Assembly: GCF_009796865.1 (NCBI RefSeq)
Contig: NZ_CP047028.1
Location: forward strand, 2,852,001 to 2,916,000
Origin: Formosa sp. L2A11
Lineage (GTDB): Bacteria; Bacteroidota; Bacteroidia; Flavobacteriales; Flavobacteriaceae
Direction: 5' to 3'
DNA length: 64,000 nt
Shown: positions 1-64,000 of the stretch, in pieces
Position numbering within the stretch: position 1 is the first letter of the stretch
Layout: each line of letters begins with the position of its first letter
Translations under genes and position numbers: made by a program
Notes under the pieces: model-generated
What the model was told of the DNA's origin: nothing
What the model saw: only the letters and a program-made list of their open reading frames with translations
Databases searched by the model: none

Positions 1-14
1 AATGTAAGAAATTA

Positions 15-998
15 TTAATTATAATAATCAGACATACAGCCAATATGCACTTTCATTTCTTCAACAACATGAAGTGGAGAAATTATTTTAACCCAACGAT
101 TGTATCTTAAAATTTGCATAAAAAACTCGTAACTCGGTTCTACATAAATTTTAAGCTCACCCCAAATTCTAGTATTACTATAATCTAAGTCTTGAGTATC
201 TAGATCTTGTGGTCTTGACACAATAATTTGTGAATGGTGTAACGGATTGCTTTCTAAATATTTAAAATGATGATTAGCCACTTGAATATGAATCCACGTC
301 GGGGGAATATCCGATTTTAATATTCCGATGGAGTTTTTAAAATACTCGGAATCATTAAAAGGAACTGGATTTTTACAGACCCTGTTTGTTATAGATAATC
401 CGTTAATTCTATTATCCAAACACAAGGCATAAATACCTATTTCAGAATTATGAGCAATTAAATACCAAGCATTATTAATTTCTTTAATATGCAGCGGTTG
501 AAATATATTTTTTATTTTCTGAAACCGGTTATCGTCATACCAACCTTTATAATCTACTTCTATAAGGTACTGGCATTCTATGGCATTAATAAGCGCAACC
601 ATGTCTATAAACGGACTTAAAGACGTTCTGGAAGTGGTAACAAAATCTTTCCAAGCATGCGCGTGATGATGTAATAAATACAACTCTGTTTTCTCGAAAA
701 TCTCTTTTAAATCATCGTTTATAATAAAATCTTCTTCTAATACATAATAACCACTAAAACGTTTATGCTTAATTTGTATATTATTAAAAGATCTAATGTC
801 TTTAATATCACGATTTATAGTTTTTCTGCTATTAGACTCTAATTTTTCGTAAAGTGAATCGTCATTATGTCGTTTAACTATAGCTTCTAATGCCTTCTTT
901 AATTCTTCATAAGTAACATAAGGCTTAGATAACCCATATAATTCTGGATTTTTAATAATACGTAATACATAATAGCGTCTAAGAAATTCTGAAGTCAT
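15..998 (-). CDS. WYL-domain transcriptional regulator
   Basis: Complete 327-residue protein starting at an ATG at 998. The N-terminal part (about 1-85) looks like a helical/winged-helix DNA-binding region. Residues about 135-215 carry a WYL domain, with the Trp-Tyr-Leu signature at 178-180. WYL proteins are usually ligand- or nucleic-acid-responsive transcription factors. The gene is divergent from the flippase at 1087 with 88 bp between them. Nothing nearby resembles a defence locus, although some WYL proteins control such loci, and the target is unknown. Family call is firm; regulated genes are not inferable. Confidence 0.85.
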   Translation of the reverse strand: MTSEFLRRYYVLRIIKNPELYGLSKPYVTYEELKKALEAIVKRHNDDSLYEKLESNSRKTINRDIKDIRSFNNIQIKHKRFSGYYVLEEDFIINDDLKEIFEKTELYLLHHHAHAWKDFVTTSRTSLSPFIDMVALINAIECQYLIEVDYKGWYDDNRFQKIKNIFQPLHIKEINNAWYLIAHNSEIGIYALCLDNRINGLSITNRVCKNPVPFNDSEYFKNSIGILKSDIPPTWIHIQVANHHFKYLESNPLHHSQIIVSRPQDLDTQDLDYSNTRIWGELKIYVEPSYEFFMQILRYNRWVKIISPLHVVEEMKVHIGCMSDYYN

Positions 999-1073
999 AA
1001 ATAGTGATTAACTTCAGCAAAATAATAAATAAGAATCAAAGTTCTATACACAAGGCTATTTTATATATTTGAA

Positions 1074-1081
1074 ATTTTTAT
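1074..1081 (+). promoter_or_regulatory. candidate -7 promoter element (TATATTTG)
   Basis: Matches the Bacteroidota TAnnTTTG -7 consensus, 5 bp before the ATG at 1087. A transcript from here would be nearly leaderless. No convincing -33 TTTG is seen at the usual spacing. Confidence 0.3.
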
Positions 1082-1086
1082 AGTAT

Positions 1087-2346
1087 ATGAAAATAGCATT
1101 CAGTAAAAAAGATATTAGCTCTACAACCTGGTTTTCATTAGAAAAAGGGATTCAACTTTTTGCTGGAGTTTTCATTGTACCCAAAATATTCAATACTTTA
1201 GGGACTGTAGATATTGGTAAATTACATCTTGTAGAAGCCATTTTAGGTCTGTTTACACCTGTTTTTTTTCTGGGATTGGCCGCGATTTGTATTCGAGAAA
1301 TTGTATTACAACCAAAAAAAAGTGAAACCATTATTGCAACAACATTTGTAATGCGGTTTTTAACTTGGATTTTGCTCACTATAGGCATAATAGGTTATTT
1401 GCTAATTACTAAAAACACATCGTTATTTACTTTATATTTTGTTTTATTATTTAGTTATTTATTTAGATTAACAGATATTTTCGAATTTTATTTCTTAGCT
1501 AAAAAGCAGGCTAAATTTATTTTTTTAAGTAAAATTATAAGCCTTTGTATTGTATTATTATTACAATATTATGGTGTTAAGAATGAAAAAGGCGTAACAT
1601 ATTTTGCAGAAATTATAGCCTTAGATTTTCTAATTCAAGGTATAATTTATACCATCGCATTAATTTTAAATCGTCAATTTTCGTTTAAAAAATTATCTAT
1701 TTCTATACCACTGGGAAAGCAATTATTAATAATGGGATTCCCTTTAATGCTATCTAACGCCTTAGTGATGCTTTATATTGGTATTGATGAAATGTTTTTA
1801 AAATACTTTTATAACGATCATGCAAACGGCATATTTGGAAGTGTACAATATTTAGTTATTGGCTTAAGCTGGACCTTAGGATTTGCTATAATTAACGCAC
1901 TATACCCATCTCTTGCAGAGTCTTTTAAAAGCAATAAAGAACATTATTATACTAAAATGAAACAATTGGGAATAACAATGATTGTTTTAGGAATTGGTAT
2001 TGCGATATTTTATACTTTTTTAGGAAATTTTATTTTGAGCACCTATTTTTCAGATCAATATCAGGAGGCTAAATCGCCGCTTCATATTTTTTGTTGGGCT
2101 CCATTATTTATATTTATGGGCATGCTTTATGAAAAACATTTGCTATCTACAAACCAGTTACAACACGAAGTATATAGGTTTACTTTAGGTTGTGTTACAA
2201 ATCTTATATTATGTTATATTTTAATTCCTTTATATTATTTAAATGGAGCAGCAATTGCCGTTTTGTTAAGTCATTTTGTAACTAATATTATGTATCCATC
2301 ACTACAATTATTTTTACAGAAAAAACTTACTCCTAAATTTAAATAA
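1087..2346 (+). CDS. polysaccharide flippase (Wzx/MATE-like)
   Basis: A 419-residue, highly hydrophobic protein with about 12 predicted membrane helices and short polar loops, as in the MOP-superfamily flippases that move lipid-linked oligosaccharides across the inner membrane. The start region and the 'VQYLVIGLSWTLGFAIINALYPSL' area (around residues 255-277) fit the oligosaccharide flippase family. It stands apart from any glycosyltransferase cluster, so the substrate is unknown. The next gene starts 3 bp after its stop, so the two are probably co-transcribed. Confidence 0.75.
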   Translation: MKIAFSKKDISSTTWFSLEKGIQLFAGVFIVPKIFNTLGTVDIGKLHLVEAILGLFTPVFFLGLAAICIREIVLQPKKSETIIATTFVMRFLTWILLTIGIIGYLLITKNTSLFTLYFVLLFSYLFRLTDIFEFYFLAKKQAKFIFLSKIISLCIVLLLQYYGVKNEKGVTYFAEIIALDFLIQGIIYTIALILNRQFSFKKLSISIPLGKQLLIMGFPLMLSNALVMLYIGIDEMFLKYFYNDHANGIFGSVQYLVIGLSWTLGFAIINALYPSLAESFKSNKEHYYTKMKQLGITMIVLGIGIAIFYTFLGNFILSTYFSDQYQEAKSPLHIFCWAPLFIFMGMLYEKHLLSTNQLQHEVYRFTLGCVTNLILCYILIPLYYLNGAAIAVLLSHFVTNIMYPSLQLFLQKKLTPKFK

Positions 2347-2349
2347 AAC

Positions 2350-3018
2350 ATGAATCTACTTATACTTGCCCTTACTCCTGTTTTAGTAATTATACTTTAC
2401 ATTTATTATAAAGATAAATACGAGAAAGAACCAAAAATCTTGTTGTTTTATAACTTTCTACTTGGTGCTTTTGTAAGTATCATTATCACTACAATTATCT
2501 CCCTTTTTTACAACTATAATTTAGTTCTAGATCAATATAGCGTAATGCAACAATTTATTAGAGCTTTTCTAGTTGTTGGCCTTACAGAAGAATTTAGTAA
2601 ATATGTAATTGTACGTTATTTTGCACAACCTAATAAAGCCTTTAACGAACCTTTTGATGGTATAATATATGCCGTAATGGTGTCTATGGGGTTTGCGGCC
2701 ACAGAAAATATTTTTTATATTTTTGAAGGCGGCATACAATCTGGTATTTTACGAGCATTTACAGCTATTCCGGCGCATGCTAGTTTTGCAATTCTTATGG
2801 GGTATTTTATGGGGAAAGCAAAATTTTCTAAACATAGAATTAAGTATAATATAATGGGATTATTACTTGCTGCATGCTTTCACGGTACTTACGATTTCTT
2901 TCTTTTTATAGATTTTATACCTGGAATTTGGGCTGGAGCATTTATTTCTTTATTTGTAGGAATTTGGCTATCAAGGAAGGCAATAAAAAAACATCAAGAC
3001 AAATCATATTTTAAATAA
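2350..3018 (+). CDS. PrsW-family intramembrane metalloprotease
   Basis: A 222-residue multi-pass membrane protein with the PrsW motifs: the EEFSK box near residue 80, a DGIIYA...ATEN block near 100-120, IPAHA near 138 and FHGTYDF near 177. PrsW in Bacillus cleaves an anti-sigma factor at a membrane site; the substrate here is unknown. It follows the flippase by 3 bp, a tight operon link. It could alternatively be a non-proteolytic paralogue, but the conserved acidic and His residues are present. Confidence 0.8.
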   Translation: MNLLILALTPVLVIILYIYYKDKYEKEPKILLFYNFLLGAFVSIIITTIISLFYNYNLVLDQYSVMQQFIRAFLVVGLTEEFSKYVIVRYFAQPNKAFNEPFDGIIYAVMVSMGFAATENIFYIFEGGIQSGILRAFTAIPAHASFAILMGYFMGKAKFSKHRIKYNIMGLLLAACFHGTYDFFLFIDFIPGIWAGAFISLFVGIWLSRKAIKKHQDKSYFK

Positions 3019-3052
3019 TAGTACTATCTTTATTTCCCGAAAATCTCATTAG

Positions 3053-4978
3053 ATGAACATGATGAAGAACACAATTGCTGATCGCGTTGCCGACTTTATA
3101 AAAAACTTCCCTCCTTTCGACCTACTCGATAAGGATCAACTATTAGATATATCTAAAGAAGTTAAAATCAAATATTTAGACAAAGAAAACATCATATATA
3201 ATATAAACGATCCTTTACACGATCAGTTCTATATGATATATAAAGGAGCCGTTAAACTTAAGAAATACATCAACGAAAAATTGGAAACAATAGATCAGTT
3301 TGATGAAGGAGATGTGTTTGGATTGCGTCCATTATTTGCAAAAGAAAATTATGCCATCACTTCTGTAACAGAAGAAGAGACAATTTTATATTGTATTCCT
3401 ATAGATATGTTCCATCCTTTTATTGATAATAATAAGGATGTTCGTCAATATTTAATCGAGAGTTTCGCGTCAAATACAGAGAATCCATTTTCTAACGAAT
3501 TTCAAAAAAAATTATTGAAAGACGATGTGAAGTTAGATTTCTCAAAGGATATGTTCGAAATGCAACCTGTCCGTCTTATTAAAAATGTAATTACAGCTAA
3601 GCAAACTTCAAGTATAAAAGATGCTGCAAAGTTAATGTCTGAAAATAATGTAGGATCTATAATTATTGAAGATAAAGACTGCCCAATTGGTATTATTACC
3701 GATAAAGATTTAAGATTACATGTCGCTACAGGAAACTTTTCTATAAACGATGATGTTTCAAAAATCATGAATCATCCAGTAATGTGCTATAAAAAGAACA
3801 TTACTATTGCGCAAGCACAAATCACCATGATGAAACACAAAATCAATCAGATTGTGGTGACTAAAGATGGTACGCCTAATTCAAAAATATCTGGTGTATT
3901 TTCTGAGCATGATATAATTGTAATGAAAGGTACAAATCCTTCCGTTTTAATGAAAGCTATAAAACGTTCTAACTCGACTAAAGAGTTAAAACGCATTCGT
4001 GAAAAAATCATGATGCTTTTAGAAGGCTATATTCAACAAAACATTCCGCTTACACATATAAATAATATAATTTTCGAATTAAACGATGCAACTATAAAAC
4101 GTGTTATAGAGCGTTGTGTAGAGAAGATGGATCAAGCTCCTCCTGTTAAATTTGCATGGATGTCTTTAGGAAGTCAAGGTAGAAAAGAACAACTTTTACA
4201 TACCGATCAGGATAATGCTATTGTGTTTGAAAATACAGACGACGACCATATAGAAGAAGTTAGAACTTACTTTTTGGCGTTGGCTAAAAAAGTAAATAAG
4301 CGTTTAAAAACTATAGGTTTTGAATATTGCCCAGGAGAAATGATGGCAAAAAACCCTAAATACTGCTTAAGCATTGACGAATGGGAAAATCAATTCTCTG
4401 CTTGGACAAGAGAAACTGGAGACGATGAACTGCTTTTATGTTCTATCTTTTTCGATTTCGATATTACTTACGGAGATATAGCACTTATCACTCAGCTTAC
4501 AGAACACGTTACAGAAATTACAAAAGGCAATTTAATTTTCCAATCTAAATTAGGTGCAAGTTCTTTAAGAAACCCATCTCCTTTAGGATTCTTCAGACAG
4601 TTTTTAGTTGAACAAGATGGAGAACATAAAGATCACTTCGATTTAAAAAAACGTGCTATAATGCCTGTTACAGATGCAGGTAGATTATTAGCCATACACT
4701 ATCAAATTATAAGTATTAATAATACTGCAGAGCGTTTTGAAAAATTAGCAGAGATAATGCCTGAAGATGAAGAGCTGTTTTTATCTTGTGCATATGCCTC
4801 TAAAGCATTATTAAAATTTAGAACAAAACACGGATTACGCCACCATAACAGCGGACGTTTCATTGCTTTAGCTGAATTATCTAAAGAAGAAAAAATGAAA
4901 TTAAAACGTTGTTTTAAAGCAATTTCTAAAGTACAAGAACTTATTAAGTTAAAATTTAATTTAAAGAATTTTATTTAA
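3053..4978 (+). CDS. cNMP-binding/CBS/DUF294 nucleotidyltransferase-like protein
   Basis: A 641-residue cytosolic protein. Domains in order: cyclic-nucleotide-binding fold (about 20-145), a tandem CBS pair (about 175-300), a DUF294 putative nucleotidyltransferase (about 335-475) with the GSQGRKEQ and TDQDNA motifs, and a DUF294 C-terminal helical domain (about 490-635). In other bacteria this architecture sits beside a DnaQ-like exonuclease and acetate-utilisation genes. Its stop and the ATG of the exonuclease share one base (TAATG), suggesting translational coupling. The biochemical activity and ligand are not known from sequence; a sensor or nucleotidyl-transfer role is inferred. Confidence 0.85.
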   Translation: MNMMKNTIADRVADFIKNFPPFDLLDKDQLLDISKEVKIKYLDKENIIYNINDPLHDQFYMIYKGAVKLKKYINEKLETIDQFDEGDVFGLRPLFAKENYAITSVTEEETILYCIPIDMFHPFIDNNKDVRQYLIESFASNTENPFSNEFQKKLLKDDVKLDFSKDMFEMQPVRLIKNVITAKQTSSIKDAAKLMSENNVGSIIIEDKDCPIGIITDKDLRLHVATGNFSINDDVSKIMNHPVMCYKKNITIAQAQITMMKHKINQIVVTKDGTPNSKISGVFSEHDIIVMKGTNPSVLMKAIKRSNSTKELKRIREKIMMLLEGYIQQNIPLTHINNIIFELNDATIKRVIERCVEKMDQAPPVKFAWMSLGSQGRKEQLLHTDQDNAIVFENTDDDHIEEVRTYFLALAKKVNKRLKTIGFEYCPGEMMAKNPKYCLSIDEWENQFSAWTRETGDDELLLCSIFFDFDITYGDIALITQLTEHVTEITKGNLIFQSKLGASSLRNPSPLGFFRQFLVEQDGEHKDHFDLKKRAIMPVTDAGRLLAIHYQIISINNTAERFEKLAEIMPEDEELFLSCAYASKALLKFRTKHGLRHHNSGRFIALAELSKEEKMKLKRCFKAISKVQELIKLKFNLKNFI

Positions 4979-5643
4979 TGAAATGGCCTTTTAACAAAAA
5001 GGAGAAAGCATATCCTGAATACTGGAAACGCTATAACTCTCACTTTTTAGAACCTAAAGAAACAGACATAAACACCTCTACTTACGTTGTCTTAGATACT
5101 GAAACAACAGGGTTTAATTACGAAAAGGACAGGATGTTATCTATTGGGGCTGTAAAAATTATAAATGGTTATATAGATATTAGTACAGCCTTCGAGTTTT
5201 ATATAAAACAAGATTATTTCAACGAAAGTACGGTAGAAATTCATGGCTTAATTAAAAACGAAAGATTAGAAACGGTTTCTGAAGAAGAAGCCGTTATTTT
5301 GTTTTTAGACTATATTAAAGACTCCGTTTTAGTTGCTCATCATGCGTTTTTCGATATTACCATGATTAACACTGCACTTAAGCGTTTAGAACTTCCCGAA
5401 TTAAAAAATAAGGTTTTAGACACCATGTTTATTTACAAGGCAACACGCTTAAAATCTAATCTTATAGATCCTAATAAAAAGTATACTTTAGATGAACTTG
5501 CCGAAAATTATGATATCGATTTAAGCGATAGGCATACAGCCTCTGGAGATGCTTTAATTACAGCAATCGCGTTTATAAAGTCTATGCAATTTCTTATAAA
5601 AACAAAGGCTTATACTTTAAAAGATCTCTTAAATTGTAAATAA
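4978..5643 (+). CDS. DnaQ-like 3'-5' exonuclease
   Basis: A 221-residue DEDD-family exonuclease. ExoI motif DTETTG is near residue 39, ExoII includes AHHAFFD near 120, and ExoIII carries HTASGDA near 187, giving the DEDDh set. This is the fold of the DNA polymerase III epsilon subunit, but the protein is free-standing rather than fused to a polymerase. It overlaps the upstream DUF294 gene by one base, a pairing seen in many genomes, so it probably acts with it rather than as the replicative proofreader. Confidence 0.85.
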   Translation: MKWPFNKKEKAYPEYWKRYNSHFLEPKETDINTSTYVVLDTETTGFNYEKDRMLSIGAVKIINGYIDISTAFEFYIKQDYFNESTVEIHGLIKNERLETVSEEEAVILFLDYIKDSVLVAHHAFFDITMINTALKRLELPELKNKVLDTMFIYKATRLKSNLIDPNKKYTLDELAENYDIDLSDRHTASGDALITAIAFIKSMQFLIKTKAYTLKDLLNCK

Positions 5644-5709
5644 CTCTATTTCAAAAAAAAATATAATCCTCATGTTATTTGTTATATTTACAAGACAAAC
5701 AAACATAAC

Positions 5710-6195
5710 ATGAGTAAATCTACCAAAGTAACCGTTAACGATTTGCATCATTTTAATCTCTCTTTAAAAGATGTAGATCAATTAGATTCTGTAGAGACAG
5801 AACACAATCACTTTCATATTATTCAAGAGCGTATTTCTTATACTGCCGAAATTTCTAAAACAGATTTTCAGAATAAATGTTACACTGTAAAAATTAATAA
5901 CACCGATTATCAGGTCAATATTTCAAACGATTTAGATAACCTAATTGCAGACATGGGATTCGAGATAGGCGCTTCAAAAAAAGTCGATGTCATTAATGCT
6001 CCTATGCCTGGATTAATTTTAGATATATCTGTAAAAGTTGGTGATCACGTAAAAGCAGACGACTCCTTATTAGTTTTAGAAGCAATGAAAATGGAAAACA
6101 GTATCGTATCTCCGCATGACGGTATTATAAAATCCATTGCTATAAAAGAAGGTATCACTGTAGATAAAGGTGATGTATTAATAGAATTTGAATAA
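5710..6195 (+). CDS. biotin carboxyl carrier protein of acyl-CoA carboxylase
   Basis: A 161-residue protein. The C-terminal half (about 94-161) is a biotinyl/lipoyl domain with the EAMKMEN motif; Lys127 is the predicted biotinylation site. The N-terminal half is a less conserved docking region. It is the first gene of a three-gene operon: biotin carboxylase begins 18 bp downstream, and the carboxyltransferase follows. Together they would carboxylate an acyl-CoA (acetyl- or propionyl-CoA) in the cytosol. The substrate cannot be fixed from this subunit. Confidence 0.88.
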   Translation: MSKSTKVTVNDLHHFNLSLKDVDQLDSVETEHNHFHIIQERISYTAEISKTDFQNKCYTVKINNTDYQVNISNDLDNLIADMGFEIGASKKVDVINAPMPGLILDISVKVGDHVKADDSLLVLEAMKMENSIVSPHDGIIKSIAIKEGITVDKGDVLIEFE

Positions 6196-6213
6196 CCTGT
6201 AACGTTCCTTATT

Positions 6214-7656
6214 ATGAAAAAAATACTAGTTGCAAATCGCGGCGAAATTGCCTTGCGTATTATGAAAACAGTAAAAAAAATGGGTATTAAAACCGTTGCC
6301 ATTTATTCTACTGCCGACAGAGAATCACCACATGTTACCTATGCAGATGAGGCTGTTTGCGTTGGCGAACCCTTATCTAGTGAATCGTATTTACTTGGTG
6401 ATAATATTATAAAAATAGCTAAAGAACTACACGTAGATGCTATACATCCCGGTTATGGTTTTCTTAGTGAAAATGCCGAATTTGTAGAAAAAGTTGAAGC
6501 TAATAATATCATTTTTATTGGCCCTACATCTGATGCTATAAAAACTATGGGAAGTAAAATAGCCGCCAAAGAAGCGGTTAAACATTATAACATTCCTATG
6601 GTTCCTGGCACAAAAGATGCAATTACAGATGTAAAAGAAGCCACTTTAATTGCAAAAAAAATAGGTTTTCCTATTCTAATAAAAGCTTCTGCTGGAGGTG
6701 GCGGAAAAGGGATGCGTATTGTTAAAAACGAACACGAGTTTGAGTCACAAATGTCTAGAGCAATTAGTGAAGCAACTCATGCTTTTGGAGATGGATCTGT
6801 ATTTATTGAAAAATATATAGCTTCTCCCCGACATATTGAAATTCAAATCATGGCAGATAGTTTTGGTCATACTGTACATTTATTTGAACGTGAATGTAGC
6901 ATACAACGGCGCCATCAAAAAGTAATTGAAGAAGCACCATCGTCTATTCTTACGCCTGCTTTACGAGAAAAAATGGGAGAAGCGGCTATAAAAGTTGCAA
7001 AAGCGTGTAAATATGTTGGTGCTGGTACAGTTGAATTTTTACTAGATGAAAATAATACTTTTTATTTCTTAGAAATGAATACCAGATTACAAGTAGAACA
7101 TCCCGTTACAGAATACATTACAGGTCTAGATCTTGTAGAATTACAAATTAAAATAGCAAGAGGAGAATCTTTAAACTTAATACAAGGCGATTTAGAAATT
7201 AAAGGGCATGCCTTCGAACTGCGTGTATATGCAGAAGATCCTTTAAATAACTTCTTTCCAAGTATTGGAAAATTAAATGTGTACAAAATACCTGAAGGAG
7301 AAAATATACGTGTTGATAATGGAGTAAACGAAGGTGCAGATGTTTCTATTTATTACGATCCATTATTAGCAAAATTAATAACCTATGGACCAACTCGAGA
7401 AGCTGCTATTCTAACTATGGTAAAAGCGATAGACGCCTATAAAGTTGAAGGTATATTTACAACCTTAAGATTTGGAAAATTTGTATTCCAAAATGCAGCA
7501 TTTCGCGAAGGTAATTTCGATACTAACTTTGTAAACATTTATTACGAACCAAATATTTTACAAAAACAAGCCGAAAAAGAAGCCAGACTTGCCGCTTTAA
7601 TCGCTTTAAAACAATATCAAATAGACTTAAAACAAGTGAGATTACCTAATAGTTAA
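6214..7656 (+). CDS. accC: biotin carboxylase subunit of acyl-CoA carboxylase
   Basis: A 480-residue ATP-grasp enzyme that carboxylates biotin on the carrier protein with ATP and bicarbonate. Visible are the N-terminal domain start KKILVANRGEIALRI, the glycine-rich ATP loop GGGGKGMRIV near residue 162, and the catalytic EMNTRLQVEHPVTE segment near 286. Length is close to stand-alone AccC (about 450) with a short C-terminal extension. It lies between the carrier and carboxyltransferase genes with 18 and 11 bp gaps. It could also serve the distant carboxyltransferase at 37458, which has no biotin carboxylase of its own in this window. Confidence 0.92.
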   Translation: MKKILVANRGEIALRIMKTVKKMGIKTVAIYSTADRESPHVTYADEAVCVGEPLSSESYLLGDNIIKIAKELHVDAIHPGYGFLSENAEFVEKVEANNIIFIGPTSDAIKTMGSKIAAKEAVKHYNIPMVPGTKDAITDVKEATLIAKKIGFPILIKASAGGGGKGMRIVKNEHEFESQMSRAISEATHAFGDGSVFIEKYIASPRHIEIQIMADSFGHTVHLFERECSIQRRHQKVIEEAPSSILTPALREKMGEAAIKVAKACKYVGAGTVEFLLDENNTFYFLEMNTRLQVEHPVTEYITGLDLVELQIKIARGESLNLIQGDLEIKGHAFELRVYAEDPLNNFFPSIGKLNVYKIPEGENIRVDNGVNEGADVSIYYDPLLAKLITYGPTREAAILTMVKAIDAYKVEGIFTTLRFGKFVFQNAAFREGNFDTNFVNIYYEPNILQKQAEKEARLAALIALKQYQIDLKQVRLPNS

Positions 7657-7667
7657 ATTGAAATTTT

Positions 7668-9209
7668 ATGGATTCTAAAACAAAAATACTATCCGATAAA
7701 TTAGCTAAAGCCCATCTTGGCGGAGGAACTCATCGTATAGAAACACAACATAGTAAAAAGAAACTTACAGCAAGAGAACGTGTCGAATATCTATTAGATA
7801 CTAACTCTTTTGAAGAAATAGGCATATTAGTTACTCACCGAACTACAGATTTCAATATGGATAAAGAAATCTATTTTGGAGACGGTGTTGTTACTGGATA
7901 TGGAACAATACATAACCGATTGGTTTATATTTTTGCACAGGATTTTACAGTTTTTGGCGGATCTTTATCCGAAACTCATGCCGAAAAAATATGTAAAGTC
8001 ATGGATCTTGCATTAAAAATGGGAGCACCATTAATTGGATTAAACGATTCTGGAGGTGCAAGAATTCAAGAAGGTGTACGTTCTCTTGGTGGTTATGCAG
8101 ATATATTTCATAAAAATGTACAATCATCCGGAATTATACCTCAAATCTCAGCAATTATGGGACCTTGTGCTGGAGGAGCCGTATATTCTCCTGCCATAAC
8201 AGATTTTACAATGATGGTGGAAAACAGCAGTTATATGTTTATTACTGGTCCTAATGTTGTAAAAACCGTAACGAATGAAGAAGTAAGTTCTGAAGATTTA
8301 GGTGGCGCACATACACATGCTACAAAATCTGGAGTTGCTCATATTACAGCTGTAAATGATGTAGAGTGTCTGGAACAAATTAAATCTTTACTTAGTTATT
8401 TACCACAAAATAATACAAAAAAAACTGCTAAAATTCCGTTTGAATTACAAGATGAAACGCGAGAAATATTAGCACAAATAATTCCAGATAATGCCAATAA
8501 ACCTTACGATATGCGTCGGGTAATCTATGGTATTATTGATGATAAATCTTTTTTCGAAATTCATAAAGATTATGCAGAAAATATTATTGTAGGATTTGCT
8601 AGACTTGGCGGCAGAAGTATTGGTATTGTAGCCAATCAGCCTTTATTTTTAGCAGGAGTATTAGATGTAAATAGTTCTAAAAAAGCAGCACGATTTACAC
8701 GATTTTGCGATAGTTTTAATATTCCTTTATTAATCTTGGTAGATGTTCCTGGCTTTTTACCAGGAACAGATCAGGAATGGAATGGTATTATTTCTAACGG
8801 TGCAAAATTACTCTATGCTTTAAGTGAAGCCACTGTACCGCGTATTACTGTAATTACAAGAAAAGCTTATGGCGGAGCTTACGATGTTATGAATTCTAAA
8901 CACATTGGAGCCGACATGAATTTTGCTTGGCCAACTGCCGAGATTGCTGTTATGGGAGCGAAAGGTGCCAGTGAAATTATTTTTAAAAATGAAATTAAAC
9001 AAGCTGAAGATCCTATAGCCAAACTAAAAGAAAAAGAAACCGAATACGCAGAAACATTTGCAAATCCGTATCGTGCCGCACAACGTGGTTTTATAGACGA
9101 AATTATTTTACCTAAAGATACACGAACAAAACTTTTAAAAGCATTTAGTATGCTAGAGGAAAAAACTGTAGAATTACCTAAACGTAAACATGGAAATATT
9201 CCTTTATAA
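7668..9209 (+). CDS. acyl-CoA carboxylase carboxyltransferase (propionyl-CoA carboxylase beta type)
   Basis: A 513-residue carboxyltransferase with fused N and C crotonase-like halves. The oxyanion-hole motifs are visible: GGARIQEGV near 125, [12 protein letters not shown] near 165, and the C-half motif [11 protein letters not shown] near 402. The length and lack of a CxxC zinc finger place it with PccB/AccD5-type enzymes rather than AccD. It transfers the carboxyl from biotin to an acyl-CoA, probably propionyl- or acetyl-CoA. It ends the operon and is followed by a strong bidirectional terminator. Confidence 0.9.
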
Positions 9210-9227
9210 ATTGATCTAATTAAATAT

Positions 9228-9267
9228 AAAAGCCTTCAAAACAATACTGTTTTGAAGGCTTTTTTTT
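9228..9267. terminator. bidirectional intrinsic terminator
   Basis: A perfect 15-bp stem (AAAAGCCTTCAAAAC and its complement) with a 6-nt loop lies between convergent genes. The flanking A and T tracts let it work in both directions, for the carboxylase operon and for the ABC transporter. Confidence 0.9.
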
Positions 9268-9282
9268 GAAATATACGGTTAA

Positions 9283-11055
9283 CTATATTTTTGCTTGAAA
9301 CGTATACAAATCGTAGTAACGGCCTTGAGAAGCAATAAGTTCGTCGTGTGTACCGCGTTCTTTAATTTTCCCCTCTTCAATTACTAAAATCTGATCTGCT
9401 TTTCTAATTGTACTTAATCTATGTGCTATTACAATTGTAGTTCTATCTTTAGTTAATTCATTCAAACTTTTCTGAATATAACCTTCACTTTCGGTATCTA
9501 AATTAGAGGTTGCTTCATCTAAAATAATCACTTTTGGATCGGCTAAAATAGCACGTGCAATGGCGATACGCTGGCGCTGACCACCAGATAATTTTACACC
9601 ACGTTCTCCTATTAATGTATTTAAACCATCATCAAAACGGTCTGTAAATTCGCTTACATAAGCAGAGTCTACAGCACTTAACAACTCCGCTTCTGTTGCA
9701 TTTGGTCTTGGAAACATAATGTTTTCTCGAATGGTGCCTTCAAACAAAAATTCATCTTGAAGCACAACACCTAAATGTTTTCTAAAACTTTTTAATTTCA
9801 CTTTAGATAAATCGTAACCGTCTACAGATACAAAACCTGATTTCGGATTTAAAAACGTAGCAGACAATCCTGCGATAGTAGATTTACCAGAACCAGAACT
9901 CCCAACCAAAGCGGTAACAGAACCAGAAGGTGCTTCAAAGCTAATATTATGCAATACATCTTTCCCTGTTTCGTAAGCAAAAGAGACATCGTTAAATACT
10001 AAATCTCCTTTTAAGTGTTCTATTTCTAAAGTACGGTTTTCATCATCTTCTTCGGCTTCCATATTCATAAGCTCTTCGGTGCGATCTAAACCAGCCAATG
10101 CTTCTGTTAACTGACTTCCAATATTACTCATCTGTACAATTGGAGCAATCATAAAACCAAGTAATAAGGTAAAAAACATAAAATCTCCAATAGTTAATTC
10201 GCCTAGCATAATTTTATAGCCACCAATTCCCATAATTCCTGTAGATGCAATTCCTAATAAAAATGTAGAAGAACTTGTCATGATCGCCGTAGCGGTTAAA
10301 CTCTTTTTTACATTCTGAAATAGTTTATCTACTCCAGATTCGAAAGATTTATTTTCTTGATCTTCGGCATTAAAAGCTTTTATTACACGAACTCCAGATA
10401 ATGTTTCGGTAAGTCTTCCGGTAACTTCTGCATTTATTACACCACGTTTTCTAAAAATGGGTCTAATATATTTAAACGCTTTTAAAGCTAAAACACCAAA
10501 TACAGCAATAGGTACAAGTACAAAAAGTGTCATAGATGGGCTAATTTTAATTAGTAAAACCAATGAAATTAGGGCAGTAAACGTCCCTCCTACTAATTGT
10601 ACTAAACCTGTTCCTATTAAGTTTCTAACACCTTCTACATCTGTCATTATTCTAGACACTAAAACTCCAGATTTTGTATTATCGAAAAAACTAATAGGTA
10701 AAGACAACACCTTTTTCTGAACTTTAGCACGTAATTCCGATATTAAATATTGGGCTTGTATACTTAATATTTTTGTGAGTAAAAAAGATGTTATGGCTTG
10801 TATTAAGATTGCTCCTCCAACTATAGCCAATAAACTATAAAGCTGGTCGAAATCTTTATTTGGTATAATATCGTCTAATAGGACTTTACTTTTCCAAGGT
10901 AAAACCAAACTTGCTAAACGACTAAATACAATTAAAATTAAGCCTATAAATACTAAATTTCTTTTAGGCCATATTATGGTTTTAAAAGCTTGTGCCATAC
11001 TAACTTTAGAAACCTTTTTTTTATCCCCTTTTTCTGGTTGTTTGAGATGTCTCAT
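9283..11055 (-). CDS. ABC exporter (fused permease and ATPase, MsbA/LmrA type)
   Basis: A 590-residue half-transporter. Six membrane helices lie in about residues 30-320, followed by a nucleotide-binding domain with Walker A GSSGSGKST near 388, signature LSGGQRQRIAIARAI near 493 and Walker B VIILDEATS near 515. It should work as a homodimer exporting lipid or a hydrophobic compound. It is monocistronic, divergent from the aldo/keto reductase. The substrate is not inferable. Confidence 0.9.
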   Translation of the reverse strand: MRHLKQPEKGDKKKVSKVSMAQAFKTIIWPKRNLVFIGLILIVFSRLASLVLPWKSKVLLDDIIPNKDFDQLYSLLAIVGGAILIQAITSFLLTKILSIQAQYLISELRAKVQKKVLSLPISFFDNTKSGVLVSRIMTDVEGVRNLIGTGLVQLVGGTFTALISLVLLIKISPSMTLFVLVPIAVFGVLALKAFKYIRPIFRKRGVINAEVTGRLTETLSGVRVIKAFNAEDQENKSFESGVDKLFQNVKKSLTATAIMTSSSTFLLGIASTGIMGIGGYKIMLGELTIGDFMFFTLLLGFMIAPIVQMSNIGSQLTEALAGLDRTEELMNMEAEEDDENRTLEIEHLKGDLVFNDVSFAYETGKDVLHNISFEAPSGSVTALVGSSGSGKSTIAGLSATFLNPKSGFVSVDGYDLSKVKLKSFRKHLGVVLQDEFLFEGTIRENIMFPRPNATEAELLSAVDSAYVSEFTDRFDDGLNTLIGERGVKLSGGQRQRIAIARAILADPKVIILDEATSNLDTESEGYIQKSLNELTKDRTTIVIAHRLSTIRKADQILVIEEGKIKERGTHDELIASQGRYYDLYTFQAKI

Positions 11056-11196
11056 ATTTTGAATTTGATGGTAAAGATAATTTTACTAGATAAACTATTA
11101 ATGTTTATAGTAATAAATATTGTTAATAGAGTTTTAAAAGACCTCCTGTTTTACCTAGTATTTCTTAACTTTATACCTCTTTAGAACTTATATATT

Positions 11197-12192
11197 ATGG
11201 AATTTAGAACAATAGGAACATCAGATTTAAAATTATCAGCAATTACATTTGGATCTTGGGCTGCCGGCGGATGGATGTGGGGCGGAACAGAACAAAATGA
11301 TGCTGTAAAAGCCATACAATCTGCATTCGATTATGGTGTAACTACAATAGATACTGCACCTATTTACGGTATGGGACATAGCGAAAAAATAGTTGGAGAA
11401 GCTATTAAAGACATTCCTAGAGATCAAGTACAATTAATTACTAAATATGGTTTACGCTGGGATGCTACAGAGGGCGATTTTTATGTAAATACTCAAGATA
11501 ACGACGGTAAAGACATTGCTATTTATAAAAACTCTAGCAAAGCAAGTATTATTAAAGAATGTGAAGATAGCTTAAAACGTTTGGGGACTGATTATATCGA
11601 TTTATATCAAATTCACTGGCCAGATGTTACTACAGAAATACAAGAAACTATGGAAGCCGTCGCTCAATTAATTAAAGATGGTAAAGTACGTTATGCAGGT
11701 GTTTGTAATTATAATGTAGACCAATTAAAAGAAGCTAATAATTATGTAGATATTATATCTAACCAAGTCCCATATAGTATGGTAAACAGAGGAATTGAAA
11801 CAGATTTGGTTCCGTTTGTACTTGAAAACAATATGTCTATTTTAGCTTATAGTCCGCTACAAAGAGGTTTATTGACAGGAAAGATGAAAGCAGGACATGT
11901 TTTTGCAAAAGGAGATCATAGAAAAGGATTAGCTTTTTTTAAAGATGAAAATATAAAACAAACAGATTTGTTTTTAGAGAAATTAATCCCGTTAGCTGAA
12001 TCGAAAAACGCATCAATTTCTCAATTGGTTTTACGATGGACAATAGAACAACCAGGAATTACAATTGCATTGGCAGGTGCTAGAAATGAGAAACAATCTA
12101 TTTCTAATGCAAAAGCAATTGATGTAAAATTATCTCACGAAGAATTACAATTTATAAGTCAAGAACTGTCTAAAGTAAGCCTTAATTTATAA
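11197..12192 (+). CDS. aldo/keto reductase
   Basis: A 331-residue TIM-barrel NADPH-dependent oxidoreductase. The catalytic tetrad is visible: Asp and Tyr in TIDTAPIYGMG (near 51-58), Lys in LITKYG (near 84) and His in QIHWPD (near 138). The C-terminal ALAGARNEKQ stretch is the usual cofactor-binding region. It is monocistronic, with two hairpins downstream. The natural carbonyl substrate is unknown. Confidence 0.88.
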   Translation: MEFRTIGTSDLKLSAITFGSWAAGGWMWGGTEQNDAVKAIQSAFDYGVTTIDTAPIYGMGHSEKIVGEAIKDIPRDQVQLITKYGLRWDATEGDFYVNTQDNDGKDIAIYKNSSKASIIKECEDSLKRLGTDYIDLYQIHWPDVTTEIQETMEAVAQLIKDGKVRYAGVCNYNVDQLKEANNYVDIISNQVPYSMVNRGIETDLVPFVLENNMSILAYSPLQRGLLTGKMKAGHVFAKGDHRKGLAFFKDENIKQTDLFLEKLIPLAESKNASISQLVLRWTIEQPGITIALAGARNEKQSISNAKAIDVKLSHEELQFISQELSKVSLNL

Positions 12193-12227
12193 ACATAAGG
12201 CCCTTAAATAAAAGACAATGAAATAGT

Positions 12228-12268
12228 AATAGGCTGTAAATTTAGAATTTGAAAATTTACAGCCTATT
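12228..12268 (+). terminator. long hairpin after aldo/keto reductase
   Basis: A perfect 16-bp inverted repeat (AATAGGCTGTAAATTT and complement) with a 9-nt loop, 36 bp after the stop. Only a short T tract follows, so it may act together with the next terminator. Confidence 0.6.
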
Positions 12269-12281
12269 TTATTAAATATAT

Positions 12282-12315
12282 ACACCTTATTTGTAATGAA
12301 TAAGGTGTTTTTTTT
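12282..12315 (+). terminator. intrinsic terminator
   Basis: A 10-bp stem ACACCTTATT/AATAAGGTGT with a 7-nt loop followed by a T run. It is the second hairpin in tandem behind the aldo/keto reductase gene. Confidence 0.8.
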
Positions 12316-12376
12316 ACCGATTTGTTAGAACTTTATTTATAACATAAAAAGAACGGCTTAATAAAAGACTAAATGG

Positions 12377-12384
12377 TATTTTTG
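12377..12384 (+). promoter_or_regulatory. candidate -7 promoter element (TATTTTTG)
   Basis: Fits TAnnTTTG and lies 4 bp before the ATG at 12389, implying a leaderless or nearly leaderless transcript of the MFS gene. The -33 element is not evident. Confidence 0.35.
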
Positions 12385-12388
12385 TGTG

Positions 12389-13606
12389 ATGCAAGACAAG
12401 AAAAACCAATTTGAGTTTATAGCGTTAATGGCATCGCTAATGTCTATAGTATCTTTATCTATAGATGCTTTATTACCTGCTTTTCCTAGTATTGGTATCG
12501 CTGTTGGAAATGAAAACAGCAGAGATTTACAGTCTCTTGTTACCATGATTTTTTTAGGTTTTGGAATTGGCCAGTTAATTTTAGGACCGCTTTCTGATAG
12601 TTTTGGTAGAAAACCACTCATGTATATTGGGTTTGGAATTTTTATTATTGCAAGTCTAATTTGTGTAAGCGCAACCAGTTTAGAAGTTATGCTTATAGGA
12701 AGAGTGCTTCAAGGTATAGGGCTTTCTGCTCCAAGAACTATATGTATTTCTATTATTAGAGATTCTCACAAAGGAAATTATATGGCAAGAATGATGTCTT
12801 TTGTTACGGCATTTTTTATTCTTATTCCGGTTATTGCACCAGCATTAGGACAGTTTATTCTTAACTATTTTAATTGGGAATCTATTTTCTTTACACAACT
12901 CTTTTTTGCTATAGTTGTTAGCATTTGGTTTTGGAAACGACAACCGGAAACTTTACATCCAGAATTTAAAATACCTTTTAATAAGCATGTGTTTATAAAT
13001 GGATTTAGTGAATTAATTCGTTATAAAGAAGCCATGATTTTCACGGTGCTTTCTGGTTTTATTACAGGATCTTTTATGGTGTATTTAAGTTCTGCTCATC
13101 ATGTATTTATAGATCAGTACGAGGTTGGAGAAAATTTTCCATACGTCTTTGCTGGGCTCGCTATTTCTATTGGAATATCTACACTTTTAAATGGAACTTT
13201 AGTGGTCCGTTTTGGAATGCGAAGATTAGCTTTAGTTTCTTTAGCGGCTTTTAGTTTAATATCTACTATTTATGTGGGCTTATTTTGGAACACTCCAAAT
13301 CCAAGTTTATATGTATTGGTTCCGTTTTTAGCAGCACAATTTTTCACGTTAGGATTCTTGTTTGGAAACTTAAGAGCGATAGCTATGGAACCGATAGGAC
13401 ATATTGCAGGAATTGGAGCGGCTTTAACGGGCTTTGTATCTACTATTGTTGCTATTCCTATTGCTACATTTATTGGTGGTTTTATGACGGATACAGCTTT
13501 GCCTCTATTTGTTGGTTTTTCTATATGTGGTAGTGTTGGATTAATTACTTTTTTATACTTAAAACGACATAGGCTTTACCGAAAATTTAGTTTAAAACGG
13601 AGTTAG
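12389..13606 (+). CDS. Bcr/CflA-type multidrug MFS transporter
   Basis: About 405 residues with 12 membrane helices. The DALLPAFPSIG segment near residue 28 and the SDSFGRKPLMYIG loop near 68, followed by the GRVLQGIGLSAPR motif near 105, are typical of the Bcr/CflA drug:H+ antiporter group. I use the ATG at 12389; a GTG three bases earlier is in frame but less likely. It probably exports a small toxic compound across the inner membrane. The stop overlaps the structured element at 13606. Confidence 0.85.
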   Translation: MQDKKNQFEFIALMASLMSIVSLSIDALLPAFPSIGIAVGNENSRDLQSLVTMIFLGFGIGQLILGPLSDSFGRKPLMYIGFGIFIIASLICVSATSLEVMLIGRVLQGIGLSAPRTICISIIRDSHKGNYMARMMSFVTAFFILIPVIAPALGQFILNYFNWESIFFTQLFFAIVVSIWFWKRQPETLHPEFKIPFNKHVFINGFSELIRYKEAMIFTVLSGFITGSFMVYLSSAHHVFIDQYEVGENFPYVFAGLAISIGISTLLNGTLVVRFGMRRLALVSLAAFSLISTIYVGLFWNTPNPSLYVLVPFLAAQFFTLGFLFGNLRAIAMEPIGHIAGIGAALTGFVSTIVAIPIATFIGGFMTDTALPLFVGFSICGSVGLITFLYLKRHRLYRKFSLKRS

Positions 13607-13666
13607 GGATTGCAACGGCATCCTTTTTATGTTTTTCTCATAAAAAGATATAGTGGAAAGCCCGAC
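13606..13666 (+). ncRNA. structured flavobacterial intergenic element, copy 1
   Basis: Outer pairs GGG (13606-13608) and CCC (13661-13663) enclose a conserved GGCATCC and GATATAGTGGAAAG core and a perfect stem CTTTTTATG/CATAAAAAG. A near-identical core occurs on the minus strand at 29484-29548 with a compensating outer pair. A T6 tract and a small hairpin follow. It resembles a motif I remember as common in flavobacterial genomes, possibly the Flavo-1 RNA family, but this needs a covariance search. It begins at the stop codon of the MFS gene, so it may be a 3' UTR element. Confidence 0.5.
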
Positions 13667-13693
13667 TTTTTTCCTTAAAAAAGGAACTCACTA

Positions 13694-14326
13694 CTAAAAT
13701 TTAAGATGTGAAAGAATATCTACCACAGACGATATTATGTACTCAATCCCGATTGCAATAACTATAAAACCAATAATACGAGATAGTGCATTAATTCCAG
13801 ATGCTCCTAAAAATTTCACGATTAAATACGAACTTTTTAGAATAAGGTAAATACAAATGGTTGTGAAAACAAGTGCACCTATAATGATGAATTTATCTTG
13901 AATTTCTGAAAACTCCCGATTGTAGGTTATTAATAACGAAATGGTTCCTGGTCCCGCTAACATAGGCATGGCTAAGGGAGTTAAGCTAATTTCGTTTCGA
14001 GAATTAATATCTTCTTCTACGCGTTTACGCTTCATTCCTTTGTGTTCTGCAAATTTACCGGTTAACAAGGCGAAACCTGATGATGCAATAATAAGCCCAC
14101 CTGCAATTTTGAGTGCATTAATGCTTATTCCAAAAAAGGATAAGATATATTTTCCTGCAAAAAAAGATAAAAGTAATATTATAAATGCATTTACAGCTGT
14201 CCAAAAAGCAATAACAGCACGCTCTTTTTTAGTGTTTTCTGACGATAAACCTACAAATACTGGAACGGTACCTAAAGGATTCATAATTGAAAATAAAGCC
14301 CCGAAAGTGGATAAAAATAACTCCAT
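13694..14326 (-). CDS. MarC/UPF0056 family membrane protein
   Basis: A 210-residue protein with six predicted membrane helices. It starts with a FLSTFGALFSIMNPLGTVPVF-like first helix and has the PLAMPMLAGPGTIS motif near 117, both hallmarks of the MarC family. MarC proteins are inner-membrane proteins of unsettled function; the old link to antibiotic resistance is not supported. Monocistronic and convergent with the MFS gene. Confidence 0.88.
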   Translation of the reverse strand: MELFLSTFGALFSIMNPLGTVPVFVGLSSENTKKERAVIAFWTAVNAFIILLLSFFAGKYILSFFGISINALKIAGGLIIASSGFALLTGKFAEHKGMKRKRVEEDINSRNEISLTPLAMPMLAGPGTISLLITYNREFSEIQDKFIIIGALVFTTICIYLILKSSYLIVKFLGASGINALSRIIGFIVIAIGIEYIISSVVDILSHLKF

Positions 14327-14451
14327 TGTTTTTTCTGCAAATACACTCTATTTTAAACTATTTTATGTTAGTTATACTTTAAGTAATTGTGAATTGAAGA
14401 TGAAATATGTCGCTTTAATTTCTATTAATTGTTAACCTATTATTTTACACA

Positions 14452-14490
14452 AAAAACTGTGCAATGTTATAACAACATGACACAGTTTTT
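14452..14490 (-). terminator. intrinsic terminator of the desaturase gene
   Basis: A 10-bp stem AAAAACTGTG/CACAGTTTTT with an imperfect inner stem, 41 bp beyond the desaturase stop. The T tract reads correctly on the minus strand. Confidence 0.7.
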
Positions 14491-14530
14491 AATATTTTAA
14501 ATAAGACTATATTTTATGATAAAGTATTAA

Positions 14531-15289
14531 TTATACTTCGCGTTTTACCGGTGCTAATGCACTTTTTTTAATGGTTATAAAACCTAAAGCGTTAAGTATT
14601 TTCATAATACCATAAGTAACATCTAGCTCGTACCAACGTACGCCACCAAAGTTAGCGCGACCTCCAAATTTATGGTGATTGTTGTGGTAACCTTCTCCCA
14701 TCATTAAAAAATCGAATGGTAATAAATTCTTAGATGTATCGCTTACTTTAAAATTAACATAACCATAAATATGTGCAAACCAGTTAATAATTACACCATG
14801 TATTGGTGCCATAAAAAAGGCTACAGGAAGTAATAACCATTGCCACCAAGCAGTAGCAAATAATATAAAGATAACAATATAGAATGCGGCCCATGCTAAA
14901 CGAGAAATACGTGAACTTGCAAAATCATCGAAACGTTTCCATTGTGGTACATTTTTAGTGAATTTAGCATCTATAGCAATACGCTGTTTGTTAATGTCTT
15001 GATAAATGTTTTTAGTACGCCACATCATAGAAAACACATTGCTATCGTATTTTGGAGAGTGTGGATCTTTTTCTGTATCTGCATAAGCATGATGCATTCT
15101 ATGCATAACACCATAACCGTAGGCGCTTAAATAGTTTGAACCTTGAAATACCCAAGTTAGAAAGAAGCAGATTTTTTCTCCTAATCGAGACATTTTATAT
15201 GTTTGATGTGCTGCATATCTGTGAAGAAAAAAGGTTTGAAAGAACAACCCAGAATACCACAGAATAATCATAAAGACTATTATTTTCAT
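14531..15289 (-). CDS. membrane fatty acid (acyl-CoA) desaturase
   Basis: About 252 residues from the ATG at 15289; an upstream TTG at 15310 is in frame but adds little. Three histidine boxes are present: HRYAAH near 22, HRMHHAY near 59 and HNNHH near 204. These bind the di-iron centre that inserts a double bond, typically delta-9, into acyl chains in the membrane. Several hydrophobic helices separate the boxes. It probably tunes membrane fluidity. The upstream, same-strand Crp-like regulator gene is a plausible but unproven regulator. Confidence 0.88.
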   Translation of the reverse strand: MKIIVFMIILWYSGLFFQTFFLHRYAAHQTYKMSRLGEKICFFLTWVFQGSNYLSAYGYGVMHRMHHAYADTEKDPHSPKYDSNVFSMMWRTKNIYQDINKQRIAIDAKFTKNVPQWKRFDDFASSRISRLAWAAFYIVIFILFATAWWQWLLLPVAFFMAPIHGVIINWFAHIYGYVNFKVSDTSKNLLPFDFLMMGEGYHNNHHKFGGRANFGGVRWYELDVTYGIMKILNALGFITIKKSALAPVKREV

Positions 15290-15348
15290 TGCTATAATTT
15301 TATACAGCAAAGAACCAATATTAAATAGGATTATGAAATGAACATGGG

Positions 15349-15921
15349 TTAAGAAATGCGTTTTCTAATACGGCTTAATGCCTGTGCGGTTACACCAATG
15401 TAAGATGCTATATATTTTAAAGGAATGTCTTTAATAAGTTTTGGACGCTCTGTAAATAAATTAATATAACGCTGTTCTGCCGTTTCGTTAAGTAACGATT
15501 GCTCGCGTTTAGATTTAATTAAAAACAAACGTTCTGAAGATAATCTTCCTATTAAATTACCCACTTCTGTTTTTTTATAAACCTCTTGTAAGTCTTTGTA
15601 AGATACACTCCAAATAGACAAATCTGTTAAGGCTTCAAGCGCGTATAAAGATGGTGCTTGTGTTAAAAAAGAATCGTAAGCACTAATAAATTCATTTTCG
15701 AAACAGAAACCAAAAGTTACATCTTTTTCTTCGTCTTCATGCGGAATTAAAAACCGTGCAATTCCAGATCCTATAAATGAAATATAATGTTCTGTTTCAC
15801 CAACATTTAAGATGCGTTCTTTTTTCTTAAACGTTCGTGTTTTAAGTTTTGAAGCAAACAACGTCCAATCGGCATCGCTTATGGATACAGTAGATTCTAT
15901 ATAATCTCTAATTTCTATCAT
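15349..15921 (-). CDS. Crp/Fnr-family transcriptional regulator
   Basis: A 190-residue protein with an N-terminal cyclic-nucleotide-binding-like beta roll (about 25-120) and a C-terminal helix-turn-helix near 165-185 (YIASYIGVTAQALSRIRKR). The short length and HTH fit the Bacteroidota Crp/Fnr group whose effector is usually unknown; no Fnr-type cysteine cluster is visible. It is 59 bp upstream of the desaturase on the same strand. Confidence 0.82.
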   Translation of the reverse strand: MIEIRDYIESTVSISDADWTLFASKLKTRTFKKKERILNVGETEHYISFIGSGIARFLIPHEDEEKDVTFGFCFENEFISAYDSFLTQAPSLYALEALTDLSIWSVSYKDLQEVYKKTEVGNLIGRLSSERLFLIKSKREQSLLNETAEQRYINLFTERPKLIKDIPLKYIASYIGVTAQALSRIRKRIS

Positions 15922-16249
15922 GTTTTACCTACTAATGAGCTGTCTGTTTTAATAAAATTTAAATTTATGCATTTCAAACTGTATTATACAACTGAAAAAC
16001 TTAAATAATTACATCTTTAAAAATAATTTATAAGAAAATAACTACAGACAAGATAATCATAGTAATTTAACAACTTTAGTATTTAAAAAGGAATATATTT
16101 TATGCTATTTCACTATAGTGATGCAGTTAATTATGGATTTATTTCATTTATTCGAAAAATATTAATAATCTTATATAAACCGAGCACTTTTTGTAATCTT
16201 TAAGTGAAAATATTTTCATAAATTTATACTGCAAAAATAAATTTAACGC
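15922..16249. other. intergenic region with divergent promoters
   Basis: About 330 bp of AT-rich DNA between the divergent Crp-like regulator and hutI. No ORF or RNA gene was recognised. The only distinct feature is the palindrome at 16205-16218. Confidence 0.6.
16205..16218. promoter_or_regulatory. 14-bp palindrome upstream of hutI
   Basis: TGAAAATATTTTCA is a perfect inverted repeat 31 bp before the hutI ATG, a position suitable for a dimeric regulator. AT-rich palindromes also arise by chance, so this is tentative. Confidence 0.3.
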
Positions 16250-17488
16250 ATGTCGATACTTATTACCAACATAAAACAATTATTACAAACAAGAACACAT
16301 GGTATTTTTAAAGTTTCTGGTAAAGAAATGAAAGAATTACCATTAATAGAAAATGCTTACTTACTTATTGAGCATGATACCATTGTAGAATATGGCTCTA
16401 TGAAAAATATTGGTGCTGTTATAGCTGAAAAAACTATTGATGCCACTGGTAAAATTGTTTTACCTGCTTGGTGCGATTCGCATACCCATTTAGTTTATGC
16501 TGGACATAGAGAACAAGAGTTTGTAGATAGAATAAACGGATTGAGTTATGAAGAAATTGCTAAAAAAGGTGGAGGCATCTTAAACTCTGCTGAAATTTTA
16601 GAACATACAAGTGAAGACGATTTATATGAGCAATCTGTAAAACGTTTAATTGAAGTTATGAAATTAGGTACAGGTGCCATTGAAATTAAATCGGGTTACG
16701 GTTTAACTTTAGAATCTGAACTAAAAATACTCCGTGTAATAAAACGACTAAAACAAGATTTTAATATTTTAGTTAGACCTACATTTCTTGGTGCTCATGC
16801 AATTCCTAAAGCATTTAAAGGAAATAAAGCAGGATATATAGATGAACTCGTTAATACTATAATTCCAGAAATAGCTAAAACACAATTAGCAAAATATATA
16901 GATGTTTTTTGCGAAGAAGATTTCTTTACTTTAGAAGATACAGAGCGCATTTTAAAAGCAGGTATAAAACACAATATGGTTCCGAAATTGCATGTTAATC
17001 AATTTAAAGCTTTTGGAGGTGTTGCTTTAGGTGTTAAACATAATGCGCGTTCTGTAGATCATCTTGAGATTGTAAAACCAGAAGACATAAAGGCATTAAA
17101 AGGTAACCATACCATGCCGGTAGCTTTACCGTCTTGTTCTTATTTCTTAGGTATTCCTTATACGCCAGCACGACAACTTATAGATGCAGGTTTACCTCTT
17201 GCTATAGCCAGTAATTATAACCCAGGAACTACACCAAGTGGTAATATGAATTTTGTAGTAAGCACAGCATGTATAAAAATGAAAATGACTCCTGAAGAAG
17301 CTATTAATGCAGCTACGATTAATGGAGCCTATGCCATGGGAGCACATAAAATGTTTGGAAGCATAACACGTGGTAAAAAAGCTAACATTATAATTACAGA
17401 AGACATACCTAATTATAACTATATACCTTACGCCTTTGGAGATAACAATATTAATACTGTTATTATTAATGGTAAGATTGTAGAATAA
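16250..17488 (+). CDS. hutI: imidazolonepropionase homologue
   Basis: A 412-residue amidohydrolase-superfamily protein aligned along its length to HutI, which opens imidazolone propionate to formiminoglutamate in histidine breakdown. Metal ligands His78 and His80 (DSHTH), plus His183, His248 and His271, are present. The catalytic Asp expected in the ATDxNPG-type motif is Asn322 here (ASNYNPG). In Bacillus subtilis HutI the equivalent Asp324 binds metal. Either activity is altered or this clade tolerates Asn. hutH and hutU are absent from the window; hutG follows on the same strand after an opposite-strand gene. Confidence 0.85.
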   Translation: MSILITNIKQLLQTRTHGIFKVSGKEMKELPLIENAYLLIEHDTIVEYGSMKNIGAVIAEKTIDATGKIVLPAWCDSHTHLVYAGHREQEFVDRINGLSYEEIAKKGGGILNSAEILEHTSEDDLYEQSVKRLIEVMKLGTGAIEIKSGYGLTLESELKILRVIKRLKQDFNILVRPTFLGAHAIPKAFKGNKAGYIDELVNTIIPEIAKTQLAKYIDVFCEEDFFTLEDTERILKAGIKHNMVPKLHVNQFKAFGGVALGVKHNARSVDHLEIVKPEDIKALKGNHTMPVALPSCSYFLGIPYTPARQLIDAGLPLAIASNYNPGTTPSGNMNFVVSTACIKMKMTPEEAINAATINGAYAMGAHKMFGSITRGKKANIIITEDIPNYNYIPYAFGDNNINTVIINGKIVE

Positions 17489-17501
17489 AACATATTTACA
17501 T

Positions 17502-17538
17502 AAAAACCCCGAATAATTTAAAATTATTCGGGGTTTTT
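17502..17538. terminator. bidirectional intrinsic terminator
   Basis: An 18-nt arm AAAAACCCCGAATAATTT is followed almost directly by its perfect complement, with an A tract before and a T tract after. It sits between convergent genes and can serve both. Confidence 0.9.
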
Positions 17539-17556
17539 ATATATTATTAATATCTG

Positions 17557-18438
17557 TTATTTAAGTGTAAATTCTGACGTAGACACTAAATCTTTTTCAT
17601 TAAAAACATTTACAACATAACGTCCTTCTTCAAATTCATCTGTTCTAGAAGTCACAAATTCACAAACATTTAAACTTGCATTTTCATAATTAAAACGACT
17701 TATTAAACTATAGTTTAAAGATTTTTCTCCAAATATAACTTGTTCATTTACACCCATTACATTATTCTTAGGGTCTATAACTTGTACATATAGTTCTTGA
17801 TCTCCTGCTTGTACTAAATTATTTTTAGCAACAGTAAAACAAACTCTAAGTTTATCTGCTCTTCTAGCACGTTCTGTTGGTATTAATTTACCAGAACTAC
17901 GTTCTATAACACCAAAGCCTTTTAAACCTACAGTACTTAAAACAGCTGCATTTTCTACAACTTCTGCCAATGCTGTATTTTGTACAAGTAAAGAATCTGT
18001 AAACATATTACGTTCTTCTAAGCGTGTACGTGTACTATCTAAAGAAGTCGTTAGCATATTGTTTTGAGATTTTAACTTATCGTTTTCTTCAAGTAAAAAA
18101 TCCATTTCTTTCTGTAAACTCACATACTTCTGTTTGTATCTCCACAAGCTTTTTACATTCGTTTCAGAGATTTGTAGCGAATCAATTAAACCTTGAATTC
18201 GTGTTCTTGCTCCAATTAAATTACTATTAGCAACTTCACTTTCACTTATAGCAACATCATATTGTTTTGCCATATTGCTTAAATCCGTCATTACTAATTG
18301 TTTCTCTTCTTTAAGCTGAGTTAAAGTTTCGTTCTTCTTTTTCATAAGATCGAACGTATAAAAGGCTGTTCCTAAAAATAACACTAAGGCAACACCTAAA
18401 GCTATTTTTAACCCGTTATTTGATGTGTTTTGTTCCAT
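17557..18438 (-). CDS. membrane-anchored coiled-coil protein of unknown function
   Basis: A 293-residue protein with one membrane helix at about 10-30, a long coiled coil at about 33-165 rich in Glu, Lys, Leu and Ser, and a compact, beta-rich C-terminal domain (about 175-293) ending in a strand-like STSEFTLK. Orientation suggests the coiled coil and C-terminal domain lie in the periplasm. I recognise similar flavobacterial proteins sometimes mislabelled as chromosome-partitioning proteins, but there is no ParA ATPase motif. It lies between hutI and hutG on the opposite strand. Confidence 0.7.
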   Translation of the reverse strand: MEQNTSNNGLKIALGVALVLFLGTAFYTFDLMKKKNETLTQLKEEKQLVMTDLSNMAKQYDVAISESEVANSNLIGARTRIQGLIDSLQISETNVKSLWRYKQKYVSLQKEMDFLLEENDKLKSQNNMLTTSLDSTRTRLEERNMFTDSLLVQNTALAEVVENAAVLSTVGLKGFGVIERSSGKLIPTERARRADKLRVCFTVAKNNLVQAGDQELYVQVIDPKNNVMGVNEQVIFGEKSLNYSLISRFNYENASLNVCEFVTSRTDEFEEGRYVVNVFNEKDLVSTSEFTLK

Positions 18439-18569
18439 AATTTATTTGAATAATCTCTAATTTGTTAAGACTTTATTTACTATTATTAATATAGCTATAT
18501 ATTATCAATTTTAGGTTCATAAAACAAAAAAAATAGTACTTTTAAATTTTATTAAACTTTATATTAATA

Positions 18570-19604
18570 ATGGATAAACTAGTTGTTTTTAACAATTCAG
18601 ATCTTTCAAGGTTTTTAAATATTCGTCCTTCAGAATCTAAATTTGGAGAACATGTTAATATGCTTCCACCTGTGTGCAATATATACGAATATATTGAGAA
18701 ATTAGACGTTAACTATGTATTAATAGGGATTCCAGAAAATATAGGTGTTTTAGCTAATTTTGGTAAGCAAAGCACAATTCATACTTGGGAAGCCACATTA
18801 AAATCACTTTTAAATATTCAGAAAAATGAATTTACAAATCCTGAAAACGTTTTAATTCTAGGCTATTTAAATTTTGAAAAAGAACTTAAAAAAATTAATG
18901 AATTAGATCTATCTATAGATAAACAACTGGATAAATGTAGAAAAATTGTCTCTAAAATAGATAAAGAAGTCTCAAATTTAGTTTATAGTATAAAAAAAGC
19001 AGGTAAAATACCTATTATTGTAGGTGGCGGTCATAATAATTCCTACGGTAATATAAAAGGTAGCGCCTTAGCACTGAATTCTCCTATTAATGTAATTAAT
19101 TTAGATACGCTTACAAACTTTAAACCTGAAGAAGGCAGACATAGTGGTAACGGTTTTACTTATGCTTATGTAGAAGGCTTCCTGAAAAATTATTATGTTT
19201 TTGGTGTTCATGAAAATCACATTCCCAATTCTATTCTTAAAGAGATTAATAAATTAAAACATATTAGTTTTAGTTCTTATGAAAGTATTGAAGTGAAACA
19301 AACAACAACCTTTAAAAAAGAATTAAAACAAGCTTTATCTTGCATTGAAGCACTTCCTTTTGGGATTGAAATAGATTGTTCTGCTATAGAAAAGTTAAAC
19401 GAAGACACCTCCACAACTAGTGGTTTTAGTACAAAAAAGGCTAGACGATTTGTAAATTACTTTGGAAAACGTGAAGCTGTACAATATTTACATATTTGTG
19501 AAGCGGCACCTACCAAAGAAAATGCATTACATATAGGTAAACAAATTTCTTATTTAATTACAGATTTTATAAATGCTAACAGTTCAAGAAAAGTAGCAGA
19601 ATAA
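18570..19604 (+). CDS. hutG: formimidoylglutamase-like protein, degenerate metal site
   Basis: A 344-residue member of the arginase/ureohydrolase fold. GGGHNN (His155) and EGRHSGNGF (188-196) are the recognisable family blocks. The dimanganese site is broken: the DAHxD ligand motif reads D179-T-L-T-N183, so the His and second Asp are replaced by Leu181 and Asn183. The later DxD motif reads D269-C-S271, losing another Asp. Three of six canonical ligands are gone although the reading frame is intact. It is therefore probably not a normal formiminoglutamate hydrolase. Confidence 0.78.
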   Translation: MDKLVVFNNSDLSRFLNIRPSESKFGEHVNMLPPVCNIYEYIEKLDVNYVLIGIPENIGVLANFGKQSTIHTWEATLKSLLNIQKNEFTNPENVLILGYLNFEKELKKINELDLSIDKQLDKCRKIVSKIDKEVSNLVYSIKKAGKIPIIVGGGHNNSYGNIKGSALALNSPINVINLDTLTNFKPEEGRHSGNGFTYAYVEGFLKNYYVFGVHENHIPNSILKEINKLKHISFSSYESIEVKQTTTFKKELKQALSCIEALPFGIEIDCSAIEKLNEDTSTTSGFSTKKARRFVNYFGKREAVQYLHICEAAPTKENALHIGKQISYLITDFINANSSRKVAE

Positions 19605-19651
19605 AAAAAATAAAAAGAGGTTGAATAAAATTATGTTTTATTCAACCTCTT
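19601..19651 (-). terminator. intrinsic terminator of the aminotransferase gene
   Basis: A perfect 16-bp stem AAGAGGTTGAATAAAA/complement (19615-19630, 19636-19651) with a 5-nt loop. The A-rich stretch before it on the plus strand gives the T tract for minus-strand transcripts. Confidence 0.8.
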
Positions 19652-19677
19652 GAAATACTTTTATTTAAATCGTACAA

Positions 19678-20847
19678 CTAATTCGTGATTATTGCATTTT
19701 GAAAAGCATGTAAACTTTTTCCTGATTCAATTGGATATCCTAACTCTATTAAAGCGCGCTCTAAAGCACCAAGGACAGCTAACAAATCATTTGGAGAAAC
19801 AGACCCCATATGCCCTATTCTAAAATAGGTTGATTTAATATCTGCTAATAATCCGCCAGCAATAATTATATCACTCGCATTCATTTTAGCACTAAAACTA
19901 GCACCATCTACACCTTCAGGATAATATATAGCAGATAAAGTATGCGCTGCTAATGCATTAGAAACAGGTAGCATTTTTAGATGTAAAGCTTCTATTCCTA
20001 ATCTAAAAGCTTCAGCTAAATATCTATGTCTTTTTATGCGTTTATTTATGCCTTCTTTACAAATTATTTTCAAACTAACTTCTAGTGCCACAATTAAATT
20101 AACAGGAGGCGTACCAAAATACGAAGGTCTGCGCTCTTCATAAGCTTTCATAATAGGCAACCAGTTTTTCCAGTTTGCATAATAATTACCAACAGGGGTT
20201 TTTCTATTCTCCCAAACCTGAATTGCTTTTTCAGAAGCCATTAAAAGTGCCAAACCAGGAGGTACTCCAATTGCTTTCTGAGACGCTGTTAATACAATAT
20301 CAATACTCCAATCATCCTGATTAATCTCTTCTCCTGCAACCGAACATACACCATCCAGAATACTTAATGTATTATACTTTTTAGCCAAATGAGCTATTGG
20401 TTTAGGATCTACCAAAACACCTGTAGACGTATCTACATGTGTCATAGTTAAGGCCTTATAGTGTTTGCTTTTTAGTGCTTCTTCAATTGTATCTAGACTA
20501 ACAACATCTCCTGTAGGAGCTTCTAAAACAGTCACTTCTGCCCCATAGCACTCTAAAATAGATTTAAAACGTATACCAAAATATCCAGAAGAAATTACAA
20601 GTACAGAGTCTCCCGATTCTATAAGATTAGAGATTGCCATATCCATAGCTAAAGTCCCTGTTCCTGAAATAATAAAAGGCTGTCCTTTTGGAGATTTCCA
20701 AACAGTTCGCATAAGCTCAAGACTGTTACCAAAAGTCTCAATAAAATCTGGAGCTACATGACTATTTGTAGCAATACCCATAGCTTGTAATACATCAGGT
20801 TCAAATTCTATAGGACCTGGTATCATTAGTAATTTTCTACCCTTCAT
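19678..20847 (-). CDS. alanine-glyoxylate aminotransferase family protein
   Basis: A 389-residue PLP-dependent fold-type I class V aminotransferase. It opens with MIPGPIEFEP, has the substrate/PLP region SGTGTLAMD near 61, and the PLP lysine in TASQKAIGVPPGL near 190. Family members transfer amino groups to glyoxylate from alanine or serine. It is 10 bp behind the RraA-like gene and downstream of the glyoxylate-cycle genes, which favours glyoxylate as acceptor (glycine formation). Other class V substrates, such as 2-aminoethylphosphonate or phosphoserine, are not excluded. Confidence 0.8.
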   Translation of the reverse strand: MKGRKLLMIPGPIEFEPDVLQAMGIATNSHVAPDFIETFGNSLELMRTVWKSPKGQPFIISGTGTLAMDMAISNLIESGDSVLVISSGYFGIRFKSILECYGAEVTVLEAPTGDVVSLDTIEEALKSKHYKALTMTHVDTSTGVLVDPKPIAHLAKKYNTLSILDGVCSVAGEEINQDDWSIDIVLTASQKAIGVPPGLALLMASEKAIQVWENRKTPVGNYYANWKNWLPIMKAYEERRPSYFGTPPVNLIVALEVSLKIICKEGINKRIKRHRYLAEAFRLGIEALHLKMLPVSNALAAHTLSAIYYPEGVDGASFSAKMNASDIIIAGGLLADIKSTYFRIGHMGSVSPNDLLAVLGALERALIELGYPIESGKSLHAFQNAIITN

Positions 20848-20857
20848 TGTATTTATA

Positions 20858-21337
20858 TTATTTTATTAAATTAAGTTCACTAACAATTATACCATCTAAA
20901 TCTACATAAATATATTGGTTTGGATTAAAAGTAACACCTCCAAATTTAACAGAAATACAGATCTCTCCTTGGTCTTGTTTTATACTTTTAAAAGGAGACG
21001 TATTTAATGCCCTAATACCAATATTCATAGTATGTATTAATTGAGAATCTCTTATACATCCATTTACAAGAATGCCATTCCAGTGATTTTGTATAGCTAA
21101 CAGAGCTAATTGATCACCAATTAACGCACAACGTAACGATGCACCTCCATCAATAACAAGAACTTTCCCTGTACCGTCTAATTCTAATTGTTTTCTTACT
21201 AATGAGTTGTCTTCGAATATTTTTAATGTTGTGATTTTTCCATAAAATGATTTTTTAGCACCATAAGAACGAAAAACGGGATTTACACAACTTATTACGT
21301 CTTGATATGCATCACAAAGATCTGCTGTTGTAAACAT
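20858..21337 (-). CDS. RraA-like aldolase/decarboxylase (HMG aldolase family)
   Basis: A 159-residue protein of the RraA/4-hydroxy-4-methyl-2-oxoglutarate aldolase family. The GGASLRCALIGD block (64-75) and GCIRDS (93-98) are visible, including the Arg96-Asp97 pair that in the aldolases contributes to substrate and metal binding. The fold was first named as an RNase E inhibitor, but the retained Arg-Asp and its location between isocitrate lyase and an aminotransferase suggest a metal-dependent aldolase or oxaloacetate decarboxylase. Substrate is inferred only. Confidence 0.75.
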   Translation of the reverse strand: MFTTADLCDAYQDVISCVNPVFRSYGAKKSFYGKITTLKIFEDNSLVRKQLELDGTGKVLVIDGGASLRCALIGDQLALLAIQNHWNGILVNGCIRDSQLIHTMNIGIRALNTSPFKSIKQDQGEICISVKFGGVTFNPNQYIYVDLDGIIVSELNLIK

Positions 21338-21376
21338 AATTAAAAGGGTTATGGTTTTTGAAAAGATGATAATTAT

Positions 21377-21404
21377 AAAGGCAACAGTCTTACATGTTGC
21401 CTTT
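21377..21404 (-). terminator. hairpin between aceA and the RraA-like gene
   Basis: A 10-bp stem AAAGGCAACA/TGTTGCCTTT with an 8-nt loop, 19 bp past the aceA stop. The T tract is weak, so partial readthrough or mRNA stabilisation of aceA is as likely as termination. Confidence 0.55.
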
Positions 21405-21423
21405 ACAATAAGATTGTTTACAA

Positions 21424-23049
21424 TTATTTATCAAGAACAAGTTCTCTTTCAGATTTCACTTTGCTTCCCTCAAACTGATTACTTGTATTATTTTCACCAC
21501 CAGCTTTAAGTGCCTTTTCTCCTGCAAAAAACGATTTATGGTCGTCTCCTAAGTCAGAACCTGCCATACGCTGATGTTTTAAACAAGAAACGCCTTTACG
21601 TATTTCTTGTCTCTGAACCCCTTTTACATAAGCCAACATGCCATCTTCTGCAAAATACCCTTTGGTTAAATCGTTCATATGTAACGCTGTAGTATGATAT
21701 GTAGGCAATGTTATTAAATGATGAAAGATACCTGCTTCCCTTGCACCATCTCTTTGGAATGTTCTAATTTTTTCATCTGCAATTCTACTTAGTTCAGAAC
21801 CATCATACACAACATCCATTAAATTGTTTTTATCGTACTCTGTCATTATTTTTCCAGAAGCAAACATTTCATCATAAGCTTGATTACGGAAATTTAGAGT
21901 CCAATTAAACGATGGCGAATTATTATAAACCAATTTTGCATTAGGTACATTAACTTTAACCCTATTAACCATATATGCAATTTGCTTTACATTAGGCGTA
22001 GGTGTTTCAATCCATAATAAATCGGCTCCATTTTGTAAACTTGTAATACAATCTAAAACCACACGATCTATATTAGACCCCATTTTAAATTTATATAAAC
22101 CATTTGCTAATCGTACAGGTCTAACTAATTTTCCGTCTCGTTTTAAAAGCACATCGTCTTCTTTTGCTCCATCTATAGAAATATCTTCACATTCAATAAA
22201 ATTTAAATATTTAGAAGCTAAATCTCCAGGTGTTTTACTTACAGGTAATTTTTGAGTTAATCCTGCACCTTCAGAGTCTGTTCTGGCTACAATTATGCCA
22301 TCATCTACTCCCAATTCTAAAAAGGCATACCTAATTGCATTAATTTTTGCAATAAAATCTTCATGAGGCACCGTTACTTTCCCATCTTGATGTCCGCATT
22401 GTTTTGCATCAGACACCTGATTTTCAATTTGAATAGCACAAGCTCCAGCCTCAATCATTTTCTTAGTTAATAAATAAGTAGCCTCTTCATTCCCGAAACC
22501 AGCATCAATATCTGCGATAATAGGAACAATATGTGTTTCAAAATTATCAATGTCATTCTGCACATCTTCACCTTTTTCAAGACGTTTAAATAAGTCGTTT
22601 AATTCTATAGCATCTGCCTGACGAAGAAAATCGTAAATTTCTTTTATTAAAGCAGGTACAGATGTTTTTTCATGCATAGATTGATCTGGTAACGGACCAA
22701 ATTCTGAACGCAAGGCAGCGACCATCCAACCTGATAAGTATAAATATTTTTTATTGGTTGTTTTATGATGCTTTTTCACTGCAATTATATTTTGTTGCGC
22801 AACAAAACCATGCCAGCATCCTAAAGATTGCGTATAATTAGAAGAATCTGCATCGTATTCTGCCATATCATTCCTCATTATAGCTGCTGTATATTTTGCA
22901 ATATCCAAGCCTGTTTTAAAACGATTTTGAGTGACCATTCTAGCAGCACTTTCCGGACTTATAGCATCCCAAGTGTTACCGTATTTTTCTTTTAATTTTT
23001 TTACAGTTTCTAATGCTGAGCGGTAATTTGTTTGTGATAAATTTTTCAT
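21424..23049 (-). CDS. aceA: isocitrate lyase
   Basis: A 541-residue enzyme that cleaves isocitrate to glyoxylate and succinate. The catalytic motif is KQCGH at 216-220, the long form found in Pseudomonas/Acinetobacter-type isocitrate lyases (about 530 residues), rather than the KKCGH of E. coli. The magnesium-binding area ADIDAGFGN lies at 179-187. It follows aceB on the same strand after a 74-bp gap with a hairpin. Together they form the glyoxylate shunt for growth on acetate or fatty acids. Confidence 0.95.
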   Translation of the reverse strand: MKNLSQTNYRSALETVKKLKEKYGNTWDAISPESAARMVTQNRFKTGLDIAKYTAAIMRNDMAEYDADSSNYTQSLGCWHGFVAQQNIIAVKKHHKTTNKKYLYLSGWMVAALRSEFGPLPDQSMHEKTSVPALIKEIYDFLRQADAIELNDLFKRLEKGEDVQNDIDNFETHIVPIIADIDAGFGNEEATYLLTKKMIEAGACAIQIENQVSDAKQCGHQDGKVTVPHEDFIAKINAIRYAFLELGVDDGIIVARTDSEGAGLTQKLPVSKTPGDLASKYLNFIECEDISIDGAKEDDVLLKRDGKLVRPVRLANGLYKFKMGSNIDRVVLDCITSLQNGADLLWIETPTPNVKQIAYMVNRVKVNVPNAKLVYNNSPSFNWTLNFRNQAYDEMFASGKIMTEYDKNNLMDVVYDGSELSRIADEKIRTFQRDGAREAGIFHHLITLPTYHTTALHMNDLTKGYFAEDGMLAYVKGVQRQEIRKGVSCLKHQRMAGSDLGDDHKSFFAGEKALKAGGENNTSNQFEGSKVKSERELVLDK

Positions 23050-23084
23050 AATTTTGTGATACGTTATTTATTATTAATAATTAG

Positions 23085-23115
23085 ATCCTGTTGATTGTTG
23101 TAGCAATCGCAGGAT
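23085..23115 (-). promoter_or_regulatory. hairpin in the aceB-aceA spacer
   Basis: ATCCTG/CAGGAT and GATTG/CAATC pair with a small bulge. It lies just after the aceB stop, where it could stabilise or attenuate the dicistronic message. Confidence 0.4.
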
Positions 23116-23123
23116 TGTTTTGT

Positions 23124-24722
23124 TTAAAGATAATTGTAGGCAGAAAGCGTTAAAAATTCTTCAAATTCTTGAGATAACACAGATTTATCAAATAACTGAA
23201 TAGCTAACTCAAACTTGGTGTCCTTAATGGTTTCTTCTGTATAAATAGAAACGAGTTTCTCTACTTCCTCATTGAAGATCTCTGTGTACATTTTTAAATT
23301 AAATATGCGACCATCTTCTAAAACCACTTCGTTCTTAAGCCATTGCCATACTTGTGTTCTCGATATTTCTGCAGTTGCCGCATCTTCCATTAAGTTATAA
23401 AGCGCAACAGCTCCATACCCTCTTAACCACGCTTCGGTATATAAAATTCCTACATTAATATTTTTTCTTATTCCAGCTTCTGTTACAGTTCCTTCAGGCA
23501 GCTCTACTAAATCTTGTTCGGTAATAGTAACATCGTCACGGGAAACCTGCAATTGGTTAGGTGCAGGCATGTATGTATTAAATTCGGTCATGGCCACAGC
23601 AACTAAATCTGGATGAGCAACCCATGTACCATCATGGCCATTTTTAACTTCACGCTCTTTATCTTTTCTTACTTTTTCTAAAGCCGCTGCATTTGCAATT
23701 TCATCATTTTTAATAGGAATTTGTGCAGCCATTCCTCCTATGGCTAAAATGCCTCTTTTATGGCAACGCTGAATAACCAATTTAGAATACGCATCCATAA
23801 ATGGTGTGGTCATGGTGACTTGATCTCGATTTGGAACTACGAAATTTTTATGATTTCTAAATTTTTTGATATATGAAAAAATATAATCCCAACGTCCACA
23901 ATTTAACCCTACAATATGTTCTTTAAGCTCATAAATAATTTCATCTAACTGAAAACTAGCTGTTATAGTTTCTATTAACACAGTTGCTTTAAATGTACCT
24001 AGTGGCACTTCAAGATAATCTTCCGCAAATTTGAAAACGTTATTCCACCAACGTGCCTCTTTATAATGTTCTAATTTTGGAAGATAAAAATATGGTGCTG
24101 TATGATGTTTTAACAAAATTTGAGTATTATGGAATACATACAATCCAAAATCTACCAAACTTCCGGAAGCTTCGACACCGTTTATTATAATATGTCTTTC
24201 GTTTAAATGCAAACCTCTTGGTCTAACTAATAAAACTGCCGTTTCTGGTTTTAGTTGATATGATTTTCCACGTTTAACATCTTCAAGAGTAATGGTTTTA
24301 TTATTTGCATCAATTAAATTTTGTTGCCCTTCAATAGCATTTTGCCAAGTTGGTGCATTACTATCTTCTAAATCCGCCATAAATGTTTTGGCACCAGAAT
24401 TTAGCGCATTAATAATCATTTTCCGATCTACGGGACCTGTAATTTCTACACGTCTATCTTGAAGATCTAACGGAATATTACCTGCAGTCCAATTAGATTC
24501 TCTGATAGATTTAGTCTCCTTAGGGAATTTAGGAAACTGCCTATCGTCAAATTTTTTCTGCTGATTTACACGTTTTTTCAGGAGTTGCAAACGCTCTTCA
24601 TTAAAGTTTTCGTGAAGGGCTATTATAAAATCTAGCGCTTCTTCTGTTAGAATTTCAGGATAGTAATTACTAACATCATTAGAGAACGTAATTTTTGTTT
24701 TTTCAATAACTGTCTGTGCCAT
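23124..24722 (-). CDS. aceB: malate synthase A
   Basis: About 532 residues from the ATG at 24722 (MAQTVIEK). An in-frame extension to 24803 runs through the probable promoter and is rejected. Malate synthase A joins glyoxylate and acetyl-CoA. Visible blocks are RPRGLHLNERH near 171, GLNCGRWDYIF near 266, and TTPFMDAYSKLVI near 308. It is the first gene of the minus-strand glyoxylate block and is divergent from the XRE/ScfR-type regulator, with repeated candidate operators between. Confidence 0.93.
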   Translation of the reverse strand: MAQTVIEKTKITFSNDVSNYYPEILTEEALDFIIALHENFNEERLQLLKKRVNQQKKFDDRQFPKFPKETKSIRESNWTAGNIPLDLQDRRVEITGPVDRKMIINALNSGAKTFMADLEDSNAPTWQNAIEGQQNLIDANNKTITLEDVKRGKSYQLKPETAVLLVRPRGLHLNERHIIINGVEASGSLVDFGLYVFHNTQILLKHHTAPYFYLPKLEHYKEARWWNNVFKFAEDYLEVPLGTFKATVLIETITASFQLDEIIYELKEHIVGLNCGRWDYIFSYIKKFRNHKNFVVPNRDQVTMTTPFMDAYSKLVIQRCHKRGILAIGGMAAQIPIKNDEIANAAALEKVRKDKEREVKNGHDGTWVAHPDLVAVAMTEFNTYMPAPNQLQVSRDDVTITEQDLVELPEGTVTEAGIRKNINVGILYTEAWLRGYGAVALYNLMEDAATAEISRTQVWQWLKNEVVLEDGRIFNLKMYTEIFNEEVEKLVSIYTEETIKDTKFELAIQLFDKSVLSQEFEEFLTLSAYNYL

Positions 24723-24771
24723 AGTAGTTTGTTTTATAAAACAATGATATAACAAAGTTTTTAATAAAACA

Positions 24772-24785
24772 AGCGAACGTTCGCT
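24772..24785. promoter_or_regulatory. perfect palindrome AGCGAACGTTCGCT
   Basis: A 14-bp perfect inverted repeat in the aceB/regulator intergenic region, 50 bp upstream of the aceB ATG. On the minus strand it ends against a TTG that could be the aceB -33 element. Its right half is the first of three phased TTCGC(A/T)AAA repeats. Likely operator of the neighbouring regulator. Confidence 0.6.
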
Positions 24786-24824
24786 AAATAAATATTTTCG
24801 CAAAATTTAAAGTGTTCGCAAAAT
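24780..24824. promoter_or_regulatory. three phased TTCGC(A/T)AAAT repeats
   Basis: Copies start at 24780 (TTCGCTAAAT), 24797 and 24815 (both TTCGCAAAAT), spaced 17 and 18 bp. They resemble TTTGCAAA-type sites known for RamB/PrpR regulators of the ScfR family. The last copy lies just upstream of the regulator's own -7 element. Confidence 0.6.
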
Positions 24825-24828
24825 AGTT

Positions 24829-24836
24829 TATATTTG
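24829..24836 (+). promoter_or_regulatory. candidate -7 element of the regulator gene (TATATTTG)
   Basis: Fits TAnnTTTG, 5 bp before the ATG at 24842. The third TTCGCAAAAT repeat falls in the spacer, so binding there could block the promoter and give autoregulation. Confidence 0.4.
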
Positions 24837-24841
24837 TTATT

Positions 24842-26317
24842 ATGGAAGAAAGTTATATTAAAGTTGTTTTTGGTTTAAAGCTAAAGCAGATCAGGGTAGA
24901 CAAGAAATTATCTCTATTTGGTTTGTCTAAACTTTCGGGTTTATCTAAATCATATTTAAACGAAATAGAAAACGGAAAAAAATACCCTAAACCAGATAAA
25001 ATTGTAATGCTTGCAGATAAATTAGATATACCATACGACCAGATGGTATCTTTAAAATTAGACAAGAATTTAGCACCAATTGGAGATTTATTACAATCTA
25101 AAATATTGAAAGAACTGCCCTTAGAGCTCTTCGGAATTAAAGAAAGTAATTTAATAGATATTGTTGCTAATGCACCTACAAAAGTGAATGCATTTATTAG
25201 TACTATTATTAAAATTTCGCAACATTATAATTTCACTAAAGAAAGTTTCTACCTCGCCTCTGTGCGCTCTTTTCAGGAAGCAAATAATAATTATTTTGAC
25301 GACATAGAACAAAGTGTACTCGCTTTTGCAAAAGCATATCATATAAACTTAGACGAAACAGTAACATCTAAAGAATTACAAGAAATTCTTATAGAAGAGT
25401 TTGGATACACTATTAATCATTCTGAACTTGATAACCACCAGGCTTTAGATACTTTACGTTCCGTTTTTATTCCTAAAACAAAAACATTATTACTTGCCAG
25501 TAGAATGGACGAAGCACAACGTACATTTATATACGCCAAAGAATTAGCTTACAATTATTTAGAATATAAAGAACGTCTTTATACGTTTTCATGGATTAAA
25601 TTTGAAAATTTTGATCAGGTCCTTAATAATTTCTATGCTTCATATTTTGCAGGTGCGTTAATTTTACCAAAAGCTATCTTAACAGATAAACTGACAGATT
25701 TATTTAGTAAAAACACCTTTGATGAATCTTTATTTCTAGATATTATACATTCATTTAATGCATCTCCAGAATCATTTTATCAGCGTTTAACTAATATTCT
25801 ACCTAAAGAGTTTAACATTCAAAACTTATTCTTTTTACGCTTTACGCATCGTTCTGGAACAGAAAGATTTCATCTTAAAAAAGAATTTCATTTATCTCAC
25901 CAGCATTCACCTAATGCCAATGAAAGTAATGAACATTATTGCAGACGCTGGGTATCTTTAAAAGTTTTAAAAGAAATAGACAAGGATAATAAAGACCATA
26001 TTTTTGATATGCAAATTTCCAATTATCCGAGTGATAATGTCAGTTATCTGCTATTATCATCAGCAACCAAAGATCCGTTTAAAGAAGGTTATTATAGAAG
26101 CATTAGCATTGGTTTATTAATTGACAAGCAGCTAAAAAAGAAGTTAAACTTTTTAGATGATCCTAAAATTAAAAGTCAAAATGTAAGTGTGACTTGCGAG
26201 CGTTGTGCCATTAAAGATTGCGAAGTCAGACAAGTACCAGCTATTCGCTTAGAAAACAAGGAAAAAAACTCAGAAATTGAATTGGTTGTAGAAGATTTGA
26301 AAAAAAGATTTAGTTAA
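24842..26317 (+). CDS. XRE-family regulator of the ScfR (RamB/PrpR) type
   Basis: A 491-residue protein. An XRE helix-turn-helix (about 10-65) is followed by a degenerate ImmA/IrrE-like domain: the HExxH position reads as a KELAY segment near residue 230, so no peptidase site. The C-terminal DUF2083-like part ends with a C-x2-C-x4-C cluster at Cys452, Cys455 and Cys460. This architecture matches short-chain fatty acyl-CoA-responsive regulators such as RamB and PrpR, which control glyoxylate and methylcitrate genes. Divergence from aceB and the repeats between them support the same role here. Confidence 0.82.
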   Translation: MEESYIKVVFGLKLKQIRVDKKLSLFGLSKLSGLSKSYLNEIENGKKYPKPDKIVMLADKLDIPYDQMVSLKLDKNLAPIGDLLQSKILKELPLELFGIKESNLIDIVANAPTKVNAFISTIIKISQHYNFTKESFYLASVRSFQEANNNYFDDIEQSVLAFAKAYHINLDETVTSKELQEILIEEFGYTINHSELDNHQALDTLRSVFIPKTKTLLLASRMDEAQRTFIYAKELAYNYLEYKERLYTFSWIKFENFDQVLNNFYASYFAGALILPKAILTDKLTDLFSKNTFDESLFLDIIHSFNASPESFYQRLTNILPKEFNIQNLFFLRFTHRSGTERFHLKKEFHLSHQHSPNANESNEHYCRRWVSLKVLKEIDKDNKDHIFDMQISNYPSDNVSYLLLSSATKDPFKEGYYRSISIGLLIDKQLKKKLNFLDDPKIKSQNVSVTCERCAIKDCEVRQVPAIRLENKEKNSEIELVVEDLKKRFS

Positions 26318-26375
26318 TACCAATTTAAGCTCTAATTTTAGAATAGTTAATAATATAAAAACAACATTATAAATC

Positions 26376-27152
26376 ATGAAAAAGATAGTCTTATTTGCCA
26401 CATTAGTAACATCTTTCGCATTATATAGCTTTAAACCTATTACACAACCTAAAAACGGATCTGAAATAGAAACGACTAAAGCAGACACTAAAACTAAAAT
26501 CATACCCATTTCTCATGCTACATTTATCATGGAGATAAAGGATCTAATTATTTACCTAGATCCTGTTGGTGGTGCAGAAGCATTTACAAATCAAAAAGAC
26601 CCAAATCTTATTTTAATAACAGATATTCATGGAGATCATTTAAATATTGAAACTCTAGAAGCTGTAATTAAACCAACGACAACAATTATGGCTCCACAAG
26701 CCGTTGCAGACAAACTTACCGAAGCACTTAAAAAACAGACTATAATTATTAGTAATGGAGAAACCGAAATGTATGAGCATATTAAGATTGAAGCCATTCC
26801 TATGTATAACTTACGTCCAGAAGCACTTAAATTCCATTCTAAAGGAAGAGGAAACGGCTATGTTTTAAATAATAATGATGAACGAATTTATATTTCTGGC
26901 GACACTGAAGACATTCCAGAAATGCGTAACTTAAAAAATATAGATATTGCTTTTGTTTGTATGAACCTACCTTATACTATGACGGTGGAAAGTGCTACAG
27001 ATGCTGTATTAGAATTTAAACCCAAAGAAGTTATTCCATATCACTACAGAGGGAGTGATGGTTTTAGCGATGTTAACTTGTTTAAAAAGCTGGTTGAAGC
27101 TAAAAATAAGAGTATTAAGGTTACGCTATTAGATTGGTACCCAAAAAATTAA
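26376..27152 (+). CDS. exported MBL-fold metal-dependent hydrolase
   Basis: A 258-residue protein with an N-terminal signal-like segment (residues 1-20, KKIVLFATLVTSFALYSF). The metallo-beta-lactamase fold is shown by TDIHGDHLN near 84 (the HxxxDH-type block lacks its first His position in the usual register), SGDTED near 170, and PYHYRG near 219. It resembles UlaG-like lactonase/hydrolase proteins, probably periplasmic. Substrate unknown. It follows the ScfR-type regulator on the same strand after 58 bp; a functional link is not shown. Confidence 0.78.
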   Translation: MKKIVLFATLVTSFALYSFKPITQPKNGSEIETTKADTKTKIIPISHATFIMEIKDLIIYLDPVGGAEAFTNQKDPNLILITDIHGDHLNIETLEAVIKPTTTIMAPQAVADKLTEALKKQTIIISNGETEMYEHIKIEAIPMYNLRPEALKFHSKGRGNGYVLNNNDERIYISGDTEDIPEMRNLKNIDIAFVCMNLPYTMTVESATDAVLEFKPKEVIPYHYRGSDGFSDVNLFKKLVEAKNKSIKVTLLDWYPKN

Positions 27153-27184
27153 CAACCTAATTATGTAAATACTGATATTTATTT

Positions 27185-27192
27185 TATATTTG
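27185..27192 (+). promoter_or_regulatory. candidate -7 promoter element (TATATTTG)
   Basis: Fits TAnnTTTG, 32 bp before the small membrane protein ATG at 27225, leaving a normal leader. The -33 element is unclear. Confidence 0.35.
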
Positions 27193-27224
27193 GAATGCTA
27201 TTAGTCTAACAAATATAACTTATC

Positions 27225-27473
27225 ATGTCAATTGTATTGTATCAATCAATGCTGCTTAACCGTGTTATGCAGTTAATTCAAGGTAATGAAATCATTATCG
27301 GGTTATTATTTATTGTATCTGTTTTTCTTGTTTTACTAATTATAGGATTGCGAAAAACACAGAAATTAAATGCAGAAAATGAACGTCTTGCTAATTCTGA
27401 TGTATTAGAAACAGACGAAAAAAACAAAAAATATAAAGATTTTACAGAAGGGCATTTATATAGTAACAACTAA
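27225..27473 (+). CDS. small single-pass membrane protein
   Basis: An 82-residue protein with one clear membrane helix at about 24-43 (IIIGLLFIVSVFLVLLIIGL) and a charged C-terminal tail rich in Lys, Glu and Asn. No family recognised. Its own candidate promoter and a downstream terminator suggest a real monocistronic gene. Confidence 0.6.
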   Translation: MSIVLYQSMLLNRVMQLIQGNEIIIGLLFIVSVFLVLLIIGLRKTQKLNAENERLANSDVLETDEKNKKYKDFTEGHLYSNN

Positions 27474-27494
27474 TGTGTAACACTTCTAAAAACC

Positions 27495-27528
27495 AAAAAG
27501 AGCCTGCAAATTTTGCAGGCTCTTTTTT
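27495..27528. terminator. bidirectional intrinsic terminator
   Basis: A 16-nt arm AAAAAGAGCCTGCAAA meets its complement with a minimal loop; T tracts are available in both directions. It separates convergent genes. Confidence 0.9.
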
Positions 27529-27551
27529 ATAATAGAAATGCGTTAATATAA

Positions 27552-29243
27552 TTAACGTACTAATTTTTTGTATTTGATACGTTTTGGCATTAAATCTCCA
27601 CCTAAACGTTTTTTCTTATTTTCTTCGTATTCACTAAAACTTCCTTCAAAGAAATATACTTGGCTATCTCCCTCAAAAGCTAATATATGCGTACAAATTC
27701 TATCTAAGAACCATCTGTCGTGACTAATTACCACGGCACAACCTGCAAAGTTTTCCAAACCTTCTTCTAATGCACGTAATGTATTTACATCCAAATCGTT
27801 AGTAGGTTCATCTAAAAGCAATACATTACCTTCTTCTTTTAACGTCATTGCTAAATGTAAACGGTTACGTTCACCCCCAGAAAGTAACTTTACCTTCTTA
27901 TTTTGTTCACCTCCAGAGAAGTTAAAACGACTTAAATAAGCTCTAGAATTTACTTCTTTTCCGCCCATTAAAACCAATTCTTGCTCGTCACTAAAGTTTT
28001 GCCAAATTGTTTTTTCAGGATCAATATTTGTATGACTCTGATCTACATAAGCGATTTTAGCAGTATCTCCAAGTTCAAAAGATCCTTTATCAGGTTCTTG
28101 CTCTCCCATAATCATTCTGAAAATGGTTGTTTTACCAGCACCATTGGGACCAATAATTCCAACAATTCCTGCTTGAGGTAAATTAAAGTTTAAATCTTCG
28201 TACAATAATTTATCATCAAAGCCTTTACTAATACCCTTAGCTTCAATAACATTAGTTCCTAAACGTGGTCCGTTAGGAATATAAATTTCTAATTTCTCGT
28301 CAAGTTGTTTTTGGTCTTGACTCATTAATTTATCGTAATTCTTTAAACGTGCCTTTTGTTTGGTTTGGCGTCCTTTTGCTCCTTGACGTACCCAATCTAA
28401 TTCACGTTCTAACGTTTTCTGGTGCTTAGAAGCTGTTTTGCTTTCTTGTGCCATACGTTTAGATTTTTGGTCTAACCAAGACGAGTAGTTCCCTTTCCAA
28501 GGAATACCTTCACCTCTATCTAATTCTAAAATCCAACCCGCAACATTATCTAAGAAATATCTATCGTGCGTTACTGCAATTACAGTTCCTTTATATTGTG
28601 CTAAATGATGCTCTAACCAATGCACAGATTCTGCATCTAAATGGTTGGTAGGCTCATCTAAAAGTAATACATCTGGTTCTTTTAAAAGTAAACGACAAAG
28701 CGCTACACGTCTGCGTTCCCCTCCAGAAAGTACACTTATTTTTTTATCACCTTCTGGAGTACGTAAAGCATCCATGGCAATTTCTAATTTGGTATCTAAC
28801 TCCCAAGCATTCGAAGCATCAATCTGATCTTGAAGTTCTGCCTGACGCGCCATTAACTTGTCCATTTTATCTGCATCAGAATACACTTCTTCCAACCCAA
28901 ACATGTCATTAATTTTATTGTACTCATCAAGAATAGCAACCGTTTCGGCAGCACCTTCACGTACAATTTCCATTACCGTTTTATCTGGATCTAGTTTTGG
29001 CTCTTGCTCTAAATACCCTACAGAATAATCTTGAAGAAATGTAACATCTCCTTGATAGTTTTTATCAAGACCTGCAACAATCTTTAATAAAGTAGATTTC
29101 CCAGAACCATTAAGACCTAAAATCCCAATTTTTGCTCCGTAAAAAAAACTTAAATAAATATTCTTTAAAACTGGTGTGTTAGCACCAGGAAATGTCTTGG
29201 TTAAACCAGACATTGAAAAAATAACTTTCTTATCGTCACTCAT
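27552..29243 (-). CDS. ettA: energy-dependent translational throttle protein EttA
   Basis: A 563-residue ABC-F protein, close to E. coli EttA (555). Two nucleotide-binding domains are present: Walker A GLNGSGKST near 42 and GPNGAGKTT near 352, signatures LSGGERRRVALCR near 172 and LSGGERNRLHLAM near 455. The arm and P-tip linker lie in between, around 240-320. EttA binds the ribosomal E site and gates the first translation steps according to ATP level. It is 2 bp downstream of the small membrane gene, so co-transcribed. Confidence 0.93.
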   Translation of the reverse strand: MSDDKKVIFSMSGLTKTFPGANTPVLKNIYLSFFYGAKIGILGLNGSGKSTLLKIVAGLDKNYQGDVTFLQDYSVGYLEQEPKLDPDKTVMEIVREGAAETVAILDEYNKINDMFGLEEVYSDADKMDKLMARQAELQDQIDASNAWELDTKLEIAMDALRTPEGDKKISVLSGGERRRVALCRLLLKEPDVLLLDEPTNHLDAESVHWLEHHLAQYKGTVIAVTHDRYFLDNVAGWILELDRGEGIPWKGNYSSWLDQKSKRMAQESKTASKHQKTLERELDWVRQGAKGRQTKQKARLKNYDKLMSQDQKQLDEKLEIYIPNGPRLGTNVIEAKGISKGFDDKLLYEDLNFNLPQAGIVGIIGPNGAGKTTIFRMIMGEQEPDKGSFELGDTAKIAYVDQSHTNIDPEKTIWQNFSDEQELVLMGGKEVNSRAYLSRFNFSGGEQNKKVKLLSGGERNRLHLAMTLKEEGNVLLLDEPTNDLDVNTLRALEEGLENFAGCAVVISHDRWFLDRICTHILAFEGDSQVYFFEGSFSEYEENKKKRLGGDLMPKRIKYKKLVR

Positions 29244-29245
29244 AA

Positions 29246-29428
29246 TTATACTCTCCCTTTTAATGCATTAAATACCCAAGCAATAGCAAAAAAACCAATT
29301 CCTACAGCAGCAAATCCATAACCTGCTACATCGTTATATCTAAAAGCACCAAGTGCAATTAAACCTAATCCTACTACAATCATAATGGTTGTTGCCCAAG
29401 CTAAAACCGTATTCTTATTCATTGCCAT
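29246..29428 (-). CDS. CAL67264-family small membrane protein
   Basis: A 60-residue protein with two membrane helices (about 8-27 and 33-54) and a basic C-terminus. It matches a small flavobacterial membrane family I know as CAL67264. Function unknown. It lies directly before ettA on the same strand with 2 bp between. Either Met1 or Met3 could be the start. Confidence 0.8.
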   Translation of the reverse strand: MAMNKNTVLAWATTIMIVVGLGLIALGAFRYNDVAGYGFAAVGIGFFAIAWVFNALKGRV

Positions 29429-29483
29429 AATTTGTAAATCTTATTTTAGTGCGCATCATCTTTAGCAAAAAAAAGCTAAACAT

Positions 29484-29548
29484 GTCAGGCTATCCGTTAT
29501 ATCTTTTTTTAATTGTTACCAATAAAAAAAGGATGCCACTTCTATCCT
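29484..29548 (-). ncRNA. structured flavobacterial intergenic element, copy 2
   Basis: Read on the minus strand it shares AGGAT, GGCATCC, AAAAAGATATA and GGATAGCCTGAC with copy 1 at 13606-13666. The outer pair G-C of copy 1 is A-T here, a compensatory change. The variable arm remains paired: eight T/A-rich pairs plus ATTG/CAAT. A T8 tract inside a TTTAGC/GCTAAA hairpin follows. It lies 56 bp upstream of the CAL67264-ettA operon, so it may be a leader element or a separate RNA. Confidence 0.5.
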
Positions 29549-29756
29549 TTGCGCGTATTTAAATACAAATATCGCATTTTTAGTAGTAATTATAAATATT
29601 TTGCATTAACAATGTTGTTTAAATTGTGTTATTAAATCAATATCTTATGATTAAAATGATAATTAAGTCATTTATTACAATTAAATCCCTGCTAAAATGT
29701 ATTAAAATTATAAACTGATAGTCTTTTTCTAAAACGCGTTTAAATTCATCCAAAAA

Positions 29757-29789
29757 AAATGAGACTCCTTAAATTAAGAAATCTCATTT
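29757..29789 (-). terminator. terminator of the hexuronate-type MFS gene
   Basis: An 8-bp stem AAATGAGA/TCTCATTT with a 17-nt loop; on the minus strand a T tract follows. Located 37 bp past the MFS stop. Confidence 0.65.
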
Positions 29790-29825
29790 ATATATTATAA
29801 ATCATTCTAAAAAATAGAACAACTT

Positions 29826-31274
29826 TTATTCTAAATCTGTAATCGGTGCATATTTTGGTACTAAAGTTTTCATAACAATCCAACCAATTAAATAAGCCAC
29901 AGCACAAAATGTAAAAACAATAAAGTATCCAGCTTCAATACCTTCGTACCCTAAAAAATTCATATTTGTTTCTGCAGAATAATCAAATAAAACACCAGAC
30001 CCTTTATTAATAAAAGTAGATCCTATACCTCCTGCTAAACCACCAATACCTGTTACTGTTGCAATAGCAGATTTAGGGAACATATCTCCCACTGTTGTAA
30101 ATATATTTGCAGACCAAGCTTGATGTGCTGCTCCGGCAATACCAATAATAATTACAGGAAACCAATAAGATACATGACCTAAAGGCTGTGCTACAATAGC
30201 TAATAATGGAAAGAATGCAAAAATAAGCATAGCTCGCATACGACCTGCGTATGGATTCATTCCTTTTTTATCGACAAAATATGTTGGTAACCATCCTCCA
30301 ATAATAGATAATAATGTAATGGCATATAAAACAAACAATGCAAATTGTGCAACAGGATCTGAAGATTCCATACCATAAACAGAACTTAAATAAGCAGGTG
30401 TCCAGAATAAATAGAACCACCATACACCATCTGTCATAAATTTACCAAAAGCAAAAGCCCAAGTTTGTTTGTATTTAAAGAGTTGTTTAAAAGTCACTTT
30501 TTTACCAACTTCATTATCTTTTCTAACATGCTCTACATCTTGATTAATATATTCTAATTCTGCAGCATTAACTTTTGGGTGTAAGTGAGGTTTTTTATAC
30601 CCAAATTGCCACCATCCCATCCAAATAAAACCAAGAGCACCAATAACAATAAACGCAGATTCCCATCCGAATTTTTTAGCTAATATAGGAATTACTAATG
30701 GTGCTGCTAATGCACCTACAGTTGCTCCTGCATTAAATATACTCGTAGCGTAAGCTCTATCCTTTTTAGGAAAAAACTCTGCAGTTGTTTTAATCGCTGC
30801 AGGGAAATTACCTGCTTCACCAATGGCTAAAACCAAACGTGCAAATATAAAAAGTACAATACTCACGTTTAAGACTCTAGAAACGTCTTCTACTTGAGAT
30901 ATATAATGACTTGCTTGTTCAAAACTAACAAACCAATGGCCTGTTAAAATACCAGAAGCGGCAATACCACAAAAGGCATGTAAAATTGCTCCTAAAGACC
31001 AAACACCAATGGCTAACATAAATCCTTTCTTAGTATCTAGCCAGTCTACTAAACGTCCTGCAAAGAGCAAACTAATGGCGTAAAAAAGCGAAAATAGAGC
31101 TGTAATTGTACCGTAATCGCTATCTGTCCAATGAAATTCAGGAGCTATAAAGTCTTTCCAGGTTAGAGAAAGTACTTGTCGGTCTAAATAATTTACGGCC
31201 GTAGCCATGAACAGCATTGCAACTATCGTCCACCGGTACTTGGACTGTTTTTCTGTAACATGAGTTGTTTTCAT
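29826..31274 (-). CDS. MFS transporter, ExuT/ACS hexuronate-like
   Basis: A 482-residue transporter with 12 membrane helices. The N-terminal ATAVNYLDRQVLSL and LLFAGRLVDWLDTKKG segments are characteristic of the anion:cation symporter group that includes hexuronate (galacturonate/glucuronate) transporters. It has a longer loop around 120-145 than the E. coli proteins. No sugar-catabolic genes are adjacent, so the substrate remains a family-based guess. Confidence 0.8.
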   Translation of the reverse strand: MKTTHVTEKQSKYRWTIVAMLFMATAVNYLDRQVLSLTWKDFIAPEFHWTDSDYGTITALFSLFYAISLLFAGRLVDWLDTKKGFMLAIGVWSLGAILHAFCGIAASGILTGHWFVSFEQASHYISQVEDVSRVLNVSIVLFIFARLVLAIGEAGNFPAAIKTTAEFFPKKDRAYATSIFNAGATVGALAAPLVIPILAKKFGWESAFIVIGALGFIWMGWWQFGYKKPHLHPKVNAAELEYINQDVEHVRKDNEVGKKVTFKQLFKYKQTWAFAFGKFMTDGVWWFYLFWTPAYLSSVYGMESSDPVAQFALFVLYAITLLSIIGGWLPTYFVDKKGMNPYAGRMRAMLIFAFFPLLAIVAQPLGHVSYWFPVIIIGIAGAAHQAWSANIFTTVGDMFPKSAIATVTGIGGLAGGIGSTFINKGSGVLFDYSAETNMNFLGYEGIEAGYFIVFTFCAVAYLIGWIVMKTLVPKYAPITDLE

Positions 31275-31643
31275 AAAATAGTTTTAAATATTATTCTTAG
31301 TTAATTTGTCTAGTAAAAATAATGTTGTTAATCGAGAAAAACTAATACTTTGACAAAAATGTTATCGATTGCATTAACTAAATATGAATAATATAATAAT
31401 GTAAGTGCTACATATAATACTAATTAATCTAATACGAATTCATTACACACAAACACTAATTATATTTCCGTTTTTTAATATGTTTTAAACGAATAGAATT
31501 AACTTAAATACTATAACTTCTATAAAACTATCTTACTCTAATTGAAATGTTTTGATTTAACTATTTTTTTACTGAATTAAGACACTAAGAACACAAAAGT
31601 CAGCTTACATTTGTCGGCTTAAAAAAGCAAATAAGATTATACT
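31275..31643. other. 369-bp intergenic region between divergent MFS genes
   Basis: AT-rich DNA holding promoters of two divergent transporters. Only the -7 element at 31606 is recognisable. No repeat or ORF was supported. Confidence 0.6.
31606..31613 (+). promoter_or_regulatory. candidate -7 promoter element (TACATTTG)
   Basis: Good match to TAnnTTTG, 30 bp before the MFS start at 31644, leaving a normal leader length. Confidence 0.4.
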
Positions 31644-32801
31644 ATGAATAAAGCACTTTTATCTTTAGCTATTGGTGGATTCGGGATTGGTTTAACAGAA
31701 TTTGTAATCATGGGAATACTTCCAGAAATTGCAACAGCATTTGAAATAACAATTCCGCAAGCAGGTCATTTTATTTCTGCCTACGCCTTAGGTGTTTTTG
31801 TTGGCGCACCAATACTAACAAGTATAGGTAATAAATGGCCCGCAAATCGCGTATTATTAGCCTTAATGATGTGGTTTACGGTATTTAATACACTTTCTTC
31901 TTTTGCAACAGGCTATTCTTCTTTTATTGTATTACGCTTTTTATCCGGCTTACCACACGGTGCCTTTTTTGGAATTGGAGCTGTTGTTGCAGGAAAATTA
32001 TCTAAAGAAGGAAAATCTGCTCAAGGTATAGCCATCATGTTTAGCGGATTAACATTTGCAAACCTACTAGGAGTACCTTTAGGAACTTATTTAGGAAAAC
32101 ATTTTAGTTGGAATCTTTCGTTTTTATTAGTTGGTTTTGTGGGGGTTTTAGTAGTGTTAAGTATAAAATTTTGGATGCCAACATTAAAACAATCTTCGGA
32201 AACGCATTTTCTCGAAGATTTAAAAATATTTAAACGCATAGAAATTTGGTTAATTATATTATTAACAACAATTGGAACGGGTGGCTTTTTTGCATGGTAT
32301 AGTTACATCGCCCCATTAATAACAGATGTCGCAAAACATCCGGCAGAAATGGTTCCTGTTGCCATGATTTTAGCAGGATTAGGTATGGTTATCGGAAACT
32401 TTTTAGGAGCTAAATTAGTAGAGAAGTTCTCCCCTATTGTTGCAATCATTATAATATTAAGTTCTATGGCTGTTTGCTTATCGCTTAACACCTTTTTAGC
32501 ATCAGATAAAGTTATGGTCTTAGTTATGACCTTTATAATTGGAGCTGTAACATTTTGTTTATCTACCCCTATTCAAGTCGCTATAATTAATGCTTCTAAA
32601 GGTTATGAAACCTTAGGATCTTCACTAAACCAAAGTGCATTTAATCTGGGTAATGCATCTGGAGCATATTTTGCAGGTATTCCTATTGCTATGGGATATG
32701 GATATACCTATGCAGATTGGGTTGGAGCAGTAATGGCTACTTGTGGTGTATTAATTGCTATAGGGATTTTAATACTAAGAAAACAACGTATAAAAAATTA
32801 G
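31644..32801 (+). CDS. MFS transporter, AraJ/YdhP-like
   Basis: A 385-residue, 12-helix protein. The opening ALLSLAIGGFGIGLTEFVIM and the LSGLPHGAFFGIGAVVAG motif near 104-121 are typical of the DHA1 AraJ/sugar-efflux branch. It probably exports a small molecule. Originally convergent with the OmpA gene at 34311, but an IS now separates them. Confidence 0.82.
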   Translation: MNKALLSLAIGGFGIGLTEFVIMGILPEIATAFEITIPQAGHFISAYALGVFVGAPILTSIGNKWPANRVLLALMMWFTVFNTLSSFATGYSSFIVLRFLSGLPHGAFFGIGAVVAGKLSKEGKSAQGIAIMFSGLTFANLLGVPLGTYLGKHFSWNLSFLLVGFVGVLVVLSIKFWMPTLKQSSETHFLEDLKIFKRIEIWLIILLTTIGTGGFFAWYSYIAPLITDVAKHPAEMVPVAMILAGLGMVIGNFLGAKLVEKFSPIVAIIIILSSMAVCLSLNTFLASDKVMVLVMTFIIGAVTFCLSTPIQVAIINASKGYETLGSSLNQSAFNLGNASGAYFAGIPIAMGYGYTYADWVGAVMATCGVLIAIGILILRKQRIKN

Positions 32802-32837
32802 TCGCTTTAATTTTAATGCATAAAAAAACCTAAGAGT

Positions 32838-32840
32838 TTA
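32838..32840 (+). repeat. target-site duplication, left copy (TTA)
   Basis: Matches TTA at 34273-34275; 3 bp is normal for the IS3 family. Confidence 0.7.
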
Positions 32841-32883
32841 TGAACTGAACCCAAAAAGTTAGACACTATTTAAGTGTAATTTT

Positions 32884-33405
32884 ATGGGAAGAAAAGTCAA
32901 GTACAATTACGATTTCAAACTTCGCTGTGTAAAGCAAGTTTTAAATCATCATCAAACAGTAGAAGCTGTTTCAAAATTAAATGGTTGTCATCATACAACA
33001 CTTCATGATTGGATTCGTTTTTATGAAAAATATGGCAAAAAAGCTTTGTTGCCAAGAAAAAACAAAGTCTATAGTTTACCTTTCAAAATAAAAGTATTGG
33101 AAGCTATCAACAAAGATTCACTATCCTTTAGCCAAGCTTGTTTGGAGTTCAATATCCCTACTAAATCTGTAATTATGAATTGGCAGAAGAATTACAAAAA
33201 GCTAGGTGCAGAAGGCTTAAACCATAAAACTAGAGGAAAACCAAAAGCGATGGAATTTAAAAAGGCAAAAAAGAAATCCAATAAACCTTTAACCAGAGAA
33301 GAGGAACTTCTATTGGAAAATGAATCCTTACGGTCAGAACTGGACTTGCTAAAAAAGTTTCAGGCCTTAATTCAAGAAGAGCAAAGCAAAAAGCTCAAGC
33401 CATAA
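32884..33405 (+). CDS. IS3-family transposase OrfA
   Basis: A 173-residue DNA-binding subunit with two helix-turn-helix segments (about 10-50 and 65-105) and a C-terminal leucine-zipper-like coil (LLLENESLRSELDLLKKF, 139-156). The heptamer AAAAAAG at 33351-33357 is in phase as A AAA AAG, allowing -1 frameshifting into OrfB. The fused OrfAB transposase would be about 451 residues. Confidence 0.9.
   Translation: MGRKVKYNYDFKLRCVKQVLNHHQTVEAVSKLNGCHHTTLHDWIRFYEKYGKKALLPRKNKVYSLPFKIKVLEAINKDSLSFSQACLEFNIPTKSVIMNWQKNYKKLGAEGLNHKTRGKPKAMEFKKAKKKSNKPLTREEELLLENESLRSELDLLKKFQALIQEEQSKKLKP
33351..33357 (+). other. programmed -1 frameshift heptamer A AAA AAG
   Basis: The heptamer is in register with OrfA codons AAA AAG. 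After a -1 slip the frame is open through to the OrfB ATG at 33456 and on to its stop. This is the same heptamer used by IS150. A weaker site, C AAA AAG, lies at 33387-33393. Confidence 0.8.
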
Positions 33406-33455
33406 CAGAATTAAGGCATAAGTATGATTTAGAACTATTACTAAAACATACTAAT

Positions 33456-34238
33456 ATGGCAAGAAGCAGTTACTATTACCACCGAAAAAGAAATAATTTA
33501 AGCGATAAATATAAAGAGATAAAGCAATTAATTAGCAATATTTACCATCGTCATAAAGGCAGGTATGGCTATAGAAGAATTACTCTAGAGATTAATAAAA
33601 GAGGATTTATAATCAATCACAAAACCATATCTAAGTTAATGCATCAATTAGGTTTAAAAAGCCTTATAAGAGCTAAAAGATATCAATCCTATAAAGGACA
33701 AATAGGTGAAACAGCTCCCAATATTTTACAACGTAATTTTAAGGCTATAAAACCAAATAGAAAATGGGCTACCGACATTACCGAATTTAAAGTCTTTGGG
33801 GACAAACTATATCTATCGCCTATAATTGATTTATTTAATGGTGAAATAATAAGTTATGAGTTATCTGAAAAACCAAATTTTAAAAAAGTCGTTACGATGT
33901 TAAAAAAGTCTTTTAAAAAGATACCTAATCAACCAAACTTAATATTGCATTCTGATCAAGGATGGCAATATCAAATGAAACAGTATCAAAGACTATTAAA
34001 AGAAAATGGAATTACTCAAAGTATGTCTCGTAAAGGGAATTGTTTAGACAATGCGGTAATAGAAAACTTCTTTGGTATTTTAAAATCTGAATTATTTTAT
34101 CTAAATAAATATAAGTCTATAACGCAATTGAAGCGTGATATAAAAGAGTATATAAAGTATTATAATAATGAAAGAATTAAACTAAATTTAAAAGGTATGA
34201 GCCCGACCGAATATCGAGCTCATTATTATCAAAATTAA
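33456..34238 (+). CDS. IS3-family transposase OrfB (DDE integrase)
   Basis: A 260-residue catalytic subunit. An HTH_21 segment (HKGRYGYRRITLEIN) leads into the rve integrase core. The DDE triad is visible: Asp in WATDITEF, Asp in LHSDQGWQY, and Glu in NAVIENFFG about 35 residues later. It is in the -1 phase relative to OrfA and is probably made mainly as the OrfAB fusion. Confidence 0.92.
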   Translation: MARSSYYYHRKRNNLSDKYKEIKQLISNIYHRHKGRYGYRRITLEINKRGFIINHKTISKLMHQLGLKSLIRAKRYQSYKGQIGETAPNILQRNFKAIKPNRKWATDITEFKVFGDKLYLSPIIDLFNGEIISYELSEKPNFKKVVTMLKKSFKKIPNQPNLILHSDQGWQYQMKQYQRLLKENGITQSMSRKGNCLDNAVIENFFGILKSELFYLNKYKSITQLKRDIKEYIKYYNNERIKLNLKGMSPTEYRAHYYQN

Positions 34239-34272
34239 TTATAAATTTGTCTAAGCTTTTGGGTTCACTCTA

Positions 34273-34275
34273 TTA
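34273..34275 (+). repeat. target-site duplication, right copy (TTA)
   Basis: Matches the TTA at 32838-32840 on the other side of the IS. Confidence 0.7.
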
Positions 34276-34310
34276 ATTCTGAGTTTTTTTTTATTTTATA
34301 AACTGTAATA

Positions 34311-35522
34311 TTACAGCATAATTATACTTATTTCAGTTCGTCTATTCTCTCTATGTTTACTCTCTGAACATTTGGTGTTATCGTCACATTCATTAAGTAA
34401 ATGAGTCTCTCCAAAAGCTCTTCCTTGTATTCTATTAGTCACTATTCCTTTTTCAAATAAATAGTCTAAGGTGCTTTTTAAACGTTTTTCAGAAAGTATT
34501 TGATTATATTCTGTAGTTCCTCTAGAATCTGTATGAGAAGTAATTTCTATTGTCATTTCAGGATGTTCATCTAAAATTAAAACTAACTCATTTAATATCT
34601 CTTTAGAATCTTGGTTTAAACGCGATGAATCAAAAGCAAAATATAGATTATCTAAATTATCTATTTCACTTTGTATTTTATTTTTAGCTTCTAATTTTTC
34701 TTTTTCAGCTTGTGCCAATTTTTCTTGTTCTGCTGCATCAGCTTTTTGTTTAGCCAATTGTGCTGCTAGTAAAGCGGCATCTGCTTTTGCTTTATCTGCA
34801 CTTGCAATAGAGTCTGCAACTCTTGTTTCTTCTTTTTCAATTTCAGCAAGAAAAGCAACTTTTTCTTTTTCCTTTTTACTTAATTCTTTTTCAATATCAA
34901 ATTTATAAACTACACCAACAGCATGTTGTATATGGTTTTTAAAATTTTGATTCATTGCCCATTTTCCAGACGAATTAAAATCTAACCCTAAACGGTCTGT
35001 AATCCAAGTTCTAAACCCAACTACACCATTATATGTACCACGAGAGTTATTATGAGCACGTGTAAACCCTAAACCAACTCCTACATAAGGATCAAACCAT
35101 CCAGTCTCTCCTACAATTTTATTTAAATCGTAGCTTAATCTTGAATCTGCAGAAAAATAGTCTTCATCTTCTGTAAGTTCATAATTATCTACTTCTTTAC
35201 CTTTTTTGTATTTATTGTATGCAAAGATACCTTCTAAACCTAATCCGCTCTTAAAATATCTTCCAATACTTATTCTTGATGGATAAGGTACAGCGTTCCA
35301 CGCTTCACTAACATCTAATACCTCTTGAAAAGCGGTACCAGAATCATCTACAATATTAAAACCAACTCCAACCATCCAATAACTTACGTTAGTAGAGTCT
35401 AGTTCTGTGATTTCTGTAATTTCTGAAGTATCTTTAAGATCTGTAATCTCTGAAGTTTGAGCATATGCTGCAAAAGTAAAAGCAATAAATAAAACTAATA
35501 AAAGTTTTTTCTTTAGTATCAT
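34311..35522 (-). CDS. OmpA-family outer membrane protein
   Basis: About 403 residues from the ATG at 35522, which begins a clean signal peptide (ILKKKLLLVLFIAFTFAAYA); an ATG at 35543 is also in frame. Residues about 50-215 form a beta-barrel-like domain. A Lys/Ala/Glu-rich coiled linker follows (about 222-285). The C-terminal OmpA peptidoglycan-binding domain has SHTDSRGTTEYNQILSEKR near 330-348. It anchors outer membrane to cell wall. The IS insertion removed its original 3' terminator hairpin. Confidence 0.85.
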   Translation of the reverse strand: MILKKKLLLVLFIAFTFAAYAQTSEITDLKDTSEITEITELDSTNVSYWMVGVGFNIVDDSGTAFQEVLDVSEAWNAVPYPSRISIGRYFKSGLGLEGIFAYNKYKKGKEVDNYELTEDEDYFSADSRLSYDLNKIVGETGWFDPYVGVGLGFTRAHNNSRGTYNGVVGFRTWITDRLGLDFNSSGKWAMNQNFKNHIQHAVGVVYKFDIEKELSKKEKEKVAFLAEIEKEETRVADSIASADKAKADAALLAAQLAKQKADAAEQEKLAQAEKEKLEAKNKIQSEIDNLDNLYFAFDSSRLNQDSKEILNELVLILDEHPEMTIEITSHTDSRGTTEYNQILSEKRLKSTLDYLFEKGIVTNRIQGRAFGETHLLNECDDNTKCSESKHRENRRTEISIIML

Positions 35523-35543
35523 ATCCAATAGTATTAATAGCAT

Positions 35544-35946
35544 TCAAATTTACAGAAACCCTAATTTGCATTAAAATATAAACTTTGAAACGTCTAAATA
35601 ATCGATAATAAGTTTAAAGTACCTATAATGAAGCTATATAACCATTTGAAATCTGAATTATATAGTAATTTTCTTATAAATTTATTAGAACTTCTTTAAA
35701 AAGTACTCTCGATTTTCTAATATTTAATTAATTATCTGTGTTATTTTACTAATCCTGATTGCATCTCTAGTATTTAACATAAAATTTATCCCCTTTATTA
35801 TACTATGAATAACTAAACTAAAAAAACCGTAAGACTTACTTATAAGAAGATATTTAAATTTTGTGTCTGAATTTAGTCCTAATCGTAAAGCTTTTTAGAG
35901 TGTTTTTTAAAATTATTTAATTCCTATATATAAGGAACAACTAAAC
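35544..35946. other. 403-bp intergenic region
   Basis: AT-rich DNA between the OmpA gene and the MarR gene, both minus strand. I see no supported ORF, RNA or strong hairpin. It must hold the OmpA promoter. Confidence 0.5.
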
Positions 35947-36384
35947 TCATCGTATTTTATCTAATAAATCACTTAATTGAATAGCTTCTGCTTCAGACAA
36001 ATTTTTTAATATATCTTCTCTGTTAGCTTGAGCTATGTCTTGTAATACTTGTAATCCGTTTTCTGTAATTTTAATAAAAACAACTCTTCTATCTGTAGGA
36101 CAAGGTATACGGTCTATTAAATCTTTCGCAAATAATTTATCCATTAAACGCGTTGCATTTGGAGACCGCTCTACCATTCGTTCTTTAATGGTTTGTACTT
36201 TTAATGGTTTGTCTGCTCCTTTTAATATTCTTAAAACATTGTATTGTTGTGACGAAATTTTAAAAGGCTTAAAAAATGAATTCTGATAACTACTAATCCA
36301 ATTTGCAGTATAGATTATATTTAGCATTGCTTTTACTTTATTATTAGGAAAAGTAGAATTAATATCTTTAGAAAAATCTCCCAT
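35947..36384 (-). CDS. MarR-family transcriptional regulator
   Basis: A 145-residue winged-helix protein. The recognition region and wing are visible around 70-100 (MVERSPNATRLMDKLFAKDLIDRIPCPTDRR). MarR dimers usually repress nearby redox or efflux genes and release DNA on binding phenolics or on thiol oxidation. It is the last gene of a DoxX-FMN reductase-MarR operon, so it may regulate its own promoter. One Cys lies in the wing; oxidation sensing is possible but unproven. Confidence 0.87.
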   Translation of the reverse strand: MGDFSKDINSTFPNNKVKAMLNIIYTANWISSYQNSFFKPFKISSQQYNVLRILKGADKPLKVQTIKERMVERSPNATRLMDKLFAKDLIDRIPCPTDRRVVFIKITENGLQVLQDIAQANREDILKNLSEAEAIQLSDLLDKIR

Positions 36385-36424
36385 AGTTTACATATTTATA
36401 CTATTTAGTTATCATTTAAGTTAT

Positions 36425-36955
36425 TTATAAGCTTGCCTCAAATTGCTTTACCACTTTTAATAGTAGTGCATTTAGCTCTGGATTATTTATTTTTTCATCT
36501 GTAAAATTCTCATAAAAAGAAGGTAAAGAAAATGTCCCTTTTATGTTAGCTTCATGACGCGGAAATCTGTCTTTAGCAATTTCTAAAACAGATAGTCCAC
36601 CTCTAGCTCCTGGAGATGTTGCCATTAAAAGCATAGGTTTACCTTGAAATGTTTTAGGATCTACTCTAGACATCCAATCAAATAAATTTTTAAATACCGC
36701 AGTATAAGCTCCATTGTGCTCTGCTAACGAAATTATAATTCCGTCTGTATTCTTTATAGCAGCAACTAAACGTTTTGCTTGCTCTGGTAATCCAGATTCT
36801 GCCTCTACATTTACACTATAAAGTGGGACATTAAAATCGTTTAAATCTAAAATAGTAATTTGTGTATTTTCTACTAAACCAGAAGCATAAGTAGCCAATT
36901 GCTTATTTATAGAATCTTTACTATTGCTTCCTGCAAATGCGATAATGTTTTTCAT
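36425..36955 (-). CDS. NAD(P)H-dependent FMN reductase
   Basis: A 176-residue flavodoxin-like fold enzyme of the NADPH-dependent FMN reductase family. IIAFAGSNSKDSINKQLA at the N-terminus is the FMN phosphate loop, and the LAEHNGAYTAVFKNLFDW segment near 77-94 is the flavin-contacting block. It probably reduces quinones or azo compounds in the cytosol. It lies 1 bp after the DoxX gene and before MarR, forming a redox-stress operon. Confidence 0.85.
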   Translation of the reverse strand: MKNIIAFAGSNSKDSINKQLATYASGLVENTQITILDLNDFNVPLYSVNVEAESGLPEQAKRLVAAIKNTDGIIISLAEHNGAYTAVFKNLFDWMSRVDPKTFQGKPMLLMATSPGARGGLSVLEIAKDRFPRHEANIKGTFSLPSFYENFTDEKINNPELNALLLKVVKQFEASL

Positions 36956-36956
36956 T

Positions 36957-37313
36957 TTAAAGGTGTGTTTTTTTATTAAAAATATAAGATATTATAAGTA
37001 GTACTAATGCTACAAATGCCGTCATTTCTCCTCCATCATTACTCATTATATGTGCAAAAAAAGCTAAAACAAAAGCAAAGAAAAATCCTGAATACGCCCA
37101 CTCTTTTAAAACTTTAAATTTAGGATTCCAAAGGGCAAATACACCTAATAATTTTGCAATTGCATAAGGATAAATTATATAAGCAGGATATCCTAATCCT
37201 ATAAACATTTGTGAAACCATATCGTGTTTAAACAAGTACATGCTCACAGAAAACAATAGTATTAATGTTAACAATCCTGTTGCAACGTAAAAAATAATTT
37301 TATCTCTTTTCAT
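36957..37313 (-). CDS. DoxX-family membrane protein
   Basis: A 118-residue protein with four membrane helices and the DoxX-like LGYPAYIIYPYAIAKLLGVF segment near 38-57. DoxX proteins accompany redox and quinone-detoxification genes. It is the first gene of the operon with FMN reductase and MarR. A -7 element and a candidate operator lie upstream. Confidence 0.8.
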   Translation of the reverse strand: MKRDKIIFYVATGLLTLILLFSVSMYLFKHDMVSQMFIGLGYPAYIIYPYAIAKLLGVFALWNPKFKVLKEWAYSGFFFAFVLAFFAHIMSNDGGEMTAFVALVLLIISYIFNKKTHL

Positions 37314-37336
37314 TTATAATTAATGTTATTTAAATA

Positions 37337-37344
37337 CAAATGTA
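37337..37344 (-). promoter_or_regulatory. candidate -7 element of the DoxX-MarR operon (TACATTTG)
   Basis: Minus-strand TACATTTG, 23 bp before the DoxX ATG. The inverted repeat at 37364-37378 lies upstream in the -33 region. Confidence 0.4.
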
Positions 37345-37363
37345 CAATAAATAATATTTACCT

Positions 37364-37378
37364 AGGAATATATTTCCT
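37364..37378. promoter_or_regulatory. candidate MarR operator AGGAA-N5-TTCCT
   Basis: An inverted repeat placed about 20 bp upstream of the DoxX -7 element, where MarR binding would block the promoter. It also lies 80 bp before the divergent carboxyltransferase gene. Confidence 0.35.
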
Positions 37379-37457
37379 TGTATTATAAATCAGCTTTACG
37401 AATTTTTAATAGATATTTTAAACTTTCGTACTTTTACACCAAATTCATTTCTTCTAC

Positions 37458-39086
37458 ATGGACATTAACTTCAATAAAAACGAAGATTACAATAAGCTTT
37501 TAGTATCAGATCTTCGAAAAAGATTTGCAAAAGTAAGCCTTGGCGGCGGATTAAAACGCATAGAGAAACTACACAGTAAAGGCAAACTTACAGCTAGAGA
37601 ACGCATTGATTATTTATTAGATTCTAAATCTAAAAGTATTGAAATCGGAACATTTGCAGGAGAAGACATGTATACAGAGCATGGCGGATGCCCTTCTGGA
37701 GGTGTCGTTGTAAAAATGGGGTATGTTAGCGGCAAACAATGTATTGTGGTTGCTAATGATGCTACAGTAAAAGCCGGAGCTTGGTTTCCTATTACAGGAA
37801 AAAAGAATTTACGAGCTCAAGAAATTTCTATAGAAAACAAATTACCTATTATTTATTTAGTAGATAGTGCAGGTGTGTATTTACCACTTCAAGACGAAAT
37901 TTTTCCAGATAAAGAACATTTTGGTCGCATATTTAGAAATAATGCGATTATGAGCAGTATGGGAATTACACAAATCTCTGCTGTTATGGGAAGTTGTGTT
38001 GCTGGTGGTGCATATTTACCAATTATGAGTGACGAAGCTTTAATTGTAGATAAAACAGCTAGTATTTTTCTTGCTGGAAGTTATTTAGTAAAAGCTGCTA
38101 TTGGAGAATCTATAGATAATGAAACTTTAGGCGGAGCAACAACACATTGCGAAATTAGTGGAGTAACAGATTATAAAGCTAAAGATGATAAAGATGCTCT
38201 AGATAAAATTAAGTTTATTATAGATAAAATTGGCGATTATGATACGGCTGGATTTAATCGTGTAGATGCTAAAAAACCAAAAGAAAACCCTCAAGATATT
38301 TACGGTATTCTGCCTAAAAACAGATCCGATCAATACGATATGAAAGAGATCATTAAACGCTTGGTTGATGATTCTAAATTTGAAGAATATAAAGAAGGCT
38401 TTGGTAAGACAATAATTACGGCTTATGCAAGAATAGATGGTTGGGCTGTTGGAATTGTAGCAAATCAACGTCAGTTAGTGAAAACAAAACAAGGGGAAAT
38501 GCAATTTGGAGGTGTTATTTATAATGATAGCGCAGACAAAGCCACACGTTTTATAGCCAATTGTAATCAGAAAAAAATTCCATTAGTCTTTCTACAAGAT
38601 GTTACTGGTTTTATGGTAGGTTCTAAATCAGAACATGGTGGCATTATAAAAGATGGTGCTAAAATGGTAAATGCAGTAAGCAATTCTGTTGTGCCTAAAT
38701 TCACTATTATTATAGGGAATAGTTATGGTGCCGGAAATTATGCCATGTGCGGAAAAGCATATGACCCAAGATTAATAGTCGCTTGGCCAAGTGCAGAACT
38801 TGCCGTAATGAGCGGGAACTCTGCAGCAAAAGTATTATTGCAAATAGAAACAGCATCATTAAAAGCAAAAGGAGAAACTATTACTCCTGAAAAAGAAGCA
38901 GAATTATTTAATAAAATCAAATCAAAATACGACAAACAAGTGTCTCCTTTTTATGCGGCTTCTCGACTTTGGACAGATGGTATTATCGATCCTCTAGACA
39001 CCAGAACTTGGGTTTCTATGGGTATAGAAGCGGCAAACCATGCGCCTATTGAAAAGAAATTTAATATGGGAATTTTACAAGTATAA
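37458..39086 (+). CDS. acyl-CoA carboxyltransferase, methylcrotonyl-CoA carboxylase beta type
   Basis: A 542-residue carboxyltransferase with both crotonase halves. The motifs GGCPSGGVV near 76, GSCVAGGAYLPIMSDEA near 178 and NSYGAGNYAMCGKAYDPR near 422 fit MCC/geranyl-CoA carboxylase beta rather than PccB. In leucine breakdown it would carboxylate 3-methylcrotonyl-CoA. It has no adjacent biotin-containing subunit, so it would need the subunits at 5710-7656 or others outside this window. Confidence 0.85.
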   Translation: MDINFNKNEDYNKLLVSDLRKRFAKVSLGGGLKRIEKLHSKGKLTARERIDYLLDSKSKSIEIGTFAGEDMYTEHGGCPSGGVVVKMGYVSGKQCIVVANDATVKAGAWFPITGKKNLRAQEISIENKLPIIYLVDSAGVYLPLQDEIFPDKEHFGRIFRNNAIMSSMGITQISAVMGSCVAGGAYLPIMSDEALIVDKTASIFLAGSYLVKAAIGESIDNETLGGATTHCEISGVTDYKAKDDKDALDKIKFIIDKIGDYDTAGFNRVDAKKPKENPQDIYGILPKNRSDQYDMKEIIKRLVDDSKFEEYKEGFGKTIITAYARIDGWAVGIVANQRQLVKTKQGEMQFGGVIYNDSADKATRFIANCNQKKIPLVFLQDVTGFMVGSKSEHGGIIKDGAKMVNAVSNSVVPKFTIIIGNSYGAGNYAMCGKAYDPRLIVAWPSAELAVMSGNSAAKVLLQIETASLKAKGETITPEKEAELFNKIKSKYDKQVSPFYAASRLWTDGIIDPLDTRTWVSMGIEAANHAPIEKKFNMGILQV

Positions 39087-39131
39087 TAAGTACACAACTT
39101 TAAATTACACAACAACAATTATAAATTTATT

Positions 39132-40361
39132 ATGAAAAAAACAACGAACTTATTGCTTGCGGTTCTAATGATTTTTGCATTTTCCGAAAGCTGTAACGCC
39201 CAATTATGGAAAAAACTGAAACAAAAAGCAGAAGATGCTATTGTAAAAAGTGCTGAAAAGGAAATAGACAAAACAGTAAACGGAGATGATAGCCCGTCTA
39301 GCAATGAAGATGAAGATAACAATGAAAGTGTTGAGAATAATGATGAGAACACCAACAATACAGTAAAAAAACAGAACAGTTTGGACACTCCAGAATTGTG
39401 GAGAGATTATCGCTATGTTCCTGGAGAAGATGTTATTTTTTACGATGATTTAAAATCTGAACAGGTTGGAGAATTTCCTTCTCGTTGGGACTTAGTTGAA
39501 GGTGCTGCAGAAGTCGCAAAAATTAATGGTGAAAAGGCAATTATATTACTTGCTAAAAATCAAAACACAATTACCCCTTTATTTAACTCTAAAGACTATT
39601 TAGGTGATGAATTTACAATAGAATATGATATTTTAATTCCTGATTTTGACGATTTACAAATTTGGTATACAAAACATGATCTGTTTTTTAATACCACTCT
39701 TAGAAACGAAGACGTAGAAATGGAAATAACAGCAAAACATAATATAAATGGTCATGTTTCTAATTCACATTTTAAAATTGAAACGACTTCTGTTGGAACA
39801 CAAAATGCTTGGCACCACATAGCCATATCTTACTATAAAGGAAAATTTAAATTGTATTACGACTCTAAAAGAATTAGTAACATCCCTAATTTAGGATTAG
39901 ATCCAACCGTTTTTGGTATAGGTTTACTTTGTCATTCTCATGCTGAAAATCAACCTTATTTAGCTGTAAAAAACTTTAGAATTGCTCATGGAGGCGGAGA
40001 AATGTATAATAGAATTGTTGCAGATGGAAAATATGTAACTAATGGTATTGTTTTTGACAGCGGTAAATCTGTAATAAAAGATACCTCTCTAGGAATTATT
40101 AACCAAATGGTGAGTATTTTACAAGACAATGCAGATTGGAAATTTGACATTATAGGCTATACAGATAGCGATGGTACAAACGCAAATAATTTAATACTAT
40201 CTAAAGATAGAGCAAATGCTGTAAAAGACGCCATTGTAGATCAAGGTATAAAAGCAGATAGATTAAATGTTATTGGTAAAGGAGAATCTGACCCTTTAAA
40301 CACCAATAGTACACCAGAAGAAAAAGCAAATAACAGACGTGTAGCTTTTGTTAAAAAGTAA
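39132..40361 (+). CDS. OmpA-family protein with concanavalin-like domain
   Basis: A 409-residue exported protein. Signal peptide about 1-23 (ending CNA). Then an acidic Asp/Glu/Asn-rich, low-complexity stretch (about 52-80). Residues about 95-285 look like a jelly-roll/LamG-type domain. The C-terminal OmpA domain has GYTDSDGTNANNLILSKDR near 342-360. It probably binds peptidoglycan with its C-terminus and a glycan or protein partner with the middle domain. Neighbours give no clue. Confidence 0.8.
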   Translation: MKKTTNLLLAVLMIFAFSESCNAQLWKKLKQKAEDAIVKSAEKEIDKTVNGDDSPSSNEDEDNNESVENNDENTNNTVKKQNSLDTPELWRDYRYVPGEDVIFYDDLKSEQVGEFPSRWDLVEGAAEVAKINGEKAIILLAKNQNTITPLFNSKDYLGDEFTIEYDILIPDFDDLQIWYTKHDLFFNTTLRNEDVEMEITAKHNINGHVSNSHFKIETTSVGTQNAWHHIAISYYKGKFKLYYDSKRISNIPNLGLDPTVFGIGLLCHSHAENQPYLAVKNFRIAHGGGEMYNRIVADGKYVTNGIVFDSGKSVIKDTSLGIINQMVSILQDNADWKFDIIGYTDSDGTNANNLILSKDRANAVKDAIVDQGIKADRLNVIGKGESDPLNTNSTPEEKANNRRVAFVKK

Positions 40362-40385
40362 ATATTAGTCTTAGAAATAGACATT

Positions 40386-40432
40386 AAAAAGCCACTAATT
40401 CACAATTATTATTCGTGAATTAGTGGCTTTTT
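40386..40432. terminator. bidirectional intrinsic terminator
   Basis: An 18-bp perfect stem (AAAAAGCCACTAATTCAC and complement) with an 11-nt loop between the convergent OmpA and menE genes. Confidence 0.9.
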
Positions 40433-40452
40433 TGTTTTGTATAAACAACTGC

Positions 40453-41531
40453 TTATTTAAGCAATTCTAATGTTTTTTTACGTTGTATTTTTCTGTTTGG
40501 TGTTTCTATAAACTTCTTAATAAAATAAACTTCTTTAGGAATTTCATTCTTTTTAAGTTCTTTATATATTTTAGAATCTATTGGTTTTTCTTCACCTTCA
40601 ATAACCAAAATTAAGCGTTCTCCTAGTTTTTCATCGGCTTGACCAGCTACAAAGAAACGTTCAGAGATTCCGCCTGTTAAATGCTTTTCAATTTGTTCTG
40701 CAAATAATTTTAAACCTCCAGAATTAATCACATTATCAATTCTACCAATTAATTTAAATTCATTCTCAGAATGCATAATTGCAACATCATTAGTTTGAAA
40801 AGCACCATTAAATAAATAATCGGCTTCAAGTACTAAACAATCCTGATCGTTTGTAGATACTTTTACATTAGGCATTGCCTTATAAAAATCTGATTTATTA
40901 GGACCATTTAAGGCTCTATAAGCAATATGACTTACTGTTTCTGTCATTCCATACGTAGAGTAACATTGTGTATCTATACCCTGAATATCTTCTAGTAATT
41001 TATGAGACGCAGCTCCTCCAATAATTAAAGCTTTAAAATGGTGTAGTTTTGAAAGTAAATTTTCTGCTTGCAACGGGATCATTGCAGAGAAATCGTATGT
41101 TTTATCTAAATCGAATACTGGATTTATTTTTGGTGGCACCACATCTAGTTCTAAACCTAAAATCATAGCACGCACCAACATCATTCTACCAGAAATAAAG
41201 AGTTAAAAGGTAAACAGTGTAATAAGCTATCTCCAGGACGTAAATTAAATGCATTTCCTGTAGCAATAGCAGAACTAACCATAGCTTGTTTTTTAATCCT
41301 TATCATTTTAGGGGCTCCAATAGATCCCGAAGTTTGCACTTCTACATAATCGTTTTTATCTAACCATGCTTGTAAAAAATCTCCTAATGTTTTTTGGTGA
41401 GGCTCTCCTTCTTTAATAAAACAATACGCAACTTCGCTTAACGATTCAGAATCATAATAACGTCCATTCAGTTTAAATTTTAAATGAATTTTATCATATG
41501 TTGGTATTTTAGTTTCTACTTCTGTTATCAT
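40453..41531 (-). pseudogene. menE: o-succinylbenzoate-CoA ligase, frameshifted
   Basis: Two adjacent frames together make one AMP-forming ligase. The first (41181-41531, 116 aa) has the QTSGSIGAPK P-loop and ends LLHCLPFNSLFLVE. The second (40453-41184, 243 aa) resumes MMLVRAMILGLELD and has YSTYGMTETVSH. The break fits an extra CT (AGAG at 41199-41202 on the plus strand): removing two bases gives LPFNFISGRMMLVR. The two parts overlap by four bases (ATGA), so coupled translation of a split enzyme is formally possible. MenE is normally needed for menaquinone, so a consensus error is a serious alternative. Confidence 0.8.
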
Positions 41532-41568
41532 GATAAATGGTATTTATAGTAATTTAATTAAGTTTTTT

Positions 41569-42552
41569 TTAGTCTTCATTTAGAGCAGAATCTGCAATTC
41601 CTTCAAGAATAGGTTCTGGTATGGGCGGAAATACACGTCCCGTTAATTTATCTTTCCAATCTGTCCACTTATATTTCTTTGAAAAGATAAAAAGTAAAAT
41701 TGGAAAAACGACAAACACAGGAATAAAAATTTCTACTAAACTTGCTTTTCCTGGCTCAGAAATATCTTTAAAAATAGAATATGTTTGAAGCGCACTCCAA
41801 TCAGACGTTACTAGTAATGCAGTAAAGAAATTATTCGCGGCATGAAAACCTAGCGACAACTCCATGCCTTCGTCCATTAGCGTTAAAATTCCTAAAAACA
41901 AACCGGTACCTATATAATACACCATTATGGTATATCCTAATTTCTCTACTTCTGGATTCGCAATATGCAAGCCTCCAAAAATTAAAGAAGTTATAATTAA
42001 AGGTACGAGTTTAGATTTTGAAATCACACAATACCTTGCATTAAGTAGCCTCTAAAAATATACTCTTCGAAACTGGTCTGGATTGGCACTAAAATAACTG
42101 CTATTACAAAAAGTATTAAGAATTTATCTAATTGAAAATTAAACATATATTCTTCCGGAGAAATACCATAATCTACTAAAATAAATAGAGAAGATACCAC
42201 GCCCCAAAGTACAAACGAGAACATAATACGTTTCCAATCTATAGTAGCTCGCGTTGTTGTTAATTTTAATAAAGGTAATTTATGAATAAACTTTACTGCC
42301 ACAAATAGGCAAATTAATCCGCCTAAAAAGGGTAACATTACAAATACTAAATTTAAATTAGAATCAAACAATCCCATTAAATAATTAGTATCTCCCATTT
42401 TATCTAAATCTACACCGCCTTGTAGTGTTTTAAGATTAATCGCTATTGCATGTGGTGCAGAAAAAACAAGCACGCCTATAAATACAATAAGTACACCAAC
42501 TATGTATCTCCAACCAATCTGTTAATCCTTTATATGCTTGACTTATATACAT
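41569..42552 (-). pseudogene. CPBP intramembrane protease, two frameshifts
   Basis: A multi-pass Abi/CPBP glutamic protease-like gene split in three frames. From the ATG at 42552 it reads MYISQAYKGLTDW and then shifts where TGGTTGG (42510-42516) carries an extra base. The middle part (42024-42473) contains EEYIFRG and ends YLMQGIV. A lost base near 42028-42030 (GGT to GT) breaks it before VISKSKLVPLIIT and HIANPEV (41569-42027). Repairing both gives one protein of about 327 residues. It begins 7 bp after menC. The family often sits in flavobacterial men clusters. Confidence 0.75.
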
Positions 42553-42559
42553 GTTTTAT

Positions 42560-43597
42560 TTATAAATTATAGTTCCAATTTGTGTTAATATTATATTGTA
42601 AAGTTCCGTTTATCACTTCTAAAGGCGAATCAAAATTATTGGTATATAAACCTCCCGTTCCTAAACCTTGAGGCAAACTACTATTAAGCATATACGTGTA
42701 TTGTGCTATAGCATTTAAACCTACATTACTTTCTAAAGCACTTGTAATCCACCAACCAATATTTTTATTTTCTGCCAATGAAATCCAAGAATCACTTCCC
42801 TGAAAACCACCAACTAAACTTGGTTTTAAAATAATGTATTGCGGATTTATCTGGTTTAAAAGCGCTTCTTTATCTGCTTGATTAAACACACCAATTAATT
42901 CTTCGTCTAAAGCAATTGGTAAAGGTGTAGATTGGCATAAACGCATCATTTCTTCTAATTGACCAGCTTTTATGGGCTGTTCTATAGAGTGTAAATTAAA
43001 ATCTGATAATATTTTTAGTTTTTCTAAAGCTTCTTTGGGTTTAAAAGCGCCATTAGCATCTACGCGTAGTTCTATTTCTGAAGCAGAAAATTCATTCCGA
43101 ATGGATTTTAGTAAATCTACTTCCGTTTGAAAATCTATAGCTCCAATTTTCATTTTAATGCAATTAAAACCAGCTTCCAGTTTATCCTTAATTTGAGACT
43201 TCATGAAGGTTTCGCTTCCCATCCAAATTAAACCATTAATAGGAATGGCATCTGTGCTTGCTGTAAATTTTGAAGGGAATAATGTAAAAGGATTTTCGCC
43301 TGCTAACGATTTAAACGCCATTTCCAATCCAAATTGAATACTAGGAAATTCAATTAACGCTATTAACAACCTGTTTAAGCCTAAATTAATATTCTGGCAA
43401 ACCCATTGTAGTTTTTCTTCGTAATCGGGTCTATCGTCGGCAGATAAACCTCTAAAAACGCCACACTCTCCTACTCCTTTTTTTCCGTGTTCTACTAAAT
43501 GAATAAACCAAGTTTCCTTGGTTGTAAGCATACCTCTAGACGTTCCGCTAGGGTTTTTAAAATTTAAAATGTATTTGTAATACGTTGCTGAAATCAT
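42560..43597 (-). CDS. menC: o-succinylbenzoate synthase
   Basis: A 345-residue enolase-superfamily enzyme that dehydrates SHCHC to o-succinylbenzoate. The KxK-type motif is visible as CIKMKIG near 146, metal ligands in RVDANGAF near 178, and Glu and Asp in SIEQPIK and IALDEELIG further on. It heads the menC-CPBP-menE transcription block, 125 bp downstream of the MBL gene. Confidence 0.9.
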   Translation of the reverse strand: MISATYYKYILNFKNPSGTSRGMLTTKETWFIHLVEHGKKGVGECGVFRGLSADDRPDYEEKLQWVCQNINLGLNRLLIALIEFPSIQFGLEMAFKSLAGENPFTLFPSKFTASTDAIPINGLIWMGSETFMKSQIKDKLEAGFNCIKMKIGAIDFQTEVDLLKSIRNEFSASEIELRVDANGAFKPKEALEKLKILSDFNLHSIEQPIKAGQLEEMMRLCQSTPLPIALDEELIGVFNQADKEALLNQINPQYIILKPSLVGGFQGSDSWISLAENKNIGWWITSALESNVGLNAIAQYTYMLNSSLPQGLGTGGLYTNNFDSPLEVINGTLQYNINTNWNYNL

Positions 43598-43664
43598 ATG
43601 CTCAAAAATAGTTAATTATTTTCTCAATTCAGGTAACAACAACGTGCTAAAAAGTCATAAAAAA

Positions 43665-43698
43665 GCCTTAAAAAATTCTAAAACAAATCTTTTAAGGC
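43665..43698 (-). terminator. terminator of the MBL hydrolase gene
   Basis: GCCTTAAAA/TTTTAAGGC stem of 9 bp with a 16-nt loop; on the minus strand a T tract follows. It separates the MBL gene from menC. Confidence 0.6.
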
Positions 43699-43722
43699 CC
43701 TTATAATATCTTTAAAAAAGAG

Positions 43723-44400
43723 TTACAATTCTATACTCTCTCCGATTTCTAGAAGCATTAAATCTTTGTCTTTATCGAAAAACTTGCGTTTAGCTTCTTC
43801 ATGATCTATTTCAATATAGCCAAATGTATCAAAATGATATCCTAGAATTTTATCGCATGCTACAAAATCACTAGCTATAAGTGCATCATCTATTCCCATT
43901 GTAAAATTATCTCCTATAGGTAGAATTGCTAAGTCTAATTTTGTTTGCTTCGGGATTAGCTTCATATCGTAGGTTAAAGCAGTGTCTCCAGCAATATATA
44001 TGTTTTTACGTTCGCCTTCTATTACAAATCCGCCTGGATTACCACCGTTAGAACCATCTGCAAAACTAGAAGAATGTATAGCGTTTACATATTTAACGGT
44101 TCCGAATTCGAAATCCCATTTACCACCATGATTCATTGGGTGACCTTCTAAACCTTTGTTACTGTAATACGATACAATTTCGGCATTAGATATAATGACG
44201 GCATTAGTACGCTTTGCAATAGCCTCTACATCTGCCACATGGTCTTCATGTGCATGCGTTAATAAAATATAATCTGCTTTAAGCGCTTCTATGTCTATGT
44301 GCGATGCTTTTTCATTTGGAGAAATAAAAGGATCTATCAAAATGGATACATCATCTACTTCTATTCCCAAACTAGCATGACCGTAAAATGTAATTTTCAT
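43723..44400 (-). CDS. metal-dependent hydrolase, UlaG-like MBL fold
   Basis: A 225-residue cytosolic metallo-beta-lactamase fold protein. The metal motif LTHAHEDHVAD is near 49-59, with further ligands in HSSSFADG near 112 and GDTALT near 138. It resembles the UPF0173 group. It lies inside the men cluster, between menA and menC, but is separated by terminators on both sides. A role in menaquinone synthesis is not known. Confidence 0.85.
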   Translation of the reverse strand: MKITFYGHASLGIEVDDVSILIDPFISPNEKASHIDIEALKADYILLTHAHEDHVADVEAIAKRTNAVIISNAEIVSYYSNKGLEGHPMNHGGKWDFEFGTVKYVNAIHSSSFADGSNGGNPGGFVIEGERKNIYIAGDTALTYDMKLIPKQTKLDLAILPIGDNFTMGIDDALIASDFVACDKILGYHFDTFGYIEIDHEEAKRKFFDKDKDLMLLEIGESIEL

Positions 44401-44424
44401 AAGTAATAATTTAAAAATTAAATT

Positions 44425-44465
44425 AAAAAAACTCAGACATATCTAAAATTTGTCTGAGTTTTTTT
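44425..44465 (-). terminator. terminator of the menB-menA operon
   Basis: A 15-bp stem (arm AAAAAAACTCAGACA) with an 11-nt loop, with T tract on the minus strand, 137 bp after the menA stop and just before the MBL gene. Confidence 0.75.
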
Positions 44466-44601
44466 GTCCCCAAAAATAAAGTTAATTTAAGCTTACTATT
44501 GATAAAAAATATCAACAACATAAAAGTACAAAATAAAATAATGCGTGCTTCTTATAAGTTTCTAACTTAACTTTTTTTAACACTCTTAAAGGGGGATTAT
44601 A

Positions 44602-45504
44602 TTATAATACATATCCTAATCCTAATAATAATGACAAGAAAAACGTACTTAAAGCAAGTTTCTTTAATTCTGGATCTAAGTCTTTAGGTATATCGTTTTT
44701 ATACACCGTAATAAGGTGTTTTGTTAACGGAATAAATACAACAAGAAACATTAAATTTAAAGGCGATGAGTAATATATAATTCCAAATACAGCCATTATA
44801 ACCATAGCGCCTCCAACTAGAAAGTAATGATAGTATTTAGCCTTTTTAGAACCCAATTTTACGACTAACGTATTTTTATTAGATTTTGCATCTGATAAAA
44901 TATCGCGCATATTATTCAAATTTAAAACACCCGAACTTAACATCCCTACAGCAATTGCAGGCAAAAAAACAATGTAATCTATTTGTTTAATAAAAAGCAC
45001 ATAAGAACCTATTACACTGACTAATCCGAAAAATATAAAAACAAACACATCACCTAGTCCTTTATATCCATAAGCAGAGTTTCCAACAGTGTATTTTATA
45101 GCTGCTACTACACAAGCAATACCTAAAACAAAGAAGAAAATTGACATAAAAAAGTTTGCAGCTCCAAAAGAAACCCAAATTAAAGTTATAGCAAAAACAA
45201 GAGCAATAACTACATTTAACTTAATTGCAGATAACATTTGCTTAGCTGTAATATCTCCGCTTTGAAGAGCTCGCATTGGCCCAATACGATCTATATTATC
45301 GGTTCCTTTTACACCGTCTCCATAATCGTTTGCTAGGTTAGATAAAATTTGTAAACTTAATGTAGTGAGTATGGCTAAAGCAAAAATTAACGGATTAAAA
45401 AAACCACTAAATGCCGCTAAACAGCCTCCCACAATAATACCGGAAATAGATAACGGCAAGGTACGTAAACGCATAGCCGAAATCCATTTTGAAAAATTAT
45501 TCAT
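44602..45504 (-). CDS. menA: 1,4-dihydroxy-2-naphthoate polyprenyltransferase
   Basis: A 300-residue UbiA-family membrane prenyltransferase with about nine helices. The first Asp-rich motif is in NLANDYGDGVKGTDN near 60-74 and the second in NNMRDILSDAKSNK near 197-210. It attaches the polyprenyl tail to DHNA, giving demethylmenaquinone. It is 9 bp downstream of menB. Confidence 0.92.
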   Translation of the reverse strand: MNNFSKWISAMRLRTLPLSISGIIVGGCLAAFSGFFNPLIFALAILTTLSLQILSNLANDYGDGVKGTDNIDRIGPMRALQSGDITAKQMLSAIKLNVVIALVFAITLIWVSFGAANFFMSIFFFVLGIACVVAAIKYTVGNSAYGYKGLGDVFVFIFFGLVSVIGSYVLFIKQIDYIVFLPAIAVGMLSSGVLNLNNMRDILSDAKSNKNTLVVKLGSKKAKYYHYFLVGGAMVIMAVFGIIYYSSPLNLMFLVVFIPLTKHLITVYKNDIPKDLDPELKKLALSTFFLSLLLGLGYVL

Positions 45505-45513
45505 AGTTAGCTA

Positions 45514-46353
45514 TTATGGAATCCATTTTTTCTCGAAGTTAGGCTGACGTTTTTCCAAGAATGCATTTCTACCTTCTTTTGCTTCATCTGTCATGTAAGC
45601 CAAACGTGTTACTTCACCCGCAAAAACTTGTTGTCCAACCATACCATCGTCTGTTAAATTCATAGCGAATTTCAACATTTTAATAGATGTAGGTGATTTT
45701 GCTAAGATTTCCTGAGCCCACTCGTAAGCTGTAGCTTCTAATTCTGCATGTGGCACTACGGCATTTACCATCCCCATATCGTAAGCTTCCTGAGCGTTAT
45801 AATTACGTCCTAAAAAGAAAATCTCACGTGCTTTTTTCTGACCAACCATTTTAGCTAAGTATGCAGAACCGTAACCAGCATCAAAACTAGTAACATCTGC
45901 ATCTGTTTGCTTAAAAATAGCATGTTCTTTACTCGCTAATGTTAAATCGCAAATCACATGTAAAGAATGTCCGCCACCAACTGCCCAGCCCGGAACGACT
46001 GCAATAACAACTTTTGGCATAAAACGTATTAAACGTTGTACTTCTAATATATTTAAACGGTGATAACCATCTTCGCCAACATAACCTTGTTTTCCTCTTG
46101 CGTTTTGGTCTCCTCCACTACAAAACGAATACACACCATCTTTAGAAGACGGGCCTTCTGCAGATAATAAAACGGCTCCAATATTTACATCTTCATTCGC
46201 ATCGTAAAATGCTTCGTATAATTCACTCGTGGTTTTTGGTCTAAACGCATTTCGTATATCTGGCCGGTTAAATGCGATACGAGCGACACCATTACATTTT
46301 TTATAGGTAATGTCTTCGTATTCTTTGACAGTTACCCAATTTGCTTGTTCCAT
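45514..46353 (-). CDS. menB: 1,4-dihydroxy-2-naphthoyl-CoA synthase
   Basis: About 279 residues from the ATG at 46353; an upstream TTG at 46371 is rejected. A crotonase-fold enzyme that closes the second ring of o-succinylbenzoyl-CoA. The oxyanion hole and active-site blocks are CSGGDQNARG near 80 and VPGWAVGGGHSLH near 119, with TSFDAGYGSAYLA near 154. It pairs with menA as an operon and is divergent from a C1 peptidase with 52 bp between. Confidence 0.93.
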   Translation of the reverse strand: MEQANWVTVKEYEDITYKKCNGVARIAFNRPDIRNAFRPKTTSELYEAFYDANEDVNIGAVLLSAEGPSSKDGVYSFCSGGDQNARGKQGYVGEDGYHRLNILEVQRLIRFMPKVVIAVVPGWAVGGGHSLHVICDLTLASKEHAIFKQTDADVTSFDAGYGSAYLAKMVGQKKAREIFFLGRNYNAQEAYDMGMVNAVVPHAELEATAYEWAQEILAKSPTSIKMLKFAMNLTDDGMVGQQVFAGEVTRLAYMTDEAKEGRNAFLEKRQPNFEKKWIP

Positions 46354-46405
46354 TTTTCTTATTTTAGCCAAAAATAAATCATTTTACATAAACCCTTACT
46401 TCATA

Positions 46406-47521
46406 ATGAAAAAATATAGTATTTTCTTATTACTATTAGCGTTTACTGCTAGTAGTATTGCACAGTCTTACAAATTTGAAACAAAGATAGATTTAGGCGC
46501 TCTAGATGTTTTAAGTCAAGGTAATACTGGAACATGTTGGAGCTTTTCTACAACATCTTTTCTTGAAAGTGAAATTTTAAGAACCACGAATAAACATATC
46601 GATTTATCTGAAATGTATAACGTTAGGGAAACGTATCCTGTAAAATCTTGGAATTATGTGATGCGCCAAGGTAAAGCACAATTTAGCGAAGGCGGATTGG
46701 CACACGATGTAATTAATAGTATGAATGATTTCGGATTAGTTCCTGTTGAAGTCTATACAGGGTTACTAAAACGTCAGAAAACATACGATCACTCTCAAAT
46801 TGTTGGAGAATTAAAAACAATTTTAGATACCTATATTAAAAACCCTAAAACTTACGATGGAGATTGGAAAACAGATGTTTCTGAAGTATTAGACGATAAC
46901 TTAGGAAAAGTAGTTACTAATTTTACTTACGAAGGTGTCTCTTACACCCCACAATCTTTTCTTGAAATGACAGGTTTAAAAGCTAGTAATTATGTAACCA
47001 TTACATCTTTTACACATAAACCATACAACAGCTCTTTTATATTAGATGTTCCTGATAACTTTTCTAACGGAAGTTTTTATAATGTTGAATTAGATGAATT
47101 AGTAGACATTACGAATGATGCACTTAAAAACGGATTTACAATTGCATTAGATTGCGATGTTAGTGAAAAAACGTTCTCTTCTAAATACGGAATAGCTGTA
47201 ATGCCTAAAGACGAAAAGGATTACGATTCTGCTTTAAAATCTATTGAAAAGGAATTAAAAGTAACTCCAGAGTACCGCCAGAAAGAATTTGAAAATTTTG
47301 ATACTACAGACGATCACTTAATGCATATTATTGGTTTAGTTGAAGATCAAAAAGGAAACACATACTACAAAGTTAAAAACTCTTGGGGAGGAAATTCTAA
47401 CACAGTATCTAATGATGGGTATATTTACATGAGTGAAGCTTACTTTAAGTTAAAAACAATCTCTATAATGGTTAATAAAGATGCATTATCTAGATCTGTT
47501 AAAAAGGATTTAAGTATCTAA
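46406..47521 (+). CDS. secreted C1-family peptidase (aminopeptidase C/bleomycin hydrolase like)
   Basis: About 371 residues from the ATG at 46406, which starts a signal peptide (KKYSIFLLLLAFTASSIAQS); a longer frame to 46310 overlaps menB and is rejected. The papain-type catalytic residues are visible: Cys in GNTGTCWSFS near 37, His in DDHLMHIIGL near 321, and Asn in KVKNSWGG near 340. The insertions between Cys and His fit the PepC/bleomycin-hydrolase branch. Export is unusual for PepC but common for Bacteroidota members. It lies between men blocks without evident connection. Confidence 0.85.
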   Translation: MKKYSIFLLLLAFTASSIAQSYKFETKIDLGALDVLSQGNTGTCWSFSTTSFLESEILRTTNKHIDLSEMYNVRETYPVKSWNYVMRQGKAQFSEGGLAHDVINSMNDFGLVPVEVYTGLLKRQKTYDHSQIVGELKTILDTYIKNPKTYDGDWKTDVSEVLDDNLGKVVTNFTYEGVSYTPQSFLEMTGLKASNYVTITSFTHKPYNSSFILDVPDNFSNGSFYNVELDELVDITNDALKNGFTIALDCDVSEKTFSSKYGIAVMPKDEKDYDSALKSIEKELKVTPEYRQKEFENFDTTDDHLMHIIGLVEDQKGNTYYKVKNSWGGNSNTVSNDGYIYMSEAYFKLKTISIMVNKDALSRSVKKDLSI

Positions 47522-47542
47522 TTAGAACAGCTTAAAATCATA

Positions 47543-47578
47543 AAAAAAGCCTCAAACATAATAGTTTGAGGCTTTTTT
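47543..47578. terminator. bidirectional intrinsic terminator
   Basis: A 15-bp perfect stem (arm AAAAAAGCCTCAAAC) with a 6-nt loop between the convergent peptidase and CvfB-like genes. Confidence 0.9.
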
Positions 47579-47599
47579 ATTTAATTATAATTTAAAAAT

Positions 47600-48430
47600 C
47601 TAAACAAGATAAATACCATCTTCTTTAATTTCTATTAAGCGTTTTTTGTACAATGTTCCTACTGCTTTCTTAAAGTTCTTTTTACTCATTTGTAAGGTGT
47701 CTTTAATGGCTTCAGGAGCAGATTTATCGGTTAAATTAAGATAACCGCTATTATCTTCTAATTCCTTCATAATAATATCGGCATTAGGCTCGATACTTCT
47801 ATACCCAATTTTACCTAAAATAATATCTAACTTATTATCAGGACGTACTTTCTTCACGATTCCTTTTAATCGATCTCCAACACTTAAGTCTTGAAAAATA
47901 TCGTCTTTAAAAATAAGACCACTGTGAATTTTGTTCACAATAACATTCATACCAATTTCAGAAGGATGCGAAACAATTAAGTCTACTTCTTGAAAAGGTT
48001 CTACAGTTAATTCTTTATTACTTAAATGATGGTTGGTTTTACTAGATGCTACCAAACGATTACTTTTCTCGTCTTCGTAACAATATACTAAATACCAGCC
48101 TCCTTTTTTCATTTTAAAAGCTTGTTCTTTAAATGGGCAAAATAATTCTTTTACTAATCCCCAATCTAAAAATGCTCCATAATCGTTTGTTTGATTACAG
48201 CGTAATAAGGCAAAATCGCCTTTAATAATATATGGTTTATCTGTAGTAGCAATGATGCGCTCTTCATTATCTAAATACACAAAAACTTCGATATCGTCTC
48301 CAATCTCGAAAGATTCTGGAACATAACGGTTTGGTAATAAGACATCGTTATCTTCGTCGTCTCCTAAAAACAATCCTGGTTCGGTATCGCGTAAAATGGT
48401 TAATGTGTTGTATTCTCCTAATTGTATCAT
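47600..48430 (-). CDS. CvfB-like S1-domain RNA-binding protein
   Basis: A 276-residue protein with several S1-like OB folds (about 1-60, 65-130 and 140-210; the last contains VNKIHSGLIFKDDIFQDLSVGD) and a C-terminal winged helix (about 220-276). This is the CvfB/YitL architecture, known in Staphylococcus to bind RNA and affect virulence-gene expression. It lies between menD and the peptidase gene, 60 bp past menD on the same strand. Confidence 0.85.
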   Translation of the reverse strand: MIQLGEYNTLTILRDTEPGLFLGDDEDNDVLLPNRYVPESFEIGDDIEVFVYLDNEERIIATTDKPYIIKGDFALLRCNQTNDYGAFLDWGLVKELFCPFKEQAFKMKKGGWYLVYCYEDEKSNRLVASSKTNHHLSNKELTVEPFQEVDLIVSHPSEIGMNVIVNKIHSGLIFKDDIFQDLSVGDRLKGIVKKVRPDNKLDIILGKIGYRSIEPNADIIMKELEDNSGYLNLTDKSAPEAIKDTLQMSKKNFKKAVGTLYKKRLIEIKEDGIYLV

Positions 48431-48490
48431 GCCGCAAAGGTAATAATATTAGTTGTTGTATTTATTAAAAGTTAATGCTGCCAAATACAA

Positions 48491-50239
48491 TTATTTTAAA
48501 GCTTTAAAATAATCTATTAAAACAGTATCGTTTAGTGTTGATGGTGTGAAAATTTCTAATAATTTAGGTGATGTAGATTCTAAATAAAACGTATCTAATT
48601 CTGAAATTAATTCGTTTTCATTTGAAGCTGTTTGATACTCGAATTTATACATCTCTGCCAATTGCTTCGCTGTTAAATGATGCTTGGTTTCAAAATAATA
48701 ATCAAAATTATCTGTGTTTTTATCGCCTGGTAAAATTCTAAAAATACCGCCACCTTCATTATTAATTACAATAATTCTAAAATCTGCTGGAATATAATTA
48801 TTCCATAAGGCATTACTGTCGTAAAAGAAACTTAAGTCTCCAGAAATAAGAGTCGTTGGTTTGTTACTTGCAACCGAACAACCAATAGCTGTAGATGTAC
48901 TTCCATCTATTCCGCTAGTACCGCGATTACAGAATACCTCAACATTATAAGGCAAACGAAACAATTGCGAATAACGAATAGTCGAACTATTTCCCAGTTG
49001 TAAAACAGAGTTTTTTCTTAGTGTTTTAAAAATCACATCAAAAACTTTAAAGTCACTAAATACACTGTTTTTTAAATACGATCCATGTTTTACACTACGT
49101 AACATTTGTACCTCACTCCAATACGTCTTATAACCACTATCTAAAACAGTTGTACGTTTTAATAACTGACTAAAAAACTGATTAGGTGTGGTTTTAATGT
49201 GTTTACTTAAACAAAAGAATGTATCGTTAGCTTTATGAGTACCTACATGCCAATGTTGTTTTGGTTGGTAGTTTCTTAAAAATGCTTTTATACGTTTAGA
49301 TACAATTAAACCACCAAAGGTTAATAAAATATCTGGCTGTAAAGCTTTAAATTCTTCTTCGTTTAAAGGTGTAATTATTTTATCTATACTTGGAAAAAAT
49401 TCCTGATTATGTATGTTAGAGGTGCTTTCTGTAAAAACCACAACACTATCATCTTCCGCCAAAATATCTAAATACTGTTGTTCTATTTCGTTAGGACCAT
49501 TTACACCTACAAGAATCATTTTACGTTCTGCAATATCCCAATCGTCTGCACAGAATTCTATGGTTTCAAAATCTACTTTTAAAGATTTTGGCTCTGGATT
49601 AATTACAATAGGATGCACAGATAACTCCTCTACACGATTGTACAAAGGTTCGTTAAACGGAATATTTATATGAACAGGACCTTGTTTTTCTTTGGCAATA
49701 TTTAATGCTGTATTAAGCTCTGTTTCATTAATGTCTTGCACATATTTTTGAATATGTAATACTTCTTCTAACTTATGTTCTAAAGTTTTTAACACATGGT
49801 TTAAATCATGATGTTGAAGATCTTGTACGTCTAATTTTAAATTAGCAGAATATAAAATATGATTTTTAAATACGTTTTGCTGATTGATGGTCTGACCATC
49901 TCCAATACCAACCATATGTTCTGGACGATCTGCAGACAACACCACTAATGGAATATGACTAAAATAGGCTTCAGAAATTGCGGGATAGTAGTTTAATAAT
50001 GCACTTCCAGAAGTACACGCAACGGCAACAGGCTCTTTTAATTGCTGGGCGATACCAAGCGCAAAAAAAGCAGCAGAACGCTCGTCTACAACACTATAAC
50101 ATTTAAAAAACGGATCGTGTGTAAACCCTATTGTTAAAGGTGCATTTCTACTTCCTGGAGAAATTACAATATGTTTAATATTTTTGGCTTTGCACAGTTG
50201 TATCACTGTTTGCGCAAGCGGAATCTTTGGATATATCAT
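48491..50239 (-). CDS. menD: SEPHCHC synthase
   Basis: A 582-residue thiamine-diphosphate enzyme that joins 2-oxoglutarate-derived succinic semialdehyde to isochorismate. The N-terminal block ISPGSRNAPLTIGF at about 27-40 includes the invariant SPGSRNAP. The ThDP-binding motif GDLSFFYDSNALWNN is near 459-473. It follows menF on the same strand. Confidence 0.93.
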   Translation of the reverse strand: MIYPKIPLAQTVIQLCKAKNIKHIVISPGSRNAPLTIGFTHDPFFKCYSVVDERSAAFFALGIAQQLKEPVAVACTSGSALLNYYPAISEAYFSHIPLVVLSADRPEHMVGIGDGQTINQQNVFKNHILYSANLKLDVQDLQHHDLNHVLKTLEHKLEEVLHIQKYVQDINETELNTALNIAKEKQGPVHINIPFNEPLYNRVEELSVHPIVINPEPKSLKVDFETIEFCADDWDIAERKMILVGVNGPNEIEQQYLDILAEDDSVVVFTESTSNIHNQEFFPSIDKIITPLNEEEFKALQPDILLTFGGLIVSKRIKAFLRNYQPKQHWHVGTHKANDTFFCLSKHIKTTPNQFFSQLLKRTTVLDSGYKTYWSEVQMLRSVKHGSYLKNSVFSDFKVFDVIFKTLRKNSVLQLGNSSTIRYSQLFRLPYNVEVFCNRGTSGIDGSTSTAIGCSVASNKPTTLISGDLSFFYDSNALWNNYIPADFRIIVINNEGGGIFRILPGDKNTDNFDYYFETKHHLTAKQLAEMYKFEYQTASNENELISELDTFYLESTSPKLLEIFTPSTLNDTVLIDYFKALK

Positions 50240-50291
50240 TCTAAAAACTTAGCGAATCAAAAATACGAAAAGCCTAATTCAAATAAAATGA

Positions 50292-51410
50292 TTAAAGTAT
50301 GTTTTTCATGGTAGACGTTTTACTAACCGTTTCTTCCCATTCTGCTTCAGGATTAGAGTCTTTAGTAATTCCACCACCAACATACAACGCGATTTTATTT
50401 GCTAAAACCTGCATACAACGTAAATTAACATACAAATTACTTACTGTTTTCACGGTTGCATACACATTATTTTCAACGTTTCTACGATTTGTGTTTCGTG
50501 TTTGTCGTTGTTTAAAATGTAATTCGCCCATAAATCCGGAGTAAAACTCACGATTATAACCTTCATGTTCAAGAATAAAAGCTTTAGCTTCAGCTTTAGG
50601 TAAACCACAAACCGCAGGTGTAGGATGCAAAGCACGTACAATTTCTAATAATCCGGAATGTCCTTTTCTTAATCGTGCAGAAATTTGGGTTTGCAAATGC
50701 AATAAGCCTCCTGCTCTAACGGTACGACGTTCTGATGCAGAAATCTGTTCTACCTCAGCTTCTAAGCTAGACACAATATAATCGGTTACAAACTGTTGTT
50801 CTTCTTGTTCTTTTGTTCCCCAAGTTACATCTGTAGTACCGTTGTAAACTTGTGTTCCTGCCAAAGCCATGGTAGACATGCGTTGTCCTTCGGTTTTTAA
50901 TAAAGTTTCTGGTGTTGCGCCTAACCAAAGTCCGATTTTTGGATGATACCAACAATAGACAAATGCTGTTTTGTATGTAGACAATAAACATTTAAAGACT
51001 TCAAATACGTCAAGATTATCTTTAGATACATAATCTGGTCTAGATAATACAATCTTTTTTAAATCCGAATGTGCAATAGCCGAAATAGCTTGCTCGATAG
51101 TCTTAATATACGCTGCCTTTTGTTCAGAATTAGATTCAAGTCCAGAATTAGCAGATTCTAATACTTCACCTTCAAACACATCACAATAGTCCAATTCTGA
51201 ATATTCTAAAGGCATAACTATCATTTTAGAAGTATCATCGAAAGGTGCAAATACAAATCCGCTTTCAGATAAATCTTTAGTTTCATGTAATGTATCATCA
51301 TTTTGAAATAATACATTTACCCGAGATTCATTCGGTTTTCTATACGTTACAAATGGTAAAGCGTCTTGAAACTGAGCGTTCAGACATTCAAAAAAATTAT
51401 CTTGATCCAT
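50292..51410 (-). CDS. menF: isochorismate synthase
   Basis: A 372-residue chorismate-utilising enzyme. GATPETLL near 168, ALAGT near 183 and LHPTPAVCGLPK near 265-276 are typical of MenF/EntC. It isomerises chorismate to isochorismate, the first menaquinone step. It starts at the base just after the thioesterase stop codon, a direct translational junction. Confidence 0.9.
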   Translation of the reverse strand: MDQDNFFECLNAQFQDALPFVTYRKPNESRVNVLFQNDDTLHETKDLSESGFVFAPFDDTSKMIVMPLEYSELDYCDVFEGEVLESANSGLESNSEQKAAYIKTIEQAISAIAHSDLKKIVLSRPDYVSKDNLDVFEVFKCLLSTYKTAFVYCWYHPKIGLWLGATPETLLKTEGQRMSTMALAGTQVYNGTTDVTWGTKEQEEQQFVTDYIVSSLEAEVEQISASERRTVRAGGLLHLQTQISARLRKGHSGLLEIVRALHPTPAVCGLPKAEAKAFILEHEGYNREFYSGFMGELHFKQRQTRNTNRRNVENNVYATVKTVSNLYVNLRCMQVLANKIALYVGGGITKDSNPEAEWEETVSKTSTMKNIL

Positions 51411-51836
51411 TTACTTCTTTTTAGGTAAGGTAATGGTCGATAATTTACAAAGCGAAATTAATTGATCATCATCATCGGTTACACGAATATCCATAAGTTG
51501 AGTTGTTCTGCCTTTATGAATAAAAGAAGCTGTGGCATACACATATCCTGATTTAACACTCTTTAAATGATTCGCTGTAATTTCTAAACCACGCACAAAA
51601 AATTCATTTGTATCTAAAAAAATATGAGACGCAAAACTACCAACACTTTCGGCTAAAGCAGCAGTTGCTCCGCCATGTAAAACGCCATCTGGCTGATGTA
51701 CTCTAGAATTCACAGGCATTTTAGCAACCAGTGTATCTTCGGTATAATCAACAATTTCAATTTGTAACGTTTCCATTAAGGTGTTTTTACAAGCAGCATT
51801 CGCTTGTTTTAGCACATCTTCTTTTGTTGGTTTCAT
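51411..51836 (-). CDS. hotdog-fold PaaI-type thioesterase, candidate DHNA-CoA hydrolase
   Basis: About 141 residues from the ATG at 51836 (MKPTKEDV); an in-frame start at 51869 is less likely. The hotdog motif HQPDGVLHGGATAALAES lies near 50-67, with the acidic residue of the active-site helix. The stop directly abuts the menF start codon. Its position at the head of a menF-menD operon suggests it is the DHNA-CoA thioesterase of the pathway (MenI role). This is inference; the PaaI family is broad. Confidence 0.8.
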   Translation of the reverse strand: MKPTKEDVLKQANAACKNTLMETLQIEIVDYTEDTLVAKMPVNSRVHQPDGVLHGGATAALAESVGSFASHIFLDTNEFFVRGLEITANHLKSVKSGYVYATASFIHKGRTTQLMDIRVTDDDDQLISLCKLSTITLPKKK

Positions 51837-51898
51837 ATAAAACGTATATTTAGTAATGCAAAAGTACAAAACGTGTTGCAGATAAATTCATCCTCTTT

Positions 51899-52480
51899 AT
51901 GAACATTCAACAATTAGAAGATAGTCGTGTAAAACTCACCCTTTTAGGTTTAAGTAATTATAAGTACGTATCGGCTATTGCAAGTCAGGATAATTTGGTA
52001 CAATATTCTCCTTCTCACATTTCAACTCCAGAAGCCTTAAGAGCTTATGTACAAACAGCCGTAGATGGCTATTACCACAAAACGTGTATTCCGTTTCTTG
52101 TATTTGATAAATCTAAAAACACTTACGCTGGTTGCACACGTTTTATGAATATTGATGCTAGAAATAAAATCTTAGATATCGGAGCCACTTGGATTGGTTA
52201 CGAGTTTCAGGGCACAGGATTAAATAAACACATGAAATACTTAATGTTGAAATATGCTTTTGAAAATTTAAAGGTTGAAAAAGTTGAATTCAAAGCCGAT
52301 GAACGTAACATGCGTTCCCGTAAAGCGATTGAACATATTGGCGGTACTTTAGAAGGCACGCTTAGAAAAAACATCTATTTATTAAACGGCTACAAACGAA
52401 ATACCTGTGTTTACGGTATTTTAAAAGATGAATGGGATGTATTAAAAACAACTGTATTTAGTACTTATGAATCCTTCTAA
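51899..52480 (+). CDS. GNAT-family N-acetyltransferase (RimJ/RimL-like)
   Basis: A 193-residue protein of the RimJ/RimL acetyltransferase group. The acetyl-CoA region is represented by IGYEFQGTGLNKHMKYLML near 98-116, and FKADERNMRSRKAIEHIGG near 134-152 is the classic C-terminal block. Substrate may be a protein N-terminus or small amine. Divergent from the thioesterase gene with 62 bp between. Confidence 0.85.
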   Translation: MNIQQLEDSRVKLTLLGLSNYKYVSAIASQDNLVQYSPSHISTPEALRAYVQTAVDGYYHKTCIPFLVFDKSKNTYAGCTRFMNIDARNKILDIGATWIGYEFQGTGLNKHMKYLMLKYAFENLKVEKVEFKADERNMRSRKAIEHIGGTLEGTLRKNIYLLNGYKRNTCVYGILKDEWDVLKTTVFSTYESF

Positions 52481-52481
52481 C

Positions 52482-53429
52482 TTAATCTATTAATTTAGAC
52501 ACAATAGCTTTAACTGGTAATATAGACGTGGTATACTCTATACTTGGTCCAGCCACCCAAACTGTTTTATAAGTCACTTCTTTTGCTGCTTTTTCTGTCG
52601 CTTTCATACCAATAGAAAAGCGCAACATTTTCACCCATTTTTTAAGACTCTTGTTTTTATTCAGCAGTTTTTCGTACCAGGGCTGACTAGTTCCTGTTTT
52701 CTGAACATAAGGCGTATTAATTACCGTACATGGCGTTCCCGAAATACGTTCGGTCATTATTATATCTTTGGCACCATAATCTACACACGCTTGCTTATAT
52801 TCGTTAGTAACACCTGCTTCTATAGAAGCAATAAACGGACTTCCAACAGAAACTCCAGATGCTCCTAATTCTAGCATATAATCCACATCTGCTTTTCGGC
52901 CTACACCTCCTGCAGAAATCACTGGAATATTACAATGCTTCGTTAAATCTTCTATCAAATCTTCGGGAGAATCACCTCCTCTATGTCCGCCAGCTTGATT
53001 ATTTACTGCAATTATAGCATCTGCACCTAAACACTCTACTTTTGTAGCAAATCTTAAATCGGTAACATCGCAAAATACTTTTATTCCTGCTTTATGAGCT
53101 TTATTAATTGTTTCTTCCGGACTACCTAAAGATGTAATAATAAAATCGCAACCCACTTCGCACAACACCGCTAACTGATCTTTGTATTTTATATTAGATT
53201 TATTCACTATCAAATTAAAACCAAATGCACCTCCTTCTACTTTAGCTGCTTTTAATTCTTGTATGGCTGCTTTTAACTCTGGTAATGTTCTATAATTTAA
53301 AGCAGGAATACAGCCAGCAATTCCACTTTCCATACCTGCAGTAACCATAGCTACATTAGAGACTAAAAACATGGGGGCTTGAATAATAGGATGTGTAATT
53401 TTTAATAATTCGGTTAGTTTTGTTTGCAT
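52482..53429 (-). CDS. nitronate monooxygenase-like flavoprotein
   Basis: A 315-residue FMN-dependent TIM-barrel protein of the 2-nitropropane dioxygenase family. PIIQAPMFLVSN near 14, the NQAGGHRGGD loop near 143-152 and AGGVGRKADV/GASGVSVGSPF near 174-200 are visible. It oxidises nitronates in characterised members, but many relatives act as enoyl-type reductases. Its stop lies 1 bp after the stop of the convergent GNAT gene; no terminator hairpin is visible. Confidence 0.83.
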   Translation of the reverse strand: MQTKLTELLKITHPIIQAPMFLVSNVAMVTAGMESGIAGCIPALNYRTLPELKAAIQELKAAKVEGGAFGFNLIVNKSNIKYKDQLAVLCEVGCDFIITSLGSPEETINKAHKAGIKVFCDVTDLRFATKVECLGADAIIAVNNQAGGHRGGDSPEDLIEDLTKHCNIPVISAGGVGRKADVDYMLELGASGVSVGSPFIASIEAGVTNEYKQACVDYGAKDIIMTERISGTPCTVINTPYVQKTGTSQPWYEKLLNKNKSLKKWVKMLRFSIGMKATEKAAKEVTYKTVWVAGPSIEYTTSILPVKAIVSKLID

Positions 53430-53467
53430 ATTTTTTAATAACGGTTACAACAAATATAAAAGATTTT

Positions 53468-53483
53468 ATTATGCATGCATAAT
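53468..53483. promoter_or_regulatory. 16-bp palindrome ATTATGCATGCATAAT
   Basis: A perfect inverted repeat 39 bp upstream of the nitronate monooxygenase-like ATG, in a position fit for an operator. The regulator is unknown. Confidence 0.4.
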
Positions 53484-53544
53484 TTATTTTAGAATAGACT
53501 TTAATAGATTATATAATATTAAACTATTAATTAATTTATAGAAA

Positions 53545-55479
53545 TTAATCCCAATGCATACGTTGTAGTCTAATAGCGTTTAGAATAGCTAGAAAGGCCA
53601 CTCCAACATCTGCAAAGACTGCTTCCCACATTGTTGCCAGACCGCATGCTCCAAGAATTAACACAATGAATTTCACTCCAAAAGCTAAAGCTATATTCTG
53701 CCAAACAATGGCTTTGGTAGACTTACTAATTTTTATAGCTGTAACGAGTTTTGAAGGCTGATCGTTTTGAATAATAACATCTGCCGTTTCTATAGCCACA
53801 TCACTTCCTAATCCGCCCATAGCAATACCAACATCACTTGTAGCAAGCACAGGTGCATCATTAATACCATCTCCCACAAAAGCAACCTTTACACCTTTGT
53901 TCTTCTTCAAGTTTTCAACGTCATTCAGTTTATCTTCTGGTAACAAACCGCCTTTAGCTTCGGTAATATTTAATTCTGAAGCGACTTGCTGGGTAATACT
54001 ATCTTTATCTCCAGACAGCATTCTTATTTTAGAAATTCCAACAGCTTTCAATTTAGAAATAGTTGATTTAGCATCTACTTTCAACTCATCGGCAATTACA
54101 ATATAACCCGCAAACATATTGTCTATAGCAACAATAACCACAGACTCTACTATACTTTCAATTTCATTAGAGACTTCAATAGCATTCAATTTCATTAACG
54201 TTGCATTTCCAACCAATATCCTTTTAGCATTTACTATACCGCTTAGCCCTTCTCCTGCAATTTCATTAATATCTGTAGCTTCTATATTCGTATCTGTATT
54301 ATATAATAGTATAGCCTTTGCAATAGGATGCGTAGATTTCGCCTCCATAGCCATAACATATCCCATAAATTCTTGCTCACTTAGTTGAACTGTTTTAATG
54401 GTTTTTATTTTGAAGACACCTTGGGTCACTGTTCCGGTCTTATCCATAACTACGGTATTAATGTTACTCATAGCTTCTAAAAACGAAGCACCTTTAAATA
54501 AGATACCGTGTTTAGATGCTGCTCCTAATCCGCCAAAATAGCCTAACGGAATAGAAATAACCAACGCACACGGACAAGAAATGACTAAGAAAATCAGAGC
54601 ACGATACAACCAATCTCCAAATACATAATCTAACACAAAGAAATAAGGTAACACTGTAATTGCTATGGCTAAATACACCACAATTGGCGTATATACTTTA
54701 GCAAATTTGCGAATAAACAATTCTGTTTTAGCTTTTCTAGCAGTGGCATTCTGGACTAAATCTAAAATTTTAGAAATAGAACTGTCTTTAAATAGTTTAG
54801 TCACCTTGACCTCTATCACACCATTTAGATTAATACTACCAGCAAAAACATCCTTTCCTTTTAAAATCGTATCTGGTTTACTTTCTCCTGTTAAAGCTGC
54901 TGTATTTAGGGATGCTTTAGTAGATAGCAATACCCCGTCTAAAGAGACCTTCTCACCTACGCGAACTTGTATAGTCTCTCCTATATTTACATTTTCTGGT
55001 GCTACAGCACTATAATTACCTTGACGTAACACCATAGCTTCTTTAGGACGTACATCTAACAAGGCTTTAATATTTCCTCTCGCTTTACTAACTGCGGCAT
55101 CTTGAAACAATTCACCAATAGAATAAAACAACATTACAGTTACACCTTCAGGATATTCACCTAAAGCAAATGCACCTAAAGTAGCGATAGTCATTAAAAA
55201 AAATTCTGTAAAAAATTCGCCGTGTTTAATGCTTTCCCAACTTGTTTTCAATACAGGTAACCCTACCGGAATATAAGCTGCAGTAAACCAAATTAATCGA
55301 ATTGGGTTCTTAAAAAAAAGCAAATTAAAATAATCGAGAGCCAAGCCAATGGCTAATAAAAGAAAACTAATTATAGCAGGCAGGTAGACATTTTTGTCTG
55401 AAGATTCCTGTGTATGACAGTGAGCACTACCACAACAATGTCCGTTATCTTGGTCTATCTCTGTATGTATTTCACTCAT
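53545..55479 (-). CDS. heavy-metal P1B-type ATPase (Zn/Cd/Pb/Co class)
   Basis: A 644-residue efflux ATPase. A short His/Cys-rich N-terminus (HCCGSAHCH at about 14-22) replaces the usual HMA domain. The membrane CPC motif is at 302-304 and the phosphorylated Asp346 is in DKTGT. GDGINDAP lies near 538. The last helix region has DVGVAFLAILNAIRL, where the Asp is typical of Zn/Cd (P1B-2) pumps. It pumps divalent metal out of the cytosol and is 72 bp after a Fur-family gene on the same strand. Confidence 0.92.
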   Translation of the reverse strand: MSEIHTEIDQDNGHCCGSAHCHTQESSDKNVYLPAIISFLLLAIGLALDYFNLLFFKNPIRLIWFTAAYIPVGLPVLKTSWESIKHGEFFTEFFLMTIATLGAFALGEYPEGVTVMLFYSIGELFQDAAVSKARGNIKALLDVRPKEAMVLRQGNYSAVAPENVNIGETIQVRVGEKVSLDGVLLSTKASLNTAALTGESKPDTILKGKDVFAGSINLNGVIEVKVTKLFKDSSISKILDLVQNATARKAKTELFIRKFAKVYTPIVVYLAIAITVLPYFFVLDYVFGDWLYRALIFLVISCPCALVISIPLGYFGGLGAASKHGILFKGASFLEAMSNINTVVMDKTGTVTQGVFKIKTIKTVQLSEQEFMGYVMAMEAKSTHPIAKAILLYNTDTNIEATDINEIAGEGLSGIVNAKRILVGNATLMKLNAIEVSNEIESIVESVVIVAIDNMFAGYIVIADELKVDAKSTISKLKAVGISKIRMLSGDKDSITQQVASELNITEAKGGLLPEDKLNDVENLKKNKGVKVAFVGDGINDAPVLATSDVGIAMGGLGSDVAIETADVIIQNDQPSKLVTAIKISKSTKAIVWQNIALAFGVKFIVLILGACGLATMWEAVFADVGVAFLAILNAIRLQRMHWD

Positions 55480-55526
55480 CTTTAAATCTATTTTTATTTA
55501 AACTTAATAATACTTCAAAGATGACC

Positions 55527-55557
55527 AATTAATTCATGCAATGGAAGTGCATTAATT
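55527..55557. promoter_or_regulatory. inverted repeat at the fur-ATPase junction
   Basis: AATTAATTCATGCA pairs with TGCATTAATT with a small bulge and a 7-nt loop. It overlaps the regulator's stop codon, 48 bp before the ATPase ATG. It could be a Fur-family operator or an intergenic hairpin. Confidence 0.35.
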
Positions 55558-55968
55558 GATACTACATTTATCGCAAATGCCTTTAACCACTAAATTCACA
55601 TGTTCTGCAATAAATCCTTTTGGGACTTTAATTTTCGGAATTTTATGATCGGTTAAGCAAATGGTAGATCCACATTGTGTACAATGAAAGTGAAGATGCA
55701 AATCTGTATCTAAATCGCAATGGCAATTAGGCTCGCATAATGCATATTTAGTTACTCCTGTTCCATCATCTATTTGATGTACAATTTCCTTTTCTTCAAA
55801 CGTCTTAATGGTGCGGTATAACGTTGTCCGATCTGCTTTATCGAATGCATGCTCGATATCGCTTAACGCTACAGCCTCATGTTTATCTGATAAAAAATTA
55901 CAAATAAGTATTCGCATCGCAGTGACTCGAATACTTTTAGATTCTAAAAATGCTTCTACTCCTTGCAT
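55552..55968 (-). CDS. Fur-family metal-responsive repressor
   Basis: A 138-residue protein. The winged helix is at about 1-80 (recognition stretch KADRTTLYRTIKTFEEKEIV). The dimerisation domain has two CxxC pairs (FHCTQCG near 96 and ICDKCS near 131) for structural zinc and a His-rich sensory loop (CHCDLDTDLHLHFH). Features suit Zur-like zinc sensing. It is encoded just upstream of the P1B ATPase and near the CusBA genes, so metal-efflux control is the likely job. Confidence 0.85.
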   Translation of the reverse strand: MQGVEAFLESKSIRVTAMRILICNFLSDKHEAVALSDIEHAFDKADRTTLYRTIKTFEEKEIVHQIDDGTGVTKYALCEPNCHCDLDTDLHLHFHCTQCGSTICLTDHKIPKIKVPKGFIAEHVNLVVKGICDKCSIN

Positions 55969-56112
55969 AAAATTACTGTTTATTTGAAACCAACTATACT
56001 CGAAAAATAAGTCTTAAAGATATTAAGCTAGTATCATTTAGACGTTAGATTCAAAAATAAATAAACTATATATTAGATTCCTCCTTTCCGAGAATGACAA
56101 TTTCAATAGAAA

Positions 56113-56133
56113 CCTCGAGATTGAACCTCGAGG
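56113..56133 (-). terminator. hairpin downstream of the cusB-type gene
   Basis: CCTCGAG/CTCGAGG, 7 bp with a 7-nt loop, 12 bp past the adaptor stop. The following T tract on the minus strand is weak. Confidence 0.5.
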
Positions 56134-56145
56134 AATTCTTTTTAA

Positions 56146-57351
56146 TTAATGATGATGTCCTGCACTAGCTTTCTTCATTTCGGCACTTAAATAATAGGCG
56201 TTATTAAAAGCAAATTGTGTTGTTTTATCCGGTGCTTCTAAAAATGCAATGGCTTGCCAATTGCCATCTTTAGATCCAGGAATCACTTCTATAGGTTCAA
56301 ACTTCCATTCATCTGCTTCCTGTTCTGCTTTAAACACAAAAAAGCTATCGCCTTCTTTAAAAATCGCTTCTTCAGGAATGGCTAAAGTCTCTGATTCATT
56401 GATCTGAATTTTCCCTTTAATATACATTCCTGGAATTAAATGTCCTTTATCGTTTTTAATCTCGGCATGCATATGAACGGCTTTCGGATTCTCTTCAAAA
56501 GTTTTACTTACTGAATAAATTTCGGCAATTAATTCGTCATCAGGAAATGATTGCACAGTAAACCTTACATTTTGGCCTTTTTTAACATAATGCACGTCTT
56601 TTTCAAAAACCATTAAATCGGCATGTACGTGATGTGTATTTACAATTTCAAACACTTCTGTTTCTGGAGCAACATATTGCCCTGTTTTTACATTCACTTT
56701 CTGCACAAAACCTTCAATTGGTGTACGTAAACCTACACGCTGAAAAATGGTACCATTCTGAATGCTTTTCGGATTTAAGTGCAATAATTGTAACTGTGCT
56801 CCTAATCCGTTTGCTAAAGCTTTAGAGGCATCATATTCTGCTTCTGCTTTCTGAAAATTAGCACCAGAACCTACACCTGAATCGTATAATGTTTTTTGAC
56901 GCTCGAAATTTTTCTTTAAATAATTGCTATTACTATATGCATTTAAATAATCGGTTTGCATTTTAATAATATTTGGGTGCGATAAATACGCAACGACTTG
57001 TCCTTTTTTAACTTCATCCCCTTCAATCACTTCTATTGAAGCAATATTAGCCCCAACTATAGTCGTTAAAGCTGCTTCATTTTGTGGCGGAACCTCTAGA
57101 GTTCCGTTAGCTTCAACATAACCACTCATTAAACGATTAGATAAAGTATCTACCTTCATTTGTAGTGCTTGAAACTGTGAAGGTTTTAAGTGCACGCCTT
57201 CTGCTTCTTCATGATCTCCATGTTCATCATGATCGTCATGATGTTCTTCTGAAGTCTCATGATCACTATGTGCGTTATTAGAGTCTTTAGATCCGCAACT
57301 TAAAAGACTGGTAAAAAGTGTAAAGACACCGATATATATAATTTTTTTCAT
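56146..57351 (-). CDS. RND efflux periplasmic adaptor (CusB/CzcB type)
   Basis: A 401-residue membrane-fusion protein. A lipoprotein-type signal ends at Cys19 (SLLSCGS). A His/Asp/Glu-rich metal-binding stretch follows (HHDDHDEHGDHEE, about 37-49). The barrel-sandwich, alpha-hairpin (about 125-190) and beta-barrel domains follow, and the protein ends with His residues. It would pass metal to the RND pump and bridge it to the outer-membrane channel. It starts 1 bp after the pump gene stop. Confidence 0.9.
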   Translation of the reverse strand: MKKIIYIGVFTLFTSLLSCGSKDSNNAHSDHETSEEHHDDHDEHGDHEEAEGVHLKPSQFQALQMKVDTLSNRLMSGYVEANGTLEVPPQNEAALTTIVGANIASIEVIEGDEVKKGQVVAYLSHPNIIKMQTDYLNAYSNSNYLKKNFERQKTLYDSGVGSGANFQKAEAEYDASKALANGLGAQLQLLHLNPKSIQNGTIFQRVGLRTPIEGFVQKVNVKTGQYVAPETEVFEIVNTHHVHADLMVFEKDVHYVKKGQNVRFTVQSFPDDELIAEIYSVSKTFEENPKAVHMHAEIKNDKGHLIPGMYIKGKIQINESETLAIPEEAIFKEGDSFFVFKAEQEADEWKFEPIEVIPGSKDGNWQAIAFLEAPDKTTQFAFNNAYYLSAEMKKASAGHHH

Positions 57352-57352
57352 C

Positions 57353-60300
57353 TTAATTCTGATTAAAATATTGTAATTCGAATAAACTATTGAAGTAATT
57401 TAAAAGGGCTTCTTGTGCATCTAATTCCGATTGAATCGCCTCTTTTATAAGTTGAGAAAATCCGCTATAATCTACAGCACCTTCCTTATACGCTAATAAT
57501 GCACCTTGGCGTTGTTCTTTGGCTAAGGGTAAGACTTTAGAATCGTAAAATGCCCAAGATTGCGACCATTGATTATAATGTGCTAACGCTTGTGTATATT
57601 CAGATTTCACTTGCGCTTGTCTTAACAACACATTAGACGTTGCAATCTCTTTATCTATTTTTGCTGTTTTAATATCTGCACGATGAGTTCCTGATAAAAA
57701 CGGAATAGACACACCGGCTTGGTAACTGTAAAAACCAGAATTACCGTCTATTTTTTGTAAACCACCTTGTAAATTAAATTTTGGCAAACTATTCGCTTTC
57801 GCGGCCCTTAATTGCGCTTCTGACTCTTTAACATATAATTCTGCAACTTGATATGCTGGATGATTCTCAATGTCTAATTCCGATATTAAGTCGTCTTGAC
57901 TATCAAACGTATCTGGAACCGTATAAAACGTATCTGAAGCTAACCACAAATTTAATTGTTGCAGTGCAATACTATATGCGGTTGATGCTTTTGATTTATT
58001 ATTCTGAATTTGGTAAAACTGATTTTTTGCTGCCGAATATTCTAATCTAGAAATCGCTTCAACTTCATAGTTCAAAGCCACAGCTTTTTCAAACTTCGTA
58101 TAAATAGAATCTAATTCTGAATATAAATGATATTGCATTTTAGTCTGATATGCTTTTACCCACGCTTTCTTAACTTCTAGCGCTAATTGAAGCTCTGACA
58201 ATTTATACCCGCTTTCGGCTAACAAAATACGCTGATTCTGTAACTGCTTTTTAGGACCTATACCAAATACATCTATTTCACTTTGAGACATATTAATAGT
58301 AGTGTACACACCTTCTGTTCCTCGAAGTTCTTCTCCACCAGTAAACAGTTTAGTCGTTCCCAAATCGAAAGCCGTACTTTTTATCGCTTTCTCTTTATCT
58401 ATCACTAATGCTTTTTGTTTTAATAACGGATATTGTGTCTTCGCTAATGCTACAGCATCTTCTAAAGAAATCTCCTGACCTAGATTTGGTACTTGTTGAG
58501 CGTGCCCTAATTGAGGAAACCCTAAACACAACACCAACATAGCAATTGCTGGTCCCATAGCACGTTTTAAGGTGATTTTATCTTGACGCTCTTCTACCCA
58601 ATGATATAAAATAGGCAGAACAAATAGCGTCAATAAGGTTGATGTTAATAACCCACCAATAACGACAGTTGCTAACGGACGCTGTACTTCTGCTCCTGCA
58701 GATGCTGAAATTGCCATAGGCAAAAATCCTAATACATCTGTAAATGCGGTAAGCATAATTGGGCGAATTCTACGTTTTGTACCTTCAAAAATGCGGTCTT
58801 TTAAATTAATCACACCTTCATCTTTTAGTTCGTTTAAACCACTAATCATCACCAAACCGTTTAGCACGGCGACTCCAAAGAGGACAATGAACCCTACACC
58901 TGCCGAAATACTAAATGGCATATCTCTTAACCAAAGCGCAAAGACACCACCAATCGTTGCCATCGGGATGGAGATATAAATCATGAGCGTTTGTGGGAAG
59001 GATTTTAAGGCGAAATAAATTAATACGAAAATCAATAATAAAGCAATTGGAACTACAGTTTGTAATCGTGAACTCGCGCGTTCTAAATTCTCGAATGCAC
59101 CACCATAACGGATAAAATATCCTGGAGGTAATTTTAATTCGGCATCTAACTTTGCTTGAATTTCTGTGACTAAAGATTTTACATCGCGACCACGAACATT
59201 CACACCAACATAGGTTCTACGATTGGTATTATCTCGACTAATTTGCATCGGTCCAGATTTATAAGAAATATCTGCAATTTCTTTTAACGGAATTTGAGAA
59301 TTATTAGGTAATTTTATAAACAAATTCTGAACGTCTGTAATATCTGTTCTGTTTTTTTCTTGTAAACGCACTACAACATCAAAACGTTTTTCACCTTCAA
59401 AAATCACTCCTGCTGTTCCGCCTGCAAAGGCCGATTGCACAATGGTATTCAGGTTATTTATTTGCAATCCGTATTGTGCTAATTTTTGTCGGTTATACGT
59501 AATCGTCATCTGTGGTAAACCTGTGGTCGCTTCAGCTTTCATATCGCCAATCCCTTCAATACCTGCAATAAGTTTGGTTACTTCTTCAGCCTTTTCAGAC
59601 AATATATAAATATCTTCACCATATAATTTAATAGCAATATCTTCACGCACACCTTCTAACAATTCATTAAAACGCATTTCCATAGGTTGCGTAAATTCAT
59701 AATTTACACCAGGAAGAATTTGCACCGCTTCTTTCATTTTTTCTATCAGTTCGTCTTTAGAACGTGCAGACACCCATTCGCTTTTAGGTTTTAGAATAAC
59801 AATAACATCGGCTAAATCCATTGGCATAGGATCTGTAGGAATTTCGGCAACACCAATACGACTCACCACTTTATCGACTTCTGGAAATTTAGCTTTTACA
59901 ATTTGTTCAATTTTAGTGGTCGTTTCAACTGTTTCTGTTAACGAACTTCCTGGTTTTAAAATGGCATGAAACGCAATATCGCCTTCATCTAACTGCGGAA
60001 TAAACTCACCTCCCATTTTGGTAAACATAAACACAGTAAGTGCAAAAAGTAAAACACCAAGCCCTACAATCCATTTTCCTTTATTTAAAGCTGAATGTAA
60101 TAACGGTTGGTATTTACGCTCTACCCAATGCACAAATTTATCGCCATAAGACAGTTTATCAGATTTTGGAGCACGAAGCACTAAAGCCGACATCATTGGG
60201 ACGTATGTTAAACACAAAATCATAGCTCCAATCATAGCGAAGATGAAGGTTAATGCCATGGGTTTAAACATTTTCCCTTCAATACCTTCTAATGCCAGAA

Positions 60301-61687
60301 TAGGAAGAAATACAATAAGAATAATTAACTGACCAAAGAAGGCAGCATTCATCATTTTCTTTGAAGACTTAGACGCAATCTTATCTCTATCTTCAGCAGT
60401 AAGTTTTCCTTTCTTCAGGATTTGAGCAGCGAATACAAAAACGGTGGCTTCAACAATAATAACAGCACCATCTACTATAATTCCGAAATCTATCGCACCT
60501 AAACTCATAAGGTTCGCCCAAACATCGAAAACATACATCAGTATAAATGCAAATAATAAAGACAACGGAATGGTTGATGCCACGATAAGACCGCCACGCC
60601 AATTTCCTAATAAGAAAATCAACACAAATATTACGATTAATGCACCTTCAACTAAGTTAAAACTCACAGTAGATGTTGTTTTATCTATCAATACACTTCG
60701 GTCTAAAAGTGGTTGAATGTCGACACCTTCGGGAAGTGATTTCTGAATGAGTTTCATACGTGCTTTAACAGCTTGTATAACCTCATTAGAACTTGCTCCT
60801 TTTAACATCATAACCAATCCACCCACGACTTCTCCTTCTCCATCTTGAGTCATTGCGCCGTAACGAATAGCCGATCCGAATTTCACTTCAGCAATAGAAC
60901 CAATAGTAATTGGTACACCTTGAGTATGAGAAACTACAATGTTTTTAATATCGTCTAAACTGCGAATTAAACCTTCACCACGAATAAAATTCGCTTGATG
61001 ATTTTTCTCAATATACGCACCTCCAGTATTTTGGTTATTAGCTTCTATAGCTTCAAAAACATCGGTGATAGATAATCCCATCGCATTTAACTCTGAAGGA
61101 TCTACAGCAACTTCGTATTGTTTAATTTTTCCACCAATAGCATTTACTTCAACAACACCTGGCACCATAGCCATTTGGCGTTGTACAATCCAATCTTGCA
61201 TGGTTCGTAAATCTGAAATAGAGTATTGGTCTTTAAATTCAGGTTGTACTTTTAAGGTATATTGATAGATTTCTCCTAAACCGGTAGTTATTGGTCCCAT
61301 GGTTGGCGTACCAAAACCTTCGGGAATATCTTCTTTAACTTCAGACAGTTTTTCAGACACTAATTGTCTTGGTAAATAGGTTCCCATATCGTCGTCGAAA
61401 ACAATAGTCACGACAGATAAACCAAAACGCGATACCGAACGAATTTCATGTACGTTTGGTAAGTTACTCATGGCAACTTCTACGGGATAGGTTACAAATT
61501 GCTCAATGTCTTCGGTTCCTAAATTAGGAGCCTGCGTAATGACTTGAACTTGGTTATTTGAAATATCTGGAACAGCATCTATGGGCACTTTGGTTAAGCT
61601 CCAAATCCCTGCTCCAATTATGGTAAGCGTAAGCAAACCAATAATGAATTTATTATGGATTGAAAAATCAATGATTTTATTAATCAT
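57353..61687 (-). CDS. CusA/CzcA heavy-metal RND pump fused to a TolC-like outer-membrane factor
   Basis: A 1444-residue protein. Residues 1 to about 1035 are a complete RND inner-membrane pump: 12 helices, two periplasmic domains and the DFGIIVDGAV helix-4 motif of metal RND pumps near 398. Residues about 1046-1063 form a second signal-like helix ending GHA, then about 1064-1444 are a TolC-type outer-membrane factor with its repeated long helices. The C-terminal part must reach the outer membrane, so cleavage after Ala1063 is likely. The fusion is known in Bacteroidota. Confidence 0.92.
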   Translation of the reverse strand: MINKIIDFSIHNKFIIGLLTLTIIGAGIWSLTKVPIDAVPDISNNQVQVITQAPNLGTEDIEQFVTYPVEVAMSNLPNVHEIRSVSRFGLSVVTIVFDDDMGTYLPRQLVSEKLSEVKEDIPEGFGTPTMGPITTGLGEIYQYTLKVQPEFKDQYSISDLRTMQDWIVQRQMAMVPGVVEVNAIGGKIKQYEVAVDPSELNAMGLSITDVFEAIEANNQNTGGAYIEKNHQANFIRGEGLIRSLDDIKNIVVSHTQGVPITIGSIAEVKFGSAIRYGAMTQDGEGEVVGGLVMMLKGASSNEVIQAVKARMKLIQKSLPEGVDIQPLLDRSVLIDKTTSTVSFNLVEGALIVIFVLIFLLGNWRGGLIVASTIPLSLLFAFILMYVFDVWANLMSLGAIDFGIIVDGAVIIVEATVFVFAAQILKKGKLTAEDRDKIASKSSKKMMNAAFFGQLIILIVFLPILALEGIEGKMFKPMALTFIFAMIGAMILCLTYVPMMSALVLRAPKSDKLSYGDKFVHWVERKYQPLLHSALNKGKWIVGLGVLLFALTVFMFTKMGGEFIPQLDEGDIAFHAILKPGSSLTETVETTTKIEQIVKAKFPEVDKVVSRIGVAEIPTDPMPMDLADVIVILKPKSEWVSARSKDELIEKMKEAVQILPGVNYEFTQPMEMRFNELLEGVREDIAIKLYGEDIYILSEKAEEVTKLIAGIEGIGDMKAEATTGLPQMTITYNRQKLAQYGLQINNLNTIVQSAFAGGTAGVIFEGEKRFDVVVRLQEKNRTDITDVQNLFIKLPNNSQIPLKEIADISYKSGPMQISRDNTNRRTYVGVNVRGRDVKSLVTEIQAKLDAELKLPPGYFIRYGGAFENLERASSRLQTVVPIALLLIFVLIYFALKSFPQTLMIYISIPMATIGGVFALWLRDMPFSISAGVGFIVLFGVAVLNGLVMISGLNELKDEGVINLKDRIFEGTKRRIRPIMLTAFTDVLGFLPMAISASAGAEVQRPLATVVIGGLLTSTLLTLFVLPILYHWVEERQDKITLKRAMGPAIAMLVLCLGFPQLGHAQQVPNLGQEISLEDAVALAKTQYPLLKQKALVIDKEKAIKSTAFDLGTTKLFTGGEELRGTEGVYTTINMSQSEIDVFGIGPKKQLQNQRILLAESGYKLSELQLALEVKKAWVKAYQTKMQYHLYSELDSIYTKFEKAVALNYEVEAISRLEYSAAKNQFYQIQNNKSKASTAYSIALQQLNLWLASDTFYTVPDTFDSQDDLISELDIENHPAYQVAELYVKESEAQLRAAKANSLPKFNLQGGLQKIDGNSGFYSYQAGVSIPFLSGTHRADIKTAKIDKEIATSNVLLRQAQVKSEYTQALAHYNQWSQSWAFYDSKVLPLAKEQRQGALLAYKEGAVDYSGFSQLIKEAIQSELDAQEALLNYFNSLFELQYFNQN

Positions 61688-61724
61688 AGAAAATGGGTTA
61701 TAATGTGATTATAAATTAGGATGT

Positions 61725-61747
61725 ATTCTTAAATTTTGTTTAAGAAT
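61725..61747 (-). promoter_or_regulatory. hairpin upstream of the RND pump gene
   Basis: A perfect 9-bp inverted repeat ATTCTTAAA/TTTAAGAAT with a 5-nt loop, in the 92-bp gap between the Cys/His-rich protein gene and the pump gene. It could be an operator, or an attenuator tuning pump expression relative to the upstream gene. Confidence 0.35.
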
Positions 61748-61779
61748 TATGTACTAAAACCCTGTAAAAACAGGACACA

Positions 61780-62091
61780 TTATGCCCGAGGTGGCTGTAA
61801 TAGCGTTTGTTTGTAGTCTTTACCTAGACTATCGAAATGAAGAAATTGTTTTGTTGAAATATCTAAAACTGTAAAGCTAACCTCTACAGAATTAAACTGA
61901 ACCACGTGAATATGGCAACAATGACATTGGCAAAACGGGGAACATTCGTCTGAAGCACCATGATCGTGATCAGTATCTGAATGTTGAGAAACTTCAGTAG
62001 TACAATCATCACATACTGAAGCATCATCTTCGCAAGGCGCAAAGTTTAATGCTAAAAAGTAAACGGATAATAAGACTGCTAAAAATTTCAT
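61780..62091 (-). CDS. small exported Cys/His-rich protein (DUF6660-like)
   Basis: About 103 residues from the ATG at 62091; an upstream in-frame start at 62121 is rejected. A signal peptide (KFLAVLLSVYFLALNFAPC) is followed by a Cys/His/Asp-rich segment with DHDHG and CQCHCCHIH. This composition and the position ahead of the pump match a DUF6660-type family found beside metal efflux genes. It probably binds metal in the periplasm or envelope. No enzymatic domain is visible. Confidence 0.75.
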   Translation of the reverse strand: MKFLAVLLSVYFLALNFAPCEDDASVCDDCTTEVSQHSDTDHDHGASDECSPFCQCHCCHIHVVQFNSVEVSFTVLDISTKQFLHFDSLGKDYKQTLLQPPRA

Positions 62092-62216
62092 CGATTCAAA
62101 TATACAAATTATTGTATGCAATAGGATTGCAAAATGCTATGTCTATATTTTAAATGTTTACAACACTAATCGTGTCCTAAATAATATTATATGTTCATTT
62201 TTTTCATTGATAAAAA

Positions 62217-62240
62217 GATCCTTCGACTTCGCTCTGGATA
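62217..62240. repeat. REP-like sequence (CC TTCGACTTCGCTC GG)
   Basis: GATCC and GGATA arms flank TTCGACTTCGCTC. I recall similar sequences as scattered intergenic repeats in flavobacteria. Only one copy is in this window. Confidence 0.35.
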
Positions 62241-62364
62241 AACCAAGCCAAAAAAATCTAGGCTTACGAACCTTTATCTAAATTTTTCGTTCACTATCTA
62301 AATTTAAAGAACTCGCTACTAAAAATCTATAATATAAATACTTTCGTTTAGCTCAAACAGCTTT

Positions 62365-62411
62365 AAATTTTACGATACTTTCACTTCAAATTTTACGATA
62401 AATTTTCGATA
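62365..62411 (+). repeat. short direct repeats AAATTTTACGATA
   Basis: Two exact copies start at 62365 and 62388, and a shortened copy AAATTTTCGATA at 62400. Function unknown; may be chance in AT-rich DNA. Confidence 0.35.
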
Positions 62412-62485
62412 GGCCAACCAAAATTCCATAAAGTCAGCAGCGGCAAATCTCAAAAAAAAGAGAGTAATCGTTTAGGATGCTATAG

Positions 62486-64000
62486 TTACAATACCAATAA
62501 GCCATGTTCTTTTAATGTATTTATAGGTTTTGAAAACCAGAACAATTCAAAATTTTCAAATTGCGATTCGAAATCCTTTTTCAGCATATTAAAAGATTTT
62601 TGAGTCGCACTATTTGGTGTAATCTCTTCTAAGGTTTGTAATAACCACTCGCCTTCTTCTAACGGTGTTGTAATTTGAAACGCATCTGTTTTATCGTAAA
62701 ACGTCATTTTTAAACTGATATACGTATTTCCTTTTTTAGTTTTAGATAACTCTTCTACAAATGGAGATTTCCCTAACCATACAATTTTAGCTGTCGGTTT
62801 TATATTGAAATTAGGTTCTGTTTGTAACGCATTAAAAATACATTCTGAGTCTATTGTGGTATCTGGAACATTAAAATCGAACCAATCTTGAAGCGGTAAA
62901 TCAAAACCAATACCGTGCATATAATTGAATAATGATGTTTTTAATCCGTTACTAAATTTTGAATGGTCAATTCCTGTGACATCAGAAAAAGCGATATCAT
63001 TATTTGCAAATGTAATGTCGTTATAATGCGGAGTCACTCCAAATTCAGATGGATTTAAACCAATTGGACTATGCGCTGTTAACGCAAACTGATGCCAAAA
63101 ACCAGACTGCAACACGCCAACTTCGAATAACTGACGGACCATTTCTAAACTATCTATAGTTTCCTGTTCGGTTTGTGTTGGATACCCGTACATTAAATAC
63201 GAATGCACCATGATGTTACTTTCGGTTAAATTTCTGGTCACTTGTGCCACTTGTTCAACCGTAACACCTTTATCAATCAATTTCAATAAACGGTCTGATG
63301 CAACTTCCAATCCACCAGAAACCGCAATACATCCAGATGCTTTTAACAACACACATAAATCTTGAGTGAAGTTTTTCTCGAAACGAATATTTGCCCACCA
63401 CGTTAACGTTAAGTCACGTTTTAATATTTCTAAGGCTAATGCTTTCATTAATGAAGGCGGTGCAGCTTCGTCTACAAAATGAAATCCAGTATCTCCTGTT
63501 TGCGCTATTAGTTCTTCCATCCGATCAACCAAAGTTTTGGCTGCAACAGGTTCATATATTTTTATATAATCTAAAGAAATATCGCAAAACGTACATTTTC
63601 CCCAATAGCAACCATGCGCCATAGTGAGCTTATTCCAACGGCCGTCACTCCATAAACTGTGCATGGGATTTGCTATTTCAATCACTGAAATATACTCACT
63701 TAAAAGTAAATCTGTATAATCCGGTGTGCCGACTTCACTTTGTTTATAATCTGGCAGCGGACTATCATTTTTATACACGACTGCATTGTTCTCTAACAAC
63801 AGCGTACGTTTAAATTTAAAGGTTTTTGTGTCTTTATTATTGACTATTAAATCGTGTAATAATTCTACAGGTAATTCGCCATCGTCTAACGTGATGAAAT
63901 CAAAAAATTCGAATACACGAACATCTTTTAATGAACGTAATTCTGTATTTGCAAATCCGCCACCAACAGCAATTTTAATATCAGGAAAGTGTTCCTTTAT
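62486..64000 (-). CDS. B12-binding-type radical SAM protein, 5'-truncated by window edge
   Basis: The frame stays open to base 64000, giving at least 504 residues; the true start is outside. The visible N-terminal part (ending near 63800) has KIAVGGGFANTELR and FFDFITLDDGELP, like the end of a cobalamin-binding domain. The radical SAM core follows with HGCYWGKCTFCD, a C-x4-C-x2-C cluster motif rather than C-x3-C-x2-C. Later GGLEVASDRLLKLIDKGV and SYLMYGYPTQT fit the SAM barrel. Substrate unknown; family related to MiaB/BchE-like enzymes. Confidence 0.82.
   Translation of the reverse strand: MKEHFPDIKIAVGGGFANTELRSLKDVRVFEFFDFITLDDGELPVELLHDLIVNNKDTKTFKFKRTLLLENNAVVYKNDSPLPDYKQSEVGTPDYTDLLLSEYISVIEIANPMHSLWSDGRWNKLTMAHGCYWGKCTFCDISLDYIKIYEPVAAKTLVDRMEELIAQTGDTGFHFVDEAAPPSLMKALALEILKRDLTLTWWANIRFEKNFTQDLCVLLKASGCIAVSGGLEVASDRLLKLIDKGVTVEQVAQVTRNLTESNIMVHSYLMYGYPTQTEQETIDSLEMVRQLFEVGVLQSGFWHQFALTAHSPIGLNPSEFGVTPHYNDITFANNDIAFSDVTGIDHSKFSNGLKTSLFNYMHGIGFDLPLQDWFDFNVPDTTIDSECIFNALQTEPNFNIKPTAKIVWLGKSPFVEELSKTKKGNTYISLKMTFYDKTDAFQITTPLEEGEWLLQTLEEITPNSATQKSFNMLKKDFESQFENFELFWFSKPINTLKEHGLLVL

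Follow-up and report, generated by a model that had tools for sequence, protein, structure and literature searches.

Flavo-1 in a Formosa genome: a dispersed, junction-forming intergenic repeat that may act as DNA

Structure of Flavo-1 at the locus

Within a 64,000-nucleotide stretch of the Formosa sp. L2A11 genome (the window, analysed over its whole length), we identified two copies of Flavo-1, a family to which Rfam (RF01705) gives the type Gene; sRNA. Copy 1 (13585-13671, plus strand) matches RF01705 at 60.2 bits, against a gathering score of 42, and scores 79.3 bits with R1, a model built from 33 rows that exclude both window copies and include L093, an ortholog of copy 1. It lies between a Bcr/CflA-family MFS transporter gene (12386-13606, plus strand; NCBIfam TIGR00710, 207 bits, cut-off 201), the 3' end of which falls inside the element, and a convergent MarC/NAAT-family gene (13694-14326, minus strand; PF01914 and TIGR00427), whose product is 92% identical to that of Formosa species, the nearest named relatives. 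The second copy that the preliminary description had placed on the other strand was confirmed by a minus-strand RF01705 match over the gathering score (29479-29564; 58.9 bits, and 73.5 bits with R1). Its full extent, 29451-29554, follows from the pairing in the sequence of an outer stem, P1, formed by GCGCA (29554-29550) with TGCGC (29455-29451). About 51 bp downstream of copy 2 is a conserved 60-aa ORF (29246-29428, minus strand), found in the same place in all six Formosa genomes compared, followed by the gene for the ABC-F protein EttA (27552-29243, minus strand; TIGR03719, 910 bits).

The suspected kinship with Flavo-1 was borne out by covariance search. Both copies exceed the Rfam score across the whole 76-position model and are therefore not chance matches, and the block originally marked is a genuine Flavo-1 copy. 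The GGCATCC motif alone is uninformative, as it has four matches in the window where shuffled sequence averages 2.25. Homologues covary very strongly: in the 33-sequence alignment 99.4% of cells are paired, and the covariation of 0.567 compares with 0.167 in shuffles and at most 0.098 with slid partners.

The 61-nt block of the preliminary description is a genuine core, but the paired element of copy 1 is larger, extending in full from 13600 to 13689. The letters of the core are as described: GGG (13606-13608) pairs with CCC (13661-13663), GGCATCC and GATATA lie at 13617-13623 and 13647-13652, a perfect AT-rich stem joins 13624-13631 to 13639-13646, and the GGG begins at 13606, the last base of the MFS stop codon (TAG, 13604-13606). 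The T6 tract said to end the block does exist (13667-13672), but it falls just beyond that end and is not a feature of the family. Surrounding the core, the best DNA fold has an outer stem P1 with its 5' arm, GAGTT (13600-13604), overlapping the MFS stop codon and its 3' arm, AACTC (13685-13689), matched by variants in relatives. A P2 arm (13606-13663) comprises helix H1 (GGG/CCC), an A.G mismatch, the loops GCA/GGA and GGC/ATA and the AT-rich apical stem. It is followed by a side hairpin P3 (13666-13683; 13666-13672 with 13677-13683), the 5' arm of which contains the T6 tract and which also appears at shared sites.

The same architecture, a three-way junction of P1, the P2 arm and a P3 hairpin between core and P1, characterizes the family. 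Among the 131 of 134 collected copies that could be parsed (three were unfit for the parser and left out), 1309 of 1332 cells in the four core helices are Watson-Crick, with 12 G.T and 4 A.C, and the helix letters vary freely (H1.1: GC 69, CG 39, AT 21; H1.2: GC 67, CG 42, TA 13; H2.2: TA 79, AT 42, GC 8). Conversely, the unpaired positions are nearly invariant, with the A.G mismatch between helices fixed in 129 of 131 copies, the first inter-helix loop nearly always GNA/GNA, and the second GGC/AYA or GRA/GNA. Two types of closing were identified. In type A (40 copies) the element is closed by AGC/GCT, the GCT being present in 39 of 40. In type B, the five bases before the core are perfectly complemented downstream in 87 of 107 copies, and in 36 of the 51 with a P1 other than the commonest GCGTT, in a count from which 4 of the 20 viral copies were omitted and in which some others were misread; as a control, the P1 of another copy found its complement in 94 of 2140 trials. 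There are 14 different P1 sequences (one or two possibly misread), and even at the MFS site the window copy has GAGTT/AACTC where G005 and L105 have GCGTT/AACGC. P3 occupies the same place at other shared sites, and at that of the source genome's copy at 524874 it was seen by eye to be rewritten in several species with its pairing retained. Compared with RF01705 (Weinberg et al. 2010, PMC2864571, in the part concerning Flavo-1), the core and mismatch pattern are alike, whereas P1 and P3 are absent from the Rfam model, and the two closing types and the plasmid and phage copies are additions of the present study.

Fixed sites in Formosa and distribution beyond it

The source genome holds 12 Flavo-1 copies, 11 of which are among the 14 sites that at least two of six Formosa genomes have in common, as grouped by flanking proteins. 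The site of copy 2 is occupied in all six genomes. The element stands behind the MFS gene in four, one of them with a different downstream neighbour, and G003 and G004 have the MFS and MarC neighbours with no recognisable element. Orthologous cores are on average 0.92 identical (129 pairs), compared with 0.63 and 0.66 for the adjacent flanks, and paralogous cores 0.79, compared with about 0.50, when the copy beside the tmRNA gene and one G001 copy are merged by hand into a site. That orthologous cores are far more identical than their flanks at shared sites indicates that the copies have been kept. Within sites, pairs changed 7 times by double changes that keep the pair, 8 times by single changes to G.T and 8 times by changes that break it, which points to copies inherited in place under selection for the fold, with ordinary single-step changes as well. 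Judged by these comparisons, the Formosa copies are old and fixed, and their fold is under selection.

The twelfth copy closely precedes the tmRNA gene; at this locus (L009) it spans 1501-1581 and ends about 30 bp before the tmRNA (1610-2003), where the tmRNA promoter would be. At another site common to Formosa (L012, L201, L202, L204 and L206) the apical loop is longer by about 60-80 bases, and in both G001 and G004 the site has a pair of copies about 2.7 kb apart. We also considered a bias toward one replication strand: GC skew in 20 sampled 20-kb stretches placed the origin at about 1.05 Mb and the terminus at about 3.1 Mb, and the ten copies on the origin-terminus arm, five plus and five minus, showed none.

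Beyond Formosa, Flavo-1 was found in 32 of 59 genomes of relatives and, in a sample of the family Flavobacteriaceae, in 188 of 299 genomes, 176 of them over the cut-off. Copies per genome in the family range from 0 to at least 126, and the two high-copy genomes have at least 126 and at least 75 among the 150 candidates scored in each. Plasmids carry it as well: of 21 Bacteroidota records matched by BLAST, three were tested and all three have a copy (65.4, 53.7 and 53.7 bits), two of them Myroides plasmids with Flavo-1 neighbours in common. The genes beside chromosomal copies are varied: no neighbour family was enriched among 103 flanking proteins, and the commonest among the first 25 of 190 families, Radical_SAM, had three matches. 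At one locus (L350), a full copy is preceded in tandem, about 100 bp upstream and in sense, by what appears to be the 3' half of another unit.

Flavo-1 is indifferent to gene direction. Relative to their neighbours, copies in Formosa are oriented ++ 23, -- 20, +- 13 and -+ 11 times, and those outside Formosa ++ 14, -- 32, +- 11 and -+ 5 times, the latter with an excess of antisense over sense placement (32 against 14; binomial p 0.011). Across all copies, with ORFs called by length only and Formosa copies not independent, the median distances to stop codons are 41 and 47 bases compared with 116.5 and 125 to start codons. Placement behind stop codons thus holds for the Formosa-dominated data as a whole, but nearly vanishes outside Formosa (80 and 58 bases to stops, 73 and 91 to starts). 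These distances bear on a reading of Flavo-1 as an RNA element borne on mRNA, in which whichever strand is transcribed would form a hairpin of about 100 nt that blocks exonucleases, directs processing or adjusts read-through between genes. The nearness of stops and the selection of the fold at fixed sites favour this reading, which we consider possible but on balance doubtful, given that the stop preference is nearly lost outside Formosa and that the mismatches are fixed on one strand only while orientation is free.

Folding as DNA or RNA, and likeness to known repeats

With DNA energies, copy 1 folds best as the complete junction (z -2.78, a value reached by 1 of 200 shuffles), while RNA energies give a different best fold (z -1.39; antisense RNA -1.01). 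For the 114 of the 131 parsed copies that have a short apical part, the fraction of consensus core pairs recovered was 0.50 for sense DNA, 0.43 for sense RNA, 0.38 for antisense RNA and 0.16 for antisense DNA, with mean z of -2.70, -1.82, -1.94 and -2.27, respectively. In these models the fixed mismatches make DNA prefer one strand, an effect that nearly disappears with RNA energies. Since a control of 29 TPP riboswitch sequences also scored lower with DNA (-1.03) than with RNA energies (-0.71), the preference for DNA as such is modest and only the contrast between strands is telling. The small difference between antisense and sense RNA is in turn what an mRNA-borne element of either orientation might show. 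G.U pairs are scarce (5 of 526 cells, whereas TPP has 21 among at most 609; p 0.005), which is suggestive only as a sign of DNA; an argument from this scarcity to DNA is weakened by the within-site counts, in which single changes to G.T (8) are as frequent as double changes (7).

The promoter-like TAnnTTTG occurs in the upstream 60 nt of 16 of 134 copies, about double the 7.6 that shuffled sequences give on average, and this excess, together with the Rfam label, speaks for a stand-alone small RNA; the motif is nevertheless missing from the other 118 copies, and 108 have no T5 or longer in the 50 nt beyond the element (26 of 134 have one; shuffled mean 16.2). An intrinsic terminator, with the P2 arm as a stem followed by T6, would fit copy 1 but not the family as a whole. 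In the part of a Flavobacterium psychrophilum transcript mapping that concerns Flavo-1, matches lie sense or antisense to transcribed regions indistinctly and many fall outside them, while several coincide with 5' transcribed regions (PMC9723704); the former observations tell against both a stand-alone and an mRNA-borne RNA. Considering also a copy number that runs from 0 to at least 126, Flavo-1 is probably not a stand-alone small RNA, a reading to which we attach little credence. The preliminary description left open whether the pattern reflects a mobile repeat or a functional RNA. The dispersed repeat is upheld by copy number and by the plasmid and phage copies, whereas the RNA is less well supported in view of the disregard for gene direction, the few promoter-like motifs and the F. 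psychrophilum mapping.

As a dispersed intergenic imperfect palindrome with many copies, Flavo-1 resembles the GTAG-tagged REP elements associated with RAYT, which are likewise high in copy in some genomes (PMC3733652). It differs from them in its larger size, its three-way junction and the lack of a GTAG tag in the consensus and of an adjoining Y1 transposase at 20 loci. CGTC-tagged REPs are palindromic too and, in the account given of them there, apparently without a dedicated transposase (PMC3733652), but Flavo-1 is much longer and has fixed purine mismatches, and the R1 consensus has neither GTAG nor CGTC at an end. We also searched for a mobilising gene. The source genome has one degenerate Y1 match, and Y1 matches occur more often where Flavo-1 is present (18 of 32 genomes) than where it is absent (5 of 27; Fisher p 0.004), an excess that is confounded by relatedness and genome size (14 of 27 against 2 of 9 within the source's own family; p 0.24). 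Fourteen of the 32 Flavo-1 genomes have no Y1 match, including G008, G010 and G021 with 23, 13 and 21 copies, and at 20 Y1 loci examined, out of about 46, no copy lies within 1.5 kb. Were Flavo-1 a true REP element, spread by a RAYT that is now gone or works from another place, its palindromic, dispersed, high-copy character and the Y1 excess would be accounted for; with the Y1 loci standing apart and the GTAG tag missing, however, this reading appears improbable. Flavo-1 works like a REP element but is not filed as one, since two defining features, the tag and, at the loci examined, the adjacent RAYT, are absent.

Two other repeats invite comparison. ERIC repeats are imperfect palindromes of roughly 100-130 bp that lie between genes in either orientation and are not known to have a transposase; Flavo-1 is alike in size, palindrome and orientation, a likeness by description between elements of different hosts. 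Integron attC sites fold as single-strand hairpins in which certain unpaired bases are conserved and the apical part varies, all of which Flavo-1 has in common, and end in RYYYAAC...GTTRRRY. Identity with attC was rejected, as type B of Flavo-1 ends in GTT...AAC, the reverse of the attC order, and its P1 letters vary.

Taken together, the evidence fits a scattered, self-folding DNA repeat somewhat better than an RNA. Our leading reading, held with about even confidence, is that both window copies represent a palindromic DNA element, dispersed and REP-like, that formerly spread and now serves as a strand-specific hairpin site. It is supported by the range of copy number, the plasmid and viral copies, the occurrence in both orientations, the freely varying paired helices with fixed mismatches, the DNA fold of the sense strand and the kept orthologous cores. 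Against it stand the lack of a linked mobilising gene, the absence of any fresh insertion or base-resolution empty site among genomes compared at one per species, the stable positions in Formosa, the TPP control, G.T changes as common as double changes (as RNA allows) and the excess of promoter-like motifs. We propose that the sense strand, when single during replication, in a transcription bubble or in a cruciform, would fold into the three-way junction, presenting the conserved purine mismatches (A.G, GNA/GNA, GGC/AYA) in its P2 arm, and that a protein probably reads these mismatches and the junction rather than the letters of the stems. This protein or another enzyme may have spread the element through the intergenic spaces of chromosomes, plasmids and phages, as copy number and distribution suggest; it was probably once mobile and is now retained at fixed sites, where its likely role would be that of a strand-specific DNA hairpin site between genes.

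A 2022 review discusses Flavo-1 with other annotated small RNAs of the highest abundance, with no function given where it is mentioned (PMC9029176), and we found none in open-access papers. Should Flavo-1 be a DNA element, its annotations as a small RNA would be wrong in kind. A question that dates from the first description of the family in 2010 becomes testable at the bench through the full junction, its preference for one strand, the sites shared among genomes and a link to phage terL genes.

Copies behind phage terL genes

Three pattern scans of viral contigs yielded 21 loci, of which 18 were confirmed (9 by Rfam and 9 by R1) and three, L334, L336 and L337, were dropped for want of a model match. 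Collapsing two pairs with identical TerL left 16 distinct copies, nine of which (L324, L325, L327, L328, L330, L338, L341, L342 and L344) lie 9-24 bp behind terL in antisense orientation. In a tenth, L335, the stop codon of a TerL relative is 0.8 kb from the element; L340 is truncated where its stretch ends, and the copies of L326, L332, L333, L339 and L343 are placed elsewhere. L332 is probably bacterial rather than viral, since its neighbours are those of a Formosa chromosomal site. Phages of Microcystis, Porphyromonas and Bacteroides have relatives of these TerL proteins that bear the annotation terminase or terminase large subunit, and one member of the family matches phrog_2. Starting instead from TerL, the element was found in 13 of the 80 closest loci, a lower bound because some of the 67 contigs without a match end right behind terL; in 12 of the 13, which amount to 9 distinct elements, it lies 6-43 bp behind terL, again antisense. 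A similar arrangement was seen on a Sphingobacterium plasmid (L432), where the element (1493-1586) follows a recombinase-family gene by about 20 bp, antisense.

The place behind terL is thus favoured, yet many phages of the group lack the element. None of eight phage records with a related TerL (seven annotated) has a significant model match, the best being Leef_1 (E 0.046), over the terL stop and on the same strand, and BLAST of named phage records with two elements, a weak test, gave nothing convincing. In Ingeline_1 and Leef_1 the record stops 132 and 83 bp past terL, respectively, and the Leef ends are predicted to be 3' cos (PMC8776804). These ends and the recurrent position behind terL would suit a site of phage origin, connected with DNA packaging or with the ends of the genome, from which the chromosomal copies descend; in view of the 67 TerL loci and eight phage records without a match, we regard such an origin as very improbable. 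Related phages that are free of Flavo-1 have, by eye, other hairpins behind terL, an observation in favour of the mRNA-borne element.

Returning to the reading as a DNA hairpin site, we tentatively extend it, in a form we consider unlikely to hold in full, to a strand-specific single-stranded DNA hairpin site common to Bacteroidota chromosomes, plasmids and the 3' end of terL in one group of phages, a further sort of REP-like element that forms a three-way junction but is without a linked transposase. In this case a Bacteroidota protein would read the A.G and GNA/GNA mismatches, and phages might keep a copy behind terL because it acts on their replication or packaging. A second hairpin, GGCTACCTTTTC...GAAAAGGTAG, is common to two phage contigs that carry Flavo-1, L324 (near 4128) and L408 (near 3689), a few hundred bp beyond the element.
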